Assembly (NCBI RefSeq): GCF_001420005.1
Contig: NZ_LJAK01000005.1
Coordinates: 124,001 to 188,000 of the forward strand
Length of the DNA stretch: 64,000 nt
Direction of reading: 5' to 3'
Origin: Loktanella sp. 3ANDIMAR09
GTDB taxonomy: Bacteria; Pseudomonadota; Alphaproteobacteria; Rhodobacterales; Rhodobacteraceae
The position numbers were made by a program, and so were the translations under genes. Within the stretch, counting starts at the first letter, position 1. Every line of letters starts with the position of its first letter. Positions 1-64,000 of this stretch are shown here, piece by piece. The notes below the pieces were generated by a model. The model saw only the letters and a program-made list of their open reading frames with translations, had not been told where the DNA came from and ran no database searches.

Positions 1-621
1 GTAGGTCTCAATCTCGCACAACCGCTGTACCACGCGCCCCGTGCGCCGTTCTCCGGCGGCGGGCCGCGCAAAGATGGCAAACCGCATATGCCCTGCCTCG
101 TCGATCCGGAAATCGGATGCGATGATCAACTCGCCGTCAAGCACGCGGCTGATGGCCAGGCTTTCCGGCACGAACCAGGTGTCGATCTTGTCGGTGATGC
201 CGTCGTCGTCCTCTGACAGTTCGATCCGGATCAGGGCCGAGGTGATGCGCACCCCCGGTGCCTTGGCCAGCCAGCTTTCGGGAAACATGCCAAAGGTCGA
301 TCCGTCAAAAGGGCGTTCCGCCGTGCCGGTGCCAAAGAGGGTAAAGGTCACGAATTCCGTATGGCTTTCCCATTTCAGCAGATGCTTGCCCAGATAGCCG
401 GAATAATGGGTGGCTCCCGGTTGCGGATGCTGCGCGCCGTGGCGGTCCAGCAGTTCGATCAGATGCGCCCGATCCGCATCGCGGTCGCGGCCCGCGGCGT
501 TTTCAGCCGGCTTGATCGCCAGAAAGGCTGCGCGCGACGGGGCCTGCACCGCCGGAAACGGGCGGGCGTGCAATTCATTGGCCATCGCATAGCGCAGCGG
601 GTGGTCGGCAATCGGCGGCAT
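1..621 (-). CDS. DUF3422 family protein (3' end outside window)
   Basis: The N-terminal 207 codons are present, from an ATG at 621 to the window edge. The protein begins MPPIADHPLRYAMANELHAR and continues with a PFPAVQAP segment and a GTHY-like stretch (GATHYSGYLGKHLLKWE). This matches my memory of DUF3422 proteins, which are about 420 residues long in alphaproteobacteria and end in a membrane-anchored part that is not visible here. The function of the family is unknown. The gene runs away from the decarboxylase gene and is separated from it by about 145 bp. Confidence 0.8.
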   Translation of the reverse strand, partial: MPPIADHPLRYAMANELHARPFPAVQAPSRAAFLAIKPAENAAGRDRDADRAHLIELLDRHGAQHPQPGATHYSGYLGKHLLKWESHTEFVTFTLFGTGTAERPFDGSTFGMFPESWLAKAPGVRITSALIRIELSEDDDGITDKIDTWFVPESLAISRVLDGELIIASDFRIDEAGHMRFAIFARPAAGERRTGRVVQRLCEIETY

Positions 622-710
622 CGGTGATCCACTTCGAAACTGTTGTGGATCAACCTAGCGGTGTCCGCCCTTGGGTAAAGCGATAAAATGCCCGTAGCAG
701 AACGACTTAG

Positions 711-737
711 CGGCGCACGACTGTATACCGTGCGCCG
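711..737 (-). terminator. Perfect hairpin downstream of the decarboxylase gene
   Basis: A 9-bp perfect stem, CGGCGCACG with CGTGCGCCG, encloses a 9-nt loop about 30 nt after the decarboxylase stop codon. It has no T-run on either strand, so it may be a processing or stability hairpin and not a classical intrinsic terminator. Confidence 0.4.
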
Positions 738-766
738 CCATTGACGTGATGGGTCGGTGAAAACCC

Positions 767-1939
767 TTAGATCACAACCACATCCAGCGGCGGAAAGCCG
801 TTGAACGACACGCTGGAATAGGTCGAGGTATAGGCCCCGGTGTTGCGGATCAGCACCCGGTCGCCGCTGGTCAAGGTCAGCGGCAACTGCATCGGACGCT
901 TCTCGTACAGCACATCGGCGCTGTCACAGGACGGCCCGGCGACGATGCAGGGACCCGTCGCATCGCCGTCGCGATCGGTCTCGAACTGATAGCGGATCGC
1001 CTCGCCCTCGGTTTCGGCCAGACCCGAGAAACGGCCGATCGACAGATAGACCCAGCGGTGCACGTCGCGGTCGGATTTACGGCTGACCAGCATCACCTCG
1101 GTCACGATGACACCGGCCTCGGCCACCATGCCACGACCGGGTTCAGCCATGATCTGGGGAATATCGCCAAAGGTCTCAGTCACCAGCGCGATCACGCGAC
1201 CGGCATAATCCGTCGGTGTGTCGATTGCTTCGCCGTAGAACGCGGGGAAACCACCACCGATGTTCAGCAAGGTCAGGTCGTGACCTTCCGCCTTGGCGCG
1301 TTTCCAGATGATCGACAACTGGTCCAGCGTCGGCTTCCACATCTCGGCGCGGCGGGTTTGCGAACCGACGTGGAACGACAGACCCACGGGCGACAGGCCC
1401 ACCGATTTGGCGTAATCCAGCATGTCCAGCGCCATGTCGCTGTCGCAGCCGAATTTGCGCGTCAGCGGCCAGTCAGCCTCTGATGTTTCGACGATCAGGC
1501 GAATGTAGACCCGTGCGCCCGGCGCGTTTGCGGCGATCTTGTCCAGCTCTTCGGGGGCGTCGGCGGCAAACAAGGTGATTCCCGCCGCATGCGCCCATGC
1601 GATGTCCGCCGCGCGCTTGATGGTGTTGCCAAAGCTGATGATATCCGGGCCTGCACCCGCATCCAGACACATCTGGATTTCACCCTTGGACGCGGCATCG
1701 AAATGCGACCCCAGATCGGACAGGCGTTTCAGGATTTCCGGTGCAGGGTTCGCCTTGACCGCATAATGGATGTCGGCGTGGCCCAGACCCGCCTTGAGCG
1801 CGCGGTACTGTTCCGCGACCCGGTCAACATCAATGACCAGTGTCGGTTTGTCGAAATCCTGTGATGCGACCCATGTATCAAGCTTGGGTGTCGGCACGCG
1901 TGTGGGCGCAGCAGCGCCAGCAAATGCATTCATGGTCAT
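767..1939 (-). CDS. Type III PLP-dependent ornithine/lysine decarboxylase
   Basis: This 390-residue protein is a fold-III (alanine-racemase-like) decarboxylase. It would convert ornithine to putrescine or lysine to cadaverine in the cytoplasm and so feed polyamine synthesis. The PLP-binding lysine lies in HYAVKANP (Lys62). HVGSQ, the phosphate-binding stretch EPGRGMVAEAG and the active-site GPSCDSADVLYE (Cys near residue 338) all follow in the order usual for eukaryotic-type ornithine decarboxylases, and the length fits. A second ATG at 1933 has a better-spaced GGAG, so the true protein may be two residues shorter. The motifs alone do not decide between ornithine and lysine as substrate. Confidence 0.88.
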   Translation of the reverse strand: MTMNAFAGAAAPTRVPTPKLDTWVASQDFDKPTLVIDVDRVAEQYRALKAGLGHADIHYAVKANPAPEILKRLSDLGSHFDAASKGEIQMCLDAGAGPDIISFGNTIKRAADIAWAHAAGITLFAADAPEELDKIAANAPGARVYIRLIVETSEADWPLTRKFGCDSDMALDMLDYAKSVGLSPVGLSFHVGSQTRRAEMWKPTLDQLSIIWKRAKAEGHDLTLLNIGGGFPAFYGEAIDTPTDYAGRVIALVTETFGDIPQIMAEPGRGMVAEAGVIVTEVMLVSRKSDRDVHRWVYLSIGRFSGLAETEGEAIRYQFETDRDGDATGPCIVAGPSCDSADVLYEKRPMQLPLTLTSGDRVLIRNTGAYTSTYSSVSFNGFPPLDVVVI

Positions 1940-2158
1940 CTCCAGTAGACCCGGCCATTGGATGGATTAACCCACCCGAGACCGCTCAGTTCCAAGGGAG
2001 ACGTTACCGTCGCTACAAGGGTCGTGCAAATCGACCCGGGCGCGTGCGTTGGCGTCTGTATCGGCGCATGTGATGCATCCGCCCGCGCCGATCAAGCGGA
2101 TTTTTCGTGCAGCCGCATTTATTTTGCACCGCTGCCATCCGCAGGCTAGGACAGTGGG

Positions 2159-2707
2159 ATGTCTGATCTGATCTTGCTGAACAAACCCTTTGACGTGCTG
2201 TCGCAATTCACCGATGCGCGCAGCCCGACACCGCGTCGCACGCTGTCCGATTTCGGTTTGCCATCAGGGGTTTACCCTGCCGGACGCCTGGACCGCGATA
2301 GCGAAGGTCTCCTGCTGCTGACCAGTGACGGCAGATTGCAGGCCCGCATCGCGGACCCCCGCTTCAAGGCCCCCAAGACCTACCTCGTGCAGGTCGAAGG
2401 CGACCCGACTGACGCCACCCTCGCCCCGCTGCGCACTGGGGTCACGCTCAAGGATGGGCCGACCCGCCCGGCACAGGTGCGACGCATCCCCGCACCGGAC
2501 CTGTGGGACCGCGATCCGCCCGTCAGGTTCCGCAAGACCGTGCCGGATTGCTGGCTGGAAATCATCCTGACCGAAGGCCGCAACCGCCAGGTGCGCCGCA
2601 TGACGGCGCATGTGGGCTGTCCGACCTTGCGGCTGGTGCGCTGGCGGATCGGTGAATGGTGCGTGGACGGCATTGCCCCCGGACAATGGACGGCGGCACC
2701 CCGCTGA
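2159..2707 (+). CDS. rluE: RsuA/RluE-type rRNA pseudouridine synthase
   Basis: This 182-residue protein would isomerise a specific uridine to pseudouridine in ribosomal RNA. It has the catalytic-aspartate motif [14 protein letters not shown] and the family signature [10 protein letters not shown] near the C-terminus. There is no N-terminal S4 domain: the protein begins directly with [13 protein letters not shown]. Short S4-less members are usually RluE, which modifies 23S rRNA, hence the symbol, but the exact target uridine is an inference. It is a single gene pointing towards the convergent lipoprotein gene. Confidence 0.85.
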
Positions 2708-2734
2708 CAGGCGCGTTCTGGCCCGGTTAAACGC

Positions 2735-2763
2735 AAAACGCCCGGCGCATGTCACGCCGGGCG
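2735..2763 (-). terminator. Intrinsic terminator of the lipoprotein gene
   Basis: A perfect 9-bp stem, CGCCCGGCG with CGCCGGGCG (2739-2747 and 2755-2763), has a 7-nt loop. Read on the minus strand it ends in TTTTGCGTTT. It lies about 40 nt past the lipoprotein stop codon and may also stop the opposing pseudouridine synthase transcript. Confidence 0.75.
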
Positions 2764-2802
2764 AAATCATCAAACATAGCGAAAGACTTCGGCAAACAGC
2801 CG

Positions 2803-3450
2803 TTACTGTTCGCCGATCACCAGGAATTCCGCGTCGATTGCGCGCCCGTTGCGGGTGATGCCTGCATCCTCGTCGACACCACCGATGGCGCGGATTGTGG
2901 CAGGTGTTCCTGCAGAGGGCGGACGCGTGCCGCCGAATTTGCCATCAACGGTCCCGCGCAGCACGAATGTGCCGTCGTTGTCGGTGCGCAGCGTTCCGTC
3001 ATAGGTTGTGGCAAAGTTGTTGGGCGCGCCACGTCCGATGGATGACCCACGGCTACCCAGCTGGATGTCCCCATCCACGTCAAAGAAACGGCCCGTCTTG
3101 GCGTTGTCCCCCACGACACCGAACAGGTTCGTCACATCGCCCGTCACGGTGCCGCGACTGAAATTGGCGGTGATGTCGGCATCGCCTGCAATGGTCAGAT
3201 CATCCGAGACCCGGTTCACGTTGTTTTCGACAAAGAACCCGCCCACTCCCTTGAAGGATGCGCTGCCGCTGGTCGGCATCGCGGTGAATTGGGTCGGCGC
3301 AATCGTATCCAGCCGGTCTGACAATGCCTCGAACTGATCGGCCTTGCCGACAACGAAATCACGGTCGACGGTCACACCGCCACCGCCGCCACAGGCGGCC
3401 AAAAGGGCGGTCAGGCCCAGACAGGTTGCAGCAGTAACGAGACGTGGCAT
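2803..3450 (-). CDS. Small beta-rich surface lipoprotein, TbpB/Slam-substrate-like barrel (hypothetical)
   Basis: The protein has 215 residues if it starts at the ATG at 3450, chosen because GGGGGA precedes it and a lipoprotein signal peptide follows at once. The signal ends in LTALLAAC, then a glycine run, so the mature protein is lipidated and probably sits in the outer membrane. The rest is a set of short beta-strand phrases such as ADITANFSRGTVTGDV and GTVDGKFGG. Spacing of this kind (target G, then strand, then G-x-F-x-G) resembles the small beta-barrel domain of transferrin-binding-protein-B-like lipoproteins. That resemblance is an inference; no ligand can be named. Confidence 0.6.
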   Translation of the reverse strand: MPRLVTAATCLGLTALLAACGGGGGVTVDRDFVVGKADQFEALSDRLDTIAPTQFTAMPTSGSASFKGVGGFFVENNVNRVSDDLTIAGDADITANFSRGTVTGDVTNLFGVVGDNAKTGRFFDVDGDIQLGSRGSSIGRGAPNNFATTYDGTLRTDNDGTFVLRGTVDGKFGGTRPPSAGTPATIRAIGGVDEDAGITRNGRAIDAEFLVIGEQ

Positions 3451-3568
3451 GAGATCCCCCCACAGTTGATTTGTCATATCCCTACTGCGCTGCCCGCGTA
3501 CGACAAAGATTCGTTTCACCCCGTCAGAACATCCGCCGACGCGGCGACAAAATTGCCGCACCAGTCGC

Positions 3569-3602
3569 AAAAAAAACGCCCGGCACCTTGCGGCACCGGG
3601 CG
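3569..3602 (-). terminator. Intrinsic terminator of pntAB
   Basis: The stem CGCCCGG/CCGGGCG (3577-3583 and 3596-3602) is followed on the minus strand by a run of at least seven T. It lies about 30 nt after the pntB stop codon, a textbook intrinsic terminator. Confidence 0.85.
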
Positions 3603-3630
3603 TCGGTTCCCGTCAGACTGGTGGTTGCGA

Positions 3631-5079
3631 TCAGTCGATCTTGGGCAAGAGCGCCTCGAGCGATTGTTTCGCGTCACCGTAGAACATCCGCGTGTTGTCC
3701 TTAAAGAACAGCGGGTTCTCGATCCCGGAATAACCGGTGCCCTGCCCGCGCTTGGACACGAACACCTGTTTCGCCTTCCAGCATTCCAGCACCGGCATCC
3801 CGGCGATGGGGCTGTTGGGATCGTCCTGTGCGGCCGGGTTCACGATGTCGTTCGACCCGATCACGATGGCCACGTCGGTGCTGGGGAAATCATCATTGAT
3901 CTCGTCCATTTCCATGACGATGTCATAGGGCACCTTGGCCTCGGCCAGCAGCACGTTCATGTGGCCGGGCAGACGCCCCGCCACCGGGTGAATGGCAAAG
4001 CGCACATTCTTGCCCTGCGCGCGCAGCTTGGTCACCAACTGGCTGACCGCCTGCTGTGCCTGTGCCACCGCCATGCCGTAGCCGGGGATGATGATGACAC
4101 TGTCCGCCTCGTTCAGCGCCGTGGCGACACCGTCGGCGTCAATGGCGACCTGTTCTCCCTCGACCGCCATCTGTTCACCGGCAGGCCCGCCGAATCCGCC
4201 CAGGATCACGCTGACAAACGACCGGTTCATCGCCTTGCACATGATGTAGGACAGGATCGCACCGGACGACCCAACCAATGCGCCGACCACGATCAGCAGA
4301 TCGTTGCCAAGGCTGAAACCGATCGCGGCCGCCGCCCAACCGGAATAGCTGTTCAGCATCGACACCACGACAGGCATGTCAGCACCACCGATGCCCATGA
4401 TCAGGTGATACCCGATGAACAGCGCAGCCAAGGTCATGATGAACAGCGGGAAAAAGCCGCCAGTGTTGAAATACCAGATCAGGCACAGCAGCGACAAACC
4501 CGCAGCCCCGGCGTTCAGCATGTGACCGCCCGGCAGTTTCGCCGCCGCCGTATTCACACGGCCCGCCAGCTTGCCATAGGCAATCACCGACCCGGTAAAG
4601 GTCACGGCCCCGATGAACACGCCCAGGAACAGTTCGACCCGCAGGATGTTCATCTCGGTCACGGTCTTTTTCAGCAAAAGCCCGGCAAACACCCCCTGAG
4701 AGCTGCGGTCGAAATCAGGACCGCTGGTTGCCACGAGTTCGATCAGCCGCGCGATTTCGATGTGGGCGATGTAGCCCACGATCACCGCCGCCAGACCAAC
4801 CAGCGAATGCATCGCTGCGACCAGTTCGGGCATCTGCGTCATCTGCACCTTGGTCGCCAGCTGATAGCCGATCAGACCACCGCCGATGATCATCAGCACC
4901 GACAGCAACCAATAGCCGCTGCCCGGTCCGATCAGGGTCGCCGCAACCGCCAGCGCCATGCCGACGATGCCGTACCAGACCGCGCGTTTGGCGCTTTCCT
5001 GGCCGGACAAACCGCCCAGCGACAGGATGAAGAGAATGGCTGCGACCACATAGGCCGCTGTTGTGAAACCGAATTCCAT
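3631..5079 (-). CDS. pntB: Proton-translocating NAD(P)+ transhydrogenase, beta subunit
   Basis: This 482-residue inner-membrane protein couples proton entry to hydride transfer from NADH to NADP+. The first 270 residues or so hold many hydrophobic helices. The C-terminal third is the NADP(H)-binding domain III, with [33 protein letters not shown] and [12 protein letters not shown]. These are hallmark PntB sequences, and the length is the usual one for the family. It follows pntA with 14 nt between the genes, so the two form one operon closed by the terminator at 3569-3602. It supplies NADPH for biosynthesis. Confidence 0.97.
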
Positions 5080-5093
5080 GTCTGTTTACCCCC

Positions 5094-6668
5094 TCAGGAC
5101 TTCTGGAACATGGCGAGCATGCGCCGTGTGACGAGGAAGCCCCCGAAGATGTTGATACCTGTCATGAACACCGCGAGTGCGGCGAGGATGACAACCAGCC
5201 ATGACCCCGACCCGATCTGGGTCAATGCGCCCAGAATGATGATCGACGAAATCGCATTGGTGACCGCCATCAGCGGCGTGTGCAGCGAATGCGCGACACC
5301 CCAAATGACCTGGAACCCGACGAAGACCGCCAGCACAAACACGATGAAATGCTGCATGAAACTGGCGGGTGCGACCAGACCGACCAGCAGCAGCAACGCG
5401 CCGCCGATGGTCAGCAGACCGACCTGCGTCTTGGTCTCTTTCTTGAACGCGGCCACTTCCTTGGCGCGTTTCTCCTCGGGCGTCAGTTCCTTGGCCGCTG
5501 CCTTCTTGGGCTGGGCGGCAATGGCTGCAACCTTGGGCTTGGGTGGCGGGAACGTCACCTCGCCTGCATGGGTGGCCGTGGCCCCCCGGATCACGTCGTC
5601 ATCCATGTTGTGATTGATCTGGCCGTCCTTTTCGGGGGTCAGATCGGACAGCATGTGCCGCACGTTGGTCGCATATAGCAGCGAGGATTGCGTCGCCATC
5701 CGGGACGGGAAATCGGTGTAACCCACGATGGTCACGCCATTTTCCGTGACGATCTTTTCGCCCATCACGGTCAGTTTGCAGTTGCCGCCACGTTCGGCAG
5801 CCAGGTCGATGATGACCGATCCGGGCTTCATCGCCTTGACCATGTCCTCGGTCCACAGTTCCGGCGCGTCGCGGCCGGGAATCAACGCGGTGGTGATGAC
5901 GATGTCGATATCGGGTGCAATCTCGCGGAACTTGGCCAGCTGGGCCGCGGCGAATTCCGGGCTGGACACGGCAGCGTAACCGCCCGTTGCGGACCCGTCC
6001 TGCTGTTCCTCTTCGAAATCGAGGAACACGAACTCTGCTCCCATGGATTCGACCTGTTCGGCCACCTCGGGACGCACGTCGAATGCATAGGTGATCGCAC
6101 CCAGCGAGGTGGACGTGCCGATCGCGGCCAAACCGGCCACACCGGCACCGACGACCAGCACCTTGGCCGGTGGCACCTTGCCCGCAGCCGTCACCTGCCC
6201 GGTAAAGAACCGGCCAAAGTTGTTGCCAGCCTCGATCACGGCACGGTAGCCCGCGATGTTTGCCATCGAGGACAGCGCGTCCATTTTCTGCGCGCGGCTG
6301 ATACGCGGCACCATGTCCATCGCGATGACGGTGGCACCCTGGTCATTGGCGGCCTGCATCAGCTCCGCGTTCTGACCGGGATAGAAGAACGAAATCAGCG
6401 TCTGGCCCTGACGCAGCATCTTGACCTCGTCCTGCGATGGCGGGCGCACCTTGGCCACGACGTCGGCCTGCGCGAACAATGCCGCGGCATCGTCGACCAC
6501 AGTCACATCTGCCGCGCGATAGGCGTCATCCGTGAACCCCGCAGCATTGCCTGCGCCGGATTGAACCAGACATTCATGACCGAGTTTCTGCAAATCCCGG
6601 GCCGAGGCGGGCGTCATGGCCACGCGGGCCTCGCCCTTGTACGTTTCTGTTGGTGCGCCGATTTTCAC
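5094..6668 (-). CDS. pntA: Proton-translocating NAD(P)+ transhydrogenase, alpha subunit
   Basis: This 524-residue subunit has the NAD(H)-binding domain I at the N-terminus, with [34 protein letters not shown] and a conserved [18 protein letters not shown] linker rich in Ala, Lys and Glu follows (residues about 370-405), then four hydrophobic helices at the C-terminus. It is the fused alpha form; many alphaproteobacteria split it into two subunits. The start codon is GTG at 6668. It is the first gene of the pntAB operon. Confidence 0.96.
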
Positions 6669-6747
6669 GGATCGAAGTCCCCCATTTTTGATCGCGCCAG
6701 TGTTAGACCGCGCAATAATATTTCACAAGTCGCCGATGGCGGTAACA

Positions 6748-7185
6748 TCAAAGCCAACGCCGCGTCCTTTGCGCGTAATGCACAAAGGCTGTGCCGAATG
6801 CAGCGCGCAGGCGTGCTTCTTCGGCAGCGATGAAATGCCGCGTGATCCACCAGATGAACACCGGCACAAGCAGCAGGCCCAAGGGTGCCTGCCAGCGCAG
6901 GCACAATCCCACCAGCACAATGGCGTCGGCCAGATAGATCGGGTTGCGTGACCAGGCAAAGATTCCGTGACTGACCAGCGCGCTGGGTTCACGGTGCGGC
7001 ATGACGGTCGTATGCCTGCGCGCCATGGTGACGACGGCAATCGCCATCATCACGATGCCCAGCACGATCAATGCGGTCCCGATCCCGACCGTGACAGCGG
7101 TGCCCGCCGTCCAGATCCCACGGCTGAGCCAGACACCCATTGCGCAGAGCGCCAGCCAGACCGGCGGCAGATCAATGCGTTTCAT
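6748..7185 (-). CDS. Isoprenylcysteine carboxyl methyltransferase-family membrane protein
   Basis: This 145-residue protein has about four transmembrane segments and the C-terminal signature SHGIFAWSRNPIYLADAIVL followed by FGTAFVHYAQRTRRWL. The RNPxY element and the downstream E-E-x-x-L plus Y-x-x-R-x-x-R-W pattern bind S-adenosylmethionine in the ICMT/phospholipid methyltransferase family. The natural acceptor is unknown for bacterial members of this size. The ATG is preceded by AAGGAG. The gene diverges from the SDR gene across a 63-bp gap that must hold both promoters. Confidence 0.75.
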   Translation of the reverse strand: MKRIDLPPVWLALCAMGVWLSRGIWTAGTAVTVGIGTALIVLGIVMMAIAVVTMARRHTTVMPHREPSALVSHGIFAWSRNPIYLADAIVLVGLCLRWQAPLGLLLVPVFIWWITRHFIAAEEARLRAAFGTAFVHYAQRTRRWL

Positions 7186-7248
7186 CTGCTTACACTCCTT
7201 GTCCCCGCTGCATCAAACCGTAGGCTGCGGACAAACGAAAGGACGATT

Positions 7249-8010
7249 ATGGAACATCTGGGCAAACACGCGCTTGTCACGGGCGGCGGCAGCGGCATCG
7301 GACGCGATATCGCGATCGCGCTGGCCGATGCCGGCGCCAGCGTCACGATCACCGGCCGCAGACTGGACGTGCTGCAGGCAGCCGCTGCCGAGCATCCCAG
7401 GTTGCACCCGCTGCAAATGGATGTCGGTGACGAATCCGCAGTAAGAGACGGGATAGCAGCGGCCGCAGCAGACCGGGGGCCCGTGCAGATCTGTATCGCC
7501 AACGCGGGTATCGCAGAGGGGGGCGCATTCGCCAAAACCTCGCTCGCGGCATGGCGGCGCACGATGACCACGAACCTCGACGGTGTGTTCCTGACATTTC
7601 AGGCGGCACTCGAATCACTGCCCGATGACGTGACGGGCCGCATGATCGTCGTCAGTTCCATCGCAGGGGTGCGCGGCCTGAAAAACGCGGTCCCCTACAC
7701 CGTCTCGAAACACGCCGTGATCGGCCTGATCCGGGGGCTGTCAGAAGAATACCTGCACAAACGCCCGGTGACCTTCAACGCGCTCTGCCCGGGGTATGTC
7801 GATACCGATATCGTGCAGTCGCAGCTGCCGGGCCTGATGCGCAAGTTCGACGTGGACAAGGCAGGTGCCGCAGCACTGGTCGCCAGCGCCAACCGCAGCA
7901 AGCAGCTCTTGGATGTTGCGGAAACCACCGCAGCCATGATGTGGCTGTGTTCGGACGGCGCGCGCAGTGTCAACGGCCAGACAATCGAGATATCGGGGGG
8001 GCAGGTCTGA
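7249..8010 (+). CDS. Short-chain dehydrogenase/reductase
   Basis: This is a 253-residue classical SDR. It has the cofactor motif TGGGSGIG near the N-terminus, the NAG motif in CIANAGIAEGG, the catalytic serine in VVSSIAGV, YTVSK with the catalytic Tyr and Lys, and a PGYVDTD segment. The ATG at 7249 is chosen because GAAAGGA precedes it and the fold begins at once. The sequence resembles 3-hydroxybutyrate or 3-oxoacyl reductases, but the substrate is not readable. It stands 61 bp upstream of kynureninase in the same direction, so a role in aromatic amino-acid breakdown is possible. Confidence 0.85.
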   Translation: MEHLGKHALVTGGGSGIGRDIAIALADAGASVTITGRRLDVLQAAAAEHPRLHPLQMDVGDESAVRDGIAAAAADRGPVQICIANAGIAEGGAFAKTSLAAWRRTMTTNLDGVFLTFQAALESLPDDVTGRMIVVSSIAGVRGLKNAVPYTVSKHAVIGLIRGLSEEYLHKRPVTFNALCPGYVDTDIVQSQLPGLMRKFDVDKAGAAALVASANRSKQLLDVAETTAAMMWLCSDGARSVNGQTIEISGGQV

Positions 8011-8012
8011 TG

Positions 8013-8034
8013 CCGGATTTTCGCGAAAATCCGG
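8013..8034. repeat. 22-bp perfect palindrome, core TTTTCGCGAAAA (copy 1)
   Basis: A perfect palindrome with outer arms CCGGA/TCCGG around TTTTCGCGAAAA begins two bases after the SDR stop codon. With the second copy six bases away it fills the SDR-kynU gap. Confidence 0.85.
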
Positions 8035-8040
8035 ACCGGG

Positions 8041-8062
8041 CCAAATTTTCGCGAAAATTTGG
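8041..8062. repeat. 22-bp perfect palindrome, core TTTTCGCGAAAA (copy 2)
   Basis: This has the same length and core as copy 1 but different outer arms (CCAAA/TTTGG). Its last two bases are the first two of the GGAGG ribosome-binding site of kynU, so folding of the mRNA could affect kynU translation. Confidence 0.85.
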
Positions 8063-8071
8063 AGGTGCTGT

Positions 8072-9262
8072 ATGACCGATTTTGCAAAAACCAAGGACCT
8101 GTTCCATGTGCCGGACGGGATGATCTACCTCGACGGCAATTCGCTGGGTCCGCTGCCCAAGGCGACGCCGGCACGTGTGGCCCGCACCCTGACCGACGAA
8201 TGGGGCGAGATGGTCATCACGGGATGGAACCGTGCGGGCTGGATGGCCCAACCGATGGACCTGGGAGACCGGATCGGACGGCTGATCGGGGCCGAAGAAG
8301 GTCATGTCACCGTCGGCGATACACTCTCGGTAAAGGTGTTTCAGGCCCTGGCCGCGGCACTGGCGATGACCGACCGCAAGGTCATCCTGTCCGACAGCGG
8401 CAATTTCCCATCCGACCTCTACATGGCCGAGGGGCTGATCGCAGCACTGGGCGGCGGGTTGGAACTGCGCATCGTGGACCCCGAGGACGTCGCGGAGGCG
8501 CTGACCGACGAGGTCGCGGTGCTGATGTTGACGCAGGTCGATTACCGCACCGGACGGCTGCACGACATGGCGGGGCTCACGGCGCGCGCACAAAGCGCGG
8601 GGATTATCACGATCTGGGATCTCGCGCATTCGGCTGGCGCGATGGACGTCGATGTGGCGGGCTGCGGTGCTGATTTCGCGGTCGGCTGCACGTACAAATA
8701 CCTCAACGGTGGACCCGGTGCGCCGGCGTTCATCTATGTCGCGCCTAGGCACGCCGAAGCCGCAAGGCCAATTCTGGCAGGCTGGCTGGGCCATGCGGCC
8801 CCGTTCGCCTTTGAGCAGGGCTATCGCCCCGGTGATGGCGTGGCACGGATGCGCGTTGGCACGCCGCCCGTCATTCAGATGGCCGCACTCGAAGCGTCCA
8901 TGGACATCTGGGACACGGTCGACATGACCGATATCCGCGCGGCCTCCATGGCGCTGTGCGACAGGTTCATCGCTGGGGTCGAGGCCACCTGCCCCGACCT
9001 GACGCTGGCGTCGCCGCGCGACGCGGCACGGCGCGGATCACAGGTATCGTTTCGTCATCCGCAGGGTTACGCCGCGATGCAGGCCTGCATCGCGCATGGT
9101 GTGGTCGGCGATTTCCGCGCGCCCGATATCATGCGGTTCGGGTTCACGCCGCTGTTCATCGACGAAAGCGACGTGGATGCGGCCGTGGAGGTGATTGCGC
9201 GGGTGATGGCAGACCGGCTGTGGGACGACCCGCAATTTCACGCCAAGGCTGCCGTTACATAA
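8072..9262 (+). CDS. kynU: Kynureninase
   Basis: This 396-residue cytoplasmic PLP enzyme cleaves kynurenine to anthranilate and alanine in tryptophan breakdown. Motifs are IYLDGNSLGPLP at the N-terminus, the aspartate-containing IWDLAHSAGAMDVDV, and the PLP-lysine motif GCTYKYLNGGPGAPAF (Lys near 208). The C-terminal small domain ends with GDFRAPDIMRFGFTPLF. The length is normal for bacterial KynU. The ATG at 8072 has GGAGG at a good distance. The upstream palindrome touches this ribosome-binding site. Confidence 0.95.
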   Translation: MTDFAKTKDLFHVPDGMIYLDGNSLGPLPKATPARVARTLTDEWGEMVITGWNRAGWMAQPMDLGDRIGRLIGAEEGHVTVGDTLSVKVFQALAAALAMTDRKVILSDSGNFPSDLYMAEGLIAALGGGLELRIVDPEDVAEALTDEVAVLMLTQVDYRTGRLHDMAGLTARAQSAGIITIWDLAHSAGAMDVDVAGCGADFAVGCTYKYLNGGPGAPAFIYVAPRHAEAARPILAGWLGHAAPFAFEQGYRPGDGVARMRVGTPPVIQMAALEASMDIWDTVDMTDIRAASMALCDRFIAGVEATCPDLTLASPRDAARRGSQVSFRHPQGYAAMQACIAHGVVGDFRAPDIMRFGFTPLFIDESDVDAAVEVIARVMADRLWDDPQFHAKAAVT

Positions 9263-9272
9263 CGATATCGAC

Positions 9273-9292
9273 ATGTTTCGCATGCGAAACAT
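9273..9292. promoter_or_regulatory. 20-bp perfect palindrome, possible operator
   Basis: The sequence ATGTTTCGCATGCGAAACAT is its own reverse complement. It lies 10 bp after the kynU stop codon, between two convergent units, which is unusual for an operator. It may instead be a relic site or part of a small unannotated transcript. Confidence 0.4.
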
Positions 9293-9360
9293 CTTATGTC
9301 ATTAGAGGGTGAATGCTTCATTCAGATGAACAAGCGCTGAAGATCACCCGGTTTTTGACG

Positions 9361-9385
9361 TAAAACGCCCTCGCGGCACGGGCGT
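9361..9385 (-). terminator. Terminator of the type I secretion operon
   Basis: The stem ACGCCC/GGGCGT (9365-9370 and 9380-9385) is followed by TTTTA on the minus strand. It lies about 100 nt after the HlyD stop codon. Confidence 0.5.
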
Positions 9386-9394
9386 CAATCGCGG

Positions 9395-9440
9395 GGCAAT
9401 CAAGGTTGGATTCACTAAGATGAAGCCAACCTTGATTGCC
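9395..9440. repeat. 15-bp perfect inverted repeat between kynU and the secretion operon
   Basis: The arms GGCAATCAAGGTTGG and CCAACCTTGATTGCC enclose a 16-nt loop. It is a strong hairpin with no T-run. It is probably a transcription or RNA-stability boundary between the convergent kynU and secretion transcripts. Confidence 0.5.
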
Positions 9441-9488
9441 GGGCGATACGTGCAACCGACAGCAAGGCGCGGCGGCTGCCGCAGAGCT

Positions 9489-10658
9489 CTAGCGTTCGTG
9501 AAACGCTTCTGACGACCGATACAGCGGCTTGGTCAGGTAGCTGAGGATGGTTTTCTCGCCGGTGTGCAGCTCGACCGTGGCCATCAGGCCCGGGCGCATT
9601 TCGATGCGTTGCTGGCGCACGCCCAGATTTTCCTGATCCACGCGCAGGATGACCCGGTAATGGGCATCGCCCTCGGGGCGGCGTTCGTCCTTGAACGTGT
9701 CGGCGCTGACGGTCTGCACCGTCCCCTTGAGCGAACCGTAGATCGTGTAGTCATAGGCGGTCAGTTTCACCGTGGCGTCCTGCCCCGTGGTCACGCCGGA
9801 AATGTCCTGCGGTTTCACGCGTGCCTCGACATAGAGCGCATCATCCAGCGGGATGATCTGAAAGATCTCCTCGCCCGGACGGATGACACCGCCGATGGTG
9901 GTGACGGCCATATTGTTGACCACGCCGCGCATGGGCGCGCGGATCACGGTCCGGTCCAGCTGGTCGCGGGCGATCTTGATGTTCTGTTCCAGCTGCGACA
10001 GCGTTTGCAGCGTTTCGGTATATTCGGTGGCACGGGCCAGATCGGCACCGGTGACAACCTCGTTGTACTTGATTTCAGCGTCGGCAAAGGCCTTGCGCAC
10101 CCGCGTGGTTTCGATCAGCGACACGATTTCGCGCGACAGCATGTCCTCCATCAGGGCCAGTTCATTGCCGGTTTCGTCCATGACGCGGCGCGCGCCGTCA
10201 ACCTTGGACGCGTAATCGGCCTGCCGCGCGGCCAGCAGGGCGCGTTCCGATTGCACGATGCCGGGGCTGGCCTCGGCAATGTCGGTAGGGACCTCGAAAT
10301 CGAACAGGCCCGCGATTTCGGCCTCCAGCCGCAGGCGGCGGATGGTGGCGGCATTGATCTGTTCGGACAGGTCCTGCACGGCCGAGACGAATTGCGTGCC
10401 TTCCAGCCGGGCGAGGACATCGCCCTCTTCGACGGTATCGCCTTCGGAGACAAAGAGTTCGGCCAGGATGCCGCCCTCAAAGTTCTGGATGATCTGCGGG
10501 CGCGATGCGCTGACCACCTCGCCCTCGGCGCGGACCAGTTCGTCAACCCAGGCGAATTTGGCCCAGCCGATAAAGATGATGACGGTGGCCGCAACCAGCC
10601 AGATGATCAGGCTGGGACCGCGTGCGGCCCCCTGAAATTCGGTATCCGCAACGGCCAT
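9489..10658 (-). CDS. Type I secretion periplasmic adaptor, HlyD/BapD-like
   Basis: This 389-residue membrane-fusion protein bridges the inner-membrane ABC exporter and the TolC-like duct. It has a single transmembrane helix near residues 15-40 (LIIWLVAATVIIFIGWAKF), a lipoyl/barrel-sandwich half starting GEVVSASRPQIIQNFEGG, a long coiled-coil hairpin (about 110-250), and the HlyD-family close VIRAPMRGVVNNMAV followed by a beta-barrel. The ATG at 10658 overlaps the stop of the ABC gene (TGATG), so the two are translationally coupled. It is the last gene of the operon. Confidence 0.92.
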   Translation of the reverse strand: MAVADTEFQGAARGPSLIIWLVAATVIIFIGWAKFAWVDELVRAEGEVVSASRPQIIQNFEGGILAELFVSEGDTVEEGDVLARLEGTQFVSAVQDLSEQINAATIRRLRLEAEIAGLFDFEVPTDIAEASPGIVQSERALLAARQADYASKVDGARRVMDETGNELALMEDMLSREIVSLIETTRVRKAFADAEIKYNEVVTGADLARATEYTETLQTLSQLEQNIKIARDQLDRTVIRAPMRGVVNNMAVTTIGGVIRPGEEIFQIIPLDDALYVEARVKPQDISGVTTGQDATVKLTAYDYTIYGSLKGTVQTVSADTFKDERRPEGDAHYRVILRVDQENLGVRQQRIEMRPGLMATVELHTGEKTILSYLTKPLYRSSEAFHER

Positions 10659-12895
10659 CACGATGCCTCCTTGTTCAAATGGGCAAGGACCTGATCGCGG
10701 GGTCCGTCCACGGCAAGCCGGCCATTGTGCAGCACCATGGTGCGGTCGGCCAGTTTCAACAGTGCCATCCGGTGCGTGGCGACAATCACGGTGCGCCCGG
10801 ACATCCAGCCTTCGAGGCGGCTGATCAGCGTTGTCTCCAGCGTCTGGTCCAGCGCGGATGTGGGTTCGTCCAGCAGGCACACACTGGGGTTCTGCAACCA
10901 CAGGCGCGCCCAGCCAATGGACTGACGCTGACCGACCGACAGGCCTGCCCCGCCGTCGCGGATGTCCAGATCCAGCCCCTTGGGGTGGGCGCGGACAAAT
11001 GGACCAAGGCCCGCGAAATCCAGTGCCGCCAGCATCCGGTCGTCGTCGCGTTCCAGCTGCGTGAGGTTGAGGTTGTCGCGCAGGCTACCTGCAAAGAGTT
11101 TCACCTCCTGGCCCAGATAGCCGATGGACCGGCGCAGGTCGCGGGCGGCGACCTGTTCCATGTCGACACCATCGATCAGCACGCGGCCCGAAGTCGGCAC
11201 ATGCAGGCCGGACAGGATTTTCAGCAGTGTCGATTTGCCGGACCCGTTGGCCCCGAGGATGGCGACGATCTGGCCTGCGGGCACCTTGAGCGAGGCAATA
11301 TCCAGCGCGCGCGCGCCATCGGCGTCATAGGTATAGGCAAGGTCGCGCAATTCGTATTCACCCGCCACCGTTTCACGGCGCAGGTAGGTGCGCGCGGCAT
11401 CGTTGTCCTGATCGGACAGGGCAATCTGGTCGAGGGCGGTCAATGCGGCCTTGGTATTGGACCAACGCGCGATCAGCCCCGCCAGACCGTTCAGCGGCCC
11501 AAGCGTACGGCTGGTCAGAATGCCCACGGCAATGATGGTCCCGACCGTGAATTCACCGGCAAACACCAGAAAGGTCCCCATCACGACAGCGGCGACATAG
11601 GTGGCCTGCTGCACGCCCTGCGCCCAGTAGGTGAGCGTGGTGGACAGGCGGCGTTGCTCGGACGTGGACAGGGCGGACAGCCCCGTCAGTTCGGCCCACA
11701 TGCGGTTGAAACGCCCCTCTGCGCGCTGCGATTTGATGGTGTCGGCCTCGAACACGGCCTCTTGCAGCAGGCGGCTGGATTTTGTCGAAGCACCCTGTGC
11801 GGCCAGCGTCAGGTCCATCATTTTCTTTTGCAGGAACAGTGACGGCAGCACCATCAGCACGCCGCCCGCAACCAGCACCCAGACGACCGGGCCGCCGATG
11901 GACCAGACCAGCGCCAGAAACAGAAAGATGAACGGAATATCCGTCAGCGAACCGATGGTCGAGGCGGTGAAAAATTCGCGAATGGATGAAAATTCGCGCA
12001 TCGCGGCAAAGGTCTGGCTGGGCGATTGCGCGGCCGTGGCCTTCATCCCCAGCAGGCGGTTCATCAGCATGTCCTGCAACCGCAGTTCGATCCGGCGGCC
12101 TGCATTGTCCATCAGGCGCGCGCGGGCGATACGCAGGGCGGCCTCCATCAGCATGGCCAGACCCGCACCGATGGTCAGCACCCACAGGGTCGCCGTGGAT
12201 TGATTGGGGATCACCCGGTCATAAACCTGAAGCGAAAAGAGCGCGACAGCCACCGCCAGCAGGTTGGCAACCAGCGATCCCAGGGCCACCTCGCCGATGA
12301 TGCGGCGGAACGACAGGATTTCCGCCCAGAACCAGTGACGCTTCGCGGCCTTCGTGCCGTGACGTTCGGTCAGAACGGCGGCCGGCACCTCGGCGCGGAT
12401 AATCCGGCCTGTGAAATGTTCGGTGAATTCGCGCAGCGATACTTCTTCGCGATTGTCAGGTGCGCTGGGGTCATGGACGACGATGGTGTCCTTGGTCTGT
12501 TCGAGCACCAGCACCAGTTTGTCCGAGGTCAGCCGCGCGATTGCGGGCCAGTGGGACAGTTTGGGCGGCAGCGCGACAATAGCCTGCGCCCGCAGCCCTG
12601 CTTCGTTCAATGCAGCGACCAGATTGGCGGGGGCCAAATCGCCATGGGCATCCGCCGCCTGCCCCTCGAGCACATCCGTCGCCTTGAGCGGTTGACCCAA
12701 GAGCGCGGCATAGGTCGCTGTAATCGCTGCCTTTTCGACGGCAAGCGCTGAATGGACAACGATCTTTGGCGCGGCAGGGGCAGCGGTGGCTGATCCGTCG
12801 GTGGCCTGATCGGCAGGCACCTTGACCGGGTCGATCTTGGCCAGTTTCATGCCACGCGAATTGGCGACGTCGAATGCAAGAACCGGACCGCTCAT
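10658..12895 (-). CDS. Type I secretion ABC transporter, LapB/BapC-like, with degenerate C39-like domain
   Basis: This 745-residue exporter half drives one-step secretion of the neighbouring Ig-repeat protein. Residues about 45-180 form a C39-peptidase-like domain without an obvious catalytic Cys, as in RTX and LapB exporters, where it binds substrate and does not cleave. A six-helix membrane domain follows. The ATPase domain has Walker A GANGSGKS (near 547), the signature LSVGQRQ, Walker B VCLLDEP and the H-loop VIVATHR. It overlaps both neighbours by a few bases, so the three export genes form one operon. Confidence 0.93.
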   Translation of the reverse strand: MSGPVLAFDVANSRGMKLAKIDPVKVPADQATDGSATAAPAAPKIVVHSALAVEKAAITATYAALLGQPLKATDVLEGQAADAHGDLAPANLVAALNEAGLRAQAIVALPPKLSHWPAIARLTSDKLVLVLEQTKDTIVVHDPSAPDNREEVSLREFTEHFTGRIIRAEVPAAVLTERHGTKAAKRHWFWAEILSFRRIIGEVALGSLVANLLAVAVALFSLQVYDRVIPNQSTATLWVLTIGAGLAMLMEAALRIARARLMDNAGRRIELRLQDMLMNRLLGMKATAAQSPSQTFAAMREFSSIREFFTASTIGSLTDIPFIFLFLALVWSIGGPVVWVLVAGGVLMVLPSLFLQKKMMDLTLAAQGASTKSSRLLQEAVFEADTIKSQRAEGRFNRMWAELTGLSALSTSEQRRLSTTLTYWAQGVQQATYVAAVVMGTFLVFAGEFTVGTIIAVGILTSRTLGPLNGLAGLIARWSNTKAALTALDQIALSDQDNDAARTYLRRETVAGEYELRDLAYTYDADGARALDIASLKVPAGQIVAILGANGSGKSTLLKILSGLHVPTSGRVLIDGVDMEQVAARDLRRSIGYLGQEVKLFAGSLRDNLNLTQLERDDDRMLAALDFAGLGPFVRAHPKGLDLDIRDGGAGLSVGQRQSIGWARLWLQNPSVCLLDEPTSALDQTLETTLISRLEGWMSGRTVIVATHRMALLKLADRTMVLHNGRLAVDGPRDQVLAHLNKEAS

Positions 12896-14211
12896 AGGAT
12901 GTCTCCGTCAACCAGGACGCCGCGCAGGGCGGCAGTTTTCAAATCGTTGCGAATGATGTCATAGCGCAGGGATGCCGCACGCCGGGCGGTGCCCACGCGG
13001 GATTCCATCAAGGTGACAACCTCGCGCACGGTGCGCTGACCGTCGCGCTGCGCCTGCACGTAGGTGTTGAATGTCTGCGCGGCCCCCTCGGCCAGTTGTT
13101 CGGCCTGCGCCAGTTGCCGCGTCAGCGAGCTGCGCTCTGCCTCCAGCTTGGCCAATGTCCGGGCGGTGTCCTCGCGGGTTTCGGACACGGCGGCGATGGC
13201 GGCGACGCGCTGCGCCTCGATCGCGCGCATCGCATCGCGGGTGCCGAAACCGATATCCTGATCCATCTGGGCCGTCAGCCCTACGTCGGAACTGTCACCA
13301 ATGCTGGCAATACCGGCCAGACGCGGGAAAAATCCGGCACGCCCGGCGTCAGCCTCGGCACCGGCAAGGGTCGCCTCGGCCTCGGCCTTGAGGTCGGGCA
13401 AGGGTTGTGCCGTCAATTCGGTGCGGAAAACGGCATCGGTCGTGCTGCCGGTGACCGGTGCGCCGGTCATTGCCGCCAGTTCAGCCCGCGCCGATGCCGC
13501 ACCTTCGAGGTCGAGGTCACGGTCAGCGCGCATCTCTTGCAGTTTCTGATGCACGATACTGGCGTCGACAGGGTTGCTGACGCCGCCCTTGACCCGTTCG
13601 TCCATGATGTAGGCGTAGCGTTCCAGCTGCGGCAGGGCCGCCGCATTGACAGCTGCGCGCGCCTCGGCGGCCTGGGCGGTCAACAAAAGGTTCAGCGCCT
13701 CGAATGCGCGATCGTTGGCATCCTGCGCATAGGTGACAGAGGCCACTTCGACCTCGGCGTTGGCATAGGCGCGTTCGGCCTTGTTGCGGCCATTGTCCAG
13801 AATGGTCTGTTCGATGAACAAGGTCGTCACAAGCGATCCGACCGATGACAGGCTGACCTGCGGTCCCATTGACGGCAGCCAGTTTTTCGACTGGGCCTGT
13901 GCGCGAAACCGTGCGGCGCGCAAATCCTGTTCGGCCTGCGACGTGCGATTGGACACGGCGGCATGGGCCACACCGGCATATAGACCGTCATTCAGCACGG
14001 TCCGCCGCGCCTTGAGCCCTGCAATGATGTCGGACGTGTCGCCACCCGGCAGCGTGGCATCCATCGTCGGTGCCGCCGCGGCCCCCGCGAAATCCAGTGG
14101 CGCACCCTGTGCGCGTGCCACCTCTGCATCCGTATCGTTCCGCCCGCAGGCAGTGAGGGAAAGTGCGAGACACACCACCCCCGTCGTCATTGTGATTTGC
14201 CGATAGCTCAC
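12892..14211 (-). CDS. TolC-family outer-membrane lipoprotein, type I secretion duct
   Basis: This protein of about 439 residues has long helical stretches rich in Ala, Glu and Arg, as in TolC-type duct proteins. It would form the outer-membrane channel for the adjacent ABC-HlyD pair. The GTG at 14211 gives a basic n-region and a signal ending LALSLTAC, so the protein is probably a lipoprotein; the later ATG at 14190 would leave an unusually short signal. The stop codon overlaps the start of the ABC gene (ATGA). Gene order and direction match the bapB position of bapABCD loci. Confidence 0.85.
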   Translation of the reverse strand: MSYRQITMTTGVVCLALSLTACGRNDTDAEVARAQGAPLDFAGAAAAPTMDATLPGGDTSDIIAGLKARRTVLNDGLYAGVAHAAVSNRTSQAEQDLRAARFRAQAQSKNWLPSMGPQVSLSSVGSLVTTLFIEQTILDNGRNKAERAYANAEVEVASVTYAQDANDRAFEALNLLLTAQAAEARAAVNAAALPQLERYAYIMDERVKGGVSNPVDASIVHQKLQEMRADRDLDLEGAASARAELAAMTGAPVTGSTTDAVFRTELTAQPLPDLKAEAEATLAGAEADAGRAGFFPRLAGIASIGDSSDVGLTAQMDQDIGFGTRDAMRAIEAQRVAAIAAVSETREDTARTLAKLEAERSSLTRQLAQAEQLAEGAAQTFNTYVQAQRDGQRTVREVVTLMESRVGTARRAASLRYDIIRNDLKTAALRGVLVDGDIL

Positions 14212-14321
14212 CCGCAGCCCGCCCGTTATTTTTATAGTCTTTGGGGAGTGCCCACCCCCGGCCCTGCCTTGGACTTTGGGGAGAGGCGGGGGGCACGGAC
14301 GTTGCCTGCCCCCCTGATGCT

Positions 14322-14339
14322 GGTCCGGTTGCCCGGACC
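14322..14339 (-). terminator. Hairpin after the adhesin gene, possible attenuator
   Basis: The stem GGTCCGG/CCGGACC with a 4-nt loop lies 10 nt after the adhesin stop codon and upstream of the TolC gene. It has no T-run. It could reduce transcription of the exporter genes relative to the adhesin. Confidence 0.4.
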
Positions 14340-14349
14340 GGGAGGATCG

Positions 14350-16830
14350 TCAGACGATGTTCTGCGAAAACGCGATGCTGCTGTCGATCACCAGCTCGCT
14401 GTCGTCGCCAAGGCTGTAGACGTTGTACGAACGGCCATCGATCTGCTGGGTGCCTGTCAGCGCAGCATTCCCGTTGAAGGTGACGCTGTCGTCGATGGAT
14501 CCGTGCACAACCAGCACGTTGTCGTTGCTCGACAGTGCGTCGATCGATTCCTTGGTCAGCGTCAGGCGCGCATTGTCGCCCTGATCCAGGTCGATCGCTC
14601 CGATGTTAAAGGTATCAAGCCCGGCAGCGTTCAGATCGACCACACCGTTCACATCCACCACCAGCAGGGTGGAGTTGCTGTTGCCGGCATCGTCGGTGGC
14701 GGTGATCACCAGCTGCTTGCCATCGACCACGGGTGCGTCAAAGCTGAAAGTCTCCTCGCCGTCGGCAGGGAAATTCTTCATGCCGTCGCCGTCTGTCGCG
14801 ATCAGGGACCGACCGTTGCCACCCTCGTCATAGGAATGAACCCGGATGTCATCGGAATTTCCGTCGATGGTGACAAAGGTCACGCCACGGTCGTAGTCGC
14901 CGATACCTTCGACCGATGGTGCATCAGGCACATCGGTATCCACATCGAACTGGCCGGTGATCGACCGGCTGTTGCCCGCCAGATCCTTGGCCGCGACCGT
15001 CACATCGGCCTGATAGGTGCCGTCGGGGATTTCACCGGCAGCATAGGTCACGGACCAGTTGCCATTGGCGTCCACGGTGGCGGCCCGGGTGACGATTGCG
15101 CTGGATGACCCGCTTTGCGTGGCATCGAAACGCACGATCACCTCGGTGGCACCACGTTCGACGGTGCCGGTCAGCGTCACACCGTCAGATGCCTCTGCGC
15201 GGTTGACCGTGTTGTCCGCACCTTCGACCGGGGTATCCAGCGTCAGGCGGTTGACCCAGGTATCCAGACGCACATCGGCCTGATCGGTCACGACGTTCCC
15301 TGCCGGATCGGTCGCGACTGCGGTGATCGTGGTAAAGGTTTCGACGTTGCCGCTGCGGATGACCGAAGTCGAGAAATTCGCAGTCCAGCTGCCGTCCTCG
15401 CCTGCGACGACGGTCTTGGACCCGTTTTCAAAGGTCACGCGCACCTCGGAGAAGGCATCGGCCTGACCGGTGATGTCGATGGTCTGTGCGCCGCGCTCAA
15501 TGTGGTTGATGACGCCGTTGCCACCGACGATTTCCTCGCGGATATCGACGGATGCCAGGGTGTCGACCTCGACCGTGCCGCGGGCAAAGGCTGCGTTGCC
15601 TGCCGCGTCGGTGGATGTGGCACTGATGACGGCCTGATATTCACCACCGGGCACCTCGGCACCCGAGAAGGTGTAGGTCCAGTTGCCATTGCCATCGGCC
15701 TGCGTGGTGTGCGTGATATTGCCTGACCCGTTGCCGTTGAAGGTCACGGTCACGGTGGCGTTCGCCTCGGCGGTGCCGGTGACCAGCACGCCGACCGCAT
15801 TGCGTTCGACCAGGTTGACCGTCCCGTCGCCACCAGCGGCAGAGGTATCAAGGGTGATCTCGTTGACGGTATCCACGTCCAGGAAATCGGTCGCAGAGGA
15901 CGTGCCGCCACCGGTCGTCACGGTTGCCACGACCTCGTAGGAATATTCACCCTCGCCCGCGACATTTGTCGGAACGGTGACCGACCACTGACCGTTGTCG
16001 TCGATGTCGAACGGGATCGTCGATCCGTTGATGACCAGCGACGCAGAAGCGTTGGGCGTCCCGGTGCCGGAAATTTCCACACCGTCGTTCCAGTCTTCGC
16101 CGTTGACGACGGTGCCGGTGCTGCGTGTGCCGCCCGAAATGACGATTTCAGGTGCGCTGTCGCCGCCGTCGCCGCCGGTTCCACCGCCGCCGCCGCCACC
16201 GTCGCCGTTTTCGCCGCCGCCTTCACCGTCCTCGTCCGTGTCGCCGTCGCCGCCACCGCCCTGGGTGCCGCCATCGGTGTTGTCGTCATCGCTCTCGGCG
16301 CCGCTGCCACCCAGCAGCGCAATGCCGCCCAGTGCGGCTGCACCAGCCGCAGCGGCACCACCGCCGATACCGCCCAGACCAGCCAGCAGGGGCACGCCCA
16401 GCATACCGACATCTGCACCGGTTTCGGTGCCGGCGATATCCAGCGACGCCACTTCGATGAAATAGAGGTCGTCATCGGGCGACCATTTGCCGAACCCGTC
16501 TTCGTCGATGTACTGCGCCAGCAACAGGTTGCCGTCACCCGGCACCAGTTGCACCTGCGCCAGCTGACCGCCGGAGGAGAGGAAAAGATCGTTCAGGGGG
16601 GCGCCGTCCGGGCCAAAGAAACCCTGGATCGTGATCACCTGGCCATCGACCAGCATCACCTGAAGCGCCTGCCCCTGACGCGCATAGCTCAGCACGTGGC
16701 TGCGCTGCAAATTCAGCGAAACGTCCTGACCCTGAGATACGATGATGTTCGCGTCCTGCCCGTTCCCGGACACCGCGCCACGTTGCAAGCCGCCCGCATC
16801 GTTGCGAACGACGAATTCAATCGCCGACAT
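14350..16830 (-). CDS. BapA-like Ig-repeat adhesin secreted by type I secretion
   Basis: This is an 826-residue secreted surface protein. Residues about 1-120 look like a BapA prefix domain (IIVSQGQDVSLNLQ, VITIQGFFGPDGAPLNDLFL). A glycine/alanine hydrophobic stretch (about 140-175) and a linker made almost only of Gly, Asp and Glu (about 178-228) follow. Then come four tandem Ig-like repeats of about 100 residues with DANGNWSVTY-type and DLAGNS-type turns. The C-terminus (LVIDSSIAFSQNIV) is the hydrophobic tail expected of a type I secretion signal. It is the first gene of the export operon. The ATG is preceded by GGAG. It probably promotes attachment or biofilm formation. Confidence 0.85.
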   Translation of the reverse strand: MSAIEFVVRNDAGGLQRGAVSGNGQDANIIVSQGQDVSLNLQRSHVLSYARQGQALQVMLVDGQVITIQGFFGPDGAPLNDLFLSSGGQLAQVQLVPGDGNLLLAQYIDEDGFGKWSPDDDLYFIEVASLDIAGTETGADVGMLGVPLLAGLGGIGGGAAAAGAAALGGIALLGGSGAESDDDNTDGGTQGGGGDGDTDEDGEGGGENGDGGGGGGGTGGDGGDSAPEIVISGGTRSTGTVVNGEDWNDGVEISGTGTPNASASLVINGSTIPFDIDDNGQWSVTVPTNVAGEGEYSYEVVATVTTGGGTSSATDFLDVDTVNEITLDTSAAGGDGTVNLVERNAVGVLVTGTAEANATVTVTFNGNGSGNITHTTQADGNGNWTYTFSGAEVPGGEYQAVISATSTDAAGNAAFARGTVEVDTLASVDIREEIVGGNGVINHIERGAQTIDITGQADAFSEVRVTFENGSKTVVAGEDGSWTANFSTSVIRSGNVETFTTITAVATDPAGNVVTDQADVRLDTWVNRLTLDTPVEGADNTVNRAEASDGVTLTGTVERGATEVIVRFDATQSGSSSAIVTRAATVDANGNWSVTYAAGEIPDGTYQADVTVAAKDLAGNSRSITGQFDVDTDVPDAPSVEGIGDYDRGVTFVTIDGNSDDIRVHSYDEGGNGRSLIATDGDGMKNFPADGEETFSFDAPVVDGKQLVITATDDAGNSNSTLLVVDVNGVVDLNAAGLDTFNIGAIDLDQGDNARLTLTKESIDALSSNDNVLVVHGSIDDSVTFNGNAALTGTQQIDGRSYNVYSLGDDSELVIDSSIAFSQNIV

Positions 16831-16905
16831 AATATACTCCGCCTCATGTGCACGCCCATCGAGGGACGTATCGATTTTGATTGCCGTCAGCGTAGCGAGA
16901 CGGAA

Positions 16906-16941
16906 TTTATAAATCCAGATGAATCTGGGCGGCAGCCGCCT
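16906..16941 (-). terminator. Two small hairpins between yihY-like gene and adhesin operon
   Basis: GGCGG/CCGCC and CCAGAT/ATCTGG hairpins stand back to back on the minus strand, directly after the yihY-like stop codon, and are followed by ATTTATAAATT. They may end the yihY-like transcript; the AT-rich stretch could also serve the adhesin promoter. Confidence 0.4.
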
Positions 16942-16943
16942 TA

Positions 16944-17870
16944 TTACTGCCGCGGGGGTGACACTTTTGTCGCATCTGCCGCGTCATGCTTGCCGTCGAC
17001 ATTGCCGTGCACATGCAGGTTCAACGCCGCCCCCAGCAGGATCAGAAAGGCCGTGATATATAGCCATAGCAGCATCCCGATGACCGCGCCGATAGACCCG
17101 TAGACCTCGTTGTAGCGGGCGAAATTTCCCAGGTAATACGACAACATGACCGAGGCCGCGATCCACAGGATCACCACGGTCCCTGCCCCCACCGTCATCC
17201 AGCGCAGGCGCGCGCCGCGTTGGTTCGGACCAAAGCGATACAGGATGCTGAGCGCGCTGTAGAGCACCACAAGCGCCACCAGCCAGCGAATCCCCTCGAG
17301 CAGCCAGGCCGTGTCATTCGCGATCGGCGCAAAGGCGATGAAGATCGGCGCAAGCACGACCGCCACCATGGCGACAAGCGCCATGGCAACCAGTGAAACT
17401 GTCAGCGTCAGGGCCACGATGATCTGTTTGAACCCATTGCGCGCAGGCCGCCCCGCAATGGCGTTCAGACCCGACATCAGGCCCGCCACCCCCAGACGCG
17501 CGGCCCAGACCGCCAGCAACAAGGACACGACAGAGGCAAACCCCAACGTATCGCTGCGCGTCGCCAGCAAACGCGCCATCTGTTCGGTCAGCAACAGGTA
17601 GGTGTCTTCTGGAATGATCTCTTGCATCAGCTCCAGTTGCTCGACCACGACCACCGGGTCGGCAATCAGGCCAAACAGCGAAATGATCGCCGCAGCCGCC
17701 GGAAACAGCGCAAAGATGCTAAAGAACGCAACGCCGCCCGCAATCAGGCTGATGTGCCGTTCAGAAGCCGTCTGCCACACCGCCCAAAGCAAGGACACGG
17801 CGCGGCGCAACAGGCCGCGCGGCGGTTTCGCAGTGGTCTGCTGGTCAGGATCGCTGGTCTGCGCTGTCAT
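16944..17870 (-). CDS. YihY/virulence factor BrkB family membrane protein
   Basis: This 308-residue inner-membrane protein has about six transmembrane segments. The family signature appears as HISLIAGGVAFFSIFALFP near the N-terminus and SIGAVIGMLLWLYITAFLILLGAALN near the C-terminus. The family was once misnamed ribonuclease BN; its activity is not settled, though a transport role is favoured. The start ATG at 17870 precedes a charged cytoplasmic lead of about 35 residues. The gene stands alone, upstream of and in the same direction as the adhesin operon. Confidence 0.88.
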   Translation of the reverse strand: MTAQTSDPDQQTTAKPPRGLLRRAVSLLWAVWQTASERHISLIAGGVAFFSIFALFPAAAAIISLFGLIADPVVVVEQLELMQEIIPEDTYLLLTEQMARLLATRSDTLGFASVVSLLLAVWAARLGVAGLMSGLNAIAGRPARNGFKQIIVALTLTVSLVAMALVAMVAVVLAPIFIAFAPIANDTAWLLEGIRWLVALVVLYSALSILYRFGPNQRGARLRWMTVGAGTVVILWIAASVMLSYYLGNFARYNEVYGSIGAVIGMLLWLYITAFLILLGAALNLHVHGNVDGKHDAADATKVSPPRQ

Positions 17871-18022
17871 GGCCCCTTGCTACGCCGGGTCGGGCCCATT
17901 CGCAAAGATTGAACCGCACAAAGTGATGAGGTGTCACAAATTTCCCCTCGAAATCAGGGGCCACGCTGGGTAGCGTCGGCGGTGCGGCACAATCGGCCGG
18001 GTCAGAACAAGGAAGCAACGCC

Positions 18023-18661
18023 GTGATGGATATCACAGATCAGGTCAATCTGCTTGCAGATCGGATACATGCCCTGCGCGAGGGACGTGACCGGGTCCTG
18101 ATCGCCATTTGCGGTGCCCCCGCGTCCGGCAAATCGACACTGGCCAAGGAATTGGCGCGTCGGTTGAACCTGCAAAAATGCCCGACCCTCGTCGTGCCGA
18201 TGGACGGGTTTCATCTGGACAACGCCATTCTGGACGCCCGCGACCTGCGCGCACGCAAAGGGGCGCCCGAGACCTTTGACGGGGACGGATTCCTGCATCT
18301 GATCCGCAGGCTGGGCGAGAATATCGAGGTCGTGGCCCCGGTGTTCGACCGCACCCGCGACCTGTCCGTGGCCGGTGCCATCGCGATTCCCGCCGATTGT
18401 CCGGTCATCCTCGTCGAGGGCAATTACCTGATGTTCGACGAAGCGCCCTGGCACAATCTGGCGGAGCTGTGGGACCTGACCGTGCGGGTCGAGGTGCCGA
18501 TGCCACAATTGCGCAGCAGGCTGATCCAGCGCTGGCTCAGCCTGAATTACAGCCGTGCCGCCGCCACCCGCCGCGCCGAGAGCAATGACATTCCCAATGC
18601 GCAGCGGGTGCTGGACCGTGCTATTGCCTGTGACATCACGCTGACCCCAAAGGGAGAGTAG
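18023..18661 (+). CDS. P-loop nucleoside/sugar kinase of the uridine kinase-phosphoribulokinase family
   Basis: This 212-residue cytoplasmic kinase has Walker A GAPASGKST near residue 31, a substrate-binding VVPMDGFHLDN, and VILVEGNYLMFDEAPW as its Walker-B-like strand. These are features of the E. coli YggC / FrcK-like group, which is annotated as nucleoside or fructose kinase. The actual substrate is not readable. Start is GTG 18023 or ATG 18026, with AGGAAG upstream. It converges on the FAH-family gene with two bases between the stop codons. Confidence 0.75.
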   Translation: MMDITDQVNLLADRIHALREGRDRVLIAICGAPASGKSTLAKELARRLNLQKCPTLVVPMDGFHLDNAILDARDLRARKGAPETFDGDGFLHLIRRLGENIEVVAPVFDRTRDLSVAGAIAIPADCPVILVEGNYLMFDEAPWHNLAELWDLTVRVEVPMPQLRSRLIQRWLSLNYSRAAATRRAESNDIPNAQRVLDRAIACDITLTPKGE

Positions 18662-18663
18662 CG

Positions 18664-19350
18664 TCACACGATCCGTGTGCGCACCGGGGCCAGCCTGTCG
18701 ACCTGCCCGACCAGCGTATCGCCTCTGTTCACCGCCGCGACACCGGCGGGTGTGCCGGTCATGACGATATCGCCCGGCATCAGTGTATAAAGCGTGGACA
18801 GGTTTGCGATGATCTCTGGCACCGACCAGATCATCGCGGCCAGCGGCGAGTCCTGACGGGTCTCGCCATTGACGGACAGATGGATCTTTTGCTCGGTCAG
18901 GTGAAATTCCGAGGCCGGGGTCAGCGCACCGATGATGGCCGAGCCCGCGAAATCCTTGCCCGTGTCCCAGGGTTGGCCTGCCTTTTTGGCGGTGCCCTGC
19001 AAATCGCGACGGGTCATGTCGAGCCCCACGCCATATCCCCAGATGACGCTGTCTGCCGCGGTTCTGTCGATGCCGGTCGCAGATGCGCCGATGGCAACCA
19101 CCAGTTCGACCTCGTGGTGCAGATCCTGCGTGCCGGGCGGATAGGGCATGTCGGCGTCATCGGTCAGCAGGTGATGTGCCGATTTGGTGAAATAGATCGG
19201 CGCACTGCGGGTCACGTCGCCGCCCATCTCGGCCACGTGGTCGGCGTAATTGCGGCCGATGCAGAAAATCCGGGCGACGGGGTAACGCAAGTCTGATCCC
19301 ACCACGGCAAGCGCGGGTTGCCTTGGCGGCTCAATAGAATAGTTTGACAC
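18664..19350 (-). CDS. Fumarylacetoacetate hydrolase family protein
   Basis: The protein has about 228 residues from a GTG at 19350, which has AGAAAGGG at good spacing; an upstream ATG at 19374 is the alternative. It carries the FAH core with IFCIGRNYADHVAEMGG, the metal-binding HHEVELVVAIG, GYGVGLDMTRRDLQ and DIVMTGTPAGVAAV. Members cleave C-C bonds or decarboxylate/tautomerise 2-oxo acids in aromatic catabolism, for example acylpyruvases. The length and sequence fit the acylpyruvase (FAHD1-like) branch, but the substrate is uncertain. It is divergent from the pqi-like operon. Confidence 0.85.
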   Translation of the reverse strand: MSNYSIEPPRQPALAVVGSDLRYPVARIFCIGRNYADHVAEMGGDVTRSAPIYFTKSAHHLLTDDADMPYPPGTQDLHHEVELVVAIGASATGIDRTAADSVIWGYGVGLDMTRRDLQGTAKKAGQPWDTGKDFAGSAIIGALTPASEFHLTEQKIHLSVNGETRQDSPLAAMIWSVPEIIANLSTLYTLMPGDIVMTGTPAGVAAVNRGDTLVGQVDRLAPVRTRIV

Positions 19351-19457
19351 GAATAATGCCCTTTCTGACGTCATTTCAGGTCTCTGTCCGGAATATGATG
19401 CCACGGGTTCACCTGACCAGCCGCAATCGTACTGCGGTGCAAACCCTGTTGGAATCC

Positions 19458-20084
19458 ATGTCACTGCCACCCCTGGATGATCTGATTGCCTGTCCGCATT
19501 GCGACACGCTGCATATCGAACGCGCCCTGCCCGAGGGTGGCAGCGCGCGTTGCGTGCGCTGCGGTATCGTGCTGGTCACCCGGCGGTCAGATGCATTGGT
19601 GCAGATGGTCAGCCTGGCCTGTGCGGCCGTGATCCTGATGATGGCAGCCATCAGTTTTCCGTTTCTGGACATCAATGCGGCCGGGTTCACCAATGAAACC
19701 TCGGTGCTGAGCGCGATCATGGCGTTCAGTTCCGGCAATGGCGTGCCGGTCGCCATCGCGGTGGCGCTGTTCATCATCGTGTTGCCGCTGACCCGTCTCT
19801 TGGCGCTGATCTATGCGGTAGGTCCACTGGTGTTGGGTCACAAACCCCGTCCGGGCGCGCGCATCGCCTTTGCCATGACCGAACAATTGCGCCCCTGGGC
19901 CATGGCCGAGATTTTCATGGTCGGCGTGGCCGTGGCCCTGGTCAAGATCACGGGCATGGCGCAGGTCACCATCGGACCTGCGTTCTGGGCCTTTGTCACG
20001 CTGGTCATCATCACCATCTTCAACGACCGCATCATGAGTAGGTATACCGTTTGGAAAGCTCTCGACCTGACCTCCCGCGACTGA
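19458..20084 (+). CDS. Paraquat-inducible protein A domain protein, first half
   Basis: This 208-residue inner-membrane protein starts MSLPPLDDLIACPHCDTLH. It has a zinc-ribbon of two CxxC pairs (CPHC, CVRC) and then four transmembrane segments with the PqiA phrase ISFPFLDIN. E. coli PqiA is one protein with two such domains; here the halves are separate genes. An ATG at 19395 would extend the N-terminus. The next gene overlaps its end by 34 bp. It would act with PqiB and PqiC in lipid traffic across the envelope. Confidence 0.82.
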   Translation: MSLPPLDDLIACPHCDTLHIERALPEGGSARCVRCGIVLVTRRSDALVQMVSLACAAVILMMAAISFPFLDINAAGFTNETSVLSAIMAFSSGNGVPVAIAVALFIIVLPLTRLLALIYAVGPLVLGHKPRPGARIAFAMTEQLRPWAMAEIFMVGVAVALVKITGMAQVTIGPAFWAFVTLVIITIFNDRIMSRYTVWKALDLTSRD

Positions 20085-20692
20085 TCACCGCCCGGCAGGC
20101 GGGGTTGATCGGCTGCCGCCGGTGTGGACAGGTCCATGCGGGCGGTGCCGTGCGTTGCAAGCGGTGCCACGGACCGATCCGGTCGCGCGACACCGAAAGC
20201 CTGCAAAAGGTCTGGGCCTGGCTGGTCGCCGGGATCATCGCGTTCATCCCGGCCAATATCTATCCGATGTTGCTGACCTCGACACTGTTTGACCGGTCGG
20301 AGCAGACCATCATCGGCGGCGTGATCGAGCTGGTCCACTATGGCAGCTACGGGATCGCGGCCATCGTGTTTATCGCCTCGATCATGATTCCGGTCGGCAA
20401 ATTCATCGCGATCGCCTATCTGGCCTGGGCTGTGCAACACAGGTCCAGCCGCAACCAGCACCAGCGCCACAAACTGTATGACGTGGTGGAATTCATCGGG
20501 CGCTGGTCGATGATCGACGTCTTCGTCGTTGCCATTCTGTCGGCACTCGTGCAACTGAATGCCGTCGCAACCATCAATCCGGGTATTGCGGCGCTCAGCT
20601 TTGGGCTGTCGGTCATATTTACGATGTTGTCAGCGTTGGCGTTCGACCCACGTCTGATCTGGGATGAAGAGGAACCTGTCCGCCATGACTGA
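20051..20692 (+). CDS. Paraquat-inducible protein A domain protein, second half
   Basis: This is a 213-residue inner-membrane protein that again has paired cysteines at the N-terminus (CRRCGQVH, CKRCHG). Four transmembrane segments follow with FIPANIYPMLLTSTL, IMIPVGKFIAIAYL and IGRWSMIDVFVVAIL, all typical of PqiA. The start is a TTG at 20051 inside the previous gene; no later ATG or GTG lies before the zinc motif, so the start is less sure than the frame. It overlaps the MCE gene by 8 bp. Confidence 0.82.
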   Translation: MESSRPDLPRLITARQAGLIGCRRCGQVHAGGAVRCKRCHGPIRSRDTESLQKVWAWLVAGIIAFIPANIYPMLLTSTLFDRSEQTIIGGVIELVHYGSYGIAAIVFIASIMIPVGKFIAIAYLAWAVQHRSSRNQHQRHKLYDVVEFIGRWSMIDVFVVAILSALVQLNAVATINPGIAALSFGLSVIFTMLSALAFDPRLIWDEEEPVRHD

Positions 20693-23123
20693 AGAATACG
20701 CTGCCGCGGAACTCGACATGAAACCGGGCAAGCCCAGCTTTTGGCGGCGTTTGTCCTTTGTCTGGCTGGTGCCGATCCTTGCGCTGCTGGTGTCGGTCGG
20801 CGTGGCCTGGCAATCGTTTTCCGACCGCGGTGTCGAGATCGAGATTTCATTTCCCAGCGCATCCGGCATCAACGCGGGCGAGACCGAGATCAAATACCGT
20901 GACGTGACCGTGGGCACGGTCGAACGGGTCGAATTTTCCGACGACCTGCAAGAGGTTCTGGTTTTTGCCCGCGTCGATCAGGCGGTCTGGCCGTTCATGG
21001 ATCAGGATGCCAAGTTCTGGATCATCAGCCCGGATGTCAGCGTGCGCGGGATCACCGGTCTGGATACGGTCCTGTCCGGCGTCTACATCGAAGGCGACTG
21101 GGACCGCGAGGCGGACGTGGCACAGACCTCCTTTGTCGGTCTGGAACGCGCGCCGGTGTCGCCTCCGGGCCAGACAGGCACCGAAATCGTGCTGCGCACG
21201 ACCGAAGGCAGTGCATTGTCGGCTGGCGCACCTGTGCTGCATCAGGGCATCGAGGTCGGTGTCCTGTCCGAACCCGTGCTGTCACCCGACGGGCTAAGCG
21301 TTTCGGTCAGTGCATTCGTGGCGGAACCCTATGACGCCTTGATCACCTCCTCCACGCGGTTCTGGGACACGGCGGGTTTCAGCATCTCGCTGGGGGCGGG
21401 CGGCGTGTCGGTTGATGTCAGCTCGCTTGCCTCCTTGATCGAAGGCGGCGTGGCATTCGACACGGTGGTCTCGGGTGGATCGCCGATCACCGACGGGGCC
21501 AGTTTTGATCTGTTCACCGACGAGGAATCGGCACGGTCCAGCCTGTTCAACGAGGTGGGCCGCCCGAAACTGAACGTGGCGGTGCTGTTCGACGGATCGG
21601 TCAGCGGCCTGTCCGTGGGGTCCGACGTACGGTTTCAGGGCATCCGCATCGGTCAGGTCTCTGAACTGGGGGCCGTGGTTGTCGAGGATGAATTTGCAGG
21701 CCGCCGTGTCGAATTGCGCACGGTGTTGGCCATCGAACCCGGCCGTCTGGGATTGGGCGAAGAAGCAACGCCGCAGAACGCACTGGATTTGCTGGCAAGT
21801 TTCGTGGATCAGGGCCTGCGGGCGCGGCTGGTCACGGGCAACCTGCTGTCGGGCAACCTGACGGTCGAACTGATCGAGGTCGCAGACGCCGCACAGGCCA
21901 CGCTGGATGTCAGCGCAGAGCCCTATCCGATCATACCCACGACGGCCTCGAACATCACCGATGTCGCCGATCAGGCCGAAGGCGTGCTGGCGCGGATCAA
22001 CGATCTGCCGATCGAGGAACTGCTGGCCGCCGCCATCGACGTGATGGACAGCGCCAACGCCTTGCTGCGTTCGGATGGCGTCATCGACACGCCGGAACAG
22101 GTGGCGGGTCTGTTGGCGGATGTGCGCGATGTTGTCGGCAGTGAGGCCATTCAGGCCGTGCCGGGACAGGTGAACAACCTGCTGAACACGCTGGAGGACA
22201 CCATCGGCGGTCTGTCGGGGATCATCCGGGCCGTGGGTGACGCCGATATCGCGGGCCAGCTGGACGGTATCCTGACCAATGTCTCTGCCGGCACCGAAAA
22301 CCTGCCCGAGATTTCGACCCAGCTGGAACAGGTCATCGCCAAGGCCAATGCCCTGCAACTGGACGCACTGCTTGCACAGGCCGAGGCATCGCTGGCCGCA
22401 ATCGAACAGGTGGCGACGAACGACGACTTGCAAGAGGTGCCGGTCTTTGTGAACCAGCTGCTGGACGAGGCACGTCTGCTGATCGCCAGCCAGGACGTGC
22501 AGGCCCTGCCCGGCGAATTGCGCGGTGTGGCAGACGAGGCAGGCCAGATCCTGTCGGACCTGACGGCGCAGAACATCTCGGCCCGCCTGACCGAAGCGAT
22601 CAACGCGGCAGCCTCTGCTGCGCAAAGCATCGACACGGCGTCCCAGCAATTGCCGGAAATCACCGAGCAGCTGAACGCATTGTCAGCCGAGGCCGCGCGC
22701 ATGGATCTGGACGAGCTGTCGGCCGCTGCAACACAACTGCTGCAAAGCGTGACCGACATCACCGCCACGCCGTCGGCACAGGCGCTGCCTGCGTCCTTGT
22801 CCTCTGCGCTGGACGAGGTGCAGCTGACGCTGGCAGAGGTGCGCGAGGGCGGTGCGATCGAAAACGTGAATGCCGCACTGCAATCCGCGTCCGATGCGGC
22901 GCAGGCCATCGAAGAAGCCGCGAACACCCTGCCCGACCTGACCAATCAGGCCGGTGCGCTGATCACCTCGTCCGGCGAGGTCATCGCCAGCTACGGCGAG
23001 CGGTCGCGGTTCAACAACGATATCTCGAGCGTGCTGCGCGGGATCCAAGAGGCCGCGGATGCGATCACAAACCTTGCGCGGACCATCCAGCGCAATCCGA
23101 ACTCACTCATCACGGGGCGATAG
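20685..23123 (+). CDS. pqiB: PqiB-like MCE (MlaD) domain lipid-transport protein with long helical tail
   Basis: This 812-residue protein is anchored by one N-terminal helix (LSFVWLVPILALLVSVGVAW). Three MCE domains follow at about 30-130, 145-245 and 285-395, the layout of E. coli PqiB, which forms a hexameric tube across the periplasm. Residues about 400-800 are almost wholly helical and contain recurring phrases such as QAVPGQVNNLL, QEVPVFVNQLL, QALPGELRGV and QALPASLSSAL. The protein is far longer than PqiB because of this tail. The ATG at 20685 has AGAGGA upstream. It is the core of the operon. Confidence 0.85.
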   Translation: MTEEYAAAELDMKPGKPSFWRRLSFVWLVPILALLVSVGVAWQSFSDRGVEIEISFPSASGINAGETEIKYRDVTVGTVERVEFSDDLQEVLVFARVDQAVWPFMDQDAKFWIISPDVSVRGITGLDTVLSGVYIEGDWDREADVAQTSFVGLERAPVSPPGQTGTEIVLRTTEGSALSAGAPVLHQGIEVGVLSEPVLSPDGLSVSVSAFVAEPYDALITSSTRFWDTAGFSISLGAGGVSVDVSSLASLIEGGVAFDTVVSGGSPITDGASFDLFTDEESARSSLFNEVGRPKLNVAVLFDGSVSGLSVGSDVRFQGIRIGQVSELGAVVVEDEFAGRRVELRTVLAIEPGRLGLGEEATPQNALDLLASFVDQGLRARLVTGNLLSGNLTVELIEVADAAQATLDVSAEPYPIIPTTASNITDVADQAEGVLARINDLPIEELLAAAIDVMDSANALLRSDGVIDTPEQVAGLLADVRDVVGSEAIQAVPGQVNNLLNTLEDTIGGLSGIIRAVGDADIAGQLDGILTNVSAGTENLPEISTQLEQVIAKANALQLDALLAQAEASLAAIEQVATNDDLQEVPVFVNQLLDEARLLIASQDVQALPGELRGVADEAGQILSDLTAQNISARLTEAINAAASAAQSIDTASQQLPEITEQLNALSAEAARMDLDELSAAATQLLQSVTDITATPSAQALPASLSSALDEVQLTLAEVREGGAIENVNAALQSASDAAQAIEEAANTLPDLTNQAGALITSSGEVIASYGERSRFNNDISSVLRGIQEAADAITNLARTIQRNPNSLITGR

Positions 23124-23126
23124 ACC

Positions 23127-23693
23127 ATGACCATGAAACCAGCATTGATCGCCCTTGGGGTTGCGGCCCTGGCCGCGTGCAGCACCACGACCACCCGCCT
23201 GTCGGCCCCCGTGCCGCCGTCGGCACTGAACCTGACCGCGGGCATGAGCACGGTGGTGCTGCGCGATGTGACGCTGCCCGCCTATGCCGCGTCAGAGGAA
23301 ATCGCATTGGAAACCGCACCGGGTGTCATCACGTCGGACGGTGATCTGCTGTCGGCGGACGATCCCGGGCGCGGCGTGACACTGGCGCTGGCCCGGCAGA
23401 TGGATGACATCCTGTCGGCCGTCGTCGGGCCAGAGCCGTGGCCGTTCCCGTCGATCCCCGACGTGGTGGTGGATGTGCGTGTGACCGACATGCTGGGCAG
23501 CGCGGTCACCGGCACCTACCGCCTGTCGGGCCAGTATTTCATCGGTGGTGACGGGATCGATTATCCCAACAGCGCACAGGCCTTTGACTATGTGATCCCG
23601 ATGTCCGCGCCCGATCAATCCGGTGCCGTGGCCGCACAGGGGGTGGCACTGACCCGTCTGGCCGAAGATATCGCCCGCCGTCTGGGACGCTGA
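23127..23693 (+). CDS. pqiC: PqiC-like ABC-type transport auxiliary lipoprotein
   Basis: This 188-residue protein has a signal peptide ending GVAALAACS, so it is lipidated at Cys near residue 18. The mature part carries VVLRDVTLPAYAASEEIALET, a domain seen in PqiC/YmbA proteins that anchor the PqiB tube at the outer membrane. It follows the MCE gene with three bases between, so it closes the four-gene operon. ATG 23127 or 23133 is possible. Confidence 0.82.
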   Translation: MTMKPALIALGVAALAACSTTTTRLSAPVPPSALNLTAGMSTVVLRDVTLPAYAASEEIALETAPGVITSDGDLLSADDPGRGVTLALARQMDDILSAVVGPEPWPFPSIPDVVVDVRVTDMLGSAVTGTYRLSGQYFIGGDGIDYPNSAQAFDYVIPMSAPDQSGAVAAQGVALTRLAEDIARRLGR

Positions 23694-23823
23694 CCAAAGG
23701 CATGGGATTGCCGCCAACCGGCCACAGTTGCTGCATGCTTTAACGCTAGGGCTTTGACCAAGGGCGCAATTCGCGCCATGTTCGATCCCAACGCCCGCAA
23801 GAGGCGCAATCAAAGGCAGCAGC

Positions 23824-26040
23824 ATGACCCCCGCCGACCTACAGGGCAGCATCATTTCCCATCGCAACGACCGCATGGGCGGGCGCATGATCGCGATGCT
23901 GAACGCACTTCGCATCACGCGGGACTATGATCTGCCGTTTTTCGTCGGCTGGACCACCGGCGGGCGCACGTCAGAGGAAATGCGCGATCCGACTGCGATC
24001 TTTGACGCGGACTGGGTGGCGCAGCATTTCTTTGACGGCGATGTGCTGGGTGAGGTCTATGACGACCTGATCGACCTGTCGACGCTGACCCAGCACACGG
24101 GCTGGACGCCCGAAAAATTCCGCGCCGCAATCGCGCAGGGGTCCAGTTTTCTGTCCGGAGCCGCGATGGGGGTCACCGTCCTGCCGTGGGAAAACCCTCA
24201 GGAGGTCGCAGCCCGCCTGCCTCTGGCCGTCGAGAGCATCCGTTTCAGCGCCCCCGTGCGCGCGATGATCGAACGGATCGACAGTATATTCGCCGGGACC
24301 AAGCTGACCGCCTACCACATCCGGCGCGGCGACATCATCTATGACCCGATCACGTCGAACAAGCTGTGGCCCAACAAGTTCATTCCGCGTGAATTCTACG
24401 AACAGCATCTGGGCCGCACGCTGGCCGATCCCGCGGCAAGGGTGCTGATCTTTTCCGATACGCCGGTCGAGGTGGAACGCCTGCGCAAGGTCGATCCCCG
24501 CGTACAGGGGTTTGACGACCTGCTGGGGGATACGGACCTGACACCGGGGGCGCGCGATTTCCTCGAACTTTTTGCGATGTCGCGCTGCAAGAACATCTAC
24601 GGGCCCCCCTCCTCGGCGTTCAGCCAGACCGCCATGACCATCGGCGGATGCAGCCTACAAGCGGTCGAGGACGCGCTGTCGCCGCAGGACCGGGCCGCCG
24701 CGATGGACCGGATGACTGACCGTCTGGAGGCGCGATCAACCCTGTTCATCAACATGGGCGACGTGGGCCAGTGCCTGCATTTCCTGATCGAACGCCAAAA
24801 GGAGTTGGGCGATCCCGCCCGCGCGCGTCGCATCATCCGCGCCTACATGGATGACGGGCTGGACAAATCATTCGCCTACCAGTTGCTGTGCGAATTGTCG
24901 GTGACCACAGGCGATCTGGCCGCCTGCGAGGATATCCGTGACCTGGCCTATGCGCGGCCCAGCTACAGTGACGATTCCATGGCGACGGTGAACACCTATT
25001 CCGCGCTGCATCATCTGGCGCAGGGCAACACCGACACGGCACTGGACCGTTTGCATGCGGCGTTCTGGTTCCGGCCACTCGAAAACGTCGTGCATGGTGC
25101 CGTGAACCTGGGGCTGACCGCCGATGTCGTGACGCCGGACAACTTCTATCCGTTTGATCCCGCGATGACCCGGCAAAAGGGCAACGTCTTTCCGCAGGGC
25201 CGCAGGGCCCTGGCCGAGCTGAACACGATCGCACCCAAGGGATACGACCCCGAGGGTCGCAGCGATTTCCATATGTGGGACATCGTGGTCCGTGACTGGC
25301 GGCTGACCTGCGGCAAGAAACTGAACCGGGCGTTCACCAACAAATCCAAGATTGCCAAATCACTGGACATGCTGGAACGCGCCTTTTCCAAGCTGGACGG
25401 CAGCCCTGCCCTGACCTCGGCGCGCGGTGTGCTGCTGTTTGCCGCCGGTGACGTGGACGCGGCGCTGGAATGCCAGCGTCGCGCCATCGCGGCGGCCCCT
25501 GACACACCACTTTATCGCAAACGCATCTCGGACGTGCTGTTCAGCCAGGGGGCGGACAAGACGGCGCTGTTCCAGCTACGCAAGGCATCGAACCTGATGG
25601 GCTGGCATCCGACCTATCAGGCGGAACTGGGCTGGCGTCTGTGGCGGATGAAGGAACGCGACGAATGCTGGGAAATCTACAACCGGCTGGCCGTGGCGGA
25701 CCACCGTTTCATCGAGGTGCATCTGATGACCTCGGACATGATCCGCCGCAACCCCGATCGACTGGAAGAATCGCTCGCCGTTCTGGAACGCGGGTTGAAA
25801 CCCGCCCATGGTGCGCAGCGCCTGCTGGCGGCCAAGGCGCGGCTCTTGATGATGCTGGAACGCGTCGAAGAAGGCCGCGCCGTTTATGAACAGCTGGTGG
25901 ATTGCGGGCTGGGCACGGAACATACGCATGTCGAAATATACCGCCAATTCAGTGCCTTGGGGCGTGAAGATATTGCACGCGAATTGACTGCGCGCAGCAT
26001 CTACGATTTCGACATGGTCAAGGAAATGGCCGGGGGCTAG
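23824..26040 (+). CDS. Fucosyltransferase-like glycosyltransferase domain fused to TPR-like repeats
   Basis: This 738-residue protein has no signal peptide or membrane helix. Residues 1-270 look like a GT-B fucosyltransferase fold: RMIAMLNALRITRDYDLPFF near the start, the GDP-fucose-binding-type motif YHIRRGDII near 163, and GPPSSAFSQTAMTIGG near 260. The remaining 460 residues are helical and resemble TPR units (LTSARGVLLFAAGDVDAALE, AKARLLMMLERVEEGRAVYE). No named family is recognised with certainty. Its stop codon and that of the convergent glucosidase share the four bases CTAG. Glycosylation of a surface molecule is the likeliest role. Confidence 0.6.
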   Translation: MTPADLQGSIISHRNDRMGGRMIAMLNALRITRDYDLPFFVGWTTGGRTSEEMRDPTAIFDADWVAQHFFDGDVLGEVYDDLIDLSTLTQHTGWTPEKFRAAIAQGSSFLSGAAMGVTVLPWENPQEVAARLPLAVESIRFSAPVRAMIERIDSIFAGTKLTAYHIRRGDIIYDPITSNKLWPNKFIPREFYEQHLGRTLADPAARVLIFSDTPVEVERLRKVDPRVQGFDDLLGDTDLTPGARDFLELFAMSRCKNIYGPPSSAFSQTAMTIGGCSLQAVEDALSPQDRAAAMDRMTDRLEARSTLFINMGDVGQCLHFLIERQKELGDPARARRIIRAYMDDGLDKSFAYQLLCELSVTTGDLAACEDIRDLAYARPSYSDDSMATVNTYSALHHLAQGNTDTALDRLHAAFWFRPLENVVHGAVNLGLTADVVTPDNFYPFDPAMTRQKGNVFPQGRRALAELNTIAPKGYDPEGRSDFHMWDIVVRDWRLTCGKKLNRAFTNKSKIAKSLDMLERAFSKLDGSPALTSARGVLLFAAGDVDAALECQRRAIAAAPDTPLYRKRISDVLFSQGADKTALFQLRKASNLMGWHPTYQAELGWRLWRMKERDECWEIYNRLAVADHRFIEVHLMTSDMIRRNPDRLEESLAVLERGLKPAHGAQRLLAAKARLLMMLERVEEGRAVYEQLVDCGLGTEHTHVEIYRQFSALGREDIARELTARSIYDFDMVKEMAGG

Positions 26041-28475
26041 GCCGCCCCCGTCCAGTTTTTCAGCGCGATCTGCGCCTGCGCAACCAGGTCGGTTGCCGAA
26101 AACCCCGCATGGATCGTGAATGTGCCTGCGTCCACGCGCCAGCCCTGCGCGTCCTGATCCCAATAGGCAAAGGCCCGGTGATCCAGCGGGATTGTCACCG
26201 TCCGCGCCTCGCCTGCATCAAGTGACAGTTTGGCAAATCCCTCCAGCTCCTTGTCGGGGCGGGGCACCTGTGGCGCATCCTCGGACACGTAGATCTGTGC
26301 GACCGTGGTCCCCGCGCGGTCGCCGGTGTTGGTCACGATCAGCGTGACGCTGGCCCCGGTGTCGGTTGGTGTGACGGACAGGTCCGACAGGGCGAACTGC
26401 GTATAGGACAACCCGTGACCAAACGGGAACAGCGGCGTGATGCCGTGGCGGTCGTAGTGGCGATAGCCGATCAGCAGACCCTCGGCGTATCGGACGGTCC
26501 CGTCCAGACCGGGATAGACCTGGCGGTCCTGCGATTGGGTCGGGTTGTCGGACCATTTTGCCGGGAATGTCTGCGGCAGACGCCCGCCGGGGTCTGCGTC
26601 GCCAAACAGCACGTCAGCGATGGCATGACCCGCCTCCTGGCCCGGATACCAGGCTTGCAGGATGGCGGCCACATCGCCAGCCCAGGGCATTTCCACGGGG
26701 CCACCGGTTTGAAGCACGACCACGGTGTTGGGATTGGCCGCAGCGACAGCGGCGATAAGATCGTCCTGACGACCCGGAAGCGTGATGTCTTCCAGATCGG
26801 ACCCTTCGGTGTCCCATTCCCCGGACCGCCCGACAAAGACCACGGCGCGGTCGGCCTGTGCGGCGGCGTTTGCGGCAGCGGCAATCTCTGCGTCGCCCAT
26901 GGGTTTGCCGATCCCGGCGCGCAGGGCGGTGAATTGCAGGTTGTCGCCACTGCGGGCGGTGACGGTGATCCTCACGGCGTAGGTCTGGCCGGCGGTCAGG
27001 TCGATGCTGCCCACCACCTCGTCGCAGCCTTCCTCAAAGAAGGTGCGGCCCTTTTGCCAGTCGCGCCCGTCCACGATCAGCGCATCATCGAGGTAGATCG
27101 CACAAGGGCCCGTGGCCGTGATGCCGACGCGGTGCGTGCCGCTGTCGGTGGGGGTATAGGTGCCGGTCAGCGTCACGTGCACGTCGCTGGGGGACAACGT
27201 GCCGTCACCGATGGGCGGGATGATGAACATCTCGGCCCCGTTGGTGGTCGTGGTGTGGACGGGCTCGGCATCAGGCTGATCCTTGGGCCGGTAGGCCACG
27301 TCGAAATCACCCGTCAGCAGGGGTTCCCAGCGGTGGTTGGTGCAACCGGGTGCATAGGTCAGCGCATCGGCCCCCATCCGGTCCAGCAGCGCATCCCACG
27401 GTGCAACACTGTAATGCGGGTTCAACTGGGCCGAACCGCCACCCATGATGCGGGCTGTTTTCGCGTTCGGGCCGATCACGGCAAGCGTGCCCTGCGGTGC
27501 CAGCGGCAGGATACCGTCGTTTTGCAGCAGGACGGTTGCCGCAGCCCCTGCCCGCCGGATCAAGGCGCGGGTGGCGGGGCGATCATCCGCAACTTCGCGA
27601 TGCGGGCTATGGTCACGCAGGGCCCCGGTGCGGTCCATCAGCACCAGCATGTTGCGCGCGGCGCGGCGCACGGTGGCGGCATCGACCGTGCCTGCCTCGA
27701 CCGCCTGCACCAGCGTGTCGCCTCGGTCGCGGGTCGGACCCGGCATTTCGAGATCAAGGCCCGCATCCATGGTTGGCTTGGTACTGCGCGACCCGAACCA
27801 GTCGGACATGACGATCCCGTCATAGCCCCAGTCGTCGCGCAACACCTTGGTCAAAAGCCATGCGTTTTCAGCCGTATAGGTGCCGTTCAGTTTATTGTAG
27901 GACGACATGATCCCCCAGGTGCCCGCGTCCTTGACCGCAGCCTCGAAGGGGCGCAGGTAAAGTTCGCGCAACGACCGCTCGTCCACGTCGCTGTTGATGG
28001 TCGTGCGCTCGATCTCGGATTCGTTGCCTGCGAAATGTTTGATCGTGGCGGCGATGCCCTGGGATTGCAGGCCGCGGATATAGCCCACGGTCAGCGCGGC
28101 GGTCAGTTCGGGGTCCTCGGCGTAGCATTCGAAATTGCGGCCATTGGTGACGCTGCGGTGCAGGTTCACCGTCGGGGCCAGCAGCATATGCGCGCCCTTT
28201 GATCTGACCTCTGCCGCGAGGGCCGTGCCGATCTCATGCGCAAGGTCAGGGTCCCATGTCGCGCCCAGCGCGATGCCGACCGGAAAGGCCGCAGCGGTGA
28301 CGCCGCCCACAAGTGACCCGCCACCGCGCGCGCCGTTGGGCCCATCGGTGACCCGCAGCGTGCCAAGGCCCAGACGGTCGGGTGCCTTGACCGACCAGAA
28401 ATCAGCGCCGGACAGCAGTTGCACCTGTTCTGCCAGCGTCATCTGGTCCAGCAGCGCGTCGATGTGGTCGATCAT
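26037..28475 (-). CDS. GH3 family beta-glucosidase with PA14 insertion
   Basis: This 812-residue glycoside hydrolase has the GH3 barrel with RVTDGPNGARGG, the catalytic-dyad region IKHFAGNESEIERTT and the nucleophile in GIVMSDWFGSRST. A PA14 carbohydrate-binding insertion lies at about 385-520 (HVTLTGTYTPTDSGTHRVGI), then the C-terminal GH3 sandwich with GEWDTEGSDLEDITLPG and a fibronectin-like end. No signal peptide is seen, so it acts in the cytoplasm on imported beta-glycosides. The start overlaps the end of the upstream oxidoreductase gene (ATGA). Confidence 0.92.
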   Translation of the reverse strand: MIDHIDALLDQMTLAEQVQLLSGADFWSVKAPDRLGLGTLRVTDGPNGARGGGSLVGGVTAAAFPVGIALGATWDPDLAHEIGTALAAEVRSKGAHMLLAPTVNLHRSVTNGRNFECYAEDPELTAALTVGYIRGLQSQGIAATIKHFAGNESEIERTTINSDVDERSLRELYLRPFEAAVKDAGTWGIMSSYNKLNGTYTAENAWLLTKVLRDDWGYDGIVMSDWFGSRSTKPTMDAGLDLEMPGPTRDRGDTLVQAVEAGTVDAATVRRAARNMLVLMDRTGALRDHSPHREVADDRPATRALIRRAGAAATVLLQNDGILPLAPQGTLAVIGPNAKTARIMGGGSAQLNPHYSVAPWDALLDRMGADALTYAPGCTNHRWEPLLTGDFDVAYRPKDQPDAEPVHTTTTNGAEMFIIPPIGDGTLSPSDVHVTLTGTYTPTDSGTHRVGITATGPCAIYLDDALIVDGRDWQKGRTFFEEGCDEVVGSIDLTAGQTYAVRITVTARSGDNLQFTALRAGIGKPMGDAEIAAAANAAAQADRAVVFVGRSGEWDTEGSDLEDITLPGRQDDLIAAVAAANPNTVVVLQTGGPVEMPWAGDVAAILQAWYPGQEAGHAIADVLFGDADPGGRLPQTFPAKWSDNPTQSQDRQVYPGLDGTVRYAEGLLIGYRHYDRHGITPLFPFGHGLSYTQFALSDLSVTPTDTGASVTLIVTNTGDRAGTTVAQIYVSEDAPQVPRPDKELEGFAKLSLDAGEARTVTIPLDHRAFAYWDQDAQGWRVDAGTFTIHAGFSATDLVAQAQIALKNWTGAA

Positions 28476-29575
28476 GGGATGTCCTTTGGTGGTGTCAGTG
28501 TCACGGCCTGTCCGGTGCGGGCCGATTCCTGCGCCGCCTGCCCCATCATCACAGCCCAGATGCCGTCTGCGGGCGTCACCTCGACCGGGCCTGCACCGCG
28601 CACGGCAGCGGCAAAGCGTTGGTGTTGGTAAAAGGTCGATCCATTGTGGTCGCCCGCATCCAGCAGCACCGGATCGACGGGGATTTCCAGGGTATGCGGC
28701 CCCTTTGGACTGCGCGGGCTGACGGTCAGCTGTGCCGTGGGTGCAGGACCAAGGGCCGCCGGCCAGAACCGCCCCGGCCCCGGCACCTGCACGTCAATGC
28801 GCCCCTGCGGTCCGGTTGCGGTGATTTCCTCCTGATAGCGCGCCCCTTCGGCGAACATGCATAATTCCAGCATGGCGCGGGTTCCGTTGGCGAAATCGAC
28901 GATGACATAGGCGTTGTCCCAGATATCGGGGGCTTGGCCGTCGTAGGTTTCGGTCAGGTGGTTCACGTCCTGCCCGGCGCTGGCCATGACCCGGACCGGG
29001 TCGGATGCGAGAATGACACGCATCAGGTCAAAGAAATGGCAGCATTTTTCCACCAATGTCCCGCCGGATCGCGCGTTGAACCGGTTCCAGTCGCCAACCT
29101 TGGGCAAAAACGGAAAACGGTGTTCGCGGATCGTCAGCATCTTGATCCCGCCGGTTGCCGCCTGCGCCTGCGCAAGGAATGCGGCGACGGGTGGCATATA
29201 GCGGTATTCCATCGCGACCCAGATCGGGGCCGCGTGCCGGGCGACAATACCCTCAACGGCCGTCATGTCCGCGGGATCGGTGAACAGCGGTTTTTCACAC
29301 AGGACCGCGACGGGCCGGGTCTGGGTGATCTGGCGCAGTTGCGCGACGTGGCAATCGTTGGGGCTGACGATGACCACGGCGTCCAGCATAGGTTCAGACA
29401 GCAGATCCTCGAGACTGTCTGCAACACGCGCGCCCCCGGCCAGCGCGGCCCCCGATTGTGCAAGCTCCGGCACGGGATCAAAGACGACCGCCACGCGGGC
29501 ATCATCCAGCAGGGCGATGTTCTGGATATGCTCGCGGGCCATCATCCCGCAGCCGACGATTCCGTAATTCAACAT
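28472..29575 (-). CDS. Gfo/Idh/MocA family oxidoreductase
   Basis: This 367-residue cytoplasmic NAD(P)-dependent sugar or inositol dehydrogenase begins directly with the Rossmann fingerprint MLNYGIVGCGMMAREHIQNI, hence the ATG at 29575. VVIVSPNDCHVAQ and VLCEKPLF (the EKP motif) follow, then the C-terminal domain containing GGTLVEKCCHFFDLMRVIL, with the expected His pair. It sits between the GntR regulator and the GH3 glucosidase on the same strand, so the three probably form one unit that degrades a glycoside. The substrate is not readable. Confidence 0.88.
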   Translation of the reverse strand: MLNYGIVGCGMMAREHIQNIALLDDARVAVVFDPVPELAQSGAALAGGARVADSLEDLLSEPMLDAVVIVSPNDCHVAQLRQITQTRPVAVLCEKPLFTDPADMTAVEGIVARHAAPIWVAMEYRYMPPVAAFLAQAQAATGGIKMLTIREHRFPFLPKVGDWNRFNARSGGTLVEKCCHFFDLMRVILASDPVRVMASAGQDVNHLTETYDGQAPDIWDNAYVIVDFANGTRAMLELCMFAEGARYQEEITATGPQGRIDVQVPGPGRFWPAALGPAPTAQLTVSPRSPKGPHTLEIPVDPVLLDAGDHNGSTFYQHQRFAAAVRGAGPVEVTPADGIWAVMMGQAAQESARTGQAVTLTPPKDIP

Positions 29576-29585
29576 TTTCAACTTT

Positions 29586-30281
29586 TCAGCCTTTTCCTGC
29601 GCGCGAGACATAGCGTGCCTTGTCGTGATCGAACCATGTCCGCGACACCTCCATCGGCGTTGCAGATTGTTCCCAGCCCTCGCGCCAGACAAGGCAGCAT
29701 GGCGTGCCGGGGGACAGGGCGAAATCGACCGGTGCCCAGTCCGGCACCTGCCCCATTCCGATCCGATCCGCAATCCGGGTGATCGTCAGACCCAGCCGTG
29801 CGCTGTAGGCGCGGTAGAGAGATTCGCTCAAATCGCGCACGCCCAGCGCATGGCAGCCGTCGATCCAGATTTCCTCGAGTGCGGCGGGCAGATCATCCAG
29901 CAGCCGCAGACGCCGGATGCGCCAGGCCTGCGGGTGGGTCCAGCCACGCGGGGCAAAGGACGGGCGCGGATTGCGGCCAACGTCCAGCACGCGGGCAGAG
30001 GGGAAACCGCCACCCTCGGGCCGTTCCAACCGAAAGAAACTGTAGATGGACGTCACGTCTGCGCGGTGGCGGACGTAATTGCCCGACCCCTGCACCCGGT
30101 CCAGCAGCCCCTTGTCCGCCAGCACGGCCAGCGCCTTGCGCAGGGTGCCGACCGACAGCCCAAGATCGCGCGCCATCTCGCGTTCGCCCGGCAGCCGGGT
30201 GCCATCAGCCAGGTGCCCCGCCGTGATCTGACGGATCAACCTTTCGCTGACCGCGATATACTTGGGTAGTGTCTTTGCCAT
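29586..30281 (-). CDS. GntR-family transcriptional regulator (HutC/UTRA type)
   Basis: This is a 231-residue regulator. Residues about 1-70 are the GntR winged helix (LPGEREMARDLGLSVGTLRKA, then GSGNYVRHR). The C-terminal part has a UTRA-like ligand domain, with LRLLDDLPAALEEIWID and ISRIADRIG-type phrases. The ATG at 30281 has GGACAAAG upstream; an ATG seven codons earlier is possible. It is the first gene of the leftward glucosidase unit and faces the monooxygenase operon across 58 bp, so it probably controls both. The effector may be a sugar or sugar derivative. Confidence 0.87.
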   Translation of the reverse strand: MAKTLPKYIAVSERLIRQITAGHLADGTRLPGEREMARDLGLSVGTLRKALAVLADKGLLDRVQGSGNYVRHRADVTSIYSFFRLERPEGGGFPSARVLDVGRNPRPSFAPRGWTHPQAWRIRRLRLLDDLPAALEEIWIDGCHALGVRDLSESLYRAYSARLGLTITRIADRIGMGQVPDWAPVDFALSPGTPCCLVWREGWEQSATPMEVSRTWFDHDKARYVSRAGKG

Positions 30282-30339
30282 GCTTTGTCCGAATTGATCC
30301 ACTATTGCTACACGTCAGGGCCAGTGCTACGCAAGTCGG

Positions 30340-31500
30340 ATGAACCAGACAATCGTACCCATCACCAGCCCCGACCTTGATGCCGCAGAGGTGTCATGGT
30401 TTTCGGCGCTTTGTTCTGACGACTACCAGTTTCTCGGCGTCCCCGACGGCGATCTGCGATCCAGCTGGGATCACTGCCGCGACATCGGGTTGGAGGCGGA
30501 AAAGCAGGGATTTCGCAACCTGCTGTGTCCCTCGTCCTATCAGGTCGGTCAGGACACGCTGTCCTATGTCGCGGGCATGGCCCCCCTGACCGAACGCATC
30601 AATTTCCTCGCCGCCATCCGCTGCGGGGAAATGCAGCCCATCATGCTGGCACGCACCGTGGCCACGCTGGATCACATGTTGCAGGGGCGCCTGACCCTGA
30701 ACGTGATCAGCAGCGATTTCCCCGGAGAGGTCGCCGACAGCGCGTTCCGCTATCGCCGCAGTCACGAGGTGGTCGAGATCCTGCGACAGGCCTGGACGCG
30801 GGACACGATTGATTTCAGCGGCGAGGTCTACCAGTTCGCGGGCGTCTCGACGGATCCCGCACGCCCCTATCAGACCGGCGGCCCCCTGCTGTATTTCGGC
30901 GGCTATTCCCCCGCGGCACTGGAACTGTGCGGCGCGCAATGCGACGTCTATCTGATGTGGCCCGAAACCATGGACCAATTGGCCCAGCGCATGCGCGACG
31001 TGAACCAAAGGGCCGCATCCCACGGCCGGACACTCGATTACGGCCTGCGCGTACACATGATCGTACGCGACACCGAGGCCGAGGCCCGCGAATACGCCGA
31101 TTACATCGCCAGCAAACTGGACGACGAATACGGAAAGCTGATCCGCGACCGGGCGCATGATTCCATCTCGCTGGGTGTGGCGCATCAGGCGCGTGCGCGT
31201 GAACTGGCGGACCAGTTCGGCTATGTCGAACCGGGGCTGTGGACCGGCATCGGACGCGCGCGCTCCGGGTGTGGGGCCGCCCTCGTGGGGTCCACCGATC
31301 AGGTGATGTCCAAGATCGAAGCCTATCAGAAAATGGGCATTCGCGCGTTTATCTTTTCCGGCTACCCGCATATCGATGAGGCCCGGCATTTCGGCGCCCG
31401 CGTCATGCCACATCTGAAAACCTGTTCGCTGCCGCAGGCCTATGGCCGCGTGCCCGCCACCACACCGATGACGCCCCTGGGCGCAGGAGACCGCCGCTAA
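30340..31500 (+). CDS. LLM-class FMNH2-dependent monooxygenase (SsuD-like)
   Basis: This 386-residue protein has the luciferase-like barrel seen in alkanesulfonate monooxygenase SsuD: ERINFLAAIRCGEMQPIMLARTVATLDHMLQGRL, LNVISSDFPGE, RRSHEVVEILRQAWT and LYFGGYSPAALELCG. Such enzymes use FMNH2 from a separate reductase and O2 to split C-S bonds or oxidise other small organics. A flavin reductase gene two positions downstream supplies the partner. The stop codon and the next start overlap (TAATG). It is the first gene of an operon running to the TRAP genes. Confidence 0.87.
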   Translation: MNQTIVPITSPDLDAAEVSWFSALCSDDYQFLGVPDGDLRSSWDHCRDIGLEAEKQGFRNLLCPSSYQVGQDTLSYVAGMAPLTERINFLAAIRCGEMQPIMLARTVATLDHMLQGRLTLNVISSDFPGEVADSAFRYRRSHEVVEILRQAWTRDTIDFSGEVYQFAGVSTDPARPYQTGGPLLYFGGYSPAALELCGAQCDVYLMWPETMDQLAQRMRDVNQRAASHGRTLDYGLRVHMIVRDTEAEAREYADYIASKLDDEYGKLIRDRAHDSISLGVAHQARARELADQFGYVEPGLWTGIGRARSGCGAALVGSTDQVMSKIEAYQKMGIRAFIFSGYPHIDEARHFGARVMPHLKTCSLPQAYGRVPATTPMTPLGAGDRR

Positions 31501-32393
31501 TGGACCGCATTTCGATCACCGACGACCTCGACTTCAGCCGTATCGTCTACGGCATGTGGCGTCTGGGCGATGACGCCGACACCAGCCCCGCCCACGTACA
31601 GGCCAAGATCGAGGCCTGTCTGGACCAGGGCATCACCACCATGGACCAGGCCGACATCTATGGCGGCTACATGGCAGAGGAAATCATGGGGACCGCGCTG
31701 AAACAGGCTCCCGCCCTGCGCGACCAGATCGAGGTCGTGACCAAATGCGATATCGTCGTCGATGCAGGCCGCCATGCAGGTGCGCCGGTCAAATACTATG
31801 ACACCACCCGCGCGTACATCGAGGCGTCCGTCGATGCGTCGTTGTCGCTGATGGGGCTGGACAGGATTGATCTGTTGCTGATCCACCGCCCCGACCCGCT
31901 GATGGACCATCTTGAGACCGGCCGCGCGCTGGATGATCTGGTGGCGTCAGGCAAGGTGCGCGCCGTGGGCGTGTCGAATTTCCGCCCCTGGGACTGGGAC
32001 CTGCTGCAATCTGCAATGGACACACCGCTTGCGACCAACCAGATCGAACTGTCGCTGACCGCCCGCGATGCCTTTGTGAACGGCGATCTGGCGCATCTGC
32101 AACGCCTGGGCAAACCCGCGATGGCATGGTCGCCCCTTGGCGGCGGCAGTTTGATGGACGGATCGAACGCCGCCCTGACGGCCGAGATGGAAACCATCGC
32201 AAAAGACACGGGAACCGACATTGCCGCCGTTGCCACCGCCTGGCTCTTGGCGCATCCTGCCAAAATCCTGCCCGTCATGGGCACGAACACCTTATCAAGG
32301 ATCAAGGCCCTGTCAGACGCACTGAACATCGCACTCACGCGGCCGCAATGGTTCGCACTGTATACCGCAGCCCGCGGAGAGGAAGTCGCATGA
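31500..32393 (+). CDS. Aldo/keto reductase, YdhF-like
   Basis: This 297-residue NADPH-dependent TIM-barrel reductase has the AKR features TTMDQADIYGGYMAEEIMG (catalytic Asp-Tyr), KCDIV (Lys), DLLLIHRPDPLMD (His), VGVSNFRPWDWDLL and a cofactor end PVMGTNTLSRI. Lengths and motifs fit the E. coli YdhF branch, whose substrate is not known. It is embedded between the monooxygenase and its reductase, overlapping both by a few bases, so it probably reduces an aldehyde or ketone released by the monooxygenase step. Confidence 0.87.
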   Translation: MDRISITDDLDFSRIVYGMWRLGDDADTSPAHVQAKIEACLDQGITTMDQADIYGGYMAEEIMGTALKQAPALRDQIEVVTKCDIVVDAGRHAGAPVKYYDTTRAYIEASVDASLSLMGLDRIDLLLIHRPDPLMDHLETGRALDDLVASGKVRAVGVSNFRPWDWDLLQSAMDTPLATNQIELSLTARDAFVNGDLAHLQRLGKPAMAWSPLGGGSLMDGSNAALTAEMETIAKDTGTDIAAVATAWLLAHPAKILPVMGTNTLSRIKALSDALNIALTRPQWFALYTAARGEEVA

Positions 32394-32899
32394 GCATGGA
32401 CGCAGGCACCATCGCCACCTTCGACCCGTCATCGGACCCCGACAGCTTTCGCGGGGCGCTGGGGACATTCGTCACCGGCGTGACCGTCATCACGACCGAC
32501 AGCCCCGAGGGGCCGGTCGCCATCGTGGCCAACAGTTTTGCCAGTGTCTCGCTGGACCCGCCGCTTGTGCTGTGGTCCCCCGCAAAGGCCAGCAAGCGGT
32601 TCGAACATTTCGCGGGTTCGCGCCGCTTTGCGGTGCATGTGCTGGCATCCGACCAGCGCGACATCTGTGCCGCGATCATCGCGTCGAAAACCGCAATCAC
32701 CAAGGTGCCGACCCACCTGTCGCATTGCGGCATGCCCATCATCGAAGGCGCGCTTGCCACCTTCGAATGCAGCCTCGAGGCAACCCACGACGCGGGCGAT
32801 CATGTCATCGTCGTCGGCCGGGTGACCAAGGCGCATCACGGCGGCGGCGAACCGCTGGTGTTTCACGCGGGCAAATACGGGGCATTCCAGGGCGACTGA
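32390..32899 (+). CDS. Flavin reductase (FMN-dependent, HpaC/SsuE-like)
   Basis: This 169-residue protein has the flavin reductase core FRGALGTFVTGVTVITT and VANSFASVSLDPPLVLW, then FAVHVLASDQ and VVGRVTKAHH near the C-terminus. It reduces FMN with NAD(P)H and hands FMNH2 to the LLM monooxygenase two genes upstream. The ATG at 32390 overlaps the AKR stop codon (ATGA), so these genes are coupled. After it a repeat element of the scattered type occupies most of the space before the TRAP genes. Confidence 0.9.
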   Translation: MSMDAGTIATFDPSSDPDSFRGALGTFVTGVTVITTDSPEGPVAIVANSFASVSLDPPLVLWSPAKASKRFEHFAGSRRFAVHVLASDQRDICAAIIASKTAITKVPTHLSHCGMPIIEGALATFECSLEATHDAGDHVIVVGRVTKAHHGGGEPLVFHAGKYGAFQGD

Positions 32900-32903
32900 C
32901 AGG

Positions 32904-32959
32904 CATCATCTTGCCCGAAATACTCCGGGGGGCGGCGTAGCCGGGGGGCAGCGCCCCCG
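32904..32959 (+). repeat. Dispersed GC-hairpin repeat, copy A
   Basis: It begins CATCATCTTGCCCGAAATA, continues to CTCCGGGGGG and ends in a GGGGGGCAGCGCCCCC hairpin. It separates the flavin reductase from the TRAP genes and could reduce read-through. Confidence 0.75.
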
Positions 32960-33001
32960 CCATCGCCCGCCACAGGGCACACAGACAGGGGAGGAGCCGG
33001 C

Positions 33002-33595
33002 ATGCCGGTCCTGTTGGGGGTCCTCTGGCCCCTCGAGAAACTGAACACGACGCTGCTGGCCATCGGCCGGATTGCGGCCGTGATCGCACTTGCCATCATG
33101 GTAGCCCTGATCCTGGGTCAGGTGTTTTTCCGCTATGTGCTCAACGACGCCCCCAACTGGACCGAAGAGGCCGCCCGTTTCGGCATGTTGTGGATGACCG
33201 GTCTGATGGCCCCCGTCGCCTACCGCCGGGGCGGCTTCGTCAGCATCGACATGCTGGAACGCGCCCTGCCCCGCCTTATGGCAGCATTGCTGTCGCTGGT
33301 GCTCTTGACGATCACCATGTGGGTGCTGCTGATCCTGTGGGAACGCGGTTTGAACAACCATATCGACACGATGTCGGGCCGGGGCCGCCTGCCTGCGCTG
33401 CGCCTGCCGCTGGACATCTTTGGCGGTGACACCATCCGGTTTCGCAACTGGTGGATGTTTGCCTCTTTGTGGGTCGGAATCAGCCTGCTCATCCTCGTGA
33501 ATGCCGAACTGATGCTGCGCCAGATCGTGACGCTTTTGGGCGGGGCCGACCGGCTGCGCCCCCTGCCGGGCACCGATGCGGTGGGGGCCGAATAA
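33002..33595 (+). CDS. dctQ: TRAP transporter small permease (DctQ type)
   Basis: This 197-residue inner-membrane protein has four transmembrane helices and the DctQ signature VFFRYVLNDAPNWTEEAARFGMLWMTGL followed by YRRGGFVSIDML. It pairs with the large permease in sodium-driven solute uptake. GGGGAGGAG precedes the ATG. Its stop codon overlaps the start of the next gene (TAATG). At its end (about residues 125-145) it has an extra loop, GRGRLPALRLPLDIFGG, not usual in the shortest DctQ proteins. Confidence 0.9.
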   Translation: MPVLLGVLWPLEKLNTTLLAIGRIAAVIALAIMVALILGQVFFRYVLNDAPNWTEEAARFGMLWMTGLMAPVAYRRGGFVSIDMLERALPRLMAALLSLVLLTITMWVLLILWERGLNNHIDTMSGRGRLPALRLPLDIFGGDTIRFRNWWMFASLWVGISLLILVNAELMLRQIVTLLGGADRLRPLPGTDAVGAE

Positions 33596-35073
33596 TGCTG
33601 TTGTGGTTCCTGCCCCTGTTTTTGCTGCTGATCCTGATCGGCCTGCCCATCGTGTTTGCCCTGATGGCCTCGCCCATCGCGCTGATCCTTCTGCAAGGCG
33701 ACGAACGCAACGTGGTGGCGGGTCTCTACCGCAATTTCTACAACGGCATGGACAGCTTTCCGCTGATGGCGCTGCCGTTCTTCATGCTGGCAGGCGAGAT
33801 CATGAACCGCGGCGGCATCACCATGCGGCTGGTCGAGTTTTCGCAGGCCCTCATCGGCCATTTCCGCGGCGGTCTGGCGCATGTGAACATCCTGTCGTCG
33901 TTCCTGTTTGCAGGCATGTCGGGCTCTGCGGTGGCGGATGTCTCGGCGCTGGGCTCCACCCTGATCCCCGCGATGGAGAAAAACGGCTATACACGCCGCT
34001 TTGCCGCAGCGATCACCGCGGCCAGTTCCGTCATCGGCCCGATCATCCCCCCCAGCGGCATCATGATCATCTACGCCTACGTCATGGGCGAGAGCGTCGC
34101 GGCCCTGTTTCTGGCCGGTATCGTGCCGGGTATTCTGGTCGGGCTGGGGTTGATGCTGACCGTGCGGCTGATGGCCGACCGCTATGACCTGCCCAAGGCC
34201 GAACGCATCGTCAGCCCCGGACAGACCATCAGCCGGACCGAATACTGGGTCAGTTTCGCGCTGTTGCGTCTGAACCTTGGCTATCTGGTCTTTGCGCTCA
34301 CGGGGCTGATCATGACGGCCAATGGCTTTGGCGGATGGATGCATTATGCCGTGTCGGTCATTGCCGTGCATTTCGGCCTTCTGCGCCTGCGTGAACGTGT
34401 CAGCCCCGATTTCCGCCTGATCTGCAAAAAGGCCGTGGCCCCGCTGCAAACCCCGATCATCATTCTGGGCGGCATCCTGTTGGGGGTGTTTACCCCGACC
34501 GAAGCCTCTGCCGTCGCCGTGGCCTATGCGCTGATCGTCAGCTTTTTCGTGTTGCGCTCGATGACCCTGCGCGACCTCTGGGCGGTGCTGTCGAAATCGG
34601 CACTTGGCACCGCGGCCGTGTTGTTGCTGGTGGGTGCCGCGGTCGCGTTCAAGACGGTGGTGTCCCTGTCCTACGCGCCGCAGATCATGTCGGATTTCAT
34701 GCTGTCGCTGTCGTCCAATCCGCTGATCCTGCTGTTCTTGATCAATATACTGCTGTTCGTCGTAGGCATGTTTCTGGATGCGGGCCCCGCGATCATCATC
34801 CTCGGCCCGATCCTGGGTCCGATCTTTGTCAGCCTCGGCGTCGATCCGATCCATTTCGCCATGATCATGAGCGTGAACCTCACCGTGGGCCTCGCCACGC
34901 CGCCGATGGGGCTGGTGCTGTTCGTCAGTTCGACCGTCTCGGGCGAACGGGTGGAAACCATCGCCCGCGCGATCCTGCCGTTTCTCGCGGTCGAAATTTT
35001 TGTCATATTTCTGATCACATATATCCCCGAGATATCCATGACGATTCCCCGCTTGACGGGGTTCGCCCAATAA
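33595..35073 (+). CDS. dctM: TRAP transporter large permease (DctM type)
   Basis: This 492-residue protein has about twelve to fourteen hydrophobic segments. Signature sequences are PLMALPFFMLAGEIMNRGG, FAGMSGSAVADVSALGS, GPIIPPSGIMIIYAY, GGILLGVFTPTEASAVAV and LATPPMGLVLFVSS, all diagnostic for DctM. It is the main transmembrane channel of the TRAP system. The ATG at 33595 overlaps the DctQ stop. About two transmembrane segments (residues 225-265) carry the region YLVFALTGLIMTANGFGGW, seen in the longer members. Confidence 0.95.
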   Translation: MLLWFLPLFLLLILIGLPIVFALMASPIALILLQGDERNVVAGLYRNFYNGMDSFPLMALPFFMLAGEIMNRGGITMRLVEFSQALIGHFRGGLAHVNILSSFLFAGMSGSAVADVSALGSTLIPAMEKNGYTRRFAAAITAASSVIGPIIPPSGIMIIYAYVMGESVAALFLAGIVPGILVGLGLMLTVRLMADRYDLPKAERIVSPGQTISRTEYWVSFALLRLNLGYLVFALTGLIMTANGFGGWMHYAVSVIAVHFGLLRLRERVSPDFRLICKKAVAPLQTPIIILGGILLGVFTPTEASAVAVAYALIVSFFVLRSMTLRDLWAVLSKSALGTAAVLLLVGAAVAFKTVVSLSYAPQIMSDFMLSLSSNPLILLFLINILLFVVGMFLDAGPAIIILGPILGPIFVSLGVDPIHFAMIMSVNLTVGLATPPMGLVLFVSSTVSGERVETIARAILPFLAVEIFVIFLITYIPEISMTIPRLTGFAQ

Positions 35074-35109
35074 CAAGAGACTGACGTCACCAACCAAGGG
35101 AGAGAGACC

Positions 35110-36177
35110 ATGAAACATCTGCTGACCGGGGCCCTGGCCGCCGCCATGCTGGCGGGCACCACCGCGGCCTGGGCCGAGGCCCACACGGAATTCACCATCC
35201 GCGCAACGGCCAATTCCAACGAAAACGACGAGGATTACGACGGTCTGGTCGTGTTCAAGAACTACGTCGAGAGCGCGTCGAACGGCAAGATCGCCGTCGA
35301 GATGTTCATCGGCACGCAGCTGTGTTCCACCGGCGAGGAATGCCTCGAGGGCGTGGCCGAAGGGTCGATCGACGTCTACATCTCGACCTCCGGCGGTACG
35401 GCCTCGCTGTTTCCTTTCGTGCAGGTGCTGGACCTGCCCTACCTGATGGCCGACGACCGCGTGGCCGAAGCCGTGCTGGACAACGGATCGCCATTCGTGG
35501 CGACCATGCGCCAGCTGGTGCGCGACGCCTCTGACGATCAGGTGCGCCTGATGACCATCGGCAACACCGGTGGCTGGCGCAACTTTGCCAACACGCAACG
35601 CCGCGTGCAGCAGCCCTCTGATCTCGAAGGTCTGAAAATCCGCACCGTTCCGGCAGAACTGCCGCAGGTGCTGACCTCCGCGCTGGGGGCCTCGCCCACG
35701 GGCATTCCGTGGCCAGAGCTGTTCACCTCGCTGCAAACCGGCGTGGTCGAGGGCACGAAGAACGGCATCACCGACATCATGTCGATGAAATTCCCCGATG
35801 CGGGCCTGCAGTATCTGACCCTGGACGGCCACGCCTACATGGGCGCGCTGTGGTTCATGAACAACGAAAAATTCATGTCCATGCCAGAGGATCTGCGCAA
35901 GGTCGTGGCCGATGGATTCTACCAGTTGCAGCAGGCGACATTCGCCTCGCCCAAGCGGAAATCCATCGAGGCCTACCAGGCCTTTGTTGACGGCGGCGGC
36001 GACATCTACGTCCCCACCCCCGAGGAAAAGCAGATGTTCCTCGAGGCCGCAGCCCCGGTGCAGGACTGGTTCCGTGAAAACGTCGAAGGCGGCAACGCGG
36101 CACTGGATTCCATGCTCGCAACCGTCGCCGATGTTCAGGCGCGGCTCGATGCGGAATACGCAGCAGAACTGAACTGA
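35110..36177 (+). CDS. dctP: TRAP transporter substrate-binding protein (DctP type)
   Basis: This 355-residue periplasmic protein has a cleavable signal peptide (LAAAMLAGTTAAWAEA). The mature part has EVFIGTQLC-type, GLKIRTVPAELPQVLTSALGASPTGIPWPELFTSLQTGVVEG and DIMSMKFPDAG segments of the DctP fold, including the conserved Arg in IRTV that pairs with a substrate carboxylate. It sets the specificity of the transporter, whose likely cargo is an organic acid or sugar acid. GGGAGAGAG is upstream of the ATG. A strong terminator follows. Confidence 0.93.
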   Translation: MKHLLTGALAAAMLAGTTAAWAEAHTEFTIRATANSNENDEDYDGLVVFKNYVESASNGKIAVEMFIGTQLCSTGEECLEGVAEGSIDVYISTSGGTASLFPFVQVLDLPYLMADDRVAEAVLDNGSPFVATMRQLVRDASDDQVRLMTIGNTGGWRNFANTQRRVQQPSDLEGLKIRTVPAELPQVLTSALGASPTGIPWPELFTSLQTGVVEGTKNGITDIMSMKFPDAGLQYLTLDGHAYMGALWFMNNEKFMSMPEDLRKVVADGFYQLQQATFASPKRKSIEAYQAFVDGGGDIYVPTPEEKQMFLEAAAPVQDWFRENVEGGNAALDSMLATVADVQARLDAEYAAELN

Positions 36178-36199
36178 CCCCGACCAACCTGATTCCAAA

Positions 36200-36226
36200 G
36201 GGGGCCGCGATCCGCGGCCCCCTTTT
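36200..36226 (+). terminator. Intrinsic terminator of the monooxygenase-TRAP operon
   Basis: A perfect 10-bp stem, GGGGGCCGCG with CGCGGCCCCC, has a 3-nt loop and is followed by TTTT. It lies 22 nt after the DctP stop codon. Confidence 0.9.
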
Positions 36227-36275
36227 CGTTTCGCGCCTGTGGCAAACACCGTATGCAGGGGGCATGCCGCCTGTG

Positions 36276-36332
36276 CATCATCTTGCCAAAAATACCTCCG
36301 GGGGACGCCGTCAGGCGGGGGGCAGCGCCCCC
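36276..36332 (+). repeat. Dispersed GC-hairpin repeat, copy B, overlapping the end of xylB
   Basis: It reads CATCATCTTGCCAAAAATA, then CCTCCGGGGG and, after a short spacer, a GGGGGGCAGCGCCCCC hairpin. The hairpin encodes the last residues of xylulokinase (GSGALPPA) and contains its stop codon. Confidence 0.8.
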
Positions 36333-37765
36333 GACCCGGTCACCGCCCCGTAGGACGCCCGATACCGCGCATGGGCGGCAACAAAATCGTCCTGCAACGC
36401 GACCACCGGTTCCACAATCCGCGCGATCTGCGGTGTTGTGGCAACCGCCTCGACACCCGCGCCGGTCGCAGCCATCAGGCCCAGGCGCGCAGCCCCGAAT
36501 GCGCCGCCGAAATCACCGGCCACCGGAATTTCCACCGGCAGACCAAGTGCCGTAGCGATCGCCTGCACCCAGTAGTCGGACCGCGTGCCACCGCCGACAC
36601 CGATCAGCCGGTCGATCTGCGTGCCGGTCCCCGTCAGCGCGTCATAGCTGTCACGAAACGCGTGGGTGACACCCTCGAGCACGGCACGGGTGATGGCGTC
36701 GCGGTCAGTGGCATGATCCAGATGCATCAGCTGGCCGCGCACGGCGGCGTCATTGTGCGGTGTGCGCTCTCCCCCCAGATAAGGCAGGAAAAGCGCGCCG
36801 CCCGGTGCGCGCAGCTCTCCCAGGTGCGCCGTCAGATCAGACGCTTTCGCCCCTGCGATCCCTGCCCACCAGTTGATCGCGTCGCCTGCGGCCAGGATCA
36901 CGCCCATCTGGTGCCAGGTGTCAGGCAATGCATGACAGAACGTATGCACCGCACTGGCCGCATCGGGCTGATAGCTGGCAGAGGCGGCAAACAGCACGCC
37001 AGAGGTCCCCAGCGACACAAAGGCCTGTCCAGGCTGCACCACGCCCACGCCCACGGCGCTGGCCGCATTGTCGCCGCCACCGCCTGCAACGACGACTTGT
37101 CCCATGCCCCAGTCAGACGCCAGCGCTGGGCGCAACATGCCTGACGCCTGTGATCCTTCGACCAGACGGGGCATCGCATCACGGTCCAGCCCGGTCGCGG
37201 CCAGCAGATCGTCAGACCAGTCGCGCGCGGCCACGTCCAGCCAACTGGTGCCTGCCGCGTCCGACATCTCTGCGACATGCTCGCCGGTCAGCCACAGGCG
37301 CAGGTAATCCTTGGGCAGCAGGACCTTGGCCACGCGGGCAAACAGCTCGGGTTCATGGTTGCGCACCCAGGCCAGTTTCGGCGCAGTGAAACCGGGAAAG
37401 ACGATATTGCCGGTCAGGCGACGAAAGTCGGGGTTGTCGTCCAGCACTGCCGCCTCGCGCGCGGCACGGGTATCGTTCCACAGGATGCAGGGGCGCAGTA
37501 CCGCGTTATTGCTGTCCAGCAGTGTGGCACCATGCATATGTCCCGACAGGCCAATGCCCTGCACAGCCGACAGATCGACCTGATCGCGCAAGCCGCCCAT
37601 GACCTGCTGCGCGGCCGCGATCCAGTCGGCGGGGTCCTGTTCGGACCAGCCATCATGCGGGCGCTGCACTGCAAGGGGTGCGACGGCTTCGGCCAGAACA
37701 CGCTGGTTGTCATCGATCACGATTCCCTTGAGCCCCGACGTGCCCAGGTCCAACCCGATAAACAT
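36311..37765 (-). CDS. xylB: Xylulokinase
   Basis: This 484-residue FGGY-family kinase phosphorylates D-xylulose in the cytoplasm to feed the pentose phosphate pathway. The FGGY N-domain begins MFIGLDLGTSGLKGIVIDD. GLSGHMHGATLLD and CILWNDTRAAREA carry substrate residues, and LIGVGGGTRSDYWVQAIAT is the ATP-binding signature. AAAGGAT precedes the ATG at 37765. It is convergent to the TRAP operon. The last few codons lie in a repeat element, so the C-terminus is probably not part of the ancestral protein. Confidence 0.93.
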   Translation of the reverse strand: MFIGLDLGTSGLKGIVIDDNQRVLAEAVAPLAVQRPHDGWSEQDPADWIAAAQQVMGGLRDQVDLSAVQGIGLSGHMHGATLLDSNNAVLRPCILWNDTRAAREAAVLDDNPDFRRLTGNIVFPGFTAPKLAWVRNHEPELFARVAKVLLPKDYLRLWLTGEHVAEMSDAAGTSWLDVAARDWSDDLLAATGLDRDAMPRLVEGSQASGMLRPALASDWGMGQVVVAGGGGDNAASAVGVGVVQPGQAFVSLGTSGVLFAASASYQPDAASAVHTFCHALPDTWHQMGVILAAGDAINWWAGIAGAKASDLTAHLGELRAPGGALFLPYLGGERTPHNDAAVRGQLMHLDHATDRDAITRAVLEGVTHAFRDSYDALTGTGTQIDRLIGVGGGTRSDYWVQAIATALGLPVEIPVAGDFGGAFGAARLGLMAATGAGVEAVATTPQIARIVEPVVALQDDFVAAHARYRASYGAVTGSGALPPA

Positions 37766-37868
37766 GCTAAAAATCCTTTTGTTGTCTCGCAAGACCTTAG
37801 CCGATCACCCTCTGCCTGACGAGGGCGAACACGGTCCCGCGAATTGACGAAACCGGCGGAACGGACTA

Positions 37869-37883
37869 GAACAAATCAGGAAC
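37869..37883 (+). promoter_or_regulatory. LexA box of the imuA-imuB-dnaE2 cassette
   Basis: The sequence GAACAAATCAGGAAC is GAAC-N7-GAAC, the complement of the alphaproteobacterial LexA operator GTTC-N7-GTTC. It lies 12 bp before the imuA ATG, where bound LexA would block transcription. A third GAAC just upstream (37859-37862) extends the array. Confidence 0.75.
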
Positions 37884-37895
37884 AAATGGAATCGG

Positions 37896-38573
37896 ATGCC
37901 CCCCGTGCAGGACCCGTCGGACAGCCTCTTTCCCGGTGCAGACCAGGCCATGGACCATGTGCATGCGCTGGAACCGACACTGTCGGAATGTTTTGCCACC
38001 AGCACGCTGGATGCGGCGGTGATCGGGTTTGTGTGCGCGCAGCTGGCGGCGCTGGCGGGTGATCCGCGCCCGGTGTTGTGGGTGCAGGACCGTATTTCAC
38101 GGCGCGAGGCGGGCCGCCCCTATCTGGCCGGACTGCCGCGCGGATTGAAACTGCTGCATGTCATGGCAAACCGTCCCGTCGATGTCCTGTGGGCCATGGA
38201 AGAGGCGCTGTACAGCAGCGGCGTCTGTGCCGTCCTGGGCGAGGTCTGGGGCGACCCGCCTGCCCTTGATTTCACCGCGACCAAGCGGCTGGCCCTGCGG
38301 GCCGAGGCGCGGGCGGTGCCTGCCCTGCTGGTCCGCCGTGCCGCCACCCCTAACCTGAGTGCCGCACGCCAGCGCTGGCGCATCGCTGCGCTGCCCGCGC
38401 TGCCCGAACCCTATGACAACCGCGCGCCGGGGGCACCGCTGTGGCAGGCCGAACTGTTTCGCGCCCGGGGCCGTGCGCCGGGGTCCTGGGTGGCGCGACA
38501 GGATCACCGTGGTCTGGTGCTCAGCCATGCCACGGCACCCGACACCGCCATGCCCGCCGCCGCGCGCGCCTAG
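37896..38573 (+). CDS. imuA: ImuA-like protein of the SOS mutagenesis cassette
   Basis: This 225-residue RecA-fold protein has a weak P-loop region (VLWVQDRISRREAGRPYLAGL) and VDVLWAMEEALYSSGVCAVLGEVWG, as in alphaproteobacterial ImuA. In these bacteria ImuA, ImuB and DnaE2 together perform mutagenic lesion bypass after DNA damage. A LexA box lies just upstream. imuB follows after 15 bp. Confidence 0.85.
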   Translation: MPPVQDPSDSLFPGADQAMDHVHALEPTLSECFATSTLDAAVIGFVCAQLAALAGDPRPVLWVQDRISRREAGRPYLAGLPRGLKLLHVMANRPVDVLWAMEEALYSSGVCAVLGEVWGDPPALDFTATKRLALRAEARAVPALLVRRAATPNLSAARQRWRIAALPALPEPYDNRAPGAPLWQAELFRARGRAPGSWVARQDHRGLVLSHATAPDTAMPAAARA

Positions 38574-38588
38574 ATCAGGGGGGACTGG

Positions 38589-40304
38589 ATGAGCCGCCTG
38601 ACACAGCTGCGCGTCCCGGATCAGGACGCCCCCCGCGCACCCACTCACGCCCCCGGGCCCGGACCATTGTGGCGCGCGGTGCGGCCGCATCGCCCGACAA
38701 CGCCTCCGGTGCCGGCAGCGCGCAAGGCTGAAACCGCCCCCCCCGAGGCCCCGCGGACGGATCGCGACCCGCTGCAACGGCGCATCGTCAGCATCCAGTT
38801 CGAGGATCTGGCCATTGCGCGCTGGCTGCGCTGGGCTGCGGGGCGACAGGATGCGCCCCCGGATGATCTGCCTGTCGCCTTGTCGGTCGAGGGTCCGCAT
38901 GGCCCCATCGTGCATGCGGTCAATCGCGCGGCCCGCATGGCCGGCATTCAGCCAGGCGCAAGGGTCGTGGACATGCGCGCGCTGTGCCCCGCGCTGCGGG
39001 TGGCCTGGGCCGACACCGACGGCGACCGCATGGCGCTGGAACGGCTGATGCTCTGGGCGCGGCGCTGGTGTCCCTGGACGGCGCTGGACGGTGATGACGG
39101 GCTGGTGCTGGACACGACAGGCTCTGATCACCTGTGGGGAGGCGAGGCGGCACTCCTGCGCGAAATCGAAGGCCAGTTCAGCCTGCTGGGCCTGTCCACC
39201 CGGCTGGCCATGGCCCCCACCCATGGCGCAGCCTGGGCGCTGGCACGCTTTGGTCCCGTGCGGGCCGTCGTCACCCCCGATGGGCTGGCGCAGGCCACAG
39301 CCCCCCTGCCAGCCCGCGCGCTGCGGCTAGAGGGGGATACCGTGCTGCTGTTGCAGCGGCTGGGGCTGAAAACCATAGGCGATCTGGCTGCGGTGCCGCG
39401 TGTCAGCCTGGCCAGACGCTTTGCCACGACGGCCCTGCCGCAGAACCCGCTGGCGCGGCTGGACCAGTTGCAGGGCCGGTTGCCCGAACCCGTGAACGCC
39501 GAGGCAGAGCCGCCCCGCTTTGCCGTACAGGCACGACTGGCCGAACCCGTGCAGGACCCAACCGCCTATCTGCCGGACCTGTGCAAGGATCTGTGTGACG
39601 CGCTCGGTGCTGCCGGATTTGGCGCACGCCGCGTAACGGTGACGGTCTACCGCACCGATGGCGAGGTGTCTCAGCTCAGCGCAGCGACGGCCCGGCCCAG
39701 CCGCGATCCCGCGCATCTGATGCGGCTCTGGGGTGACAGGCTGGACCGGATCGACCCTGGATTTGGGTTCGATCTGATCACGCTGAGCGCGGATATGGCC
39801 GAAGACATGCGCCAGGTGCAGACCTGGCTGGACGGGCGCGCCGATGACGGTGCGCAAGCGGCCCAGCTGATCGACCGGCTGGTGGCCCGTCTGGGCCATC
39901 ATGCGGTGCAGGTACCCGCCCCGCTGCCCAGCCACCTGCCCGAACGCGCAGCGGGCTGGCTGCCGGCGATGTCGCTGCATGACGCCGATCCTGCCGCTCT
40001 GGCCGCACAGGACCGCCCCCCCTGCCTGTTCGACAACCCCGAGGAAATCCGCGTGCTCTACGCCGTGCCAGAGGGACCGCCCGCACAATTCGTCTGGCGC
40101 AAACAGACCCACCGCGTGACCCGCTTTGCCGGGCCCGAACGGATCGCACCCGAATGGTGGAACGACCGCCCGGGCACCCGACTGCGCGATTACTACCGGG
40201 TCGAGGCACAGGCAGGACACCGGCTGTGGATCTACCGCGATGGCGTGCTGGGTGATGACCGTGGCGATGTTCCGCGCTGGTTCGTGCACGGATGCTTTGG
40301 GTGA
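38589..40304 (+). CDS. imuB: ImuB, Y-family polymerase-like mutagenesis protein
   Basis: This 571-residue protein has the Y-family fold (RRIVSIQFEDLAIARWLRWA, FVGMTLTT-free palm region, GLSTRLAMAPTHGAAWALARFG, LQRLGLKTIGDLAAVPRVSLARRF) but lacks the usual acidic catalytic set, as other ImuB proteins do. It is thought to act as an adaptor that binds the beta clamp, ImuA and DnaE2. A proline-rich lead of about 60 residues precedes the fold, so a later start is possible. The C-terminus ends VPRWFVHGCFG. It sits directly after imuA in the cassette. Confidence 0.88.
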   Translation: MSRLTQLRVPDQDAPRAPTHAPGPGPLWRAVRPHRPTTPPVPAARKAETAPPEAPRTDRDPLQRRIVSIQFEDLAIARWLRWAAGRQDAPPDDLPVALSVEGPHGPIVHAVNRAARMAGIQPGARVVDMRALCPALRVAWADTDGDRMALERLMLWARRWCPWTALDGDDGLVLDTTGSDHLWGGEAALLREIEGQFSLLGLSTRLAMAPTHGAAWALARFGPVRAVVTPDGLAQATAPLPARALRLEGDTVLLLQRLGLKTIGDLAAVPRVSLARRFATTALPQNPLARLDQLQGRLPEPVNAEAEPPRFAVQARLAEPVQDPTAYLPDLCKDLCDALGAAGFGARRVTVTVYRTDGEVSQLSAATARPSRDPAHLMRLWGDRLDRIDPGFGFDLITLSADMAEDMRQVQTWLDGRADDGAQAAQLIDRLVARLGHHAVQVPAPLPSHLPERAAGWLPAMSLHDADPAALAAQDRPPCLFDNPEEIRVLYAVPEGPPAQFVWRKQTHRVTRFAGPERIAPEWWNDRPGTRLRDYYRVEAQAGHRLWIYRDGVLGDDRGDVPRWFVHGCFG

Positions 40305-40315
40305 CTGGCGTTGCT

Positions 40316-40370
40316 GGGGGCTCTGCCCCCGCCCTGCGGGCTCCCCCGGGATATTTTTGACCAGAAGAAG
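40316..40370 (-). repeat. Dispersed GC-hairpin repeat, copy C
   Basis: Read on the minus strand it begins CTTCTTCTGGTCAAAAATA, then TCCCGGGGG and a GGGGGCAGAGCCCCC hairpin. It starts 11 bp after the imuB stop codon and is inverted relative to copy D. Confidence 0.8.
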
Positions 40371-40503
40371 CAAGGGTTTCTTAACCACCATGTGGCACTG
40401 TGAAAGAGCGGTACAGGCGGGGACGCCGATGACCGCACCAGGAGAAGGCGTTCCGTGTCCTGTTCCGGACATGGAACGCTGGATTCTTATCAGGCGTCAG
40501 GAC

Positions 40504-40562
40504 CTTCTTCTGGTCCAAAATATCCCGGGGGGGCCGCCACAGGCGGCGGGGGCAGCGCCCCC
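40504..40562 (+). repeat. Dispersed GC-hairpin repeat, copy D
   Basis: It begins CTTCTTCTGGTCCAAAATA, then TCCCGGGGGG and a GGGGGCAGCGCCCCC hairpin. It ends about 11 bp before the first possible dnaE2 start. With copy C it forms a large inverted repeat around 133 bp of unassigned sequence. Confidence 0.8.
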
Positions 40563-40573
40563 ATGCAACCGCG

Positions 40574-43500
40574 ATGTGCGGGACGCCCCCGGTGCCTGAG
40601 AACGACAATGCCCACCCCCGCCATACCTTGCCGGAGGATGGTGTTTATCCCCCCAACCCCAGATCGGCCTATGTCGAACTGGGGCTGTTCACCTGTTTTT
40701 CGTTCCTGCGGGGCGCATCAGACGCCGCCGATTTCGCGGCAGAGGCCTGGGCGCTGGGATATGACGCGCTTGGCTGTGCTGATCTGAACACCCTCGCCGG
40801 GGTTGTCCGCATCCACACAGAGGCGAAAAAGGCCGCGATGCGTCCCGTGATCGGGACGAGGATCGCACTGGTGGGAGGCGAGACCTTTCTGGCCTATCCG
40901 CGTGACAGGGCGGCCTATGGTCGGCTGAGCGCGCTGATTTCCAAGGGGCGGCGGCACGATCCTGACGGCACATGGCAGGCCAAGGGGGTCTGCGATCTGA
41001 CGCTGGACGACCTGGCGGCCCATGCCGAAGGGGTACAGCTGATTGTCGTGCCGCCCGACGATCTGGCGGGCTTTGCGCGTGCCCTGCCCGGTCTGGTGCG
41101 CCGCTTGCCGACGCTGCGCCATATCGCGGCAAGCTATCTGTACCGCGGTGACGACCGGGCACGGATCAACCGGCTGGATGCGCTGGCAGACCGGCACGGG
41201 CTACGGCTGCTGGCAACGAATGATGTGCTGTATCATGCGCCACAACGCCGCCCCTTGCAGGATGTGATGACCTGCATCCGCGAGAAAACGACGCTTGCCA
41301 CAGCCGGTTACCGGCTGGAGGCCAACGCAGAGCGTCACCTCAAGTCACCGGCCCAGATGCAGGCGCTGTTCGCCGAATGGCCCCACGCGATCGCCGCGAC
41401 CCGTGCAGTGGCGGATGCCTGCACCTTTGACCTGACCGAACTGGCCTATGAATACCCCTCGGAGGTCATTCCACAGGGCACGACCCCGCAGGCGCATCTG
41501 GAGGCGCTGACCTGGGCGGGGGCCGCCGCGCGTTACCCGGACGGCATACCGGATCAGACGCAGGCCGTGCTGCGCAAGGAGCTTGCGATGATCCAGAAGC
41601 TGGACATCGCCCAGTATTTCCTGACGATCCACGACATCATCCGCTTTGCCCGCGAGGAGGCGCAGCCGCCGATCCTGTGTCAGGGGCGCGGGTCGGCGGC
41701 GAATTCCGCCGTCTGCTACGTGCTGGGCATCACCGCCGTGGACCCCGCACAGCACGCGCTGCTGTTCGAACGCTTCATCAGCGAGGAACGCAAAGAGCCA
41801 CCCGACATCGACGTCGATTTCGAACACGAGCGACGCGAGGAGGTCATCCAGCATATCTATGCCAAATACGGCCGCGACCGGGCGGGGCTCTGTGCCACTG
41901 TCATCCACTATCGACCGCGCAGCGCGATCCGTGAGGTGGGCAAGGTGATGGGACTGTCAGAAGATATCACCGGGGCGCTGGCGAAAACCGTTTGGGGCAG
42001 CTTCGGGCGCGAGATTGCGGAAAACAACGCCGATGAGGCGGGTGTCGATCTGAGCGACCCCACGGTGCGGCGCGCGCTGATCGTGGCGCGCCAGTTGATC
42101 GGCATGCCGCGCCATCTGGGCCAGCATGTCGGCGGATTCATCCTGACGCAGAAAAAGCTGACCGAAACCGTGCCGATTGGCAACGGGGCCATGCCGGACC
42201 GGACATTCATCGAGTGGGACAAGGACGATATCGACGCGCTGGGGATCCTCAAGGTGGATATCCTTGCGCTGGGGATGCTGACCTGCATCCGCAAGTGTTT
42301 CGATTTGATTTCAGCGCATTACGGGCAGGACTGGACACTGGCGACCGTGCCGCAAGAGGACCCGCGCGTCTATAACATGATCTGCAAGGGCGACACGGTG
42401 GGCGTGTTCCAGATCGAGAGCCGCGCCCAGATGAACATGCTGCCCCGGCTGCGACCGCGCACATTCTATGATCTGGTGATCGAGGTGGCGATCGTGCGGC
42501 CCGGCCCCATTCAGGGTGATATGGTGCACCCCTACCTGCGGCGTAGGTCGGGCGAGGAACCGGTCAGCTATCCCAGTCCCGGCGCGCCGCACGATCCGTC
42601 AGAGCTGAAGAATATTCTGGGCCGGACGCTGGGGGTGCCGATCTTTCAGGAACAGGCGATGAAGATCGCGATTGATGCGGCGGAATTCAGCCCCGCAGAG
42701 GCGAACGAGCTGCGCAAGGCGATGGCGACCTTCCGCAGTCGCGGCACGATCGAGCTGTTGCAGGAAAAGATGGTCGGGCGGATGGTGAAACGCGGCTATG
42801 ACGCGGATTTCGCGCAGCGGTGTTTCGATCAGATCAAGGGGTTCGGCGAATACGGATTTCCCGAGAGCCACGCCGCCAGTTTCGCCCAACTCGTCTATGT
42901 GTCGAGCTGGCTGAAATGTCACTATCCGGCGGCCTTTACCGCAGCATTGCTGAATTCCCAGCCGATGGGGTTCTATGCGCCTGCGCAACTGGTGCGCTGT
43001 GCGCGCGATCACGGGGTGACGGTGCGGCCCGTGGATGTGAACACCTCGGAATGGGACTGCACGCTGGAACCGGCGGGACGCGGGTTTGCGCTGCGGTTGG
43101 GGATGCGGCAGATCAGCGGATTGCGGGCCGAGGCCGCGGCCCGCATCGTGGCCGCACGCGACGCCCCCTACACGGACGTCAAGGATCTGCACACGCGCGC
43201 CGGGCTGTCGGCAGCCATCGTGCGACGGCTGGCCGAGGCGGACGCGGTCCGGTCCCTGTTCATCGACCGCAGACAGGCCCTGTGGGAGGCAAAGGGGTTG
43301 CGCGACGCACCCGATCTGCCGCTGTTTCAGGACGGCACCGACGAGGGATCAGAGGTCACCGTGCCTCTGCCCGTCATGCCGGTCTGCGAACAGGTGGTGG
43401 CCGATTACCAGACGCTGCGCCTGTCGTTGAAGGCGCATCCGATTTCGTTCCTGCGCCAGTCCATGACGCGGCAGGGCTATGCCAGCACCGCTGATTTGCC

Positions 43501-43897
43501 GCACTCCTACATGGGTCAGAAAATCCGCATGGCCGGGATCGTGCTGATCCGTCAGCGCCCCGGGTCGGCCAAGGGGGTCTGTTTCATCACCATCGAGGAC
43601 GAACACGGTGTGGCCAATATCGTCGTCTGGCCCAAGGTCATGGCAACCTACCGCAAGGCCGTCATGCAGTCGCGCCTGCTGGCCGTCGAAGGCTATATCC
43701 AGCGCGACGCAGAGATCATCCACATCGTCGCCACACGCCTGATCGACCGATCCGACGCGCTGCTGCGACTGGCCCCCGACGCCATGCCCGTCGCCGTGTC
43801 ACGGGCCGATCACGTGACCAAACCACTGCCATCGCAGGGCGGACGCCAGCACCCGCGCGATGTGCGCGTGATCCCCAGGAGTAGGGATTTCCACTGA
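40574..43897 (+). CDS. dnaE2: Error-prone DNA polymerase III alpha subunit DnaE2
   Basis: This 1107-residue polymerase would bypass lesions with ImuAB. The PHP domain is at the N-terminus (YVELGLFTCFSFLRGASDAADFAAEA). The palm holds the catalytic acids in PDIDVDFEHERREEV (near 412) and CQGRGSAANSAVCYVLG. HLGQHVGGFILTQ and GIVLIRQRPGSAKGVCFITIEDE, an OB fold, follow near the C-terminus. The start is unsure: ATG 40574 lies in sequence bordering repeat copy D, and a GTG at 40590 is plausible. The gap to imuB is filled by repeats C and D, so it may have a separate promoter. Confidence 0.93.
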   Translation: MCGTPPVPENDNAHPRHTLPEDGVYPPNPRSAYVELGLFTCFSFLRGASDAADFAAEAWALGYDALGCADLNTLAGVVRIHTEAKKAAMRPVIGTRIALVGGETFLAYPRDRAAYGRLSALISKGRRHDPDGTWQAKGVCDLTLDDLAAHAEGVQLIVVPPDDLAGFARALPGLVRRLPTLRHIAASYLYRGDDRARINRLDALADRHGLRLLATNDVLYHAPQRRPLQDVMTCIREKTTLATAGYRLEANAERHLKSPAQMQALFAEWPHAIAATRAVADACTFDLTELAYEYPSEVIPQGTTPQAHLEALTWAGAAARYPDGIPDQTQAVLRKELAMIQKLDIAQYFLTIHDIIRFAREEAQPPILCQGRGSAANSAVCYVLGITAVDPAQHALLFERFISEERKEPPDIDVDFEHERREEVIQHIYAKYGRDRAGLCATVIHYRPRSAIREVGKVMGLSEDITGALAKTVWGSFGREIAENNADEAGVDLSDPTVRRALIVARQLIGMPRHLGQHVGGFILTQKKLTETVPIGNGAMPDRTFIEWDKDDIDALGILKVDILALGMLTCIRKCFDLISAHYGQDWTLATVPQEDPRVYNMICKGDTVGVFQIESRAQMNMLPRLRPRTFYDLVIEVAIVRPGPIQGDMVHPYLRRRSGEEPVSYPSPGAPHDPSELKNILGRTLGVPIFQEQAMKIAIDAAEFSPAEANELRKAMATFRSRGTIELLQEKMVGRMVKRGYDADFAQRCFDQIKGFGEYGFPESHAASFAQLVYVSSWLKCHYPAAFTAALLNSQPMGFYAPAQLVRCARDHGVTVRPVDVNTSEWDCTLEPAGRGFALRLGMRQISGLRAEAAARIVAARDAPYTDVKDLHTRAGLSAAIVRRLAEADAVRSLFIDRRQALWEAKGLRDAPDLPLFQDGTDEGSEVTVPLPVMPVCEQVVADYQTLRLSLKAHPISFLRQSMTRQGYASTADLPHSYMGQKIRMAGIVLIRQRPGSAKGVCFITIEDEHGVANIVVWPKVMATYRKAVMQSRLLAVEGYIQRDAEIIHIVATRLIDRSDALLRLAPDAMPVAVSRADHVTKPLPSQGGRQHPRDVRVIPRSRDFH

Positions 43898-43984
43898 CCA
43901 ACCTGCGCAATCGCACAGCCGCACAGGTTGCACTTTGTCCCAAAAGGGCAGAAGCCGGACCCGAAACAACCAAAGGCACCGCGC

Positions 43985-45232
43985 ATGACGGCCCGTCCCA
44001 CACCGATCCCGCGCAAGACGGGCACAGACATTCCCTATGTGGAATTCGTGGCCATGATGGCCCTGTTGATGGCGCTGAATTCCGCTGCCATCGACGTCTA
44101 TATTCCGGCGCTGCAGAATATCGGAACGGCGCTGAACGTATCGGACGAAAACCAGCGCCAGTTCGTCATCAGCGCCTATGTGCTGGGTTTCGGCGGCGCG
44201 CAGGTCATCTATGGACCGCTGTCGGACCGGTTCGGCAGGCGACCCATCCTGTTTGCGGGTCTGGCGATCTATCTGGCCGGTGCCCTGGCCGCTGTCTTTG
44301 TGCCGACCTTTGGTGCCCTGCTGGCGATGCGTTTCGTGCAGGGTGTGGGGGCCGCTGCCACCCGCGTCATCGCCACTGCCGCCGTGCGCGACCGTTTTGC
44401 GGGCGAACAGATGGCCAGCGTCATGTCGCTGGTGATGATGGTCTTCATGATCATGCCGGTGCTGGCCCCCAATCTGGGCAGTCTGATCATGCTGTGGGGC
44501 AACTGGCGCGAGGTGTCGGGCGTGATGTTCGGGATCGGGGCCGGCGCCTTTGTCTGGACGTGGTTCCGCCTGCGCGAAACCCTGGCACCCGCGGACCGGC
44601 GACCGCTGCAATTGCGCCCGGTAGCCGAGGCATTCCGCATTGTCCTGACAAACCGCATTTCGGTCGGCTACCTGATCGCGATGGGGTCGTTCTTTGCCTT
44701 TGTCTTTGCCTTCATCGCCCAGGCCGAACAGATCTATACGCAGATCTACGGCATGGGCGCGGAATTCACGCTGTGGTTTTCAGTCGTGGCGCTGGTCATG
44801 TCCGTCACGGCCTTTGTGAACAGCAAACTGGTCGCAAGGTTCGGAACCCGGCGATTGTCGCACGCGGCACTGTGTCTGTTCATCGTCGTCACGCTGGCGC
44901 ATCTGGGGCTGGCCGTCGCGGCGGGTGGACATACGCCGTTCTGGCTGTTCATCACATTGTTTACCGTGATGATGAGCTGTGTGGGCATCGTTCCCCCCAA
45001 TTTCAACGCGCTGGCCATGAACCCCTTGGGCCATGTGGCCGGCGTCGGATCGGCCGTGCTGGGGGCCGCACAGACGGTGCTGGGCGGCGTGCTGGGCGGG
45101 ATCGTGGGCTACCTCTATGACGGGACACTGATCCCCCTGCTGGGTGGCGGGCTCGTGCTGGCCAGTGTGGCATTGGCCGCAGCCGCCTGGGCCGAGGGTG
45201 GCACCCTCTTTGCCAGACGATCAGACGCCTAG
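43985..45232 (+). CDS. Bcr/CflA-family multidrug efflux MFS transporter
   Basis: This 415-residue inner-membrane antiporter has twelve predicted segments. The first loop carries IDVYIPALQNIG, and FGGAQVIYGPLSDRFGRRPILFAGL is the MFS motif A. RFVQGVGAAATRVIATAAVRDRF is the typical Bcr/CflA sequence. Such proteins export bicyclomycin, chloramphenicol or sulfonamides; some export cysteine or other metabolites. The ATG at 43985 is chosen because the fold starts soon after. It converges on the photolyase-like gene with two bases between. Confidence 0.88.
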   Translation: MTARPTPIPRKTGTDIPYVEFVAMMALLMALNSAAIDVYIPALQNIGTALNVSDENQRQFVISAYVLGFGGAQVIYGPLSDRFGRRPILFAGLAIYLAGALAAVFVPTFGALLAMRFVQGVGAAATRVIATAAVRDRFAGEQMASVMSLVMMVFMIMPVLAPNLGSLIMLWGNWREVSGVMFGIGAGAFVWTWFRLRETLAPADRRPLQLRPVAEAFRIVLTNRISVGYLIAMGSFFAFVFAFIAQAEQIYTQIYGMGAEFTLWFSVVALVMSVTAFVNSKLVARFGTRRLSHAALCLFIVVTLAHLGLAVAAGGHTPFWLFITLFTVMMSCVGIVPPNFNALAMNPLGHVAGVGSAVLGAAQTVLGGVLGGIVGYLYDGTLIPLLGGGLVLASVALAAAAWAEGGTLFARRSDA

Positions 45233-45234
45233 GG

Positions 45235-46451
45235 TCAGGACGTGATGAACCGGTCCAGCAGGTCCGGAATGGTCTTTTTCACCTTGAAAAACCCGGCTGT
45301 TGCCTTGGGCCAGATTGCGGCGTCCCAGTCGCGGCGCACCTCGGTCAGGGTGATGCCTTTGGCATCAAGACCACCCTGCGCCTGCGTCATCCAGTCAAAA
45401 AGCGGGCCACGGGTCACATAGGGCGTCACGATCTGTGCAGCCCCCAAACTGGCCGCCCAGTCGACCAGCGCCGATGGATCATCAGCCTGTATGGCGGTGG
45501 CAGTCAGCCCGGCCCGCTGCGCCGTGTCGTCAACGGCGCCGCGCTCGAACCGGACAACCTGATCCGCCACAGGCCGGGGTGATCGCAGATGGCTGGTCGC
45601 AAGCGCAGCAGCGCCGCGCAGGTCCAGTCCATCAAGGTCAGAGTCGGTCACGCAGCAATCCTCGTCCGTGATCAACAACACGGTCGGCACAGCCGTTTTC
45701 GGCGCGGTCACATCACGCAGCGGTTGCAGGTCCGGCAGGCCGTCGGGCTCGCTGTCCTCCAGCCCGTGGTCGACCTCGGCAAGGTCCCGTGGTCCGGGGC
45801 AAACCGGCCTTCGGTATAGGTCGCGATGTTCTGCGCGCGTGCCGGATAGGGTTTGCCGCGGGTATGCAGCCCGGCCACCCAGCGCCAGCTGAGCGTGTTA
45901 GACGCCGCATCACCATCCAGCAGATGCCGGTAAAAGAAATCCGCCCCCAACCGCCACGGCAGGCCCAGGGTGAAAATCCAGATCGACGCGAACCACATCC
46001 GCGCGTGATTGTGCAGATAGCCGGTGGTCACCAACTCTTGGGCCCAGGCGTTGAAACAGGCGATGTCGGTCTGACCGGCTTCGGCCAATTCGACATCGCG
46101 TCGCAGCCGTCTGTCCCGGTCCAGCGTATCCAGATCATGACGCAGCCCCGTCCGGTAGCTGTCCCAGACCTGCGGGCGTCGTTCCAGCCAGCCTTTGAAA
46201 TAGCTGCGCCAGATGACCTCCTGGATGAACTTTTCGGCACGGTCCGGCCCGTGCGCCGCATGGGCCGCCGCCACGACCTCTTGTTCGGTAATCAGACGCC
46301 TGCGCAGATAGGGAGACAGTGTCGAAACCGCACTGTGCTGGCCCGGCCCGAGATCGTAATTGCGACGGTTCTCATATCGGCGCCCCATCGCCGGCACGAA
46401 ATCCTGCATGGCATCCAGTGCAGCAGCACGGGTCGGTATCTGGCGGATCAT
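45235..46451 (-). pseudogene. Photolyase/cryptochrome-like flavoprotein gene broken by a frameshift
   Basis: The first frame (46451 to 45708) encodes the FAD-binding helical domain of photolyase-like proteins: FIQEVIWRSYFKGWLERRPQVW, WAQELVTTGYLHNHARMWFAS and ASNTLSWRWVAGL. The second frame (to 45235) is an alpha/beta domain with VLLITDEDCCV and SLGAAQIVTPYV. The second frame stays open and protein-like upstream of its own start (EVDHGLEDSEPDGLPDLQPL), so the two were one gene. One missing base near 45790-45797 restores the frame (FAPDHRDLAEVD). It is either a real mutation or a sequencing error. The FAD domain comes before the alpha/beta domain, the reverse of classical photolyases. Confidence 0.75.
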
Positions 46452-46575
46452 CGCGGCTCCTCTTGGCGTCCCTGACCGAGAGATGGCGCATGCTCCGGCT
46501 CTTTCAACGGGATGCGACAGGATGCGCAGCACGGCCTGCAAGAATGGCGTCGATTGTCCAAGCGGTGATAAAAGA

Positions 46576-46619
46576 TGGTGCCCCACACGGACTCGAACCG
46601 CGGACCTACTGATTACAAA
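46576..46619 (-). repeat. attL: tRNA-Thr 3'-end copy left by integration
   Basis: It repeats the 3' part of tRNA-Thr from the anticodon loop to CCA. 46581-46619 is identical over 39 bp to 52541-52579. The acceptor run has one G fewer than the real gene, so this copy cannot be a functional tRNA end. Confidence 0.9.
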
Positions 46620-46725
46620 GCCGAAATCAGCGTTTTCTAGCACCTTGATTTTCAACAAAAATAAGTCTCAACTCACTGTAATTGCTGACGTAATTTGGAC
46701 AGCACCTGACAGCGAGAGACAGCCA

Positions 46726-47910
46726 ATGACACGGACATACACTGATTCTACTGACACCACACGGACACGAAATGGGGCCGTCCGCCTCACTGATAATTTG
46801 GTAAAGGGTCTCTCTGCACCAAAGACAGGCAACCGAGTCACCTACGACGAGCGTCTGCGCGGGTTTGGCGTTCGGGTGACCGCAAAGGGTAAAAAGGCAT
46901 TTATTCTCAACTATCGGATCAGTGGCCGCGAACGCCGGATAACGGTTGGCTCCTACCCAGAATGGACGCTGCTTGCCGCCCGCCGTCGCGCAGAAGAGTT
47001 GCGCCGGGACGTGGACCTTGGGATTGATCCTCTCCAGCGGCGCACAGACAAAATGAATGAACCGACCGTTCAGGATTTGCACGACCGCTACGTCTCGGAT
47101 CACCTGCCAAAGAAGTCACAGGCTTCCATCGTTGGCGATTTGCAGATGTGGAAGAAGTCGATCCTGCCCGATCTCGCCCGCCGCAAGCTGTCGGACCTGA
47201 CGTTCAACGAGATCGATGCGCTGCATCGCAAGATCACGCGGCGCGCACCCATCCAAGCCAACCGCACAATCGCATTACTGCGTAAGGCATTTAATCTGGC
47301 GATGCGCTGGGGCTGGATGAAAGCCAATCCGGCGGTTGGGATCGAAGCAAACCCGGAAAACAGTCGCACCAGGTATCTGAATGAGGACGAAATCAACCGC
47401 TTGCTTGCCGCACTCAAGTCGAACCCAAGCCGTACGTCCTGCGATGCGATCCTGTTCATGCTTCTGACAGGCTGTCGGCGCGGTGAAGCATTCAAAGCAA
47501 CATGGGACCAATTTGATGCCGACCTTCGAATCTGGACCAAACCCGCCGCCACGACGAAACAACGTAAACTGCACCGCGTTCCAGTTTCGTCTGCTGTGAC
47601 GGAACTGCTCAAGGCACGGCAGGATCGAAGCACTTCCCCGTTCATCTTTGCCTCCCATACAGGGCAAGCGCTGACAGATATAAAGAAGACATGGACCCGC
47701 ATCTGCGAAACTGCCGAACTCACCGATTTCCGGCTGCACGATCTGCGCCACACGTTTGCCAGCCTGCTTGTCTCGAACGGTCAGACCCTTCCGATCATCG
47801 GCGCAATGCTCGGTCATACACAGACGCAGACAACGGCGCGCTATGCGCATCTTTTCGATGATTCTCTGTTGAATGCGGCAGAAGTCGCCTCAGGCGCGAT
47901 CTATCGGTGA
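46726..47910 (+). CDS. Tyrosine recombinase/integrase of the element
   Basis: This 394-residue integrase has an N-terminal DUF4102-like arm-binding domain (GFGVRVTAKGKKAFILNYRISGRERRITVGSYPEWTLLAAR), a SAM-like core-binding part, and the catalytic domain. The catalytic set is Arg in LTGCRRGEAF, Lys in TKQRKLHRVPVSS, HDLRHTFASLL, His in LGHTQTQT and Tyr in ARYAHL. It is complete. The ATG at 46726 is 107 bp from attL. A 15-bp stretch at its 5' end nearly matches the core att sequence. Confidence 0.93.
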   Translation: MTRTYTDSTDTTRTRNGAVRLTDNLVKGLSAPKTGNRVTYDERLRGFGVRVTAKGKKAFILNYRISGRERRITVGSYPEWTLLAARRRAEELRRDVDLGIDPLQRRTDKMNEPTVQDLHDRYVSDHLPKKSQASIVGDLQMWKKSILPDLARRKLSDLTFNEIDALHRKITRRAPIQANRTIALLRKAFNLAMRWGWMKANPAVGIEANPENSRTRYLNEDEINRLLAALKSNPSRTSCDAILFMLLTGCRRGEAFKATWDQFDADLRIWTKPAATTKQRKLHRVPVSSAVTELLKARQDRSTSPFIFASHTGQALTDIKKTWTRICETAELTDFRLHDLRHTFASLLVSNGQTLPIIGAMLGHTQTQTTARYAHLFDDSLLNAAEVASGAIYR

Positions 47911-48220
47911 GACATAGAGAGACAAGCGATGCCAATTGCAGCCAAAAGCATTTTGTTGTTGACGCTTGGGCAATGAGGCAGAATATTTTCAAATACTGAC
48001 ACCTCAGAAAATTCAAAACACACGCTCACACGACAAAACTTCCAATCTCTAAAAACCTCTCAAAATACCACAACGCTCTGTCACGCCTAAAAAAACGCAA
48101 GACGTAAAATCTAAGCGCTCAACACAAAATCAGAAAGTCAGTCCCGTGAAACCCACACCTTTTTAGTGTGGCGTTGGCTGCTTTGCATCTGACGCCAATG
48201 TCAAACGCAAAGGAGTCGTA
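47911..48220. other. 310-bp noncoding region between integrase and alpA-like gene
   Basis: It is AT-rich with no credible ORF. A 6-bp hairpin CCACAC/GTGTGG (48153-48171) and a second, looser stem GGCGT/ACGCC lie close upstream of the HTH gene. It probably holds the promoter of the right-hand genes. Confidence 0.5.
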
Positions 48221-48415
48221 ATGACTGATCTGCCGTCCTCGGACGAATTTTTCACGAAGCTACAAGCTGCGGCCTATCTCGGCCTGAGCACCCGCACGCT
48301 TGATCGCCGCAATGCAGAACGCACCGGGCCTCCCCGCGTCAAGCACGGCAACAAGATTGGCTACTTCAAAACGTCGCTGATCCAATGGCTCAAGTCCCAT
48401 GAAGTACGACCTTGA
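48221..48415 (+). CDS. AlpA/excisionase-type helix-turn-helix protein
   Basis: This 64-residue protein consists of one MerR-like winged HTH (FTKLQAAAYLGLSTRTLDRRNAERTGPP, then KIGYFKTSLIQWLKSHEV). Proteins of this kind are excisionases (Xis) or AlpA activators of integrase in satellites such as P4. GGAG lies upstream of the ATG. Its place between int and the replication-type gene fits control of excision. Confidence 0.85.
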   Translation: MTDLPSSDEFFTKLQAAAYLGLSTRTLDRRNAERTGPPRVKHGNKIGYFKTSLIQWLKSHEVRP

Positions 48416-48495
48416 AACGTCTCGCGCCAGCGAGCGCGCGCCGCGCTGCCCTTGGGTAGCGGGCGTGGCGCGGGGCCGCTGGCGTTTGCGCCAAT

Positions 48496-48518
48496 GGGGG
48501 GTCTTTGTAGCACCCCCC
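48496..48518 (+). promoter_or_regulatory. GC-rich hairpin before the Rep_trans gene, candidate origin or oriT
   Basis: The arms GGGGGGT (48496-48502) and ACCCCCC (48512-48518) enclose loop CTTTGTAGC, 30 bp before the gene start. It stands in a GC-rich 100-bp island within AT-rich DNA. A rolling-circle double-strand origin or oriT often looks like this, but no nick site is proven. Confidence 0.45.
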
Positions 48519-48547
48519 TCCCGAAATACATCAATGAAAGAAACGAC

Positions 48548-49699
48548 ATGAAACCGATATATTGCGGCTTCGACGGCCTCGAATTTGCTGTCAAAGCCAT
48601 CATCCCTACAGCGCTGGACGCTGCGTTAGCTAAAACAAAAGCAAGCGCGAAAGAGTTTCGTCAAGATCAATGTTATATCGCCAACGATGTCTGGCTCGTT
48701 GTAAAGGAAAGCGGTGCGCGCGGCGGCTACGCCTATTCGTGTTCTGAGGCCAACTCCGGAAACTGGTTCTTCAAGAAACCATCGCCCGGTGATGCTTGGG
48801 GTGTCCGCTTCTCTGCAGCATCAAGTGCTCTCGCTCTGCATGGCCTTGAAGGACTACGTTTGCGATGCGATGCGGTTCTCAAGGCACTTGGCATTCATGC
48901 ACCTGTCGAGGCTTACAGCCCGTCCCGCGTCGATTTTGCAATCGACTTCCTCGCACCAGACTTCGCTGTATCCCCCAAAAACTTTGTGTTGCGGTATTCA
49001 AACACTGGCACAAGCTCCCACGACATTTTTGAAGACCGCAAGACGAACGGTCGGTCTGGCCGCACGACCTCTGTGACAGTTGGCAAGATGCCAGGGCGGC
49101 AAGCCATTATCTATGATAAGCGCGAAGAGGTCATTGTTCACCGCAAGCATGAATGGCCCGCGATCTGGGGCAGAATGATTGATGGTCCACACGCGCCGCC
49201 GCTGGACCTGACGGAGCGCGCAACCTCGCAAATTTGGCGTGTTGAACTCAGATCCGGGAAAAGACACCTCAAAGATGATTGGGCCATCAATAGTTGGGCT
49301 TCTCTCTACCAAATGCTGCCCCGCGTTTTTGAAAAATTGATGGATGATCTAAGCTACTGCGCACCAACCGCAGACACCAACCGATCTCGCTGGCCGGAAC
49401 ACGACATCTGGAAGGCGGTCCGCAAAGCTGTTGCAAACGACCTGTTCACCCACATCCCAAACTTGTCGCCCGAAGACTACACAGAGGTGAAACGCGCCCA
49501 AAAGCTTGACGAGTTGGAGACGCAAAAGCTTGGCCTCAGCATATCTATCGCCGCTATCGAAGGCTGTTACGCGGAGAAGTTTGAGGCTGCGCTTACGGCC
49601 AGTGCCGCAAATATGGTCCGACGTGCGAACACAGACAAGCGCAGCCTTCATGCTCGCCTAGACGAAGCAAGGATCAAGTATGCTTATCTGAGGGACTAA
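48548..49699 (+). CDS. Rep_trans/MobT-like rolling-circle replication initiator or relaxase
   Basis: This 383-residue protein starts MKPIYCGFDGLEF and has the initiator-like pieces SPSRVDFAIDFLAPDF (hydrophobic-R-x-D-h-x-h-D), TTSVTVGKMPGRQAIIYDKREE (with a candidate nicking Tyr) and QIWRVELRSGKRHL. This order matches the Rep_trans family (PF02486), which includes pT181-type initiators, CTX-phage RstA and the MobT relaxases of integrative elements. A GC-rich hairpin lies just upstream. It may replicate the excised circle or mobilise it; the choice is an inference. Confidence 0.75.
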   Translation: MKPIYCGFDGLEFAVKAIIPTALDAALAKTKASAKEFRQDQCYIANDVWLVVKESGARGGYAYSCSEANSGNWFFKKPSPGDAWGVRFSAASSALALHGLEGLRLRCDAVLKALGIHAPVEAYSPSRVDFAIDFLAPDFAVSPKNFVLRYSNTGTSSHDIFEDRKTNGRSGRTTSVTVGKMPGRQAIIYDKREEVIVHRKHEWPAIWGRMIDGPHAPPLDLTERATSQIWRVELRSGKRHLKDDWAINSWASLYQMLPRVFEKLMDDLSYCAPTADTNRSRWPEHDIWKAVRKAVANDLFTHIPNLSPEDYTEVKRAQKLDELETQKLGLSISIAAIEGCYAEKFEAALTASAANMVRRANTDKRSLHARLDEARIKYAYLRD

Positions 49700-49706
49700 G
49701 AAATAC

Positions 49707-49735
49707 CGCACGCTTGGATAAGACCCTAGCGTGCG
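49707..49735 (+). terminator. Hairpin after the Rep_trans gene
   Basis: A perfect 8-bp stem, CGCACGCT/AGCGTGCG, has a 13-nt loop and starts eight bases after the stop codon. It has no T-run. It may isolate the cargo genes from the replication gene. Confidence 0.45.
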
Positions 49736-49973
49736 CGTCACGTTCGGCCCTAAGCAGAATTTGAGGGAAGCCGAGGGCAAAGTCGGCAGACCACCTGAAG
49801 CGGCTGTTGCATTCAAGCAAAGCGAGCGGCTAATTCAGCCATTTTGGAAGGCTAAGTCTGGAAAACTATCCGTACCGATGTTACCATTTTCTGGAAAAAA
49901 CGACCGTTAGTAAGGCTGCGCTCTAAAGCCTTGTCGTGGACGAGCAACGCCAGTCAGAAAGATACTTGATCCA

Positions 49974-51077
49974 ATGCATATTGAGAAAATTGTCGTCAAC
50001 GGCCTCCTAGGTGTGGAAGGAGAGCGAATTATCGACGTAAATAGAGATCTTAACATTCTAACCGGAAGAAACGGTTCTGGAAAAACTACCCTAATGAAAT
50101 TAGCTTGGTTTATCATGAGCGGCAACATAATACTCGCATTGCGAGAAGTTGATTTCCAAACATGCGAGATTTTCACGAGTGAGTATCGCTGTAAGGTAAT
50201 TAGAACAGGTCCGGTTCATTGTGTCGTTGAGCTAACTCACGATCAAACGGAGTACCTTTTTGAAGATGATGGAGATGAACATAACCCGTTTGCAGAGGCT
50301 GCCGAAGATAAAGCCAATCCTGTAATTGAGAGTATTGGCAGTAGCGTCTTCTTCCCGACTTTCCGCCGCATCGAAGGTGGCTTCTCCATGCAAAAGAAAT
50401 CCACTCGTGTGTCAACTCGTACTCCAAGTCGAACGAAATCAGATATTGATGAAGCTCTTAGTAGGCTTTCGAGCACACTTGGCAATGAGGAGCACATCTT
50501 TGTATCTGCCATTTCAACTCAAGACATTGTTCAGCTTTTGCTGAAAAGATTCGCAACATTTTCGGAGGAGATTAACTCGTTTCAGACCAAAGTTTCAAAA
50601 GGAGTAATTGAAAAAATTAGGCACTACGAAGAAACTGGATCGAACCCTGTTGACGCTAGAGACTTGCTGTCTGAAACACGGAACGAAATAGAAAGTATCG
50701 AAGTCTTTCGAAAAGAGAGGATGCAGCCATTGGACGCTGTGCGTGAATTGATAGAAAAGCTTTTTCAGCACTCAGGGATCTTTTTTGGGCCTCGTTTGAA
50801 TTTTGGCGACGCCGCCGAGGCTGTCAATAGCGATGTTTTGTCTGCGGGTGAGAAGCAGATGCTTAGCTTTATCTGCTACAATGCCTTTCATAAAGATGCA
50901 GTATTTTTTATCGACGAACCCGAGCTTAGTCTACATGTCGATTGGCAGCGCCAGCTCTTCAGTATTTTGGAGAGCCAAGGATCAAACAATCAATTTATTA
51001 TCGCCACTCACTCTCCGTTTATATACGGAAAGTACCCAGATAAAGAGGTGGTTATTGGCTTCGACAGAGGTGAGTGA
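49974..51077 (+). CDS. AAA/ABC-type ATPase, PARIS AriA-like
   Basis: This 367-residue ATPase has Walker A GRNGSGKT (31-38), the signature LSAGEKQML (near 288), Walker B AVFFIDEPELSLHVDW (near 308) and the switch IATHSPFI (near 343). It belongs to the AAA_15/AAA_21 (OLD-like) group but has no TOPRIM domain of its own. That domain is in the next gene, which overlaps by 4 bp. In PARIS, AriA is the sensor that holds and releases the AriB toxin. It is shorter than my recollection of E. coli AriA. The sequence is AT-rich, so it is recently acquired. The start has weak AGAAAG. Confidence 0.8.
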   Translation: MHIEKIVVNGLLGVEGERIIDVNRDLNILTGRNGSGKTTLMKLAWFIMSGNIILALREVDFQTCEIFTSEYRCKVIRTGPVHCVVELTHDQTEYLFEDDGDEHNPFAEAAEDKANPVIESIGSSVFFPTFRRIEGGFSMQKKSTRVSTRTPSRTKSDIDEALSRLSSTLGNEEHIFVSAISTQDIVQLLLKRFATFSEEINSFQTKVSKGVIEKIRHYEETGSNPVDARDLLSETRNEIESIEVFRKERMQPLDAVRELIEKLFQHSGIFFGPRLNFGDAAEAVNSDVLSAGEKQMLSFICYNAFHKDAVFFIDEPELSLHVDWQRQLFSILESQGSNNQFIIATHSPFIYGKYPDKEVVIGFDRGE

Positions 51078-51823
51078 GTGTGAATAGTAAACTGCCACGC
51101 CCGACCGTTGATGAGCTGTTCCAATTACTCAAGCGAACTTCACTTCCGACTGTTCTTGTAGAGGGAGTGGATGATATTATCTTCTACCGTAAGATTGAAG
51201 AGGATCTAGCGCATCTCGGCTTGGACGTTCTGCCCGCTGGAAACAAAGAATCGGTGATAAAGCTTAAAGGAATGTTGAATGGTCTAACAAATGTTAGATT
51301 TGTTTTTGTTGTCGATAAAGATTTATGGATTCACGAGCCTAACACAGATTATCAAGGAGATAATACGCTCGTTCAGACCGATGGATACTCTGTAGAGAAT
51401 GACCTTTTTTGCGATGGTGAGCTCGAAAACCTTATGAGTCTTGAAGAGAAAGAGCGCTTCTATAACGACATCACGAAATTCTTGGATTGGTATGCGCTGT
51501 CGGTTAGCCGTGTACTGAGGGGCAAAGACAGTGCTTTCCGCACCCATCCGAATAAGGTGCTTGATGATCCTGATTTCTATTTAAACGAAACGAAGTTACG
51601 GGAGGGGGAAGTTTATCCTGTTGGTTTGCGAGAGGAAATTGAGCGAGATTTCAAGCGTATGCTTCGTGGAAAGTCACTTATCGCAATTTTGCAAAGACAA
51701 CTTTCAAGAAAAAATAGAGAAGTTAAGTTTAGCGGCAAGCAGCTTATTGCCTTCGGTGGCGCGCGGAGAGGCACCAATTTCATGCGATTAAGGGACTCCA
51801 TTTCTCATGTTTTTAAATTATAA
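51074..51823 (+). CDS. DUF4435 TOPRIM-like protein, PARIS AriB-like
   Basis: This protein of about 249 residues carries the DUF4435 hallmarks: VLVEGVDDIIFY (Glu30, Asp33/34), FVFVVDKD (Asp81, Asp83) and TDGYSVEND (Glu108, Asn109). These make a TOPRIM-like acidic site. In PARIS, AriB is the effector, a nuclease that cuts host tRNA when phage triggers release. GTG 51074 overlaps the ATPase stop codon; GTG 51080 has better-placed GAGG. It is the last gene of the element. Confidence 0.82.
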   Translation: MSVNSKLPRPTVDELFQLLKRTSLPTVLVEGVDDIIFYRKIEEDLAHLGLDVLPAGNKESVIKLKGMLNGLTNVRFVFVVDKDLWIHEPNTDYQGDNTLVQTDGYSVENDLFCDGELENLMSLEEKERFYNDITKFLDWYALSVSRVLRGKDSAFRTHPNKVLDDPDFYLNETKLREGEVYPVGLREEIERDFKRMLRGKSLIAILQRQLSRKNREVKFSGKQLIAFGGARRGTNFMRLRDSISHVFKL

Positions 51824-52534
51824 CACGTCGCGGGGGAACGCCGGGGATATTAGAAAGGCAAATGCTTCTATTTTATTCCCTTAATTCCCGAGGTGCGTAT
51901 TGCGATGCTTGGCAAGAATATCGGCGACGAATGGGAGCCTCTAATCATCACAGCGTTCAATTTAGAGAGCTGATCATCGCGTTATCTTGCTGTACTGTAT
52001 GTAAGACTAGCCAGCGGATAAGCTGTCTGCGTCCTGTGCTACATCCCCCCAAATTCTCATGGCGACTGTGCGTCAACTTCGGCTAGCGGTCGATCAGGCA
52101 TTAACCGCATACTTCAGTTTGCGGCGCACAGCTGCCGATAATTCGATGTGCAGCGAAGGTTCGGAATCCGCCCATCGTGTCGATCGAGCTGGCCCCGGTT
52201 TTGGTTTTCGGCTGAATGTCCGCTTTCGCGGTGTGGTCGAAATGCTTTCGCGGCCGCGGCGAACGGCAGCTCTCCGCCACAACATCAATCTTCACGCAAC
52301 TTCAACAAAACTCGGTTTCTGGAATAATAGTCGAATCCCGCTTGCCCAGACATGCAACACGGACCGCAATCGACACGCACTTCCGCCAGGTAGCCGCATA
52401 AATTTCGCTCGCGGTGCATCACGATGGCGATTTACCCACAATGAATGCCTACGGACACCAGCCGGACACAGAGGTGCATCACTCTGGCGACAACGGCACC
52501 GCATCAGCTAAGCTATTGTTTTCATTTGATGATT
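51824..52534. other. 710-bp noncoding tail of the element
   Basis: No ORF here reads like a protein; the longest, at 52059-52511, is rich in Arg and His with no domain. It holds two near-identical direct repeats, GGTGCATCAC plus TGGCGA, at 52413-52430 and 52473-52490, spaced 60 bp. They may be integrase arm sites next to attR. The left half could be decayed coding DNA. Confidence 0.5.
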
Positions 52535-52610
52535 TGGTGCCCCCACACGGACTCGAACCGCGGACCTACTGATTACAAATCAGTTGCTCTACCAGCTGAG
52601 CTATAGGGGC
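52535..52610 (-). tRNA. tRNA-Thr (anticodon UGU)
   Basis: This 76-nt tRNA includes an encoded CCA. The acceptor stem GCCCCTA pairs with TGGGGGC, the D arm is GCTCAGCTGGTAGAGC, and the anticodon stem-loop ACTGATTTGTAATCAGT has TGT at the centre. T arm GGTTCGAGTCC follows. It is the integration target; its 3' half is supplied by the element. Confidence 0.95.
52541..52579. repeat. attR: 39-bp direct repeat inside tRNA-Thr
   Basis: Identical to 46581-46619. It covers the tRNA from the anticodon loop to the acceptor stem. Confidence 0.9.
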
Positions 52611-52685
52611 CGGTGGACCCTTGGGTCACCGTTGGCGTTGCTATAAAAACGCACGTCGGAAAACGCAAGCCCGCTTTGTGCCAAA

Positions 52686-54341
52686 TCAGCGGTTTGCGCG
52701 CGCAAGAAGCAGCACCGCGCACAGGCCCACCCCGCAGATGATCAGCGCGGCCGGGGCGGCCCCTGAAATATCCTCGAGCGATGCCTTGGCGTAGACCCGC
52801 GTGGACAGGGTATCGTGACGATAGAGCATAAGTGTCGCAGGCAATTCCTTGACCGCGTCGACGAATGTCAGCAGCAGGGCTGACCCGATGCTGGCGCTGA
52901 TCAGGGGCACATGCACGCGGGCCAGCGTCTGTCCTGCGGATTTCCCCAGCGAGCGTGCGGCCATCGGCAGACTGGCCGGAATGCGCCCCAGGGCTGCGTC
53001 AGCGCTCCCCTCCGAAATGGCAAAGAATCGCACCACATAGGCCAGAACGACCACGCCTGCGCTGCCTGTCAGCATCAGGCCCGGATCGGTCCCGGTCACC
53101 GCCAGGACCAGATCGGCCAGCCGGTTGTCGAAGGCCGCCAGCGGCACCAGAATGCCAAGGGCCAGCACCGCGCCGGGTGCCGCATATCCCAGCGCCGTGA
53201 CAGGCAACAGCAACTGCGGCAGACGGCGGCCCGACAGACGTGTGCCATAGACCATGAAAACCCCGCCCAACACGGCCAGAACCGCAGCGCTGCCGCAAAT
53301 GATCAACGTGCGCGTCATCGCCTGTGCGAGGCCGGGTGCGGCCCATTCAGCGGCATTCATCGCATGGGATGCGATCACGCTGACCGGCAGGACAAAACCC
53401 ACCAGCACCGGAATGGTGCAGATCACTGTTGCCACCCAGGCCCGCCAGCCGTGCAGGGCCACGGGTTCAACCGGGCGCACATTGCGCGCCCCGGCGGCAA
53501 AGCGGGCGCGCCTGCGGCTTTTCTTTTCCAGCGTGACCAGCAGCACGATCACGGTCAGGATAACACAGGCAATCTGCGCAGCACCCCCCAGGTTTCCGCC
53601 CTGCCGCCAGACCGAAAAGATACCGGTCGTCAGCGTCTGCACCGCAAAGTAATCCACGGTGCCGAAATCGTTGACCGTTTCCATCATCACCACGGCCACC
53701 CCCGCCGCGATCGCTGGCCGCGCGAGCGGCAGGCCCACCCGGCCAAACCGCCCCCACGGCCCCACGCCCAATGCGCGGGCGACCTCGTATCCCGCACCCG
53801 ATTGTTCGCGAAATGCAGCACGGGTCAGCAAGTAGACATAAGGATAAAGCGAGGCACCGATCACCACCACCGCCGCCCAGCGGGTGCGGATCTGGGGAAA
53901 CCAGTAATCGCGCGACGTGGCCCAGCCGAATGTGTCGCGCAATGTGGTCTGGACAGGCCCTGCGTAATCCAGCAGATCCACCAGCGCATAGGCCCCCACA
54001 TAAGCCGGCACCGCCAGCGGCATCAGCAGCGCCCATTGCAGCCAGCCACGTCCGGGAAACCGGTACATGACCACCAGCCAGGCACAGGCCGTACCGACAA
54101 TACCCGTCAGCAACCCCGTGCCTGCCATCAGCAACCCCGTGTTCGTCAGGTAGCGCGGCAAGGTGGTGCGCAACAGATGCGGCCAGATGTTTTCGGTTGG
54201 GTTCAGCGCAAACCAGACGACGGCCACCAGCGGCGCAATCACGATCAATGCGATCACCAGCGCACCGACCGACCACAGGTTGACCCCGCGGCGGACCGGA
54301 CGGCCCGGCTGTGACAATATCTGAGCAGTTTGGTCGGACAT
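52686..54341 (-). CDS. Iron(III)-type ABC transporter permease, two permease domains
   Basis: This 551-residue inner-membrane protein has twelve or so helices and two binding-protein-dependent permease domains. The ATPase-contact loops appear as YEVARALGVGPWGRFGRVGLPLARPAI and ARSLGKSAGQTLARVHVPLI. Size and order fit FbpB/AfuB (ferric iron) or ThiP permeases; METVNDFGTVDYFAVQTLTTGIF is strongly of the iron type. No binding-protein or ATPase gene is in the window. The ATG at 54341 is chosen for the following conserved lead. Its stop is 75 bp from tRNA-Thr, so it is outside the element. Confidence 0.87.
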   Translation of the reverse strand: MSDQTAQILSQPGRPVRRGVNLWSVGALVIALIVIAPLVAVVWFALNPTENIWPHLLRTTLPRYLTNTGLLMAGTGLLTGIVGTACAWLVVMYRFPGRGWLQWALLMPLAVPAYVGAYALVDLLDYAGPVQTTLRDTFGWATSRDYWFPQIRTRWAAVVVIGASLYPYVYLLTRAAFREQSGAGYEVARALGVGPWGRFGRVGLPLARPAIAAGVAVVMMETVNDFGTVDYFAVQTLTTGIFSVWRQGGNLGGAAQIACVILTVIVLLVTLEKKSRRRARFAAGARNVRPVEPVALHGWRAWVATVICTIPVLVGFVLPVSVIASHAMNAAEWAAPGLAQAMTRTLIICGSAAVLAVLGGVFMVYGTRLSGRRLPQLLLPVTALGYAAPGAVLALGILVPLAAFDNRLADLVLAVTGTDPGLMLTGSAGVVVLAYVVRFFAISEGSADAALGRIPASLPMAARSLGKSAGQTLARVHVPLISASIGSALLLTFVDAVKELPATLMLYRHDTLSTRVYAKASLEDISGAAPAALIICGVGLCAVLLLARANR

Positions 54342-54427
54342 GCCTTGCGCTAACCGATAGCTGTTTCGCTGTCCAGATTTCCCGTTATATTGCGACAAAC
54401 CGTCCAGAACTGAAAACAGGCTCTTTT

Positions 54428-55303
54428 ATGGAAATCGCCCTGCACCTTGGCGCAAATTGCACGGACGAAGACCGCTTGATCCGCACGATCCTGAAAAACG
54501 GTGCCATCCTCAAGGAGCATGATATCGCGGCCCCCGGGCCGGGCAAATACCGCAGGCTGCTGCGCGAGACGATCCAGAACCTCAACGGTCTGCCCCCTGC
54601 CCCCGATACCCGTCAGATCATGCTGGATTCGATCCTGTCCGACGAAACGCCGGACCGCATGGTGCTGAGCAACTCGAATTTCATCTGCATTCCCAACCGC
54701 ATTTTCGAAGCCGGCGTGCTGTATGCGCAGACCGAATTCAAGCTGCGGGGGATGTTGCAGCTGTTTCCGCAGGATGACCTCGATATCTTTCTTGCCATTC
54801 GCGACCCGGCGACCTTTTTGCCCGATGCGTTCCGCAAGTCGAAGTCCGAAACCTTTGACGAATTCATGGCCGGCAAGGACCCGTTCGACATCCGCTGGTC
54901 CGACATGATCGAACGCATCCTCCAGGTGGCACCGCATCTGACACTGACGGTCTGGTGCAACGAAGATACGCCACTGATCTGGGACGAGATCGTGCTCGCG
55001 CTGACCGGGTTGCCGCAGGACACCAAGATCAACGGCGCGCATGACCTGCTGGCCACGATCATGTCGAACGAGGGCATGAACCGCTACATCAACTACCTCA
55101 ACGCCCATCCGCCCAAGACATTGTCCCAGAAACGAAGGGTCATCGCGGCGTTTCTGGACAAATACGCGCTGGATGAGGAAATCGAGGAAACCGTCGATCT
55201 GCCGGGCATGACCGCCGAGGACATCCAAGAGCTGAGCGACCTCTACGAAGAAGACGTCCAGAGGATCGCCGCCATGAACGGCGTGCGTTTCATCGGAGTC
55301 TGA
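54428..55303 (+). CDS. Hypothetical protein, possibly sulfotransferase-like
   Basis: This 291-residue soluble protein begins MEIALHLGANCTDEDRLIRTILKN and has GKYRRLLRETIQNLNG and LDIFLAIRDPATFLPDAF. Sulfotransferase-like proteins often start with a similar strand-loop-helix, and the IRDPATF phrase recalls their RDP motif. I do not recognise a defined family. It is divergent from the iron permease across 86 bp and ends before the nrdJ terminator region. Confidence 0.55.
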   Translation: MEIALHLGANCTDEDRLIRTILKNGAILKEHDIAAPGPGKYRRLLRETIQNLNGLPPAPDTRQIMLDSILSDETPDRMVLSNSNFICIPNRIFEAGVLYAQTEFKLRGMLQLFPQDDLDIFLAIRDPATFLPDAFRKSKSETFDEFMAGKDPFDIRWSDMIERILQVAPHLTLTVWCNEDTPLIWDEIVLALTGLPQDTKINGAHDLLATIMSNEGMNRYINYLNAHPPKTLSQKRRVIAAFLDKYALDEEIEETVDLPGMTAEDIQELSDLYEEDVQRIAAMNGVRFIGV

Positions 55304-55474
55304 CCGGGGCCACGAGGCACCAGCGACCTGTCCCTGCATGACTGAAAAAAAGGGCGCCACAGGGGCGCCCTTTGAGGTTCGTCGATCAGGCTCGATTGGT
55401 TCACCGCTCGGAATGTTTTATGCCTGCGGCCCGATCTACGTCCGCGTCCGGTCAAACCGAAGCGGAACGCTGAA

Positions 55475-55503
55475 GCCCCGAATTTTCGCAGAAAATTCGG
55501 GGC
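55475..55503 (-). terminator. Strong hairpin after nrdJ
   Basis: A 13-bp perfect stem, GCCCCGAATTTTC with GAAAATTCGGGGC, has loop GCA. It begins 10 bases after the nrdJ stop codon. It has no long T-run. Its ATTTTCG/CGAAAAT-like heart resembles the palindromes at kynU. Confidence 0.6.
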
Positions 55504-55513
55504 TCCCTAAACT

Positions 55514-58500
55514 TTAGCTACAGCCGGATGTCCCGCCGCAGGTGTTGCACTTCATGCAGGTGCCGTTGCGCACCAGCGTGTAGTTGCCGCATTCGCCGCA
55601 GGGGTCACCCTCGTAGCCCTGCATCTTGGCCTTGTCGCGGGCCGAAATCGCCGTGGCGACTGCGGCGCTGCTGCTGGCCTGCCCCATCGCGGAGGCAACC
55701 TTGGCCGTCATCTCGGGCACCAGCGTCTGCAGTGCGGCGACGGTGTCGTCCATGGCGGATTGACCGCCCTGCAGCACCACCAGTTCCTGCGGCATCCGCT
55801 TGCGCAGATAACCGGTCGAGCTGATCTGCTTGAGCACCTCCAGGCTGCGGCTGGCAGCGGACTCGGTCGGCGTCTGCACGTTGGTCACACCTTCCTCGAC
55901 ACCACGGCCGATGTCGTCGAATGCCGCACCCTCTGGTTTGACATGCGCCAGATCGGTCCGGTCGAGGTAGGACACGGCCAGTTCGCGGAAGATGTAATCC
56001 AGGATTGAGGTCGCATTCTTGATGCTGTCGTTACCCTGCACCATGCCGGCGGGTTCGAATTTCGTGAACGTGAATGCGTCCACGAATTCCTCCAGCGGCA
56101 CGCCGTATTGCAGGCCCACGGACACGGCGATGGCAAAGTTGTTCATCATCGCGCGGAAGCCGGCACCTTCCTTGTGCATGTCGATAAAGATCTCGCCCAG
56201 CTTGCCGTCCTCGTATTCACCGGTTCGCAGATAGACCTTGTGACCACCGACGATTGCCTTTTGGGTGTAACCCTTGCGGCGCTCCGGCATCTTTTCGCGG
56301 TGCGACTTGATGATCTCCTTGACGATGATCTTTTCGACGATCTTTTCGGCCAGCACCGCAGCCTTTTCGTGATGCGTGCCGGTTTCCAGGATCTCGGCGG
56401 CCTCGTCGTCGTCCTCGACCAGCGATGCGGCGAGTGGTTGGCTCAGCTTCGATCCGTCACGATAGAGCGCGTTGGCCTTGATCCCCAGCGACCACGACAG
56501 CTCGTAGGCCTTTTGACAGTCCACGATGGTGGCGTCGTTGGGCATGTTGATCGTCTTGGAAATCGCACCCGAGATGAACGACTGGGCGGCGGCCATCATG
56601 TGGATGTGGCTGTCGACGCTCAGGTAGCGTTTGCCGATCTTGCCGCAGGGGTTGGCGCAGTCGAACACGCTGTAGTGCTCTTCTTTCAGGTGGGGTGCAC
56701 CTTCCAGCGTCATGGTCCCGCAGACATGGGCGTTGGCCGCGTCGATCTCGGCCTTGGAGAACCCAAGGTGGCGCAGCAGGTCAAAGGTCGGATCGTTCAG
56801 CTTGTCCGCCGGGATGCCAAGTGTGCCGGTGCAGAAATCCTCGCCCAGCGTCCATTGGTTGAACACGAACCGGATGTCGAACGCGGCCTTCAGCGCGCCT
56901 TCGATCTTGTCGATTTCAGCCTGACCAAAGCCGTGACCGACCAGCGACGTGTGGTTGATCCCCGGTGCCTGACCGATGGACCCGTGACCCACGGCATAGG
57001 CAATGATTTCTTCGATCTGGCTGGTGCGGTAGCCCAGCTTTTCCAGCGCGGCGGGCACCGACTGGTTGATGATCTTGAAATAGCCGCCACCGGCCAGTTT
57101 CTTGAATTTCACCAGCGCAAAGTCGGGCTCGATCCCCGTGGTGTCGCAATCCATGACCAGACCGATGGTGCCGGTGGGTGCGATCACGCTGACCTGTGCG
57201 TTGCGGTAGCCGTGCTTTTCACCCAGCTCCAGCGCCGTGTCCCAGGCCTCCATGGCCAGTTTCGGCAGGCGGGCGTCGGGGCAGGACTTGCGGTCCAGCG
57301 GGACCGGCTTGATGTCCAGCCCCTCGTAGCCGACCAGCTTGCCCTTGGCGGCGTTGCGGTGGTTGCGGATGACACGCAGCATGTGCTGTGCGTTCTTGGC
57401 GTAGCCGGGAAATGCACCCAACTCTCCGGCCATTTCGGCCGAGGTCGCGTAGGACACGCCGGTCAGGATCGCAGTCAGCGCACCCGCCATCGCGCGGCCT
57501 TCGTCACTGTCGTAGCCCAGACCCATGTTCATCAGCAGACCGCCGATGTTGGCATAGCCCAGACCCAGCGTGCGGAAGTCATAGGACCGCTGCGCGATTT
57601 CCTTGGACGGGAATTGTGCCATCAGCACGCTGATTTCGAGTGTGATGGTCCACAGACGCGTGGCGTGGATATAGTCCTCGGCTTGGAATTCGCCGTTTTC
57701 ATAGAACGTCAGCAGGTTCATGGACGCCAGGTTACAAGCGGTATCGTCCAGGAACATGTATTCCGAACAGGGGTTCGAGCCGCGGATCGGGCCATCCTCC
57801 GGGCAGGTGTGCCAGGCGTTGACGGTGTCGTGGTACTGGATGCCGGGATCGGCGCAGGCCCATGCGGCATGGCCAACCTGTTCCCACAGATCGCGGGCCT
57901 TGATGATCTTGGCGACCTCGCCGTTGCGACGGTTGATCAGTTTCCAGTCGTCGTCGTTTTCAACAGCCTTGAGGAAGGCGTCGGTCACGCGGATGGAGTT
58001 GTTCGAGTTCTGGCCGGACACGGAGGAATAGGCCTCGGAATCCCAGTCGGTGTCATAGGTCGGGAATTCGATGCTGGTGTGGCCCTGCTTTGCGTAGTCC
58101 AGCACGCGCTTGACGTATGTTTCCGGGATCGCCACCTTTTTCGCAGCTTTTACAGCGGCTTGCAGGGCGGGGTTCACCTTGGGGTCATAGGCGTCCTCGG
58201 CCTTGCCGTCCCATGCCTTGATCGCCGCAAAGATCGCATTCAGCTTTTCTTCGTGCATCTTGGACCCGGCGACGATGCTGGCGACCTTCTGCTCTTCCAG
58301 CACCTTCCAGTTGATGAATTCCTCGATATCGGGGTGGTCGGCGTCGACGATCACCATCTTGGCCGCGCGACGTGTGGTGCCGCCCGATTTGATGGCACCT
58401 GCGGCGCGGTCACCGATTTTCAGGAAACCCATCAGGCCGGAGGATTTGCCACCACCCGACAGCGCCTCGCCCTCGCCGCGCAGGGACGAGAAGTTGGTGC

Positions 58501-59170
58501 CGGTGCCAGAGCCGTATTTGAACAGACGGGCCTCGCGGACCCACAGATCCATGATACCGCCTTCGTTCACCAGATCGTCACCAACAGACTGGATGAAACA
58601 GGCATGCGGCTGCGGATGCTCGTAGCTGGAGGCGGATTTGGTCAGTTCCTTGGTTTCGAAATCGACGTAGTAGTGCCCCTGTGCCGGGCCGTCGATGCCG
58701 TAGGCCCAATGCAGGCCCGTGTTGAACCACTGCGGGCTGTTGGGTGCGGCGCGCTGGGTGGCCAGCATGTGACGCATTTCGTCGAAATAGGCGCGCGCGT
58801 CCTCTTCGGTGGTGAAATAGCCACCCTTCCAGCCCCAATAGGTCCAGGCCCCTGCCAGACGGTCAAAGACCTGCTTGGCGCTGGTTTCGCCGCCAAAGGT
58901 CGCGTCGTCAGCCGGAACGGAACGCCACAGGAATGCGGGCACGCCCTTTTCCTTGACCTTTTTCACGGCTGACGGGACACCCGCCTTGCGGAAATATTTC
59001 TGGGCAATGACATCGGACGCAACCTGGGACCATGCCTTGGGAATTTCGCAGCCTTCGAGTTTGAAAACCACTGTGCCGTCCGGATTGCGAATCTCGGATG
59101 TGGCGCTCTTGAAGGCGATATCCGCGTAGGCGTCCTGTCCCTGGGTCGTAAAGTTGCGTTCAATTTTCAT
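55514..59170 (-). CDS. nrdJ: Vitamin B12-dependent ribonucleotide reductase (class II)
   Basis: This 1218-residue enzyme makes deoxyribonucleotides in the cytoplasm using adenosylcobalamin, without need for O2. The N-terminus has [16 protein letters not shown], then [11 protein letters not shown] and [16 protein letters not shown] with the active-site cysteines. [20 protein letters not shown] lies near the C-terminus. The C-terminus is a zinc-ribbon-like cysteine cluster ([18 protein letters not shown], then CGG and the end GCS) that regenerates the active site. The length fits the large alphaproteobacterial type. An NrdR-like box lies 157 bp before the start. Confidence 0.96.
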
Positions 59171-59326
59171 GGTCGATCCCTTTGTGCCCTGCCGCGCTGC
59201 GGCCCTGTCTCAATTCGTGTGCGCCCGCGTCTGCGGGTCCGTTCAGCCGATGCGTCAAAACGGGCTTGGCCAGGTTTCCACCTGGCTCTCACGCTTAACG
59301 CTTACCGCTTAAACTGCACATGCTGG

Positions 59327-59342
59327 ACACTACATCTAGTGC
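59327..59342 (-). promoter_or_regulatory. NrdR-like box upstream of nrdJ
   Basis: ACACTACATCTAGTGC matches the NrdR consensus acaCwAtATaTwGtgt at most positions. NrdR represses RNR genes. Only a weak second box overlaps it; a pair at regular spacing would be expected. Confidence 0.55.
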
Positions 59343-59702
59343 GATTGGTGTCAGCCCGCACAACCTGACGTATATGGGGGGAGAGGGTCAACGGATTTAT
59401 TTACACAAAATCAGCTTTTTCCTGATTGACCAAAAGCCAAAGCCGGAGGCGAAAAACAGCCCACCGATTCATGCGCGGCTTGTCCACAATTTCATCCACC
59501 GAACGGCTCGAAACTCCGTCAGGGTTTACGGTGACTTAGGGTCAGTGGTTAACGCAATGTTTACTTCTGCTGCCCACGAATCGCGCAATTTGGATACAAC
59601 GGGGTGTCCGTGCAAATGGGCCACACACAAGATGATGTGTCATCCCCCGCGGGGGGAGAATCGGGACCGGGTGTCGCGACCCTGATCATTTTGTGTGGAT
59701 GT
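59343..59702. other. 360-bp noncoding region between nrdJ promoter and tRNA-Pro
   Basis: No ORF looks real. It holds the palindromic CCCCCGCGGGGG (59644-59655) and GGGTGTCGCGACCC-type pairing near the tRNA 3' side, which may end the tRNA-Pro transcript. Confidence 0.4.
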
Positions 59703-59779
59703 TGGTCGGGGCGATAGGATTCGAACCTACGACCCTCTGTTCCCAAAACAGATGCGCTACCAGGCTGCGCTACGCCCCG
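59703..59779 (-). tRNA. tRNA-Pro (anticodon UGG)
   Basis: This 77-nt tRNA includes an encoded CCA. The acceptor stem CGGGGCG pairs with CGCCCCG. The anticodon loop TTTGGGA sits between TCTGT and ACAGA, giving TGG. The T arm GTAGGTTCGAATCCTAT follows. Confidence 0.95.
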
Positions 59780-59827
59780 AACCGTCGCCACCCATAAGGG
59801 AGGCCACGACGATTGAAAAGCCCGAAA

Positions 59828-60298
59828 TTACGGATCGCAGGGTGCCACGGGATCGGGACCGATCGCTGGATGCTGCAACACGTCGCCCGCATCGATCCCC
59901 AACCGCTGTGCAAGCCCACCGTTGATTTCCAGGACATACTTGATGTTGTCCCCACCAAAGATGGGTGTTTCGTCCAAAGGCACCGCCTGCGGATGGATAT
60001 GGCTGATCGTGCCATCCTCGGCCGCAAAGATCATGTCGAGCGAAATCAGCGTGTTGCGCATCCAGAAACTGGCCGGTTGCGGCGCATCATAGACAAAGAT
60101 CATGCCTTCCATCGTGCCCATTTCGGCGACATTCATCAGCCCTTGCGCGCGTTCGGCGTCGTCATCCGCGACATCCACGGCGAACCGTGCGCGACCGAAA
60201 TCACCCAGCACGGTGACAACGGCGGGATCGCAGCTTGCGGCGATGGCCCCTGTCGCCGGCATCAGCGCCAGCGCCACGATCGTCAGTGTCAGTCGCAT
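59828..60298 (-). CDS. DUF192 domain secreted protein
   Basis: This 156-residue protein has a signal peptide (LTLTIVALALMPATGAIAA) and the DUF192 core: ERAQGLMNVAEMGTMEGMIFVYD, SFWMRNTLISLDMIF and YVLEINGGLAQRLGI. The family is found in secreted bacterial and archaeal proteins; its role is not known. The ATG at 60298 overlaps the stop codon of the cold-shock gene (TGATG), so the two are translationally coupled. Confidence 0.88.
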   Translation of the reverse strand: MRLTLTIVALALMPATGAIAASCDPAVVTVLGDFGRARFAVDVADDDAERAQGLMNVAEMGTMEGMIFVYDAPQPASFWMRNTLISLDMIFAAEDGTISHIHPQAVPLDETPIFGGDNIKYVLEINGGLAQRLGIDAGDVLQHPAIGPDPVAPCDP

Positions 60299-60822
60299 CA
60301 GATATCCTCGCCCAGGTCCCAAGATTTAATTTCGACCGCCATGCGGCCGCGTTCGCCCTGCATGACCCTGATCGCGATCGCCTCTCCGGCAGTCAGTTCA
60401 GCCAGGCCACAGCGGCGCACCACCTCGACATGTACGAAAATATCATCGCGCGCACCAAACACGTTTGCGAAACCGAACCCCTTGGACTTGTCGAACCATT
60501 TGACCCGCGCCGGCAGCAGGGGCATCTGCGCGCGCGCGTCATCGGTCAGATGTTCCAGATCATCGAGGGGCGCACCGCCACCGCCGGCGGGAGGTGTGAT
60601 CGACAGAATCCGTTCGGCCTGATCCCCGCGCGGGGTGCTGACCACGGTCATCCGCACGGCGCTGCCCTCGGAAATAGAGGCCTGCCCGTAGTTGCGCAGC
60701 ACGTTCGAATGCAACAGCACGTCGGGGCCGCCACTGTCGCGGACCACGAATCCGAACCCCTTGCCCGGATCGAACCATTTGACGGTGCCCGTCATCTCCT
60801 CGCCGGTCTTGTCGACCTCCAT
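60298..60822 (-). CDS. Protein with two cold-shock domains
   Basis: This 174-residue protein has two CSDs. The first starts GTVKWFDPGKGFGFVV with DVLLHSNVLRNYG. The second starts ARVKWFDKSKGFGFANV with DIFVHVEVVRRCG. Both have the RNP1/RNP2-type KGFGF and FVH/LLH motifs that bind single-stranded nucleic acid. Tandem CSD proteins are usual in alphaproteobacteria (CspD/CspE-like in Caulobacter). Start at 60822 is chosen for AGGAG; a later ATG at 60795 is the alternative. Confidence 0.9.
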   Translation of the reverse strand: MEVDKTGEEMTGTVKWFDPGKGFGFVVRDSGGPDVLLHSNVLRNYGQASISEGSAVRMTVVSTPRGDQAERILSITPPAGGGGAPLDDLEHLTDDARAQMPLLPARVKWFDKSKGFGFANVFGARDDIFVHVEVVRRCGLAELTAGEAIAIRVMQGERGRMAVEIKSWDLGEDI

Positions 60823-60854
60823 CAGACACACTCCTGTTTCATGCCGCGCAGCAT

Positions 60855-61460
60855 CTAAGGGAAAAGCCGTTGGATCTGCCATTCCGACGTCAACGCGGGC
60901 CGCCGCCAGGTGAACCGGTCGTGCAGGCGATGCGCGCCATCGGCCCAGAATTCGATTTCAAGCGGACGCAAACGGTAGCCACCCCAGAACGGGGGCCGGT
61001 CGGGATCATCACCCTGCGCCTGCGTCGCGGCGGCAACCCTGTCCATCAAGGCCTGACGGGATGCCACCGGTTGCGACTGCGCGGACGCCCAGGCCCCGAT
61101 GCGACTGTTCAGGTCGCGACTGCGGTAATAGGCATCGGCCTGCGCGCCATCCTCGCGGGTGACCAGACCACGCACCCGGATCTGACGGCGCAGGGATTTC
61201 CAGTGCATCACGAACGCCGCCCGCCCGCTGGCGTCCAGCTCTTGCGCCTTGGTGCCTTCGTAATTGGTATAAAAGACAAAGGCGTCGTCCTCGATCTGCT
61301 TGAGCAGAACTACCCGCACATTGGGCATGCCTGTCGAATCGACCGTCGATAATGCAATGGCGTTGGGATCGTTGATCTCGGTCGCTTCGGCCTCGGACAG
61401 CCACCGCCGGGTCAGATCGAACGGATCATCGCCCGCAAAAATACCGTCCCGGTCAGTCAT
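60855..61460 (-). CDS. pdxH: Pyridoxamine 5'-phosphate oxidase
   Basis: This 201-residue FMN enzyme oxidises pyridoxine/pyridoxamine 5'-phosphate to PLP, the last step of the pathway. Motifs are [31 protein letters not shown], the FMN-binding RQIRVRGLV and the C-terminal [26 protein letters not shown] and QRLFP. Length and C-terminal LFP are as expected. It is on the same strand as, and 32 bp upstream of, the cold-shock gene, so it may share its transcript. It is divergent from fabI. Confidence 0.96.
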
Positions 61461-61596
61461 CGCAACGCTCCACCCTTCAAAACGCGCCCATCACATGGCC
61501 GCGGACAACGTTTTCGCCTTTGCGGCAATACTTGTCCAGCGCCCGTTCATCACCTAAACGGAACAGACGTTTCGAATTTGCGCAAGGGTGCCCAGC

Positions 61597-62403
61597 ATGA
61601 CCTCTACTTTGATGGCAGGAAAACGAGGCCTCATCATGGGTCTGGCCAACGACAAATCCATCGCCTGGGGCATCGCCAAGGCACTGGCCGATGCGGGCGC
61701 GGAACTCGCGTTTTCCTATCAGGGCGAGGCGTTGAAAAAACGTGTCGCACCGCTGGCAGAACAAGTCGGGTCCGACATCGTGCTGCCCTGTGATGTGGGC
61801 GACATGGACAGCGTGGACGCGATGTTCAACCAGCTTGGCGAACGCTGGGACAAGATGGATTTCATCGTCCATGCCATCGGGTTTTCGGACAAGAACGAAT
61901 TGCGTGGCCGCTACGTCGACACCTCGCGCCAGAACTTTCTGACATCAATGGACATCTCGGTCTACTCGTTTACCGCCGTGGTGCAGCGCGCGGAAAAGAT
62001 GATGACCGACGGCGGGTCGTGCCTCACGCTGTCCTACTATGGCGCGGAAAAGGTCATGCCGCATTACAACGTGATGGGTGTCGCCAAGGCCGCACTCGAG
62101 GCATCCGTGCGCTACCTCGCCGAGGATCTGGGCAAGGACAACATCCGCGTGAACGCCATCAGCGCGGGTACGATCAAGACACTGGCCGCCTCGGGCATCG
62201 GTGATTTCCGCCTGATCATGAAATGGAACGAATACAACTCGCCCCTGCGCCGCACCGTCACCCAAGAAGAGGTCGGTAAATCCGCGCTTTATCTTCTGTC
62301 GGACCTGGGCAGCGCCGTCACGGGCGAGGTTCTGCACGTCGATGCAGGCTACCACGTTGTCGGCATGAAGGCGGTCGACGCCCCCGACATCACCAAGGAA
62401 TGA
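61597..62403 (+). CDS. fabI: Enoyl-[acyl-carrier-protein] reductase [NADH]
   Basis: This 268-residue SDR-superfamily enzyme performs the last reduction in fatty-acid elongation. FabI features are GKRGLIMGLANDKSIAWGIAKAL, the catalytic SYYGAEKVMPHYNVMGVAKAA (Tyr-x6-Lys type), and IRVNAISAGTIKTLAASGI. The ATG at 61597 has AAGGG upstream; a GTG at 61588 lacks room for a ribosome-binding site. The stop overlaps the next gene (ATGA). It is a normal triclosan-type FabI by length. Confidence 0.96.
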   Translation: MTSTLMAGKRGLIMGLANDKSIAWGIAKALADAGAELAFSYQGEALKKRVAPLAEQVGSDIVLPCDVGDMDSVDAMFNQLGERWDKMDFIVHAIGFSDKNELRGRYVDTSRQNFLTSMDISVYSFTAVVQRAEKMMTDGGSCLTLSYYGAEKVMPHYNVMGVAKAALEASVRYLAEDLGKDNIRVNAISAGTIKTLAASGIGDFRLIMKWNEYNSPLRRTVTQEEVGKSALYLLSDLGSAVTGEVLHVDAGYHVVGMKAVDAPDITKE

Positions 62404-63014
62404 CGATCGCCGCCTTTGCATCGGTCGTGCTGATCCATCTGGCTGCCGCCATTTCGCCGGGACCCTCGTTTGTGGTCGCGCTGCGGGTCGCGGCATCGGA
62501 CGGATTTCGCGTGGCCTGTGCCCTGGCATTCGGCTTTGGCCTTGGTGCGCTTCTCTGGGCGGGGGCCGCGATGGCGGGCCTTGCACTGGTGTTCGAACTG
62601 ATGCCGACGCTCTTTCTGGCCCTGAAACTGGTGGGGGCGGCATTTCTGTTCTTCATTGCAGTGATGATGTGGCGACACGCCCGCGACCCGTTGCCCGCCG
62701 CTGACAGTGGCGCACGTCCACGAACCGCCGCCTCTGCCATCCGGTTTGGCTTTCTGACCTTTGCCTCCAATCCCAAACCGGCCGTATTCTTTGGTGCGGT
62801 CTTTGTCGGCTTGGTCCCTGCCGATACGGCGCTGACCTGGAAGCTGGCGATCCTCGCCGCCGTGTTTGTCAATGAAACGCTGTGGTACGTCATCGTGGCC
62901 CGCCTTTTCTCACTCCCGCGCCCGCGCGCGGCCTATGCCCGCGCAAAGACCTGGATCGACCGGGCCTTTGGCGGTTTCCTGGCCCTGCTCGGCCTCAAGA
63001 TTGCCCTGACCTGA
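62400..63014 (+). CDS. LysE/RhtB-family amino-acid exporter
   Basis: This 204-residue membrane protein has six hydrophobic segments and the family start [24 protein letters not shown]. Other typical parts are [15 protein letters not shown]. Members export amino acids such as threonine, lysine or leucine; which one is not readable. It overlaps fabI by 4 bp and is followed after 20 bp by the gpt-like gene, so it is part of one transcript. Confidence 0.9.
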
Positions 63015-63034
63015 CCACCCTGAAAGGACACCCC

Positions 63035-63556
63035 ATGCCGGACCGCCTGCCCCACGAAAAAGGCTTTCACATCAGTTGGGACCAGATCCACCGTGACAGC
63101 CGTGCGCTGGCATGGCGGCTCGATGGTCTAGGACCAGAGGGCGAGGCCGGCGAAAAGGGCGGCGGCTGGCGCGCCATCGTGGCCATCACCCGTGGTGGCA
63201 TGGCCCCTGCGATGATCGTCGCAAGAGAGCTCGACATTCGCACGGTGGACACGATTTCGGTCAAATCCTACGACCATCAGGAACAATCCGAAACCAAGGT
63301 GCTCAAGATGCCCGACGCCGACATGATGGGCGACGGGACCGGCATCCTGATCGTCGACGACCTCGTCGACAGCGGCCGCACCCTCGAGGTGGTCCGCGAA
63401 ATGTATCCCAAGGCCCATTTCGCAACGGTCTATGCCAAACCAAAAGGCCGCCCGCAGGTCGATACCTTCATCACCGAAGTCAGCCAGGACACCTGGATTT
63501 TCTTCCCCTGGGACATGGCCCTGCAATACGTCGAACCCTACCGCGGCAAGGATTGA
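63035..63556 (+). CDS. gpt: Xanthine-guanine phosphoribosyltransferase-like
   Basis: This 173-residue type I PRTase attaches ribose phosphate from PRPP to xanthine, guanine or hypoxanthine in purine salvage. The PRPP signature is [17 protein letters not shown], and [27 protein letters not shown] is the N-terminal substrate region. [14 protein letters not shown] follows near the C-terminus. It fits the proteobacterial Gpt length. TGAAAGGA precedes the ATG at 63035. It is the last gene of the fabI unit. Confidence 0.9.
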
Positions 63557-63577
63557 GATCGCAGGAGCCTCCGGCGG

Positions 63578-63629
63578 GAGTATTTGGGGCAAGATGATAC
63601 CAATCCGCATCATCTTGCCAAAAATACTC
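63578..63629. repeat. Inverted pair of dispersed repeat ends (copies E and F)
   Basis: Two 21-nt arms (63578-63598 and 63609-63629) are inverted and match at 19 of 21 positions: the GAGTATTT arm and CATCATCTTGCCAAAAATA arm, with a 10-nt loop. It forms a strong hairpin between gpt and the aminotransferase and may act as the gpt terminator. Confidence 0.75.
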
Positions 63630-63702
63630 AAAATACCGCCGTGGCCGAAGGCCAAAGGCAAAAATCGCGTGCGGCGTAGCCGCTCTGTTTGGGAATAGTC
63701 TC

Positions 63703-64000
63703 ATGTCACGATCACGCACGTCACTGACTTTCCCGCCACCAGTGATGGAGGCGCGGCGCTGGCTGGATGGCGTGACCCACCCCGAGGGGCGCGCTTTGCT
63801 GAACGTGAGCCAGGCCGCCCCGCTGGACGCACCGCCCGCGCGGATGCGTGCGGAAATGGCCAGGATTGTGATGGAGGACGCAGGCGCGCATCTGTATGGG
63901 CCAGTACTGGGTTTGCCCGACCTGCGGACCGAGGTGGGGATTCAGTGGTCCGGTGCCTACGGCGGCCGGATCCGCGCGGATCAGGTTGCGATCACATCGG
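63703..64000 (+). CDS. Fold-type I aminotransferase (N-terminal part, runs off window)
   Basis: The first 99 codons are present. The protein begins MSRSRTSLTFPPPVMEARRW and has LLNVSQAAPLDAPP and HLYGPVLGLPDLRTEV, typical of the N-terminal arm and Y-x-x-x-x-G-x-x-x-L-R region of class I/II aminotransferases. The PLP-lysine lies outside the window, so the substrate cannot be judged. Confidence 0.8.
   Translation, partial: MSRSRTSLTFPPPVMEARRWLDGVTHPEGRALLNVSQAAPLDAPPARMRAEMARIVMEDAGAHLYGPVLGLPDLRTEVGIQWSGAYGGRIRADQVAITS

Follow-up and report, generated by a model that had tools for sequence, protein, structure and literature searches.

A compact PARIS-type gene pair carried by a small tRNA-inserted element of Loktanella sp. 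3ANDIMAR09

Two overlapping genes in a 64,000 nt stretch of the genome of Loktanella sp. 3ANDIMAR09 (the window, meaning the whole stretch that was analysed) most probably encode a compact PARIS-type abortive-infection system, in which an ATPase would hold a Toprim tRNase in check until a phage protein releases it, and which is located on a small element inserted into a tRNA gene. PARIS itself is a known system; what appears to be new, judged by sequence comparison, is a compact clade of PARIS on such a carrier.

The ATPase-Toprim pair and its family

The upstream gene (49974..51077, forward strand, ATG start) codes for an AriA-like ABC/AAA ATPase of 367 aa and the downstream gene (51074..51823, forward strand, GTG start) for an AriB-like Toprim (DUF4435) protein of 249 aa, with the two open reading frames (ORFs) sharing the four bases GTGA at positions 51074-51077. 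A sequence-only reading of this DNA had claimed an ATPase and a DUF4435 ORF with a 4-bp overlap, and its coordinates proved to be exact; each of the motifs it listed (GRNGSGKT, LSAGEKQML, FIDEPELSLH, VEGVDD, VVDKD, and YSVEN) was found in the translations. The closest relatives of the pair are located on a Lichenicola plasmid, with 67% identity for the ATPase and 57% for the partner, and show the same gene order and the same 4-bp overlap. Differences from the Lichenicola genes at codon positions 1, 2, and 3 amount to 0.31, 0.18, and 0.66 for the ATPase and to 0.41, 0.25, and 0.61 for the Toprim partner. The conserved order and overlap, together with change that is dominated by the third codon position, indicate that the pair consists of real protein-coding genes. 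Their G+C content is 0.43, compared to 0.50 for the element and 0.63 for the remaining window. A scan for promoters and terminators yielded no more sites than were found in shuffled sequences.

According to a published MacSyFinder rule, PARIS is called where AAA_15 reaches at least 32 bits or AAA_21 at least 27 bits beside a DUF4435 match of at least 27 bits (Rousset et al., PMC9122126). The Pfam scores obtained here were 54.7 bits (AAA_15), 74.6 bits (AAA_21), and 34.2 bits (DUF4435), all above these cut-offs and in adjacent genes, and the pair is therefore PARIS by this rule. The profile search proposed in the sequence-only reading pointed the same way, as the top PADLOC models were AriA for the ATPase (7.2e-27) and AriB for the partner (7.5e-10). 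For the ATPase, the lead of AriA in this search is small, since PtuA models follow at 1.2e-24; among the aligned ATPases, AriA was matched at 1e-10 in 23 of 23, and PtuA models matched all 23 as well. AriB was matched at 0.001 in 22 of the 24 aligned partners. The window's partner also gave an OLD-like_TOPRIM match of 0.0013, which is under the Pfam cut-off, and a weak PADLOC match to GajA.

Comparisons with solved structures gave a clearer separation. The window's ATPase already had E. coli AriA as its best PDB match when searched by sequence. A profile of 23 ATPases matched E. coli AriA in the PDB at 1.4e-31, with residues 6-440 of its 464 covered by the alignment, followed by the retron Ec78 ATPase at 4.1e-16. 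The partner had no PDB match as a single sequence, whereas a 24-row profile matched E. coli AriB with an E value of 0.0039, the sole match above noise (the next, unrelated, at 1.4). Single-chain AlphaFold2 models reached a pLDDT of 91.3 for the partner and 79.8 for the ATPase. When these were compared to the PDB with Foldseek, the best matches of the partner were AriB (8v46_D, 2.5e-5; 8ux9_A, 5.3e-5) and then the Toprim region of OLD (6nk8, 4.1e-3), and ranks 1-14 for the ATPase were all taken by AriA chains (8.3e-18 to 8.8e-15) ahead of a retron ATPase (2.3e-13). By sequence, profile, and fold, the ATPase is thus assigned to the AriA type and not to PtuA, OLD, or Rad50. The alignments were gapped for both proteins, with TM scores of ~0.5-0.6 and rmsd values of 8-14, and consequently the fold family is secure and the structural details are not. 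The earlier reading had named a partner without a Toprim-like fold and an ATPase clustering with retron or Septu ATPases as outcomes that would speak against PARIS; neither was borne out, and its view of the pair as PARIS or PARIS-related is supported by the Pfam rule, PADLOC, the PDB profiles, and the fold search alike. Within DUF4435, the clade seems to stand at the edge of the family, because a PF14491 genome scan (18 of 398 genomes) missed the window's protein at first look and three of the 24 partner rows fall short of DUF4435 at 0.01.

Thirteen residues of the partner are invariant in all 24 aligned proteins, the window's included and two of them (L006 and L026) identical in sequence: E30, D34, D81, D83, Y105, S106, E108, N109, D110, W139, G199, K200, and L202. 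R198 is an arginine in 23 rows and masked in one. The catalytic residues E30, D81, and D83 are thus kept throughout. In the PDB profile alignment, counted by hand, E30 falls on E26 of AriB and D83 on E90 (an alanine in the 8v46 chain), and an E26A mutant of AriB failed in published assays (PMC12409363). K58 of the window's protein is aligned to AriB K64, at a position where all 24 rows have a lysine or an arginine; the column of AriB K60 is not basic in the clade (P/A/S/I/Q). A K60A/K64A double change is reported to abolish defence in E. coli (PMC12409363). The C-terminal RGKxL motif (residues 198-202) was absent from ten other DUF4435 partners that were examined.

Relatives of the pair were collected from 29 loci, of which 20 came from a genome scan and nine from a scan of viral_contigs with the alignment as query; the single Toprim protein gave no match in viral_contigs. 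An ATPase gene, recognized by its signature and DEPE motifs, adjoins the partner in 25 of the 29 loci and lies one ORF away in L021, which brings the pairing to 26 of 29. The 25 include L034, whose longer pair lies outside the compact clade, and L015, where the ATPase is open in its C-terminal part alone. For L009, L016, and L025, the partner is located at the very start of the contig or at most 400 bases from it. Two plasmid records carry Toprim relatives, and a tblastn search of a phage collection (50,697 records) matched neither the Toprim protein nor the Rep-like protein of the carrier element. Within the host family, the Toprim protein was matched at 0.001 in three of 394 genomes, namely the window's own and two marginal cases, and a three-row Toprim profile found two of 398 genomes in a sample of the phylum, one of them again the window's own.

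The sequence-only reading had suspected that both proteins are shorter than those of E. coli, which is the case (367 vs 464 aa for the ATPase, 249 vs 308-316 aa for the Toprim protein), and had suggested a distinct clade. In an ATPase tree of 43 rows, 24 compact members group together with an SH-aLRT support of 98 and E. coli AriA falls outside, in a quick search with long branches; the compact members stem from records labelled as alpha-, beta-, and gammaproteobacteria, Pseudanabaena, and Poribacteria. In the partner tree the deep forks are weak; L021, L050, and L051 fall within or next to the clade, and E. coli AriB is left unplaced. The separate clade is therefore backed by the ATPase tree and not confirmed by the partner tree. 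In both trees, E. coli is represented only by the stretches aligned in the PDB search. The ATPase tree left out L021, L042, and L052, for which poor or partial ORFs had been picked, and never contained L009, L015, L016, and L025 (cut by a contig start or with a shorter ORF), L026 (the duplicate of L006), and L029.

Members of the clade have ATPases of 366-417 aa (24 rows) and partners of 244-281 aa (25 rows). The spacing from Walker A to the signature is 258 residues in the window's ATPase and 257-306 in the clade, compared to 333 in E. coli AriA and 322-368 in L034, L036, L050, and L051 outside the clade, L034 being a longer pair of 479 + 286 aa. The ATPase ORF of L042 lies below the clade at 242 residues and lacks the DEPE motif. 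As the window's ATPase is some 75 residues short in this region relative to E. coli, trigger binding and the oligomer may differ.

The carrier element and its family

The pair is located at the end of a 6.0 kb element bounded by perfect 39-bp direct repeats. The left repeat, attL (46581..46619), is a displaced part-copy of tRNA-Thr and 100% identical to attR (52541..52579), which lies inside a complete tRNA-Thr(TGT) gene (52535..52610, reverse strand, called by ARAGORN) and covers the tRNA from position 32, where the anticodon loop begins, in the 3' direction. In 6.3 kb with all four bases equally frequent, ~7e-17 such perfect 39-bp repeats would be expected by chance. Behind attL lies a tyrosine integrase gene (46726..47910, forward strand, with the ATG chosen within a longer ORF) with Arm-DNA-bind_3 and Phage_integrase domains (PF13356 7.6e-19, PF00589 4.9e-28; PHROG 1 integrase 1.2e-68). 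It is followed by a gene for an AlpA-like small HTH protein of 64 aa (48221..48415, forward strand), a probable excisionase or activator that matches HTH_17 at 2.5e-4, under the Pfam cut-off, and PHROG 66 (excisionase and transcriptional regulator) at 1.6e-6. A Rep-like protein (48548..49699, forward strand, ATG likewise chosen within a longer ORF) precedes the pair, and in the ~0.7 kb 3' of the partner gene nothing was recognized. The Rep-like protein is likely a replication initiator, probably of the rolling-circle type, or a relaxase: its own PF02486 (Rep_trans) match of 0.0066 is under the cut-off, and among 21 aligned members of its family this domain is matched at 0.01 in eight, at best with 3e-5. 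A profile of the Rep family found no match to a solved structure in the PDB.

An empty site was sought in the genus, and no sister genome that was read had both flanks joined. In one of them (G773) the left flank breaks off close to the end of a contig, and its right counterpart is found 2.7 kb into another contig; a second one (G775) carries a different element of ~14.8 kb in the same tRNA gene. It is thus the repeat and the tRNA that define the boundary of the element. These features make the pair the cargo of a small element with integrase, AlpA, and Rep genes, which appears to insert from the anticodon loop of the tRNA onward and to restore the tRNA gene. Of the earlier proposal of a Rhodobacterales integrative element with PARIS cargo, the integrative nature of the carrier stands, and its link to Rhodobacterales comes by way of relatives, namely an element in Amylibacter (L008) and Rep matches in replicons of Ruegeria and Tritonibacter.

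A search for the Rep-like protein gave matches in 32 of 394 host-family genomes, including the window's own. To compare elements, 20 stretches were drawn from 42 Rep match rows and joined by the window and L008, and cargo was inspected in 16 of them (L085, L088, L092, L096, L102, and L103 were left out, as no tRNA boundary was seen). An integrase match is present in 15 of the 16, the exception being L090, and a match to the window's AlpA-like protein in four. A tRNA repeat was identified in 14 of 16 elements, with copies 6.0-9.8 kb apart; in the 13 that were read base by base it begins with the first base of the anticodon loop, tRNA position 32 (31 in L087). L100 has a repeat of the last 45 nt of the tRNA; no tRNA was found in the stretch of L084 and no repeat in L099. 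The targets are tRNA-Thr(TGT), tRNA-Lys(TTT), tRNA-Arg(TCT), tRNA-Asn(GTT), and tRNA-Met(CAT), with tRNA-Arg(CCG) in L008.

Cargo occupies the stretch from Rep to the tRNA in these elements, and 13 of the 16 hold a gene that matches a PADLOC model at 1e-5 or better, a count from hand-selected ORFs and without a background control. In the 14 fetched elements, 19 of 37 ORFs of at least 100 aa were scanned, chosen by length and look, and a match of a single gene does not amount to a complete system. Besides the compact PARIS pair of the window and L008, the cargo consists of another PARIS-type pair of 450 + 313 aa (L084), beta (L087), AbiU (L089), type IIG restriction (L090, L098, L099), a dCTP deaminase (L091), a cytosine methyltransferase with Druantia and type II models (L093), Dsr1 (L094), two ThsB (L095), and PDC-M36A with PD-T4-5 (L097). 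The ORFs scanned in L086, L100, and L101 gave no PADLOC match at 1e-5. Modules seem to be exchanged between elements, since the integrase of L084 is 84% identical to that of the window and its Rep only 42%.

Element L008 of Amylibacter has a 49-nt tRNA-Arg(CCG) repeat with 96% identity at its boundaries and contains a pair of the same clade, and hence the compact clade and this type of element are associated in two genera. Among the clade loci checked for Rep, L008 was the only one with a match, and the clade is therefore not tied to this carrier. A tRNA of any kind was found in four of 29 stretches of relatives that were scanned. An integrase search in the genomes or records of 15 relatives gave matches in 14, but it was uninformative, as all 14 control genomes were matched too. 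In the titles and abstract openings of the open-licence literature, neither this element family nor the compact clade was found to be described.

Proposed mode of action and competing explanations

In E. coli PARIS, AriB is reported to be held by AriA hexamers and to be released by Ocr or Arn, after which it cuts tRNA between positions 40 and 41 in the motif U36AAUC|A41, with tRNA-Thr(UGU) being one of two main targets (PMC12409363). Homology, the catalytic residues, and the conserved basic residue make the same chain of action likely for the window's pair. By analogy, the AriA-type ATPase would assemble with ATP and keep the AriB-type Toprim nuclease inactive until the ATPase is bound by a phage protein, most likely one with a counter-defence role, and the Toprim tRNase thereby set free would cause abortive infection. 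Sequestration, release, tRNA cleavage, and the trigger are all inferred from the E. coli system. The host's tRNA-Lys(UUU), read by hand, and its tRNA-Thr(UGU) carry the cut motif of AriB. On contig 3 of the host, matches to HsdM- and HsdR-type domains lie ~3 kb apart, in view of which an anti-restriction trigger of the Ocr type would make sense. A further-reaching version, with the compact clade responding to a trigger of its own and riding on an undescribed, minimal family of defence-ferrying elements in Rhodobacteraceae-type bacteria, is offered tentatively and must be regarded as rather doubtful.

The att core, i.e., tRNA-Thr(UGU) from position 32, contains the exact U36AAUC|A41 motif that is cut by E. 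coli AriB, so that the element would supply the tRNA half which its own toxin attacks. Protection or alteration of this tRNA by the element was rejected on account of the identity of the two 39-bp copies and of the 76-nt tRNA-Thr(TGT) in seven of seven sister genomes read (the genus has eight besides the window's own). The case for a link between tRNA choice and PARIS is weak, given that this class of tRNA is also used by sister elements with other cargo and that the PARIS element L008 lies in tRNA-Arg(CCG). The integrase appears to be enough to explain the insertion site, and a connection to AriB is not supported.

The Toprim catalytic residues are common to OLD and GajA, and in a pair with PARIS-like architecture the Toprim subunit might, as in OLD/Gabija, act as a DNA nuclease that blocks the phage by cutting DNA. 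Beyond the weak OLD-like_TOPRIM and GajA matches and the place of OLD next to AriB in the fold search, this reading has to contend with the better agreement of AriB by profile, HMM, and fold, with the basic residue kept at the position of AriB K64, and with the gene arrangement, and we consider it fairly improbable. OLD and GajA combine ATPase and Toprim in a single chain, whereas two separate genes are found in the window and in the 26 of 29 loci in which the ATPase was seen; a Gabija or OLD system was rejected on this ground. It is very improbable that the ATPase is of the Septu/retron PtuA type and its DUF4435 neighbor incidental. PtuA models come close to AriA in PADLOC and match every aligned relative, but AriA is ahead in the PDB profile and fold comparisons, and the pairing of ATPase and Toprim recurs across the loci. 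In Septu and retrons, the PtuA ATPase occurs with an HNH protein, PtuB, or with a reverse transcriptase; here the partner is a Toprim protein, and neither an HNH nor a reverse-transcriptase domain was found in the five scanned element genes, so that this assignment was rejected as well.

An overlapping two-gene operon at the end of a mobile element would also suit a toxin-antitoxin-like stabilizing module, in which the ATPase restrains the nuclease, loss of the element frees it, and defence is secondary; E. coli PARIS has been described in such terms (PMC11455837). We hold this to be improbable, as deletion of either gene is reported to be non-toxic in E. coli PARIS, from which the authors exclude a toxin-antitoxin system (PMC9122126), and as the same slot in related elements holds matches to restriction, Thoeris, Dsr1, and other defence models. 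Finally, the shorter proteins and the stretch without recognized content behind the partner gene might suggest a decayed and functionless remnant, but relatives of similar length, intact motifs, and the dominance of third-position change leave little room for decay, and the chance of it is very slight. The PARIS-type reading is thus retained as the most probable one.

Relation to known systems and significance

The pair resembles PARIS of E. coli B185 (PDB 8ux9, 8v45-8v49) in the combination of an ATPase with a DUF4435/Toprim protein, each with its best solved fold match in this system, in the aligned catalytic glutamate and acidic residue, and in a mobile carrier with a defence slot. It differs in the shorter distance between Walker A and the signature (258 vs 333 residues), in the separate clade of its ATPase, and in its carrier, which is not P4. 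Gabija GajA and OLD are alike in ABC ATPase and Toprim chemistry and are weaker matches than PARIS in sequence and fold.

The P4 gene set comprises alpha primase, Psu, Sid, and delta. In the five called genes of the window's element, the domains recognized were solely those of an integrase, an HTH protein, a Rep-like protein, an ATPase, and a Toprim protein (Pfam, PHROG), with no P4-type gene among them, and the P4-type carriage that the earlier reading had brought up was consequently given up in favor of another type of small element. P4-like satellites, for their part, are described as carrying an integrase and swappable anti-phage cargo that can include PARIS (PMC9122126). The closest described parallel, as far as the published descriptions go, is provided by the PICMI satellites of Vibrionaceae, which consist of an integrase, AlpA, and a DUF3987/DUF5906 primase, are located in fis, and carry PARIS type I as cargo (PMC10803314). 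Both are minimal integrase and AlpA elements with a replication gene and a defence hotspot able to hold PARIS; unlike the PICMIs, the window's element has a Rep-like protein without DUF3987/DUF5906 and sits in tRNA-Thr rather than in fis.

Molecular detail on PARIS so far comes from one E. coli system. With an ATPase and a partner that are about a fifth shorter and occur in several phyla, the compact clade may serve as a natural minimal PARIS in which trigger sensing and tRNA choice could be traced to particular parts. The element family, with a gene matching a defence model in most of the elements inspected, seems to be the alphaproteobacterial equivalent of the defence hotspots known from P4 and PICMI elements, and new systems could be searched for in a simple way through its att sites.

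Family and insertion sites of the element

The window element (46581-52579) belongs to one family of tRNA-inserted elements of 6-10 kb, each provided with a cargo slot, together with those of L084-L103, fetched around Rep matches in genomes of the host family, and of L008, an Amylibacter locus with a pair of the same clade. A Rep-like gene is common to the family, an integrase match was found in 15 of the 16 inspected elements and a match to AlpA in four of them. In the window, L008, L086, L089-L091, L093-L095, L097, L098 and L101, the att repeat begins at tRNA position 32, where the anticodon loop starts, while that of L087 begins one base earlier, at position 31. Among the target tRNAs of these 13 elements, U36 is present in all except Arg(CCG).

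In a sister genome of the genus, the same tRNA-Thr is occupied by another element of about 14.8 kb (L128; G775:C95:180000-199500), which exhibits a repeat of 47 bp and whose only integrase match is a distant one.

The Toprim partner

The window Toprim protein (51074-51823) carries an RGKxL motif in its C-terminal half (residues 198-202), of which G199, K200 and L202 are invariant in all 24 aligned Toprim sequences. The motif was not detected in ten other DUF4435 proteins examined. In a Poribacteria relative (L021:5731-8834), the ATPase and Toprim genes have a further ORF between them, about 320 aa long.

Cargo of the related elements

Between the pair and the tRNA, the window contains about 0.7 kb (51824-52534) in which no gene was recognised and several short ORFs occur, the longest of 150 aa. 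The slot cargo of L086 (4072-6610) consists of three ORFs without a match in Pfam or PADLOC. Elsewhere, the same slot is occupied by a metallo-beta-lactamase-fold protein (L100:8382-9818) or a 1647 aa RTX-repeat protein (L101:8009-12949). The L084 element, whose integrase is 84% identical to that of the window but whose Rep is only 42% identical, carries another, longer PARIS-type pair of 450 and 313 aa (L084:9139-11389). Among selected ORFs, a cargo gene matched a PADLOC defence model in 13/16 inspected elements, although a single-gene match does not amount to a complete system.
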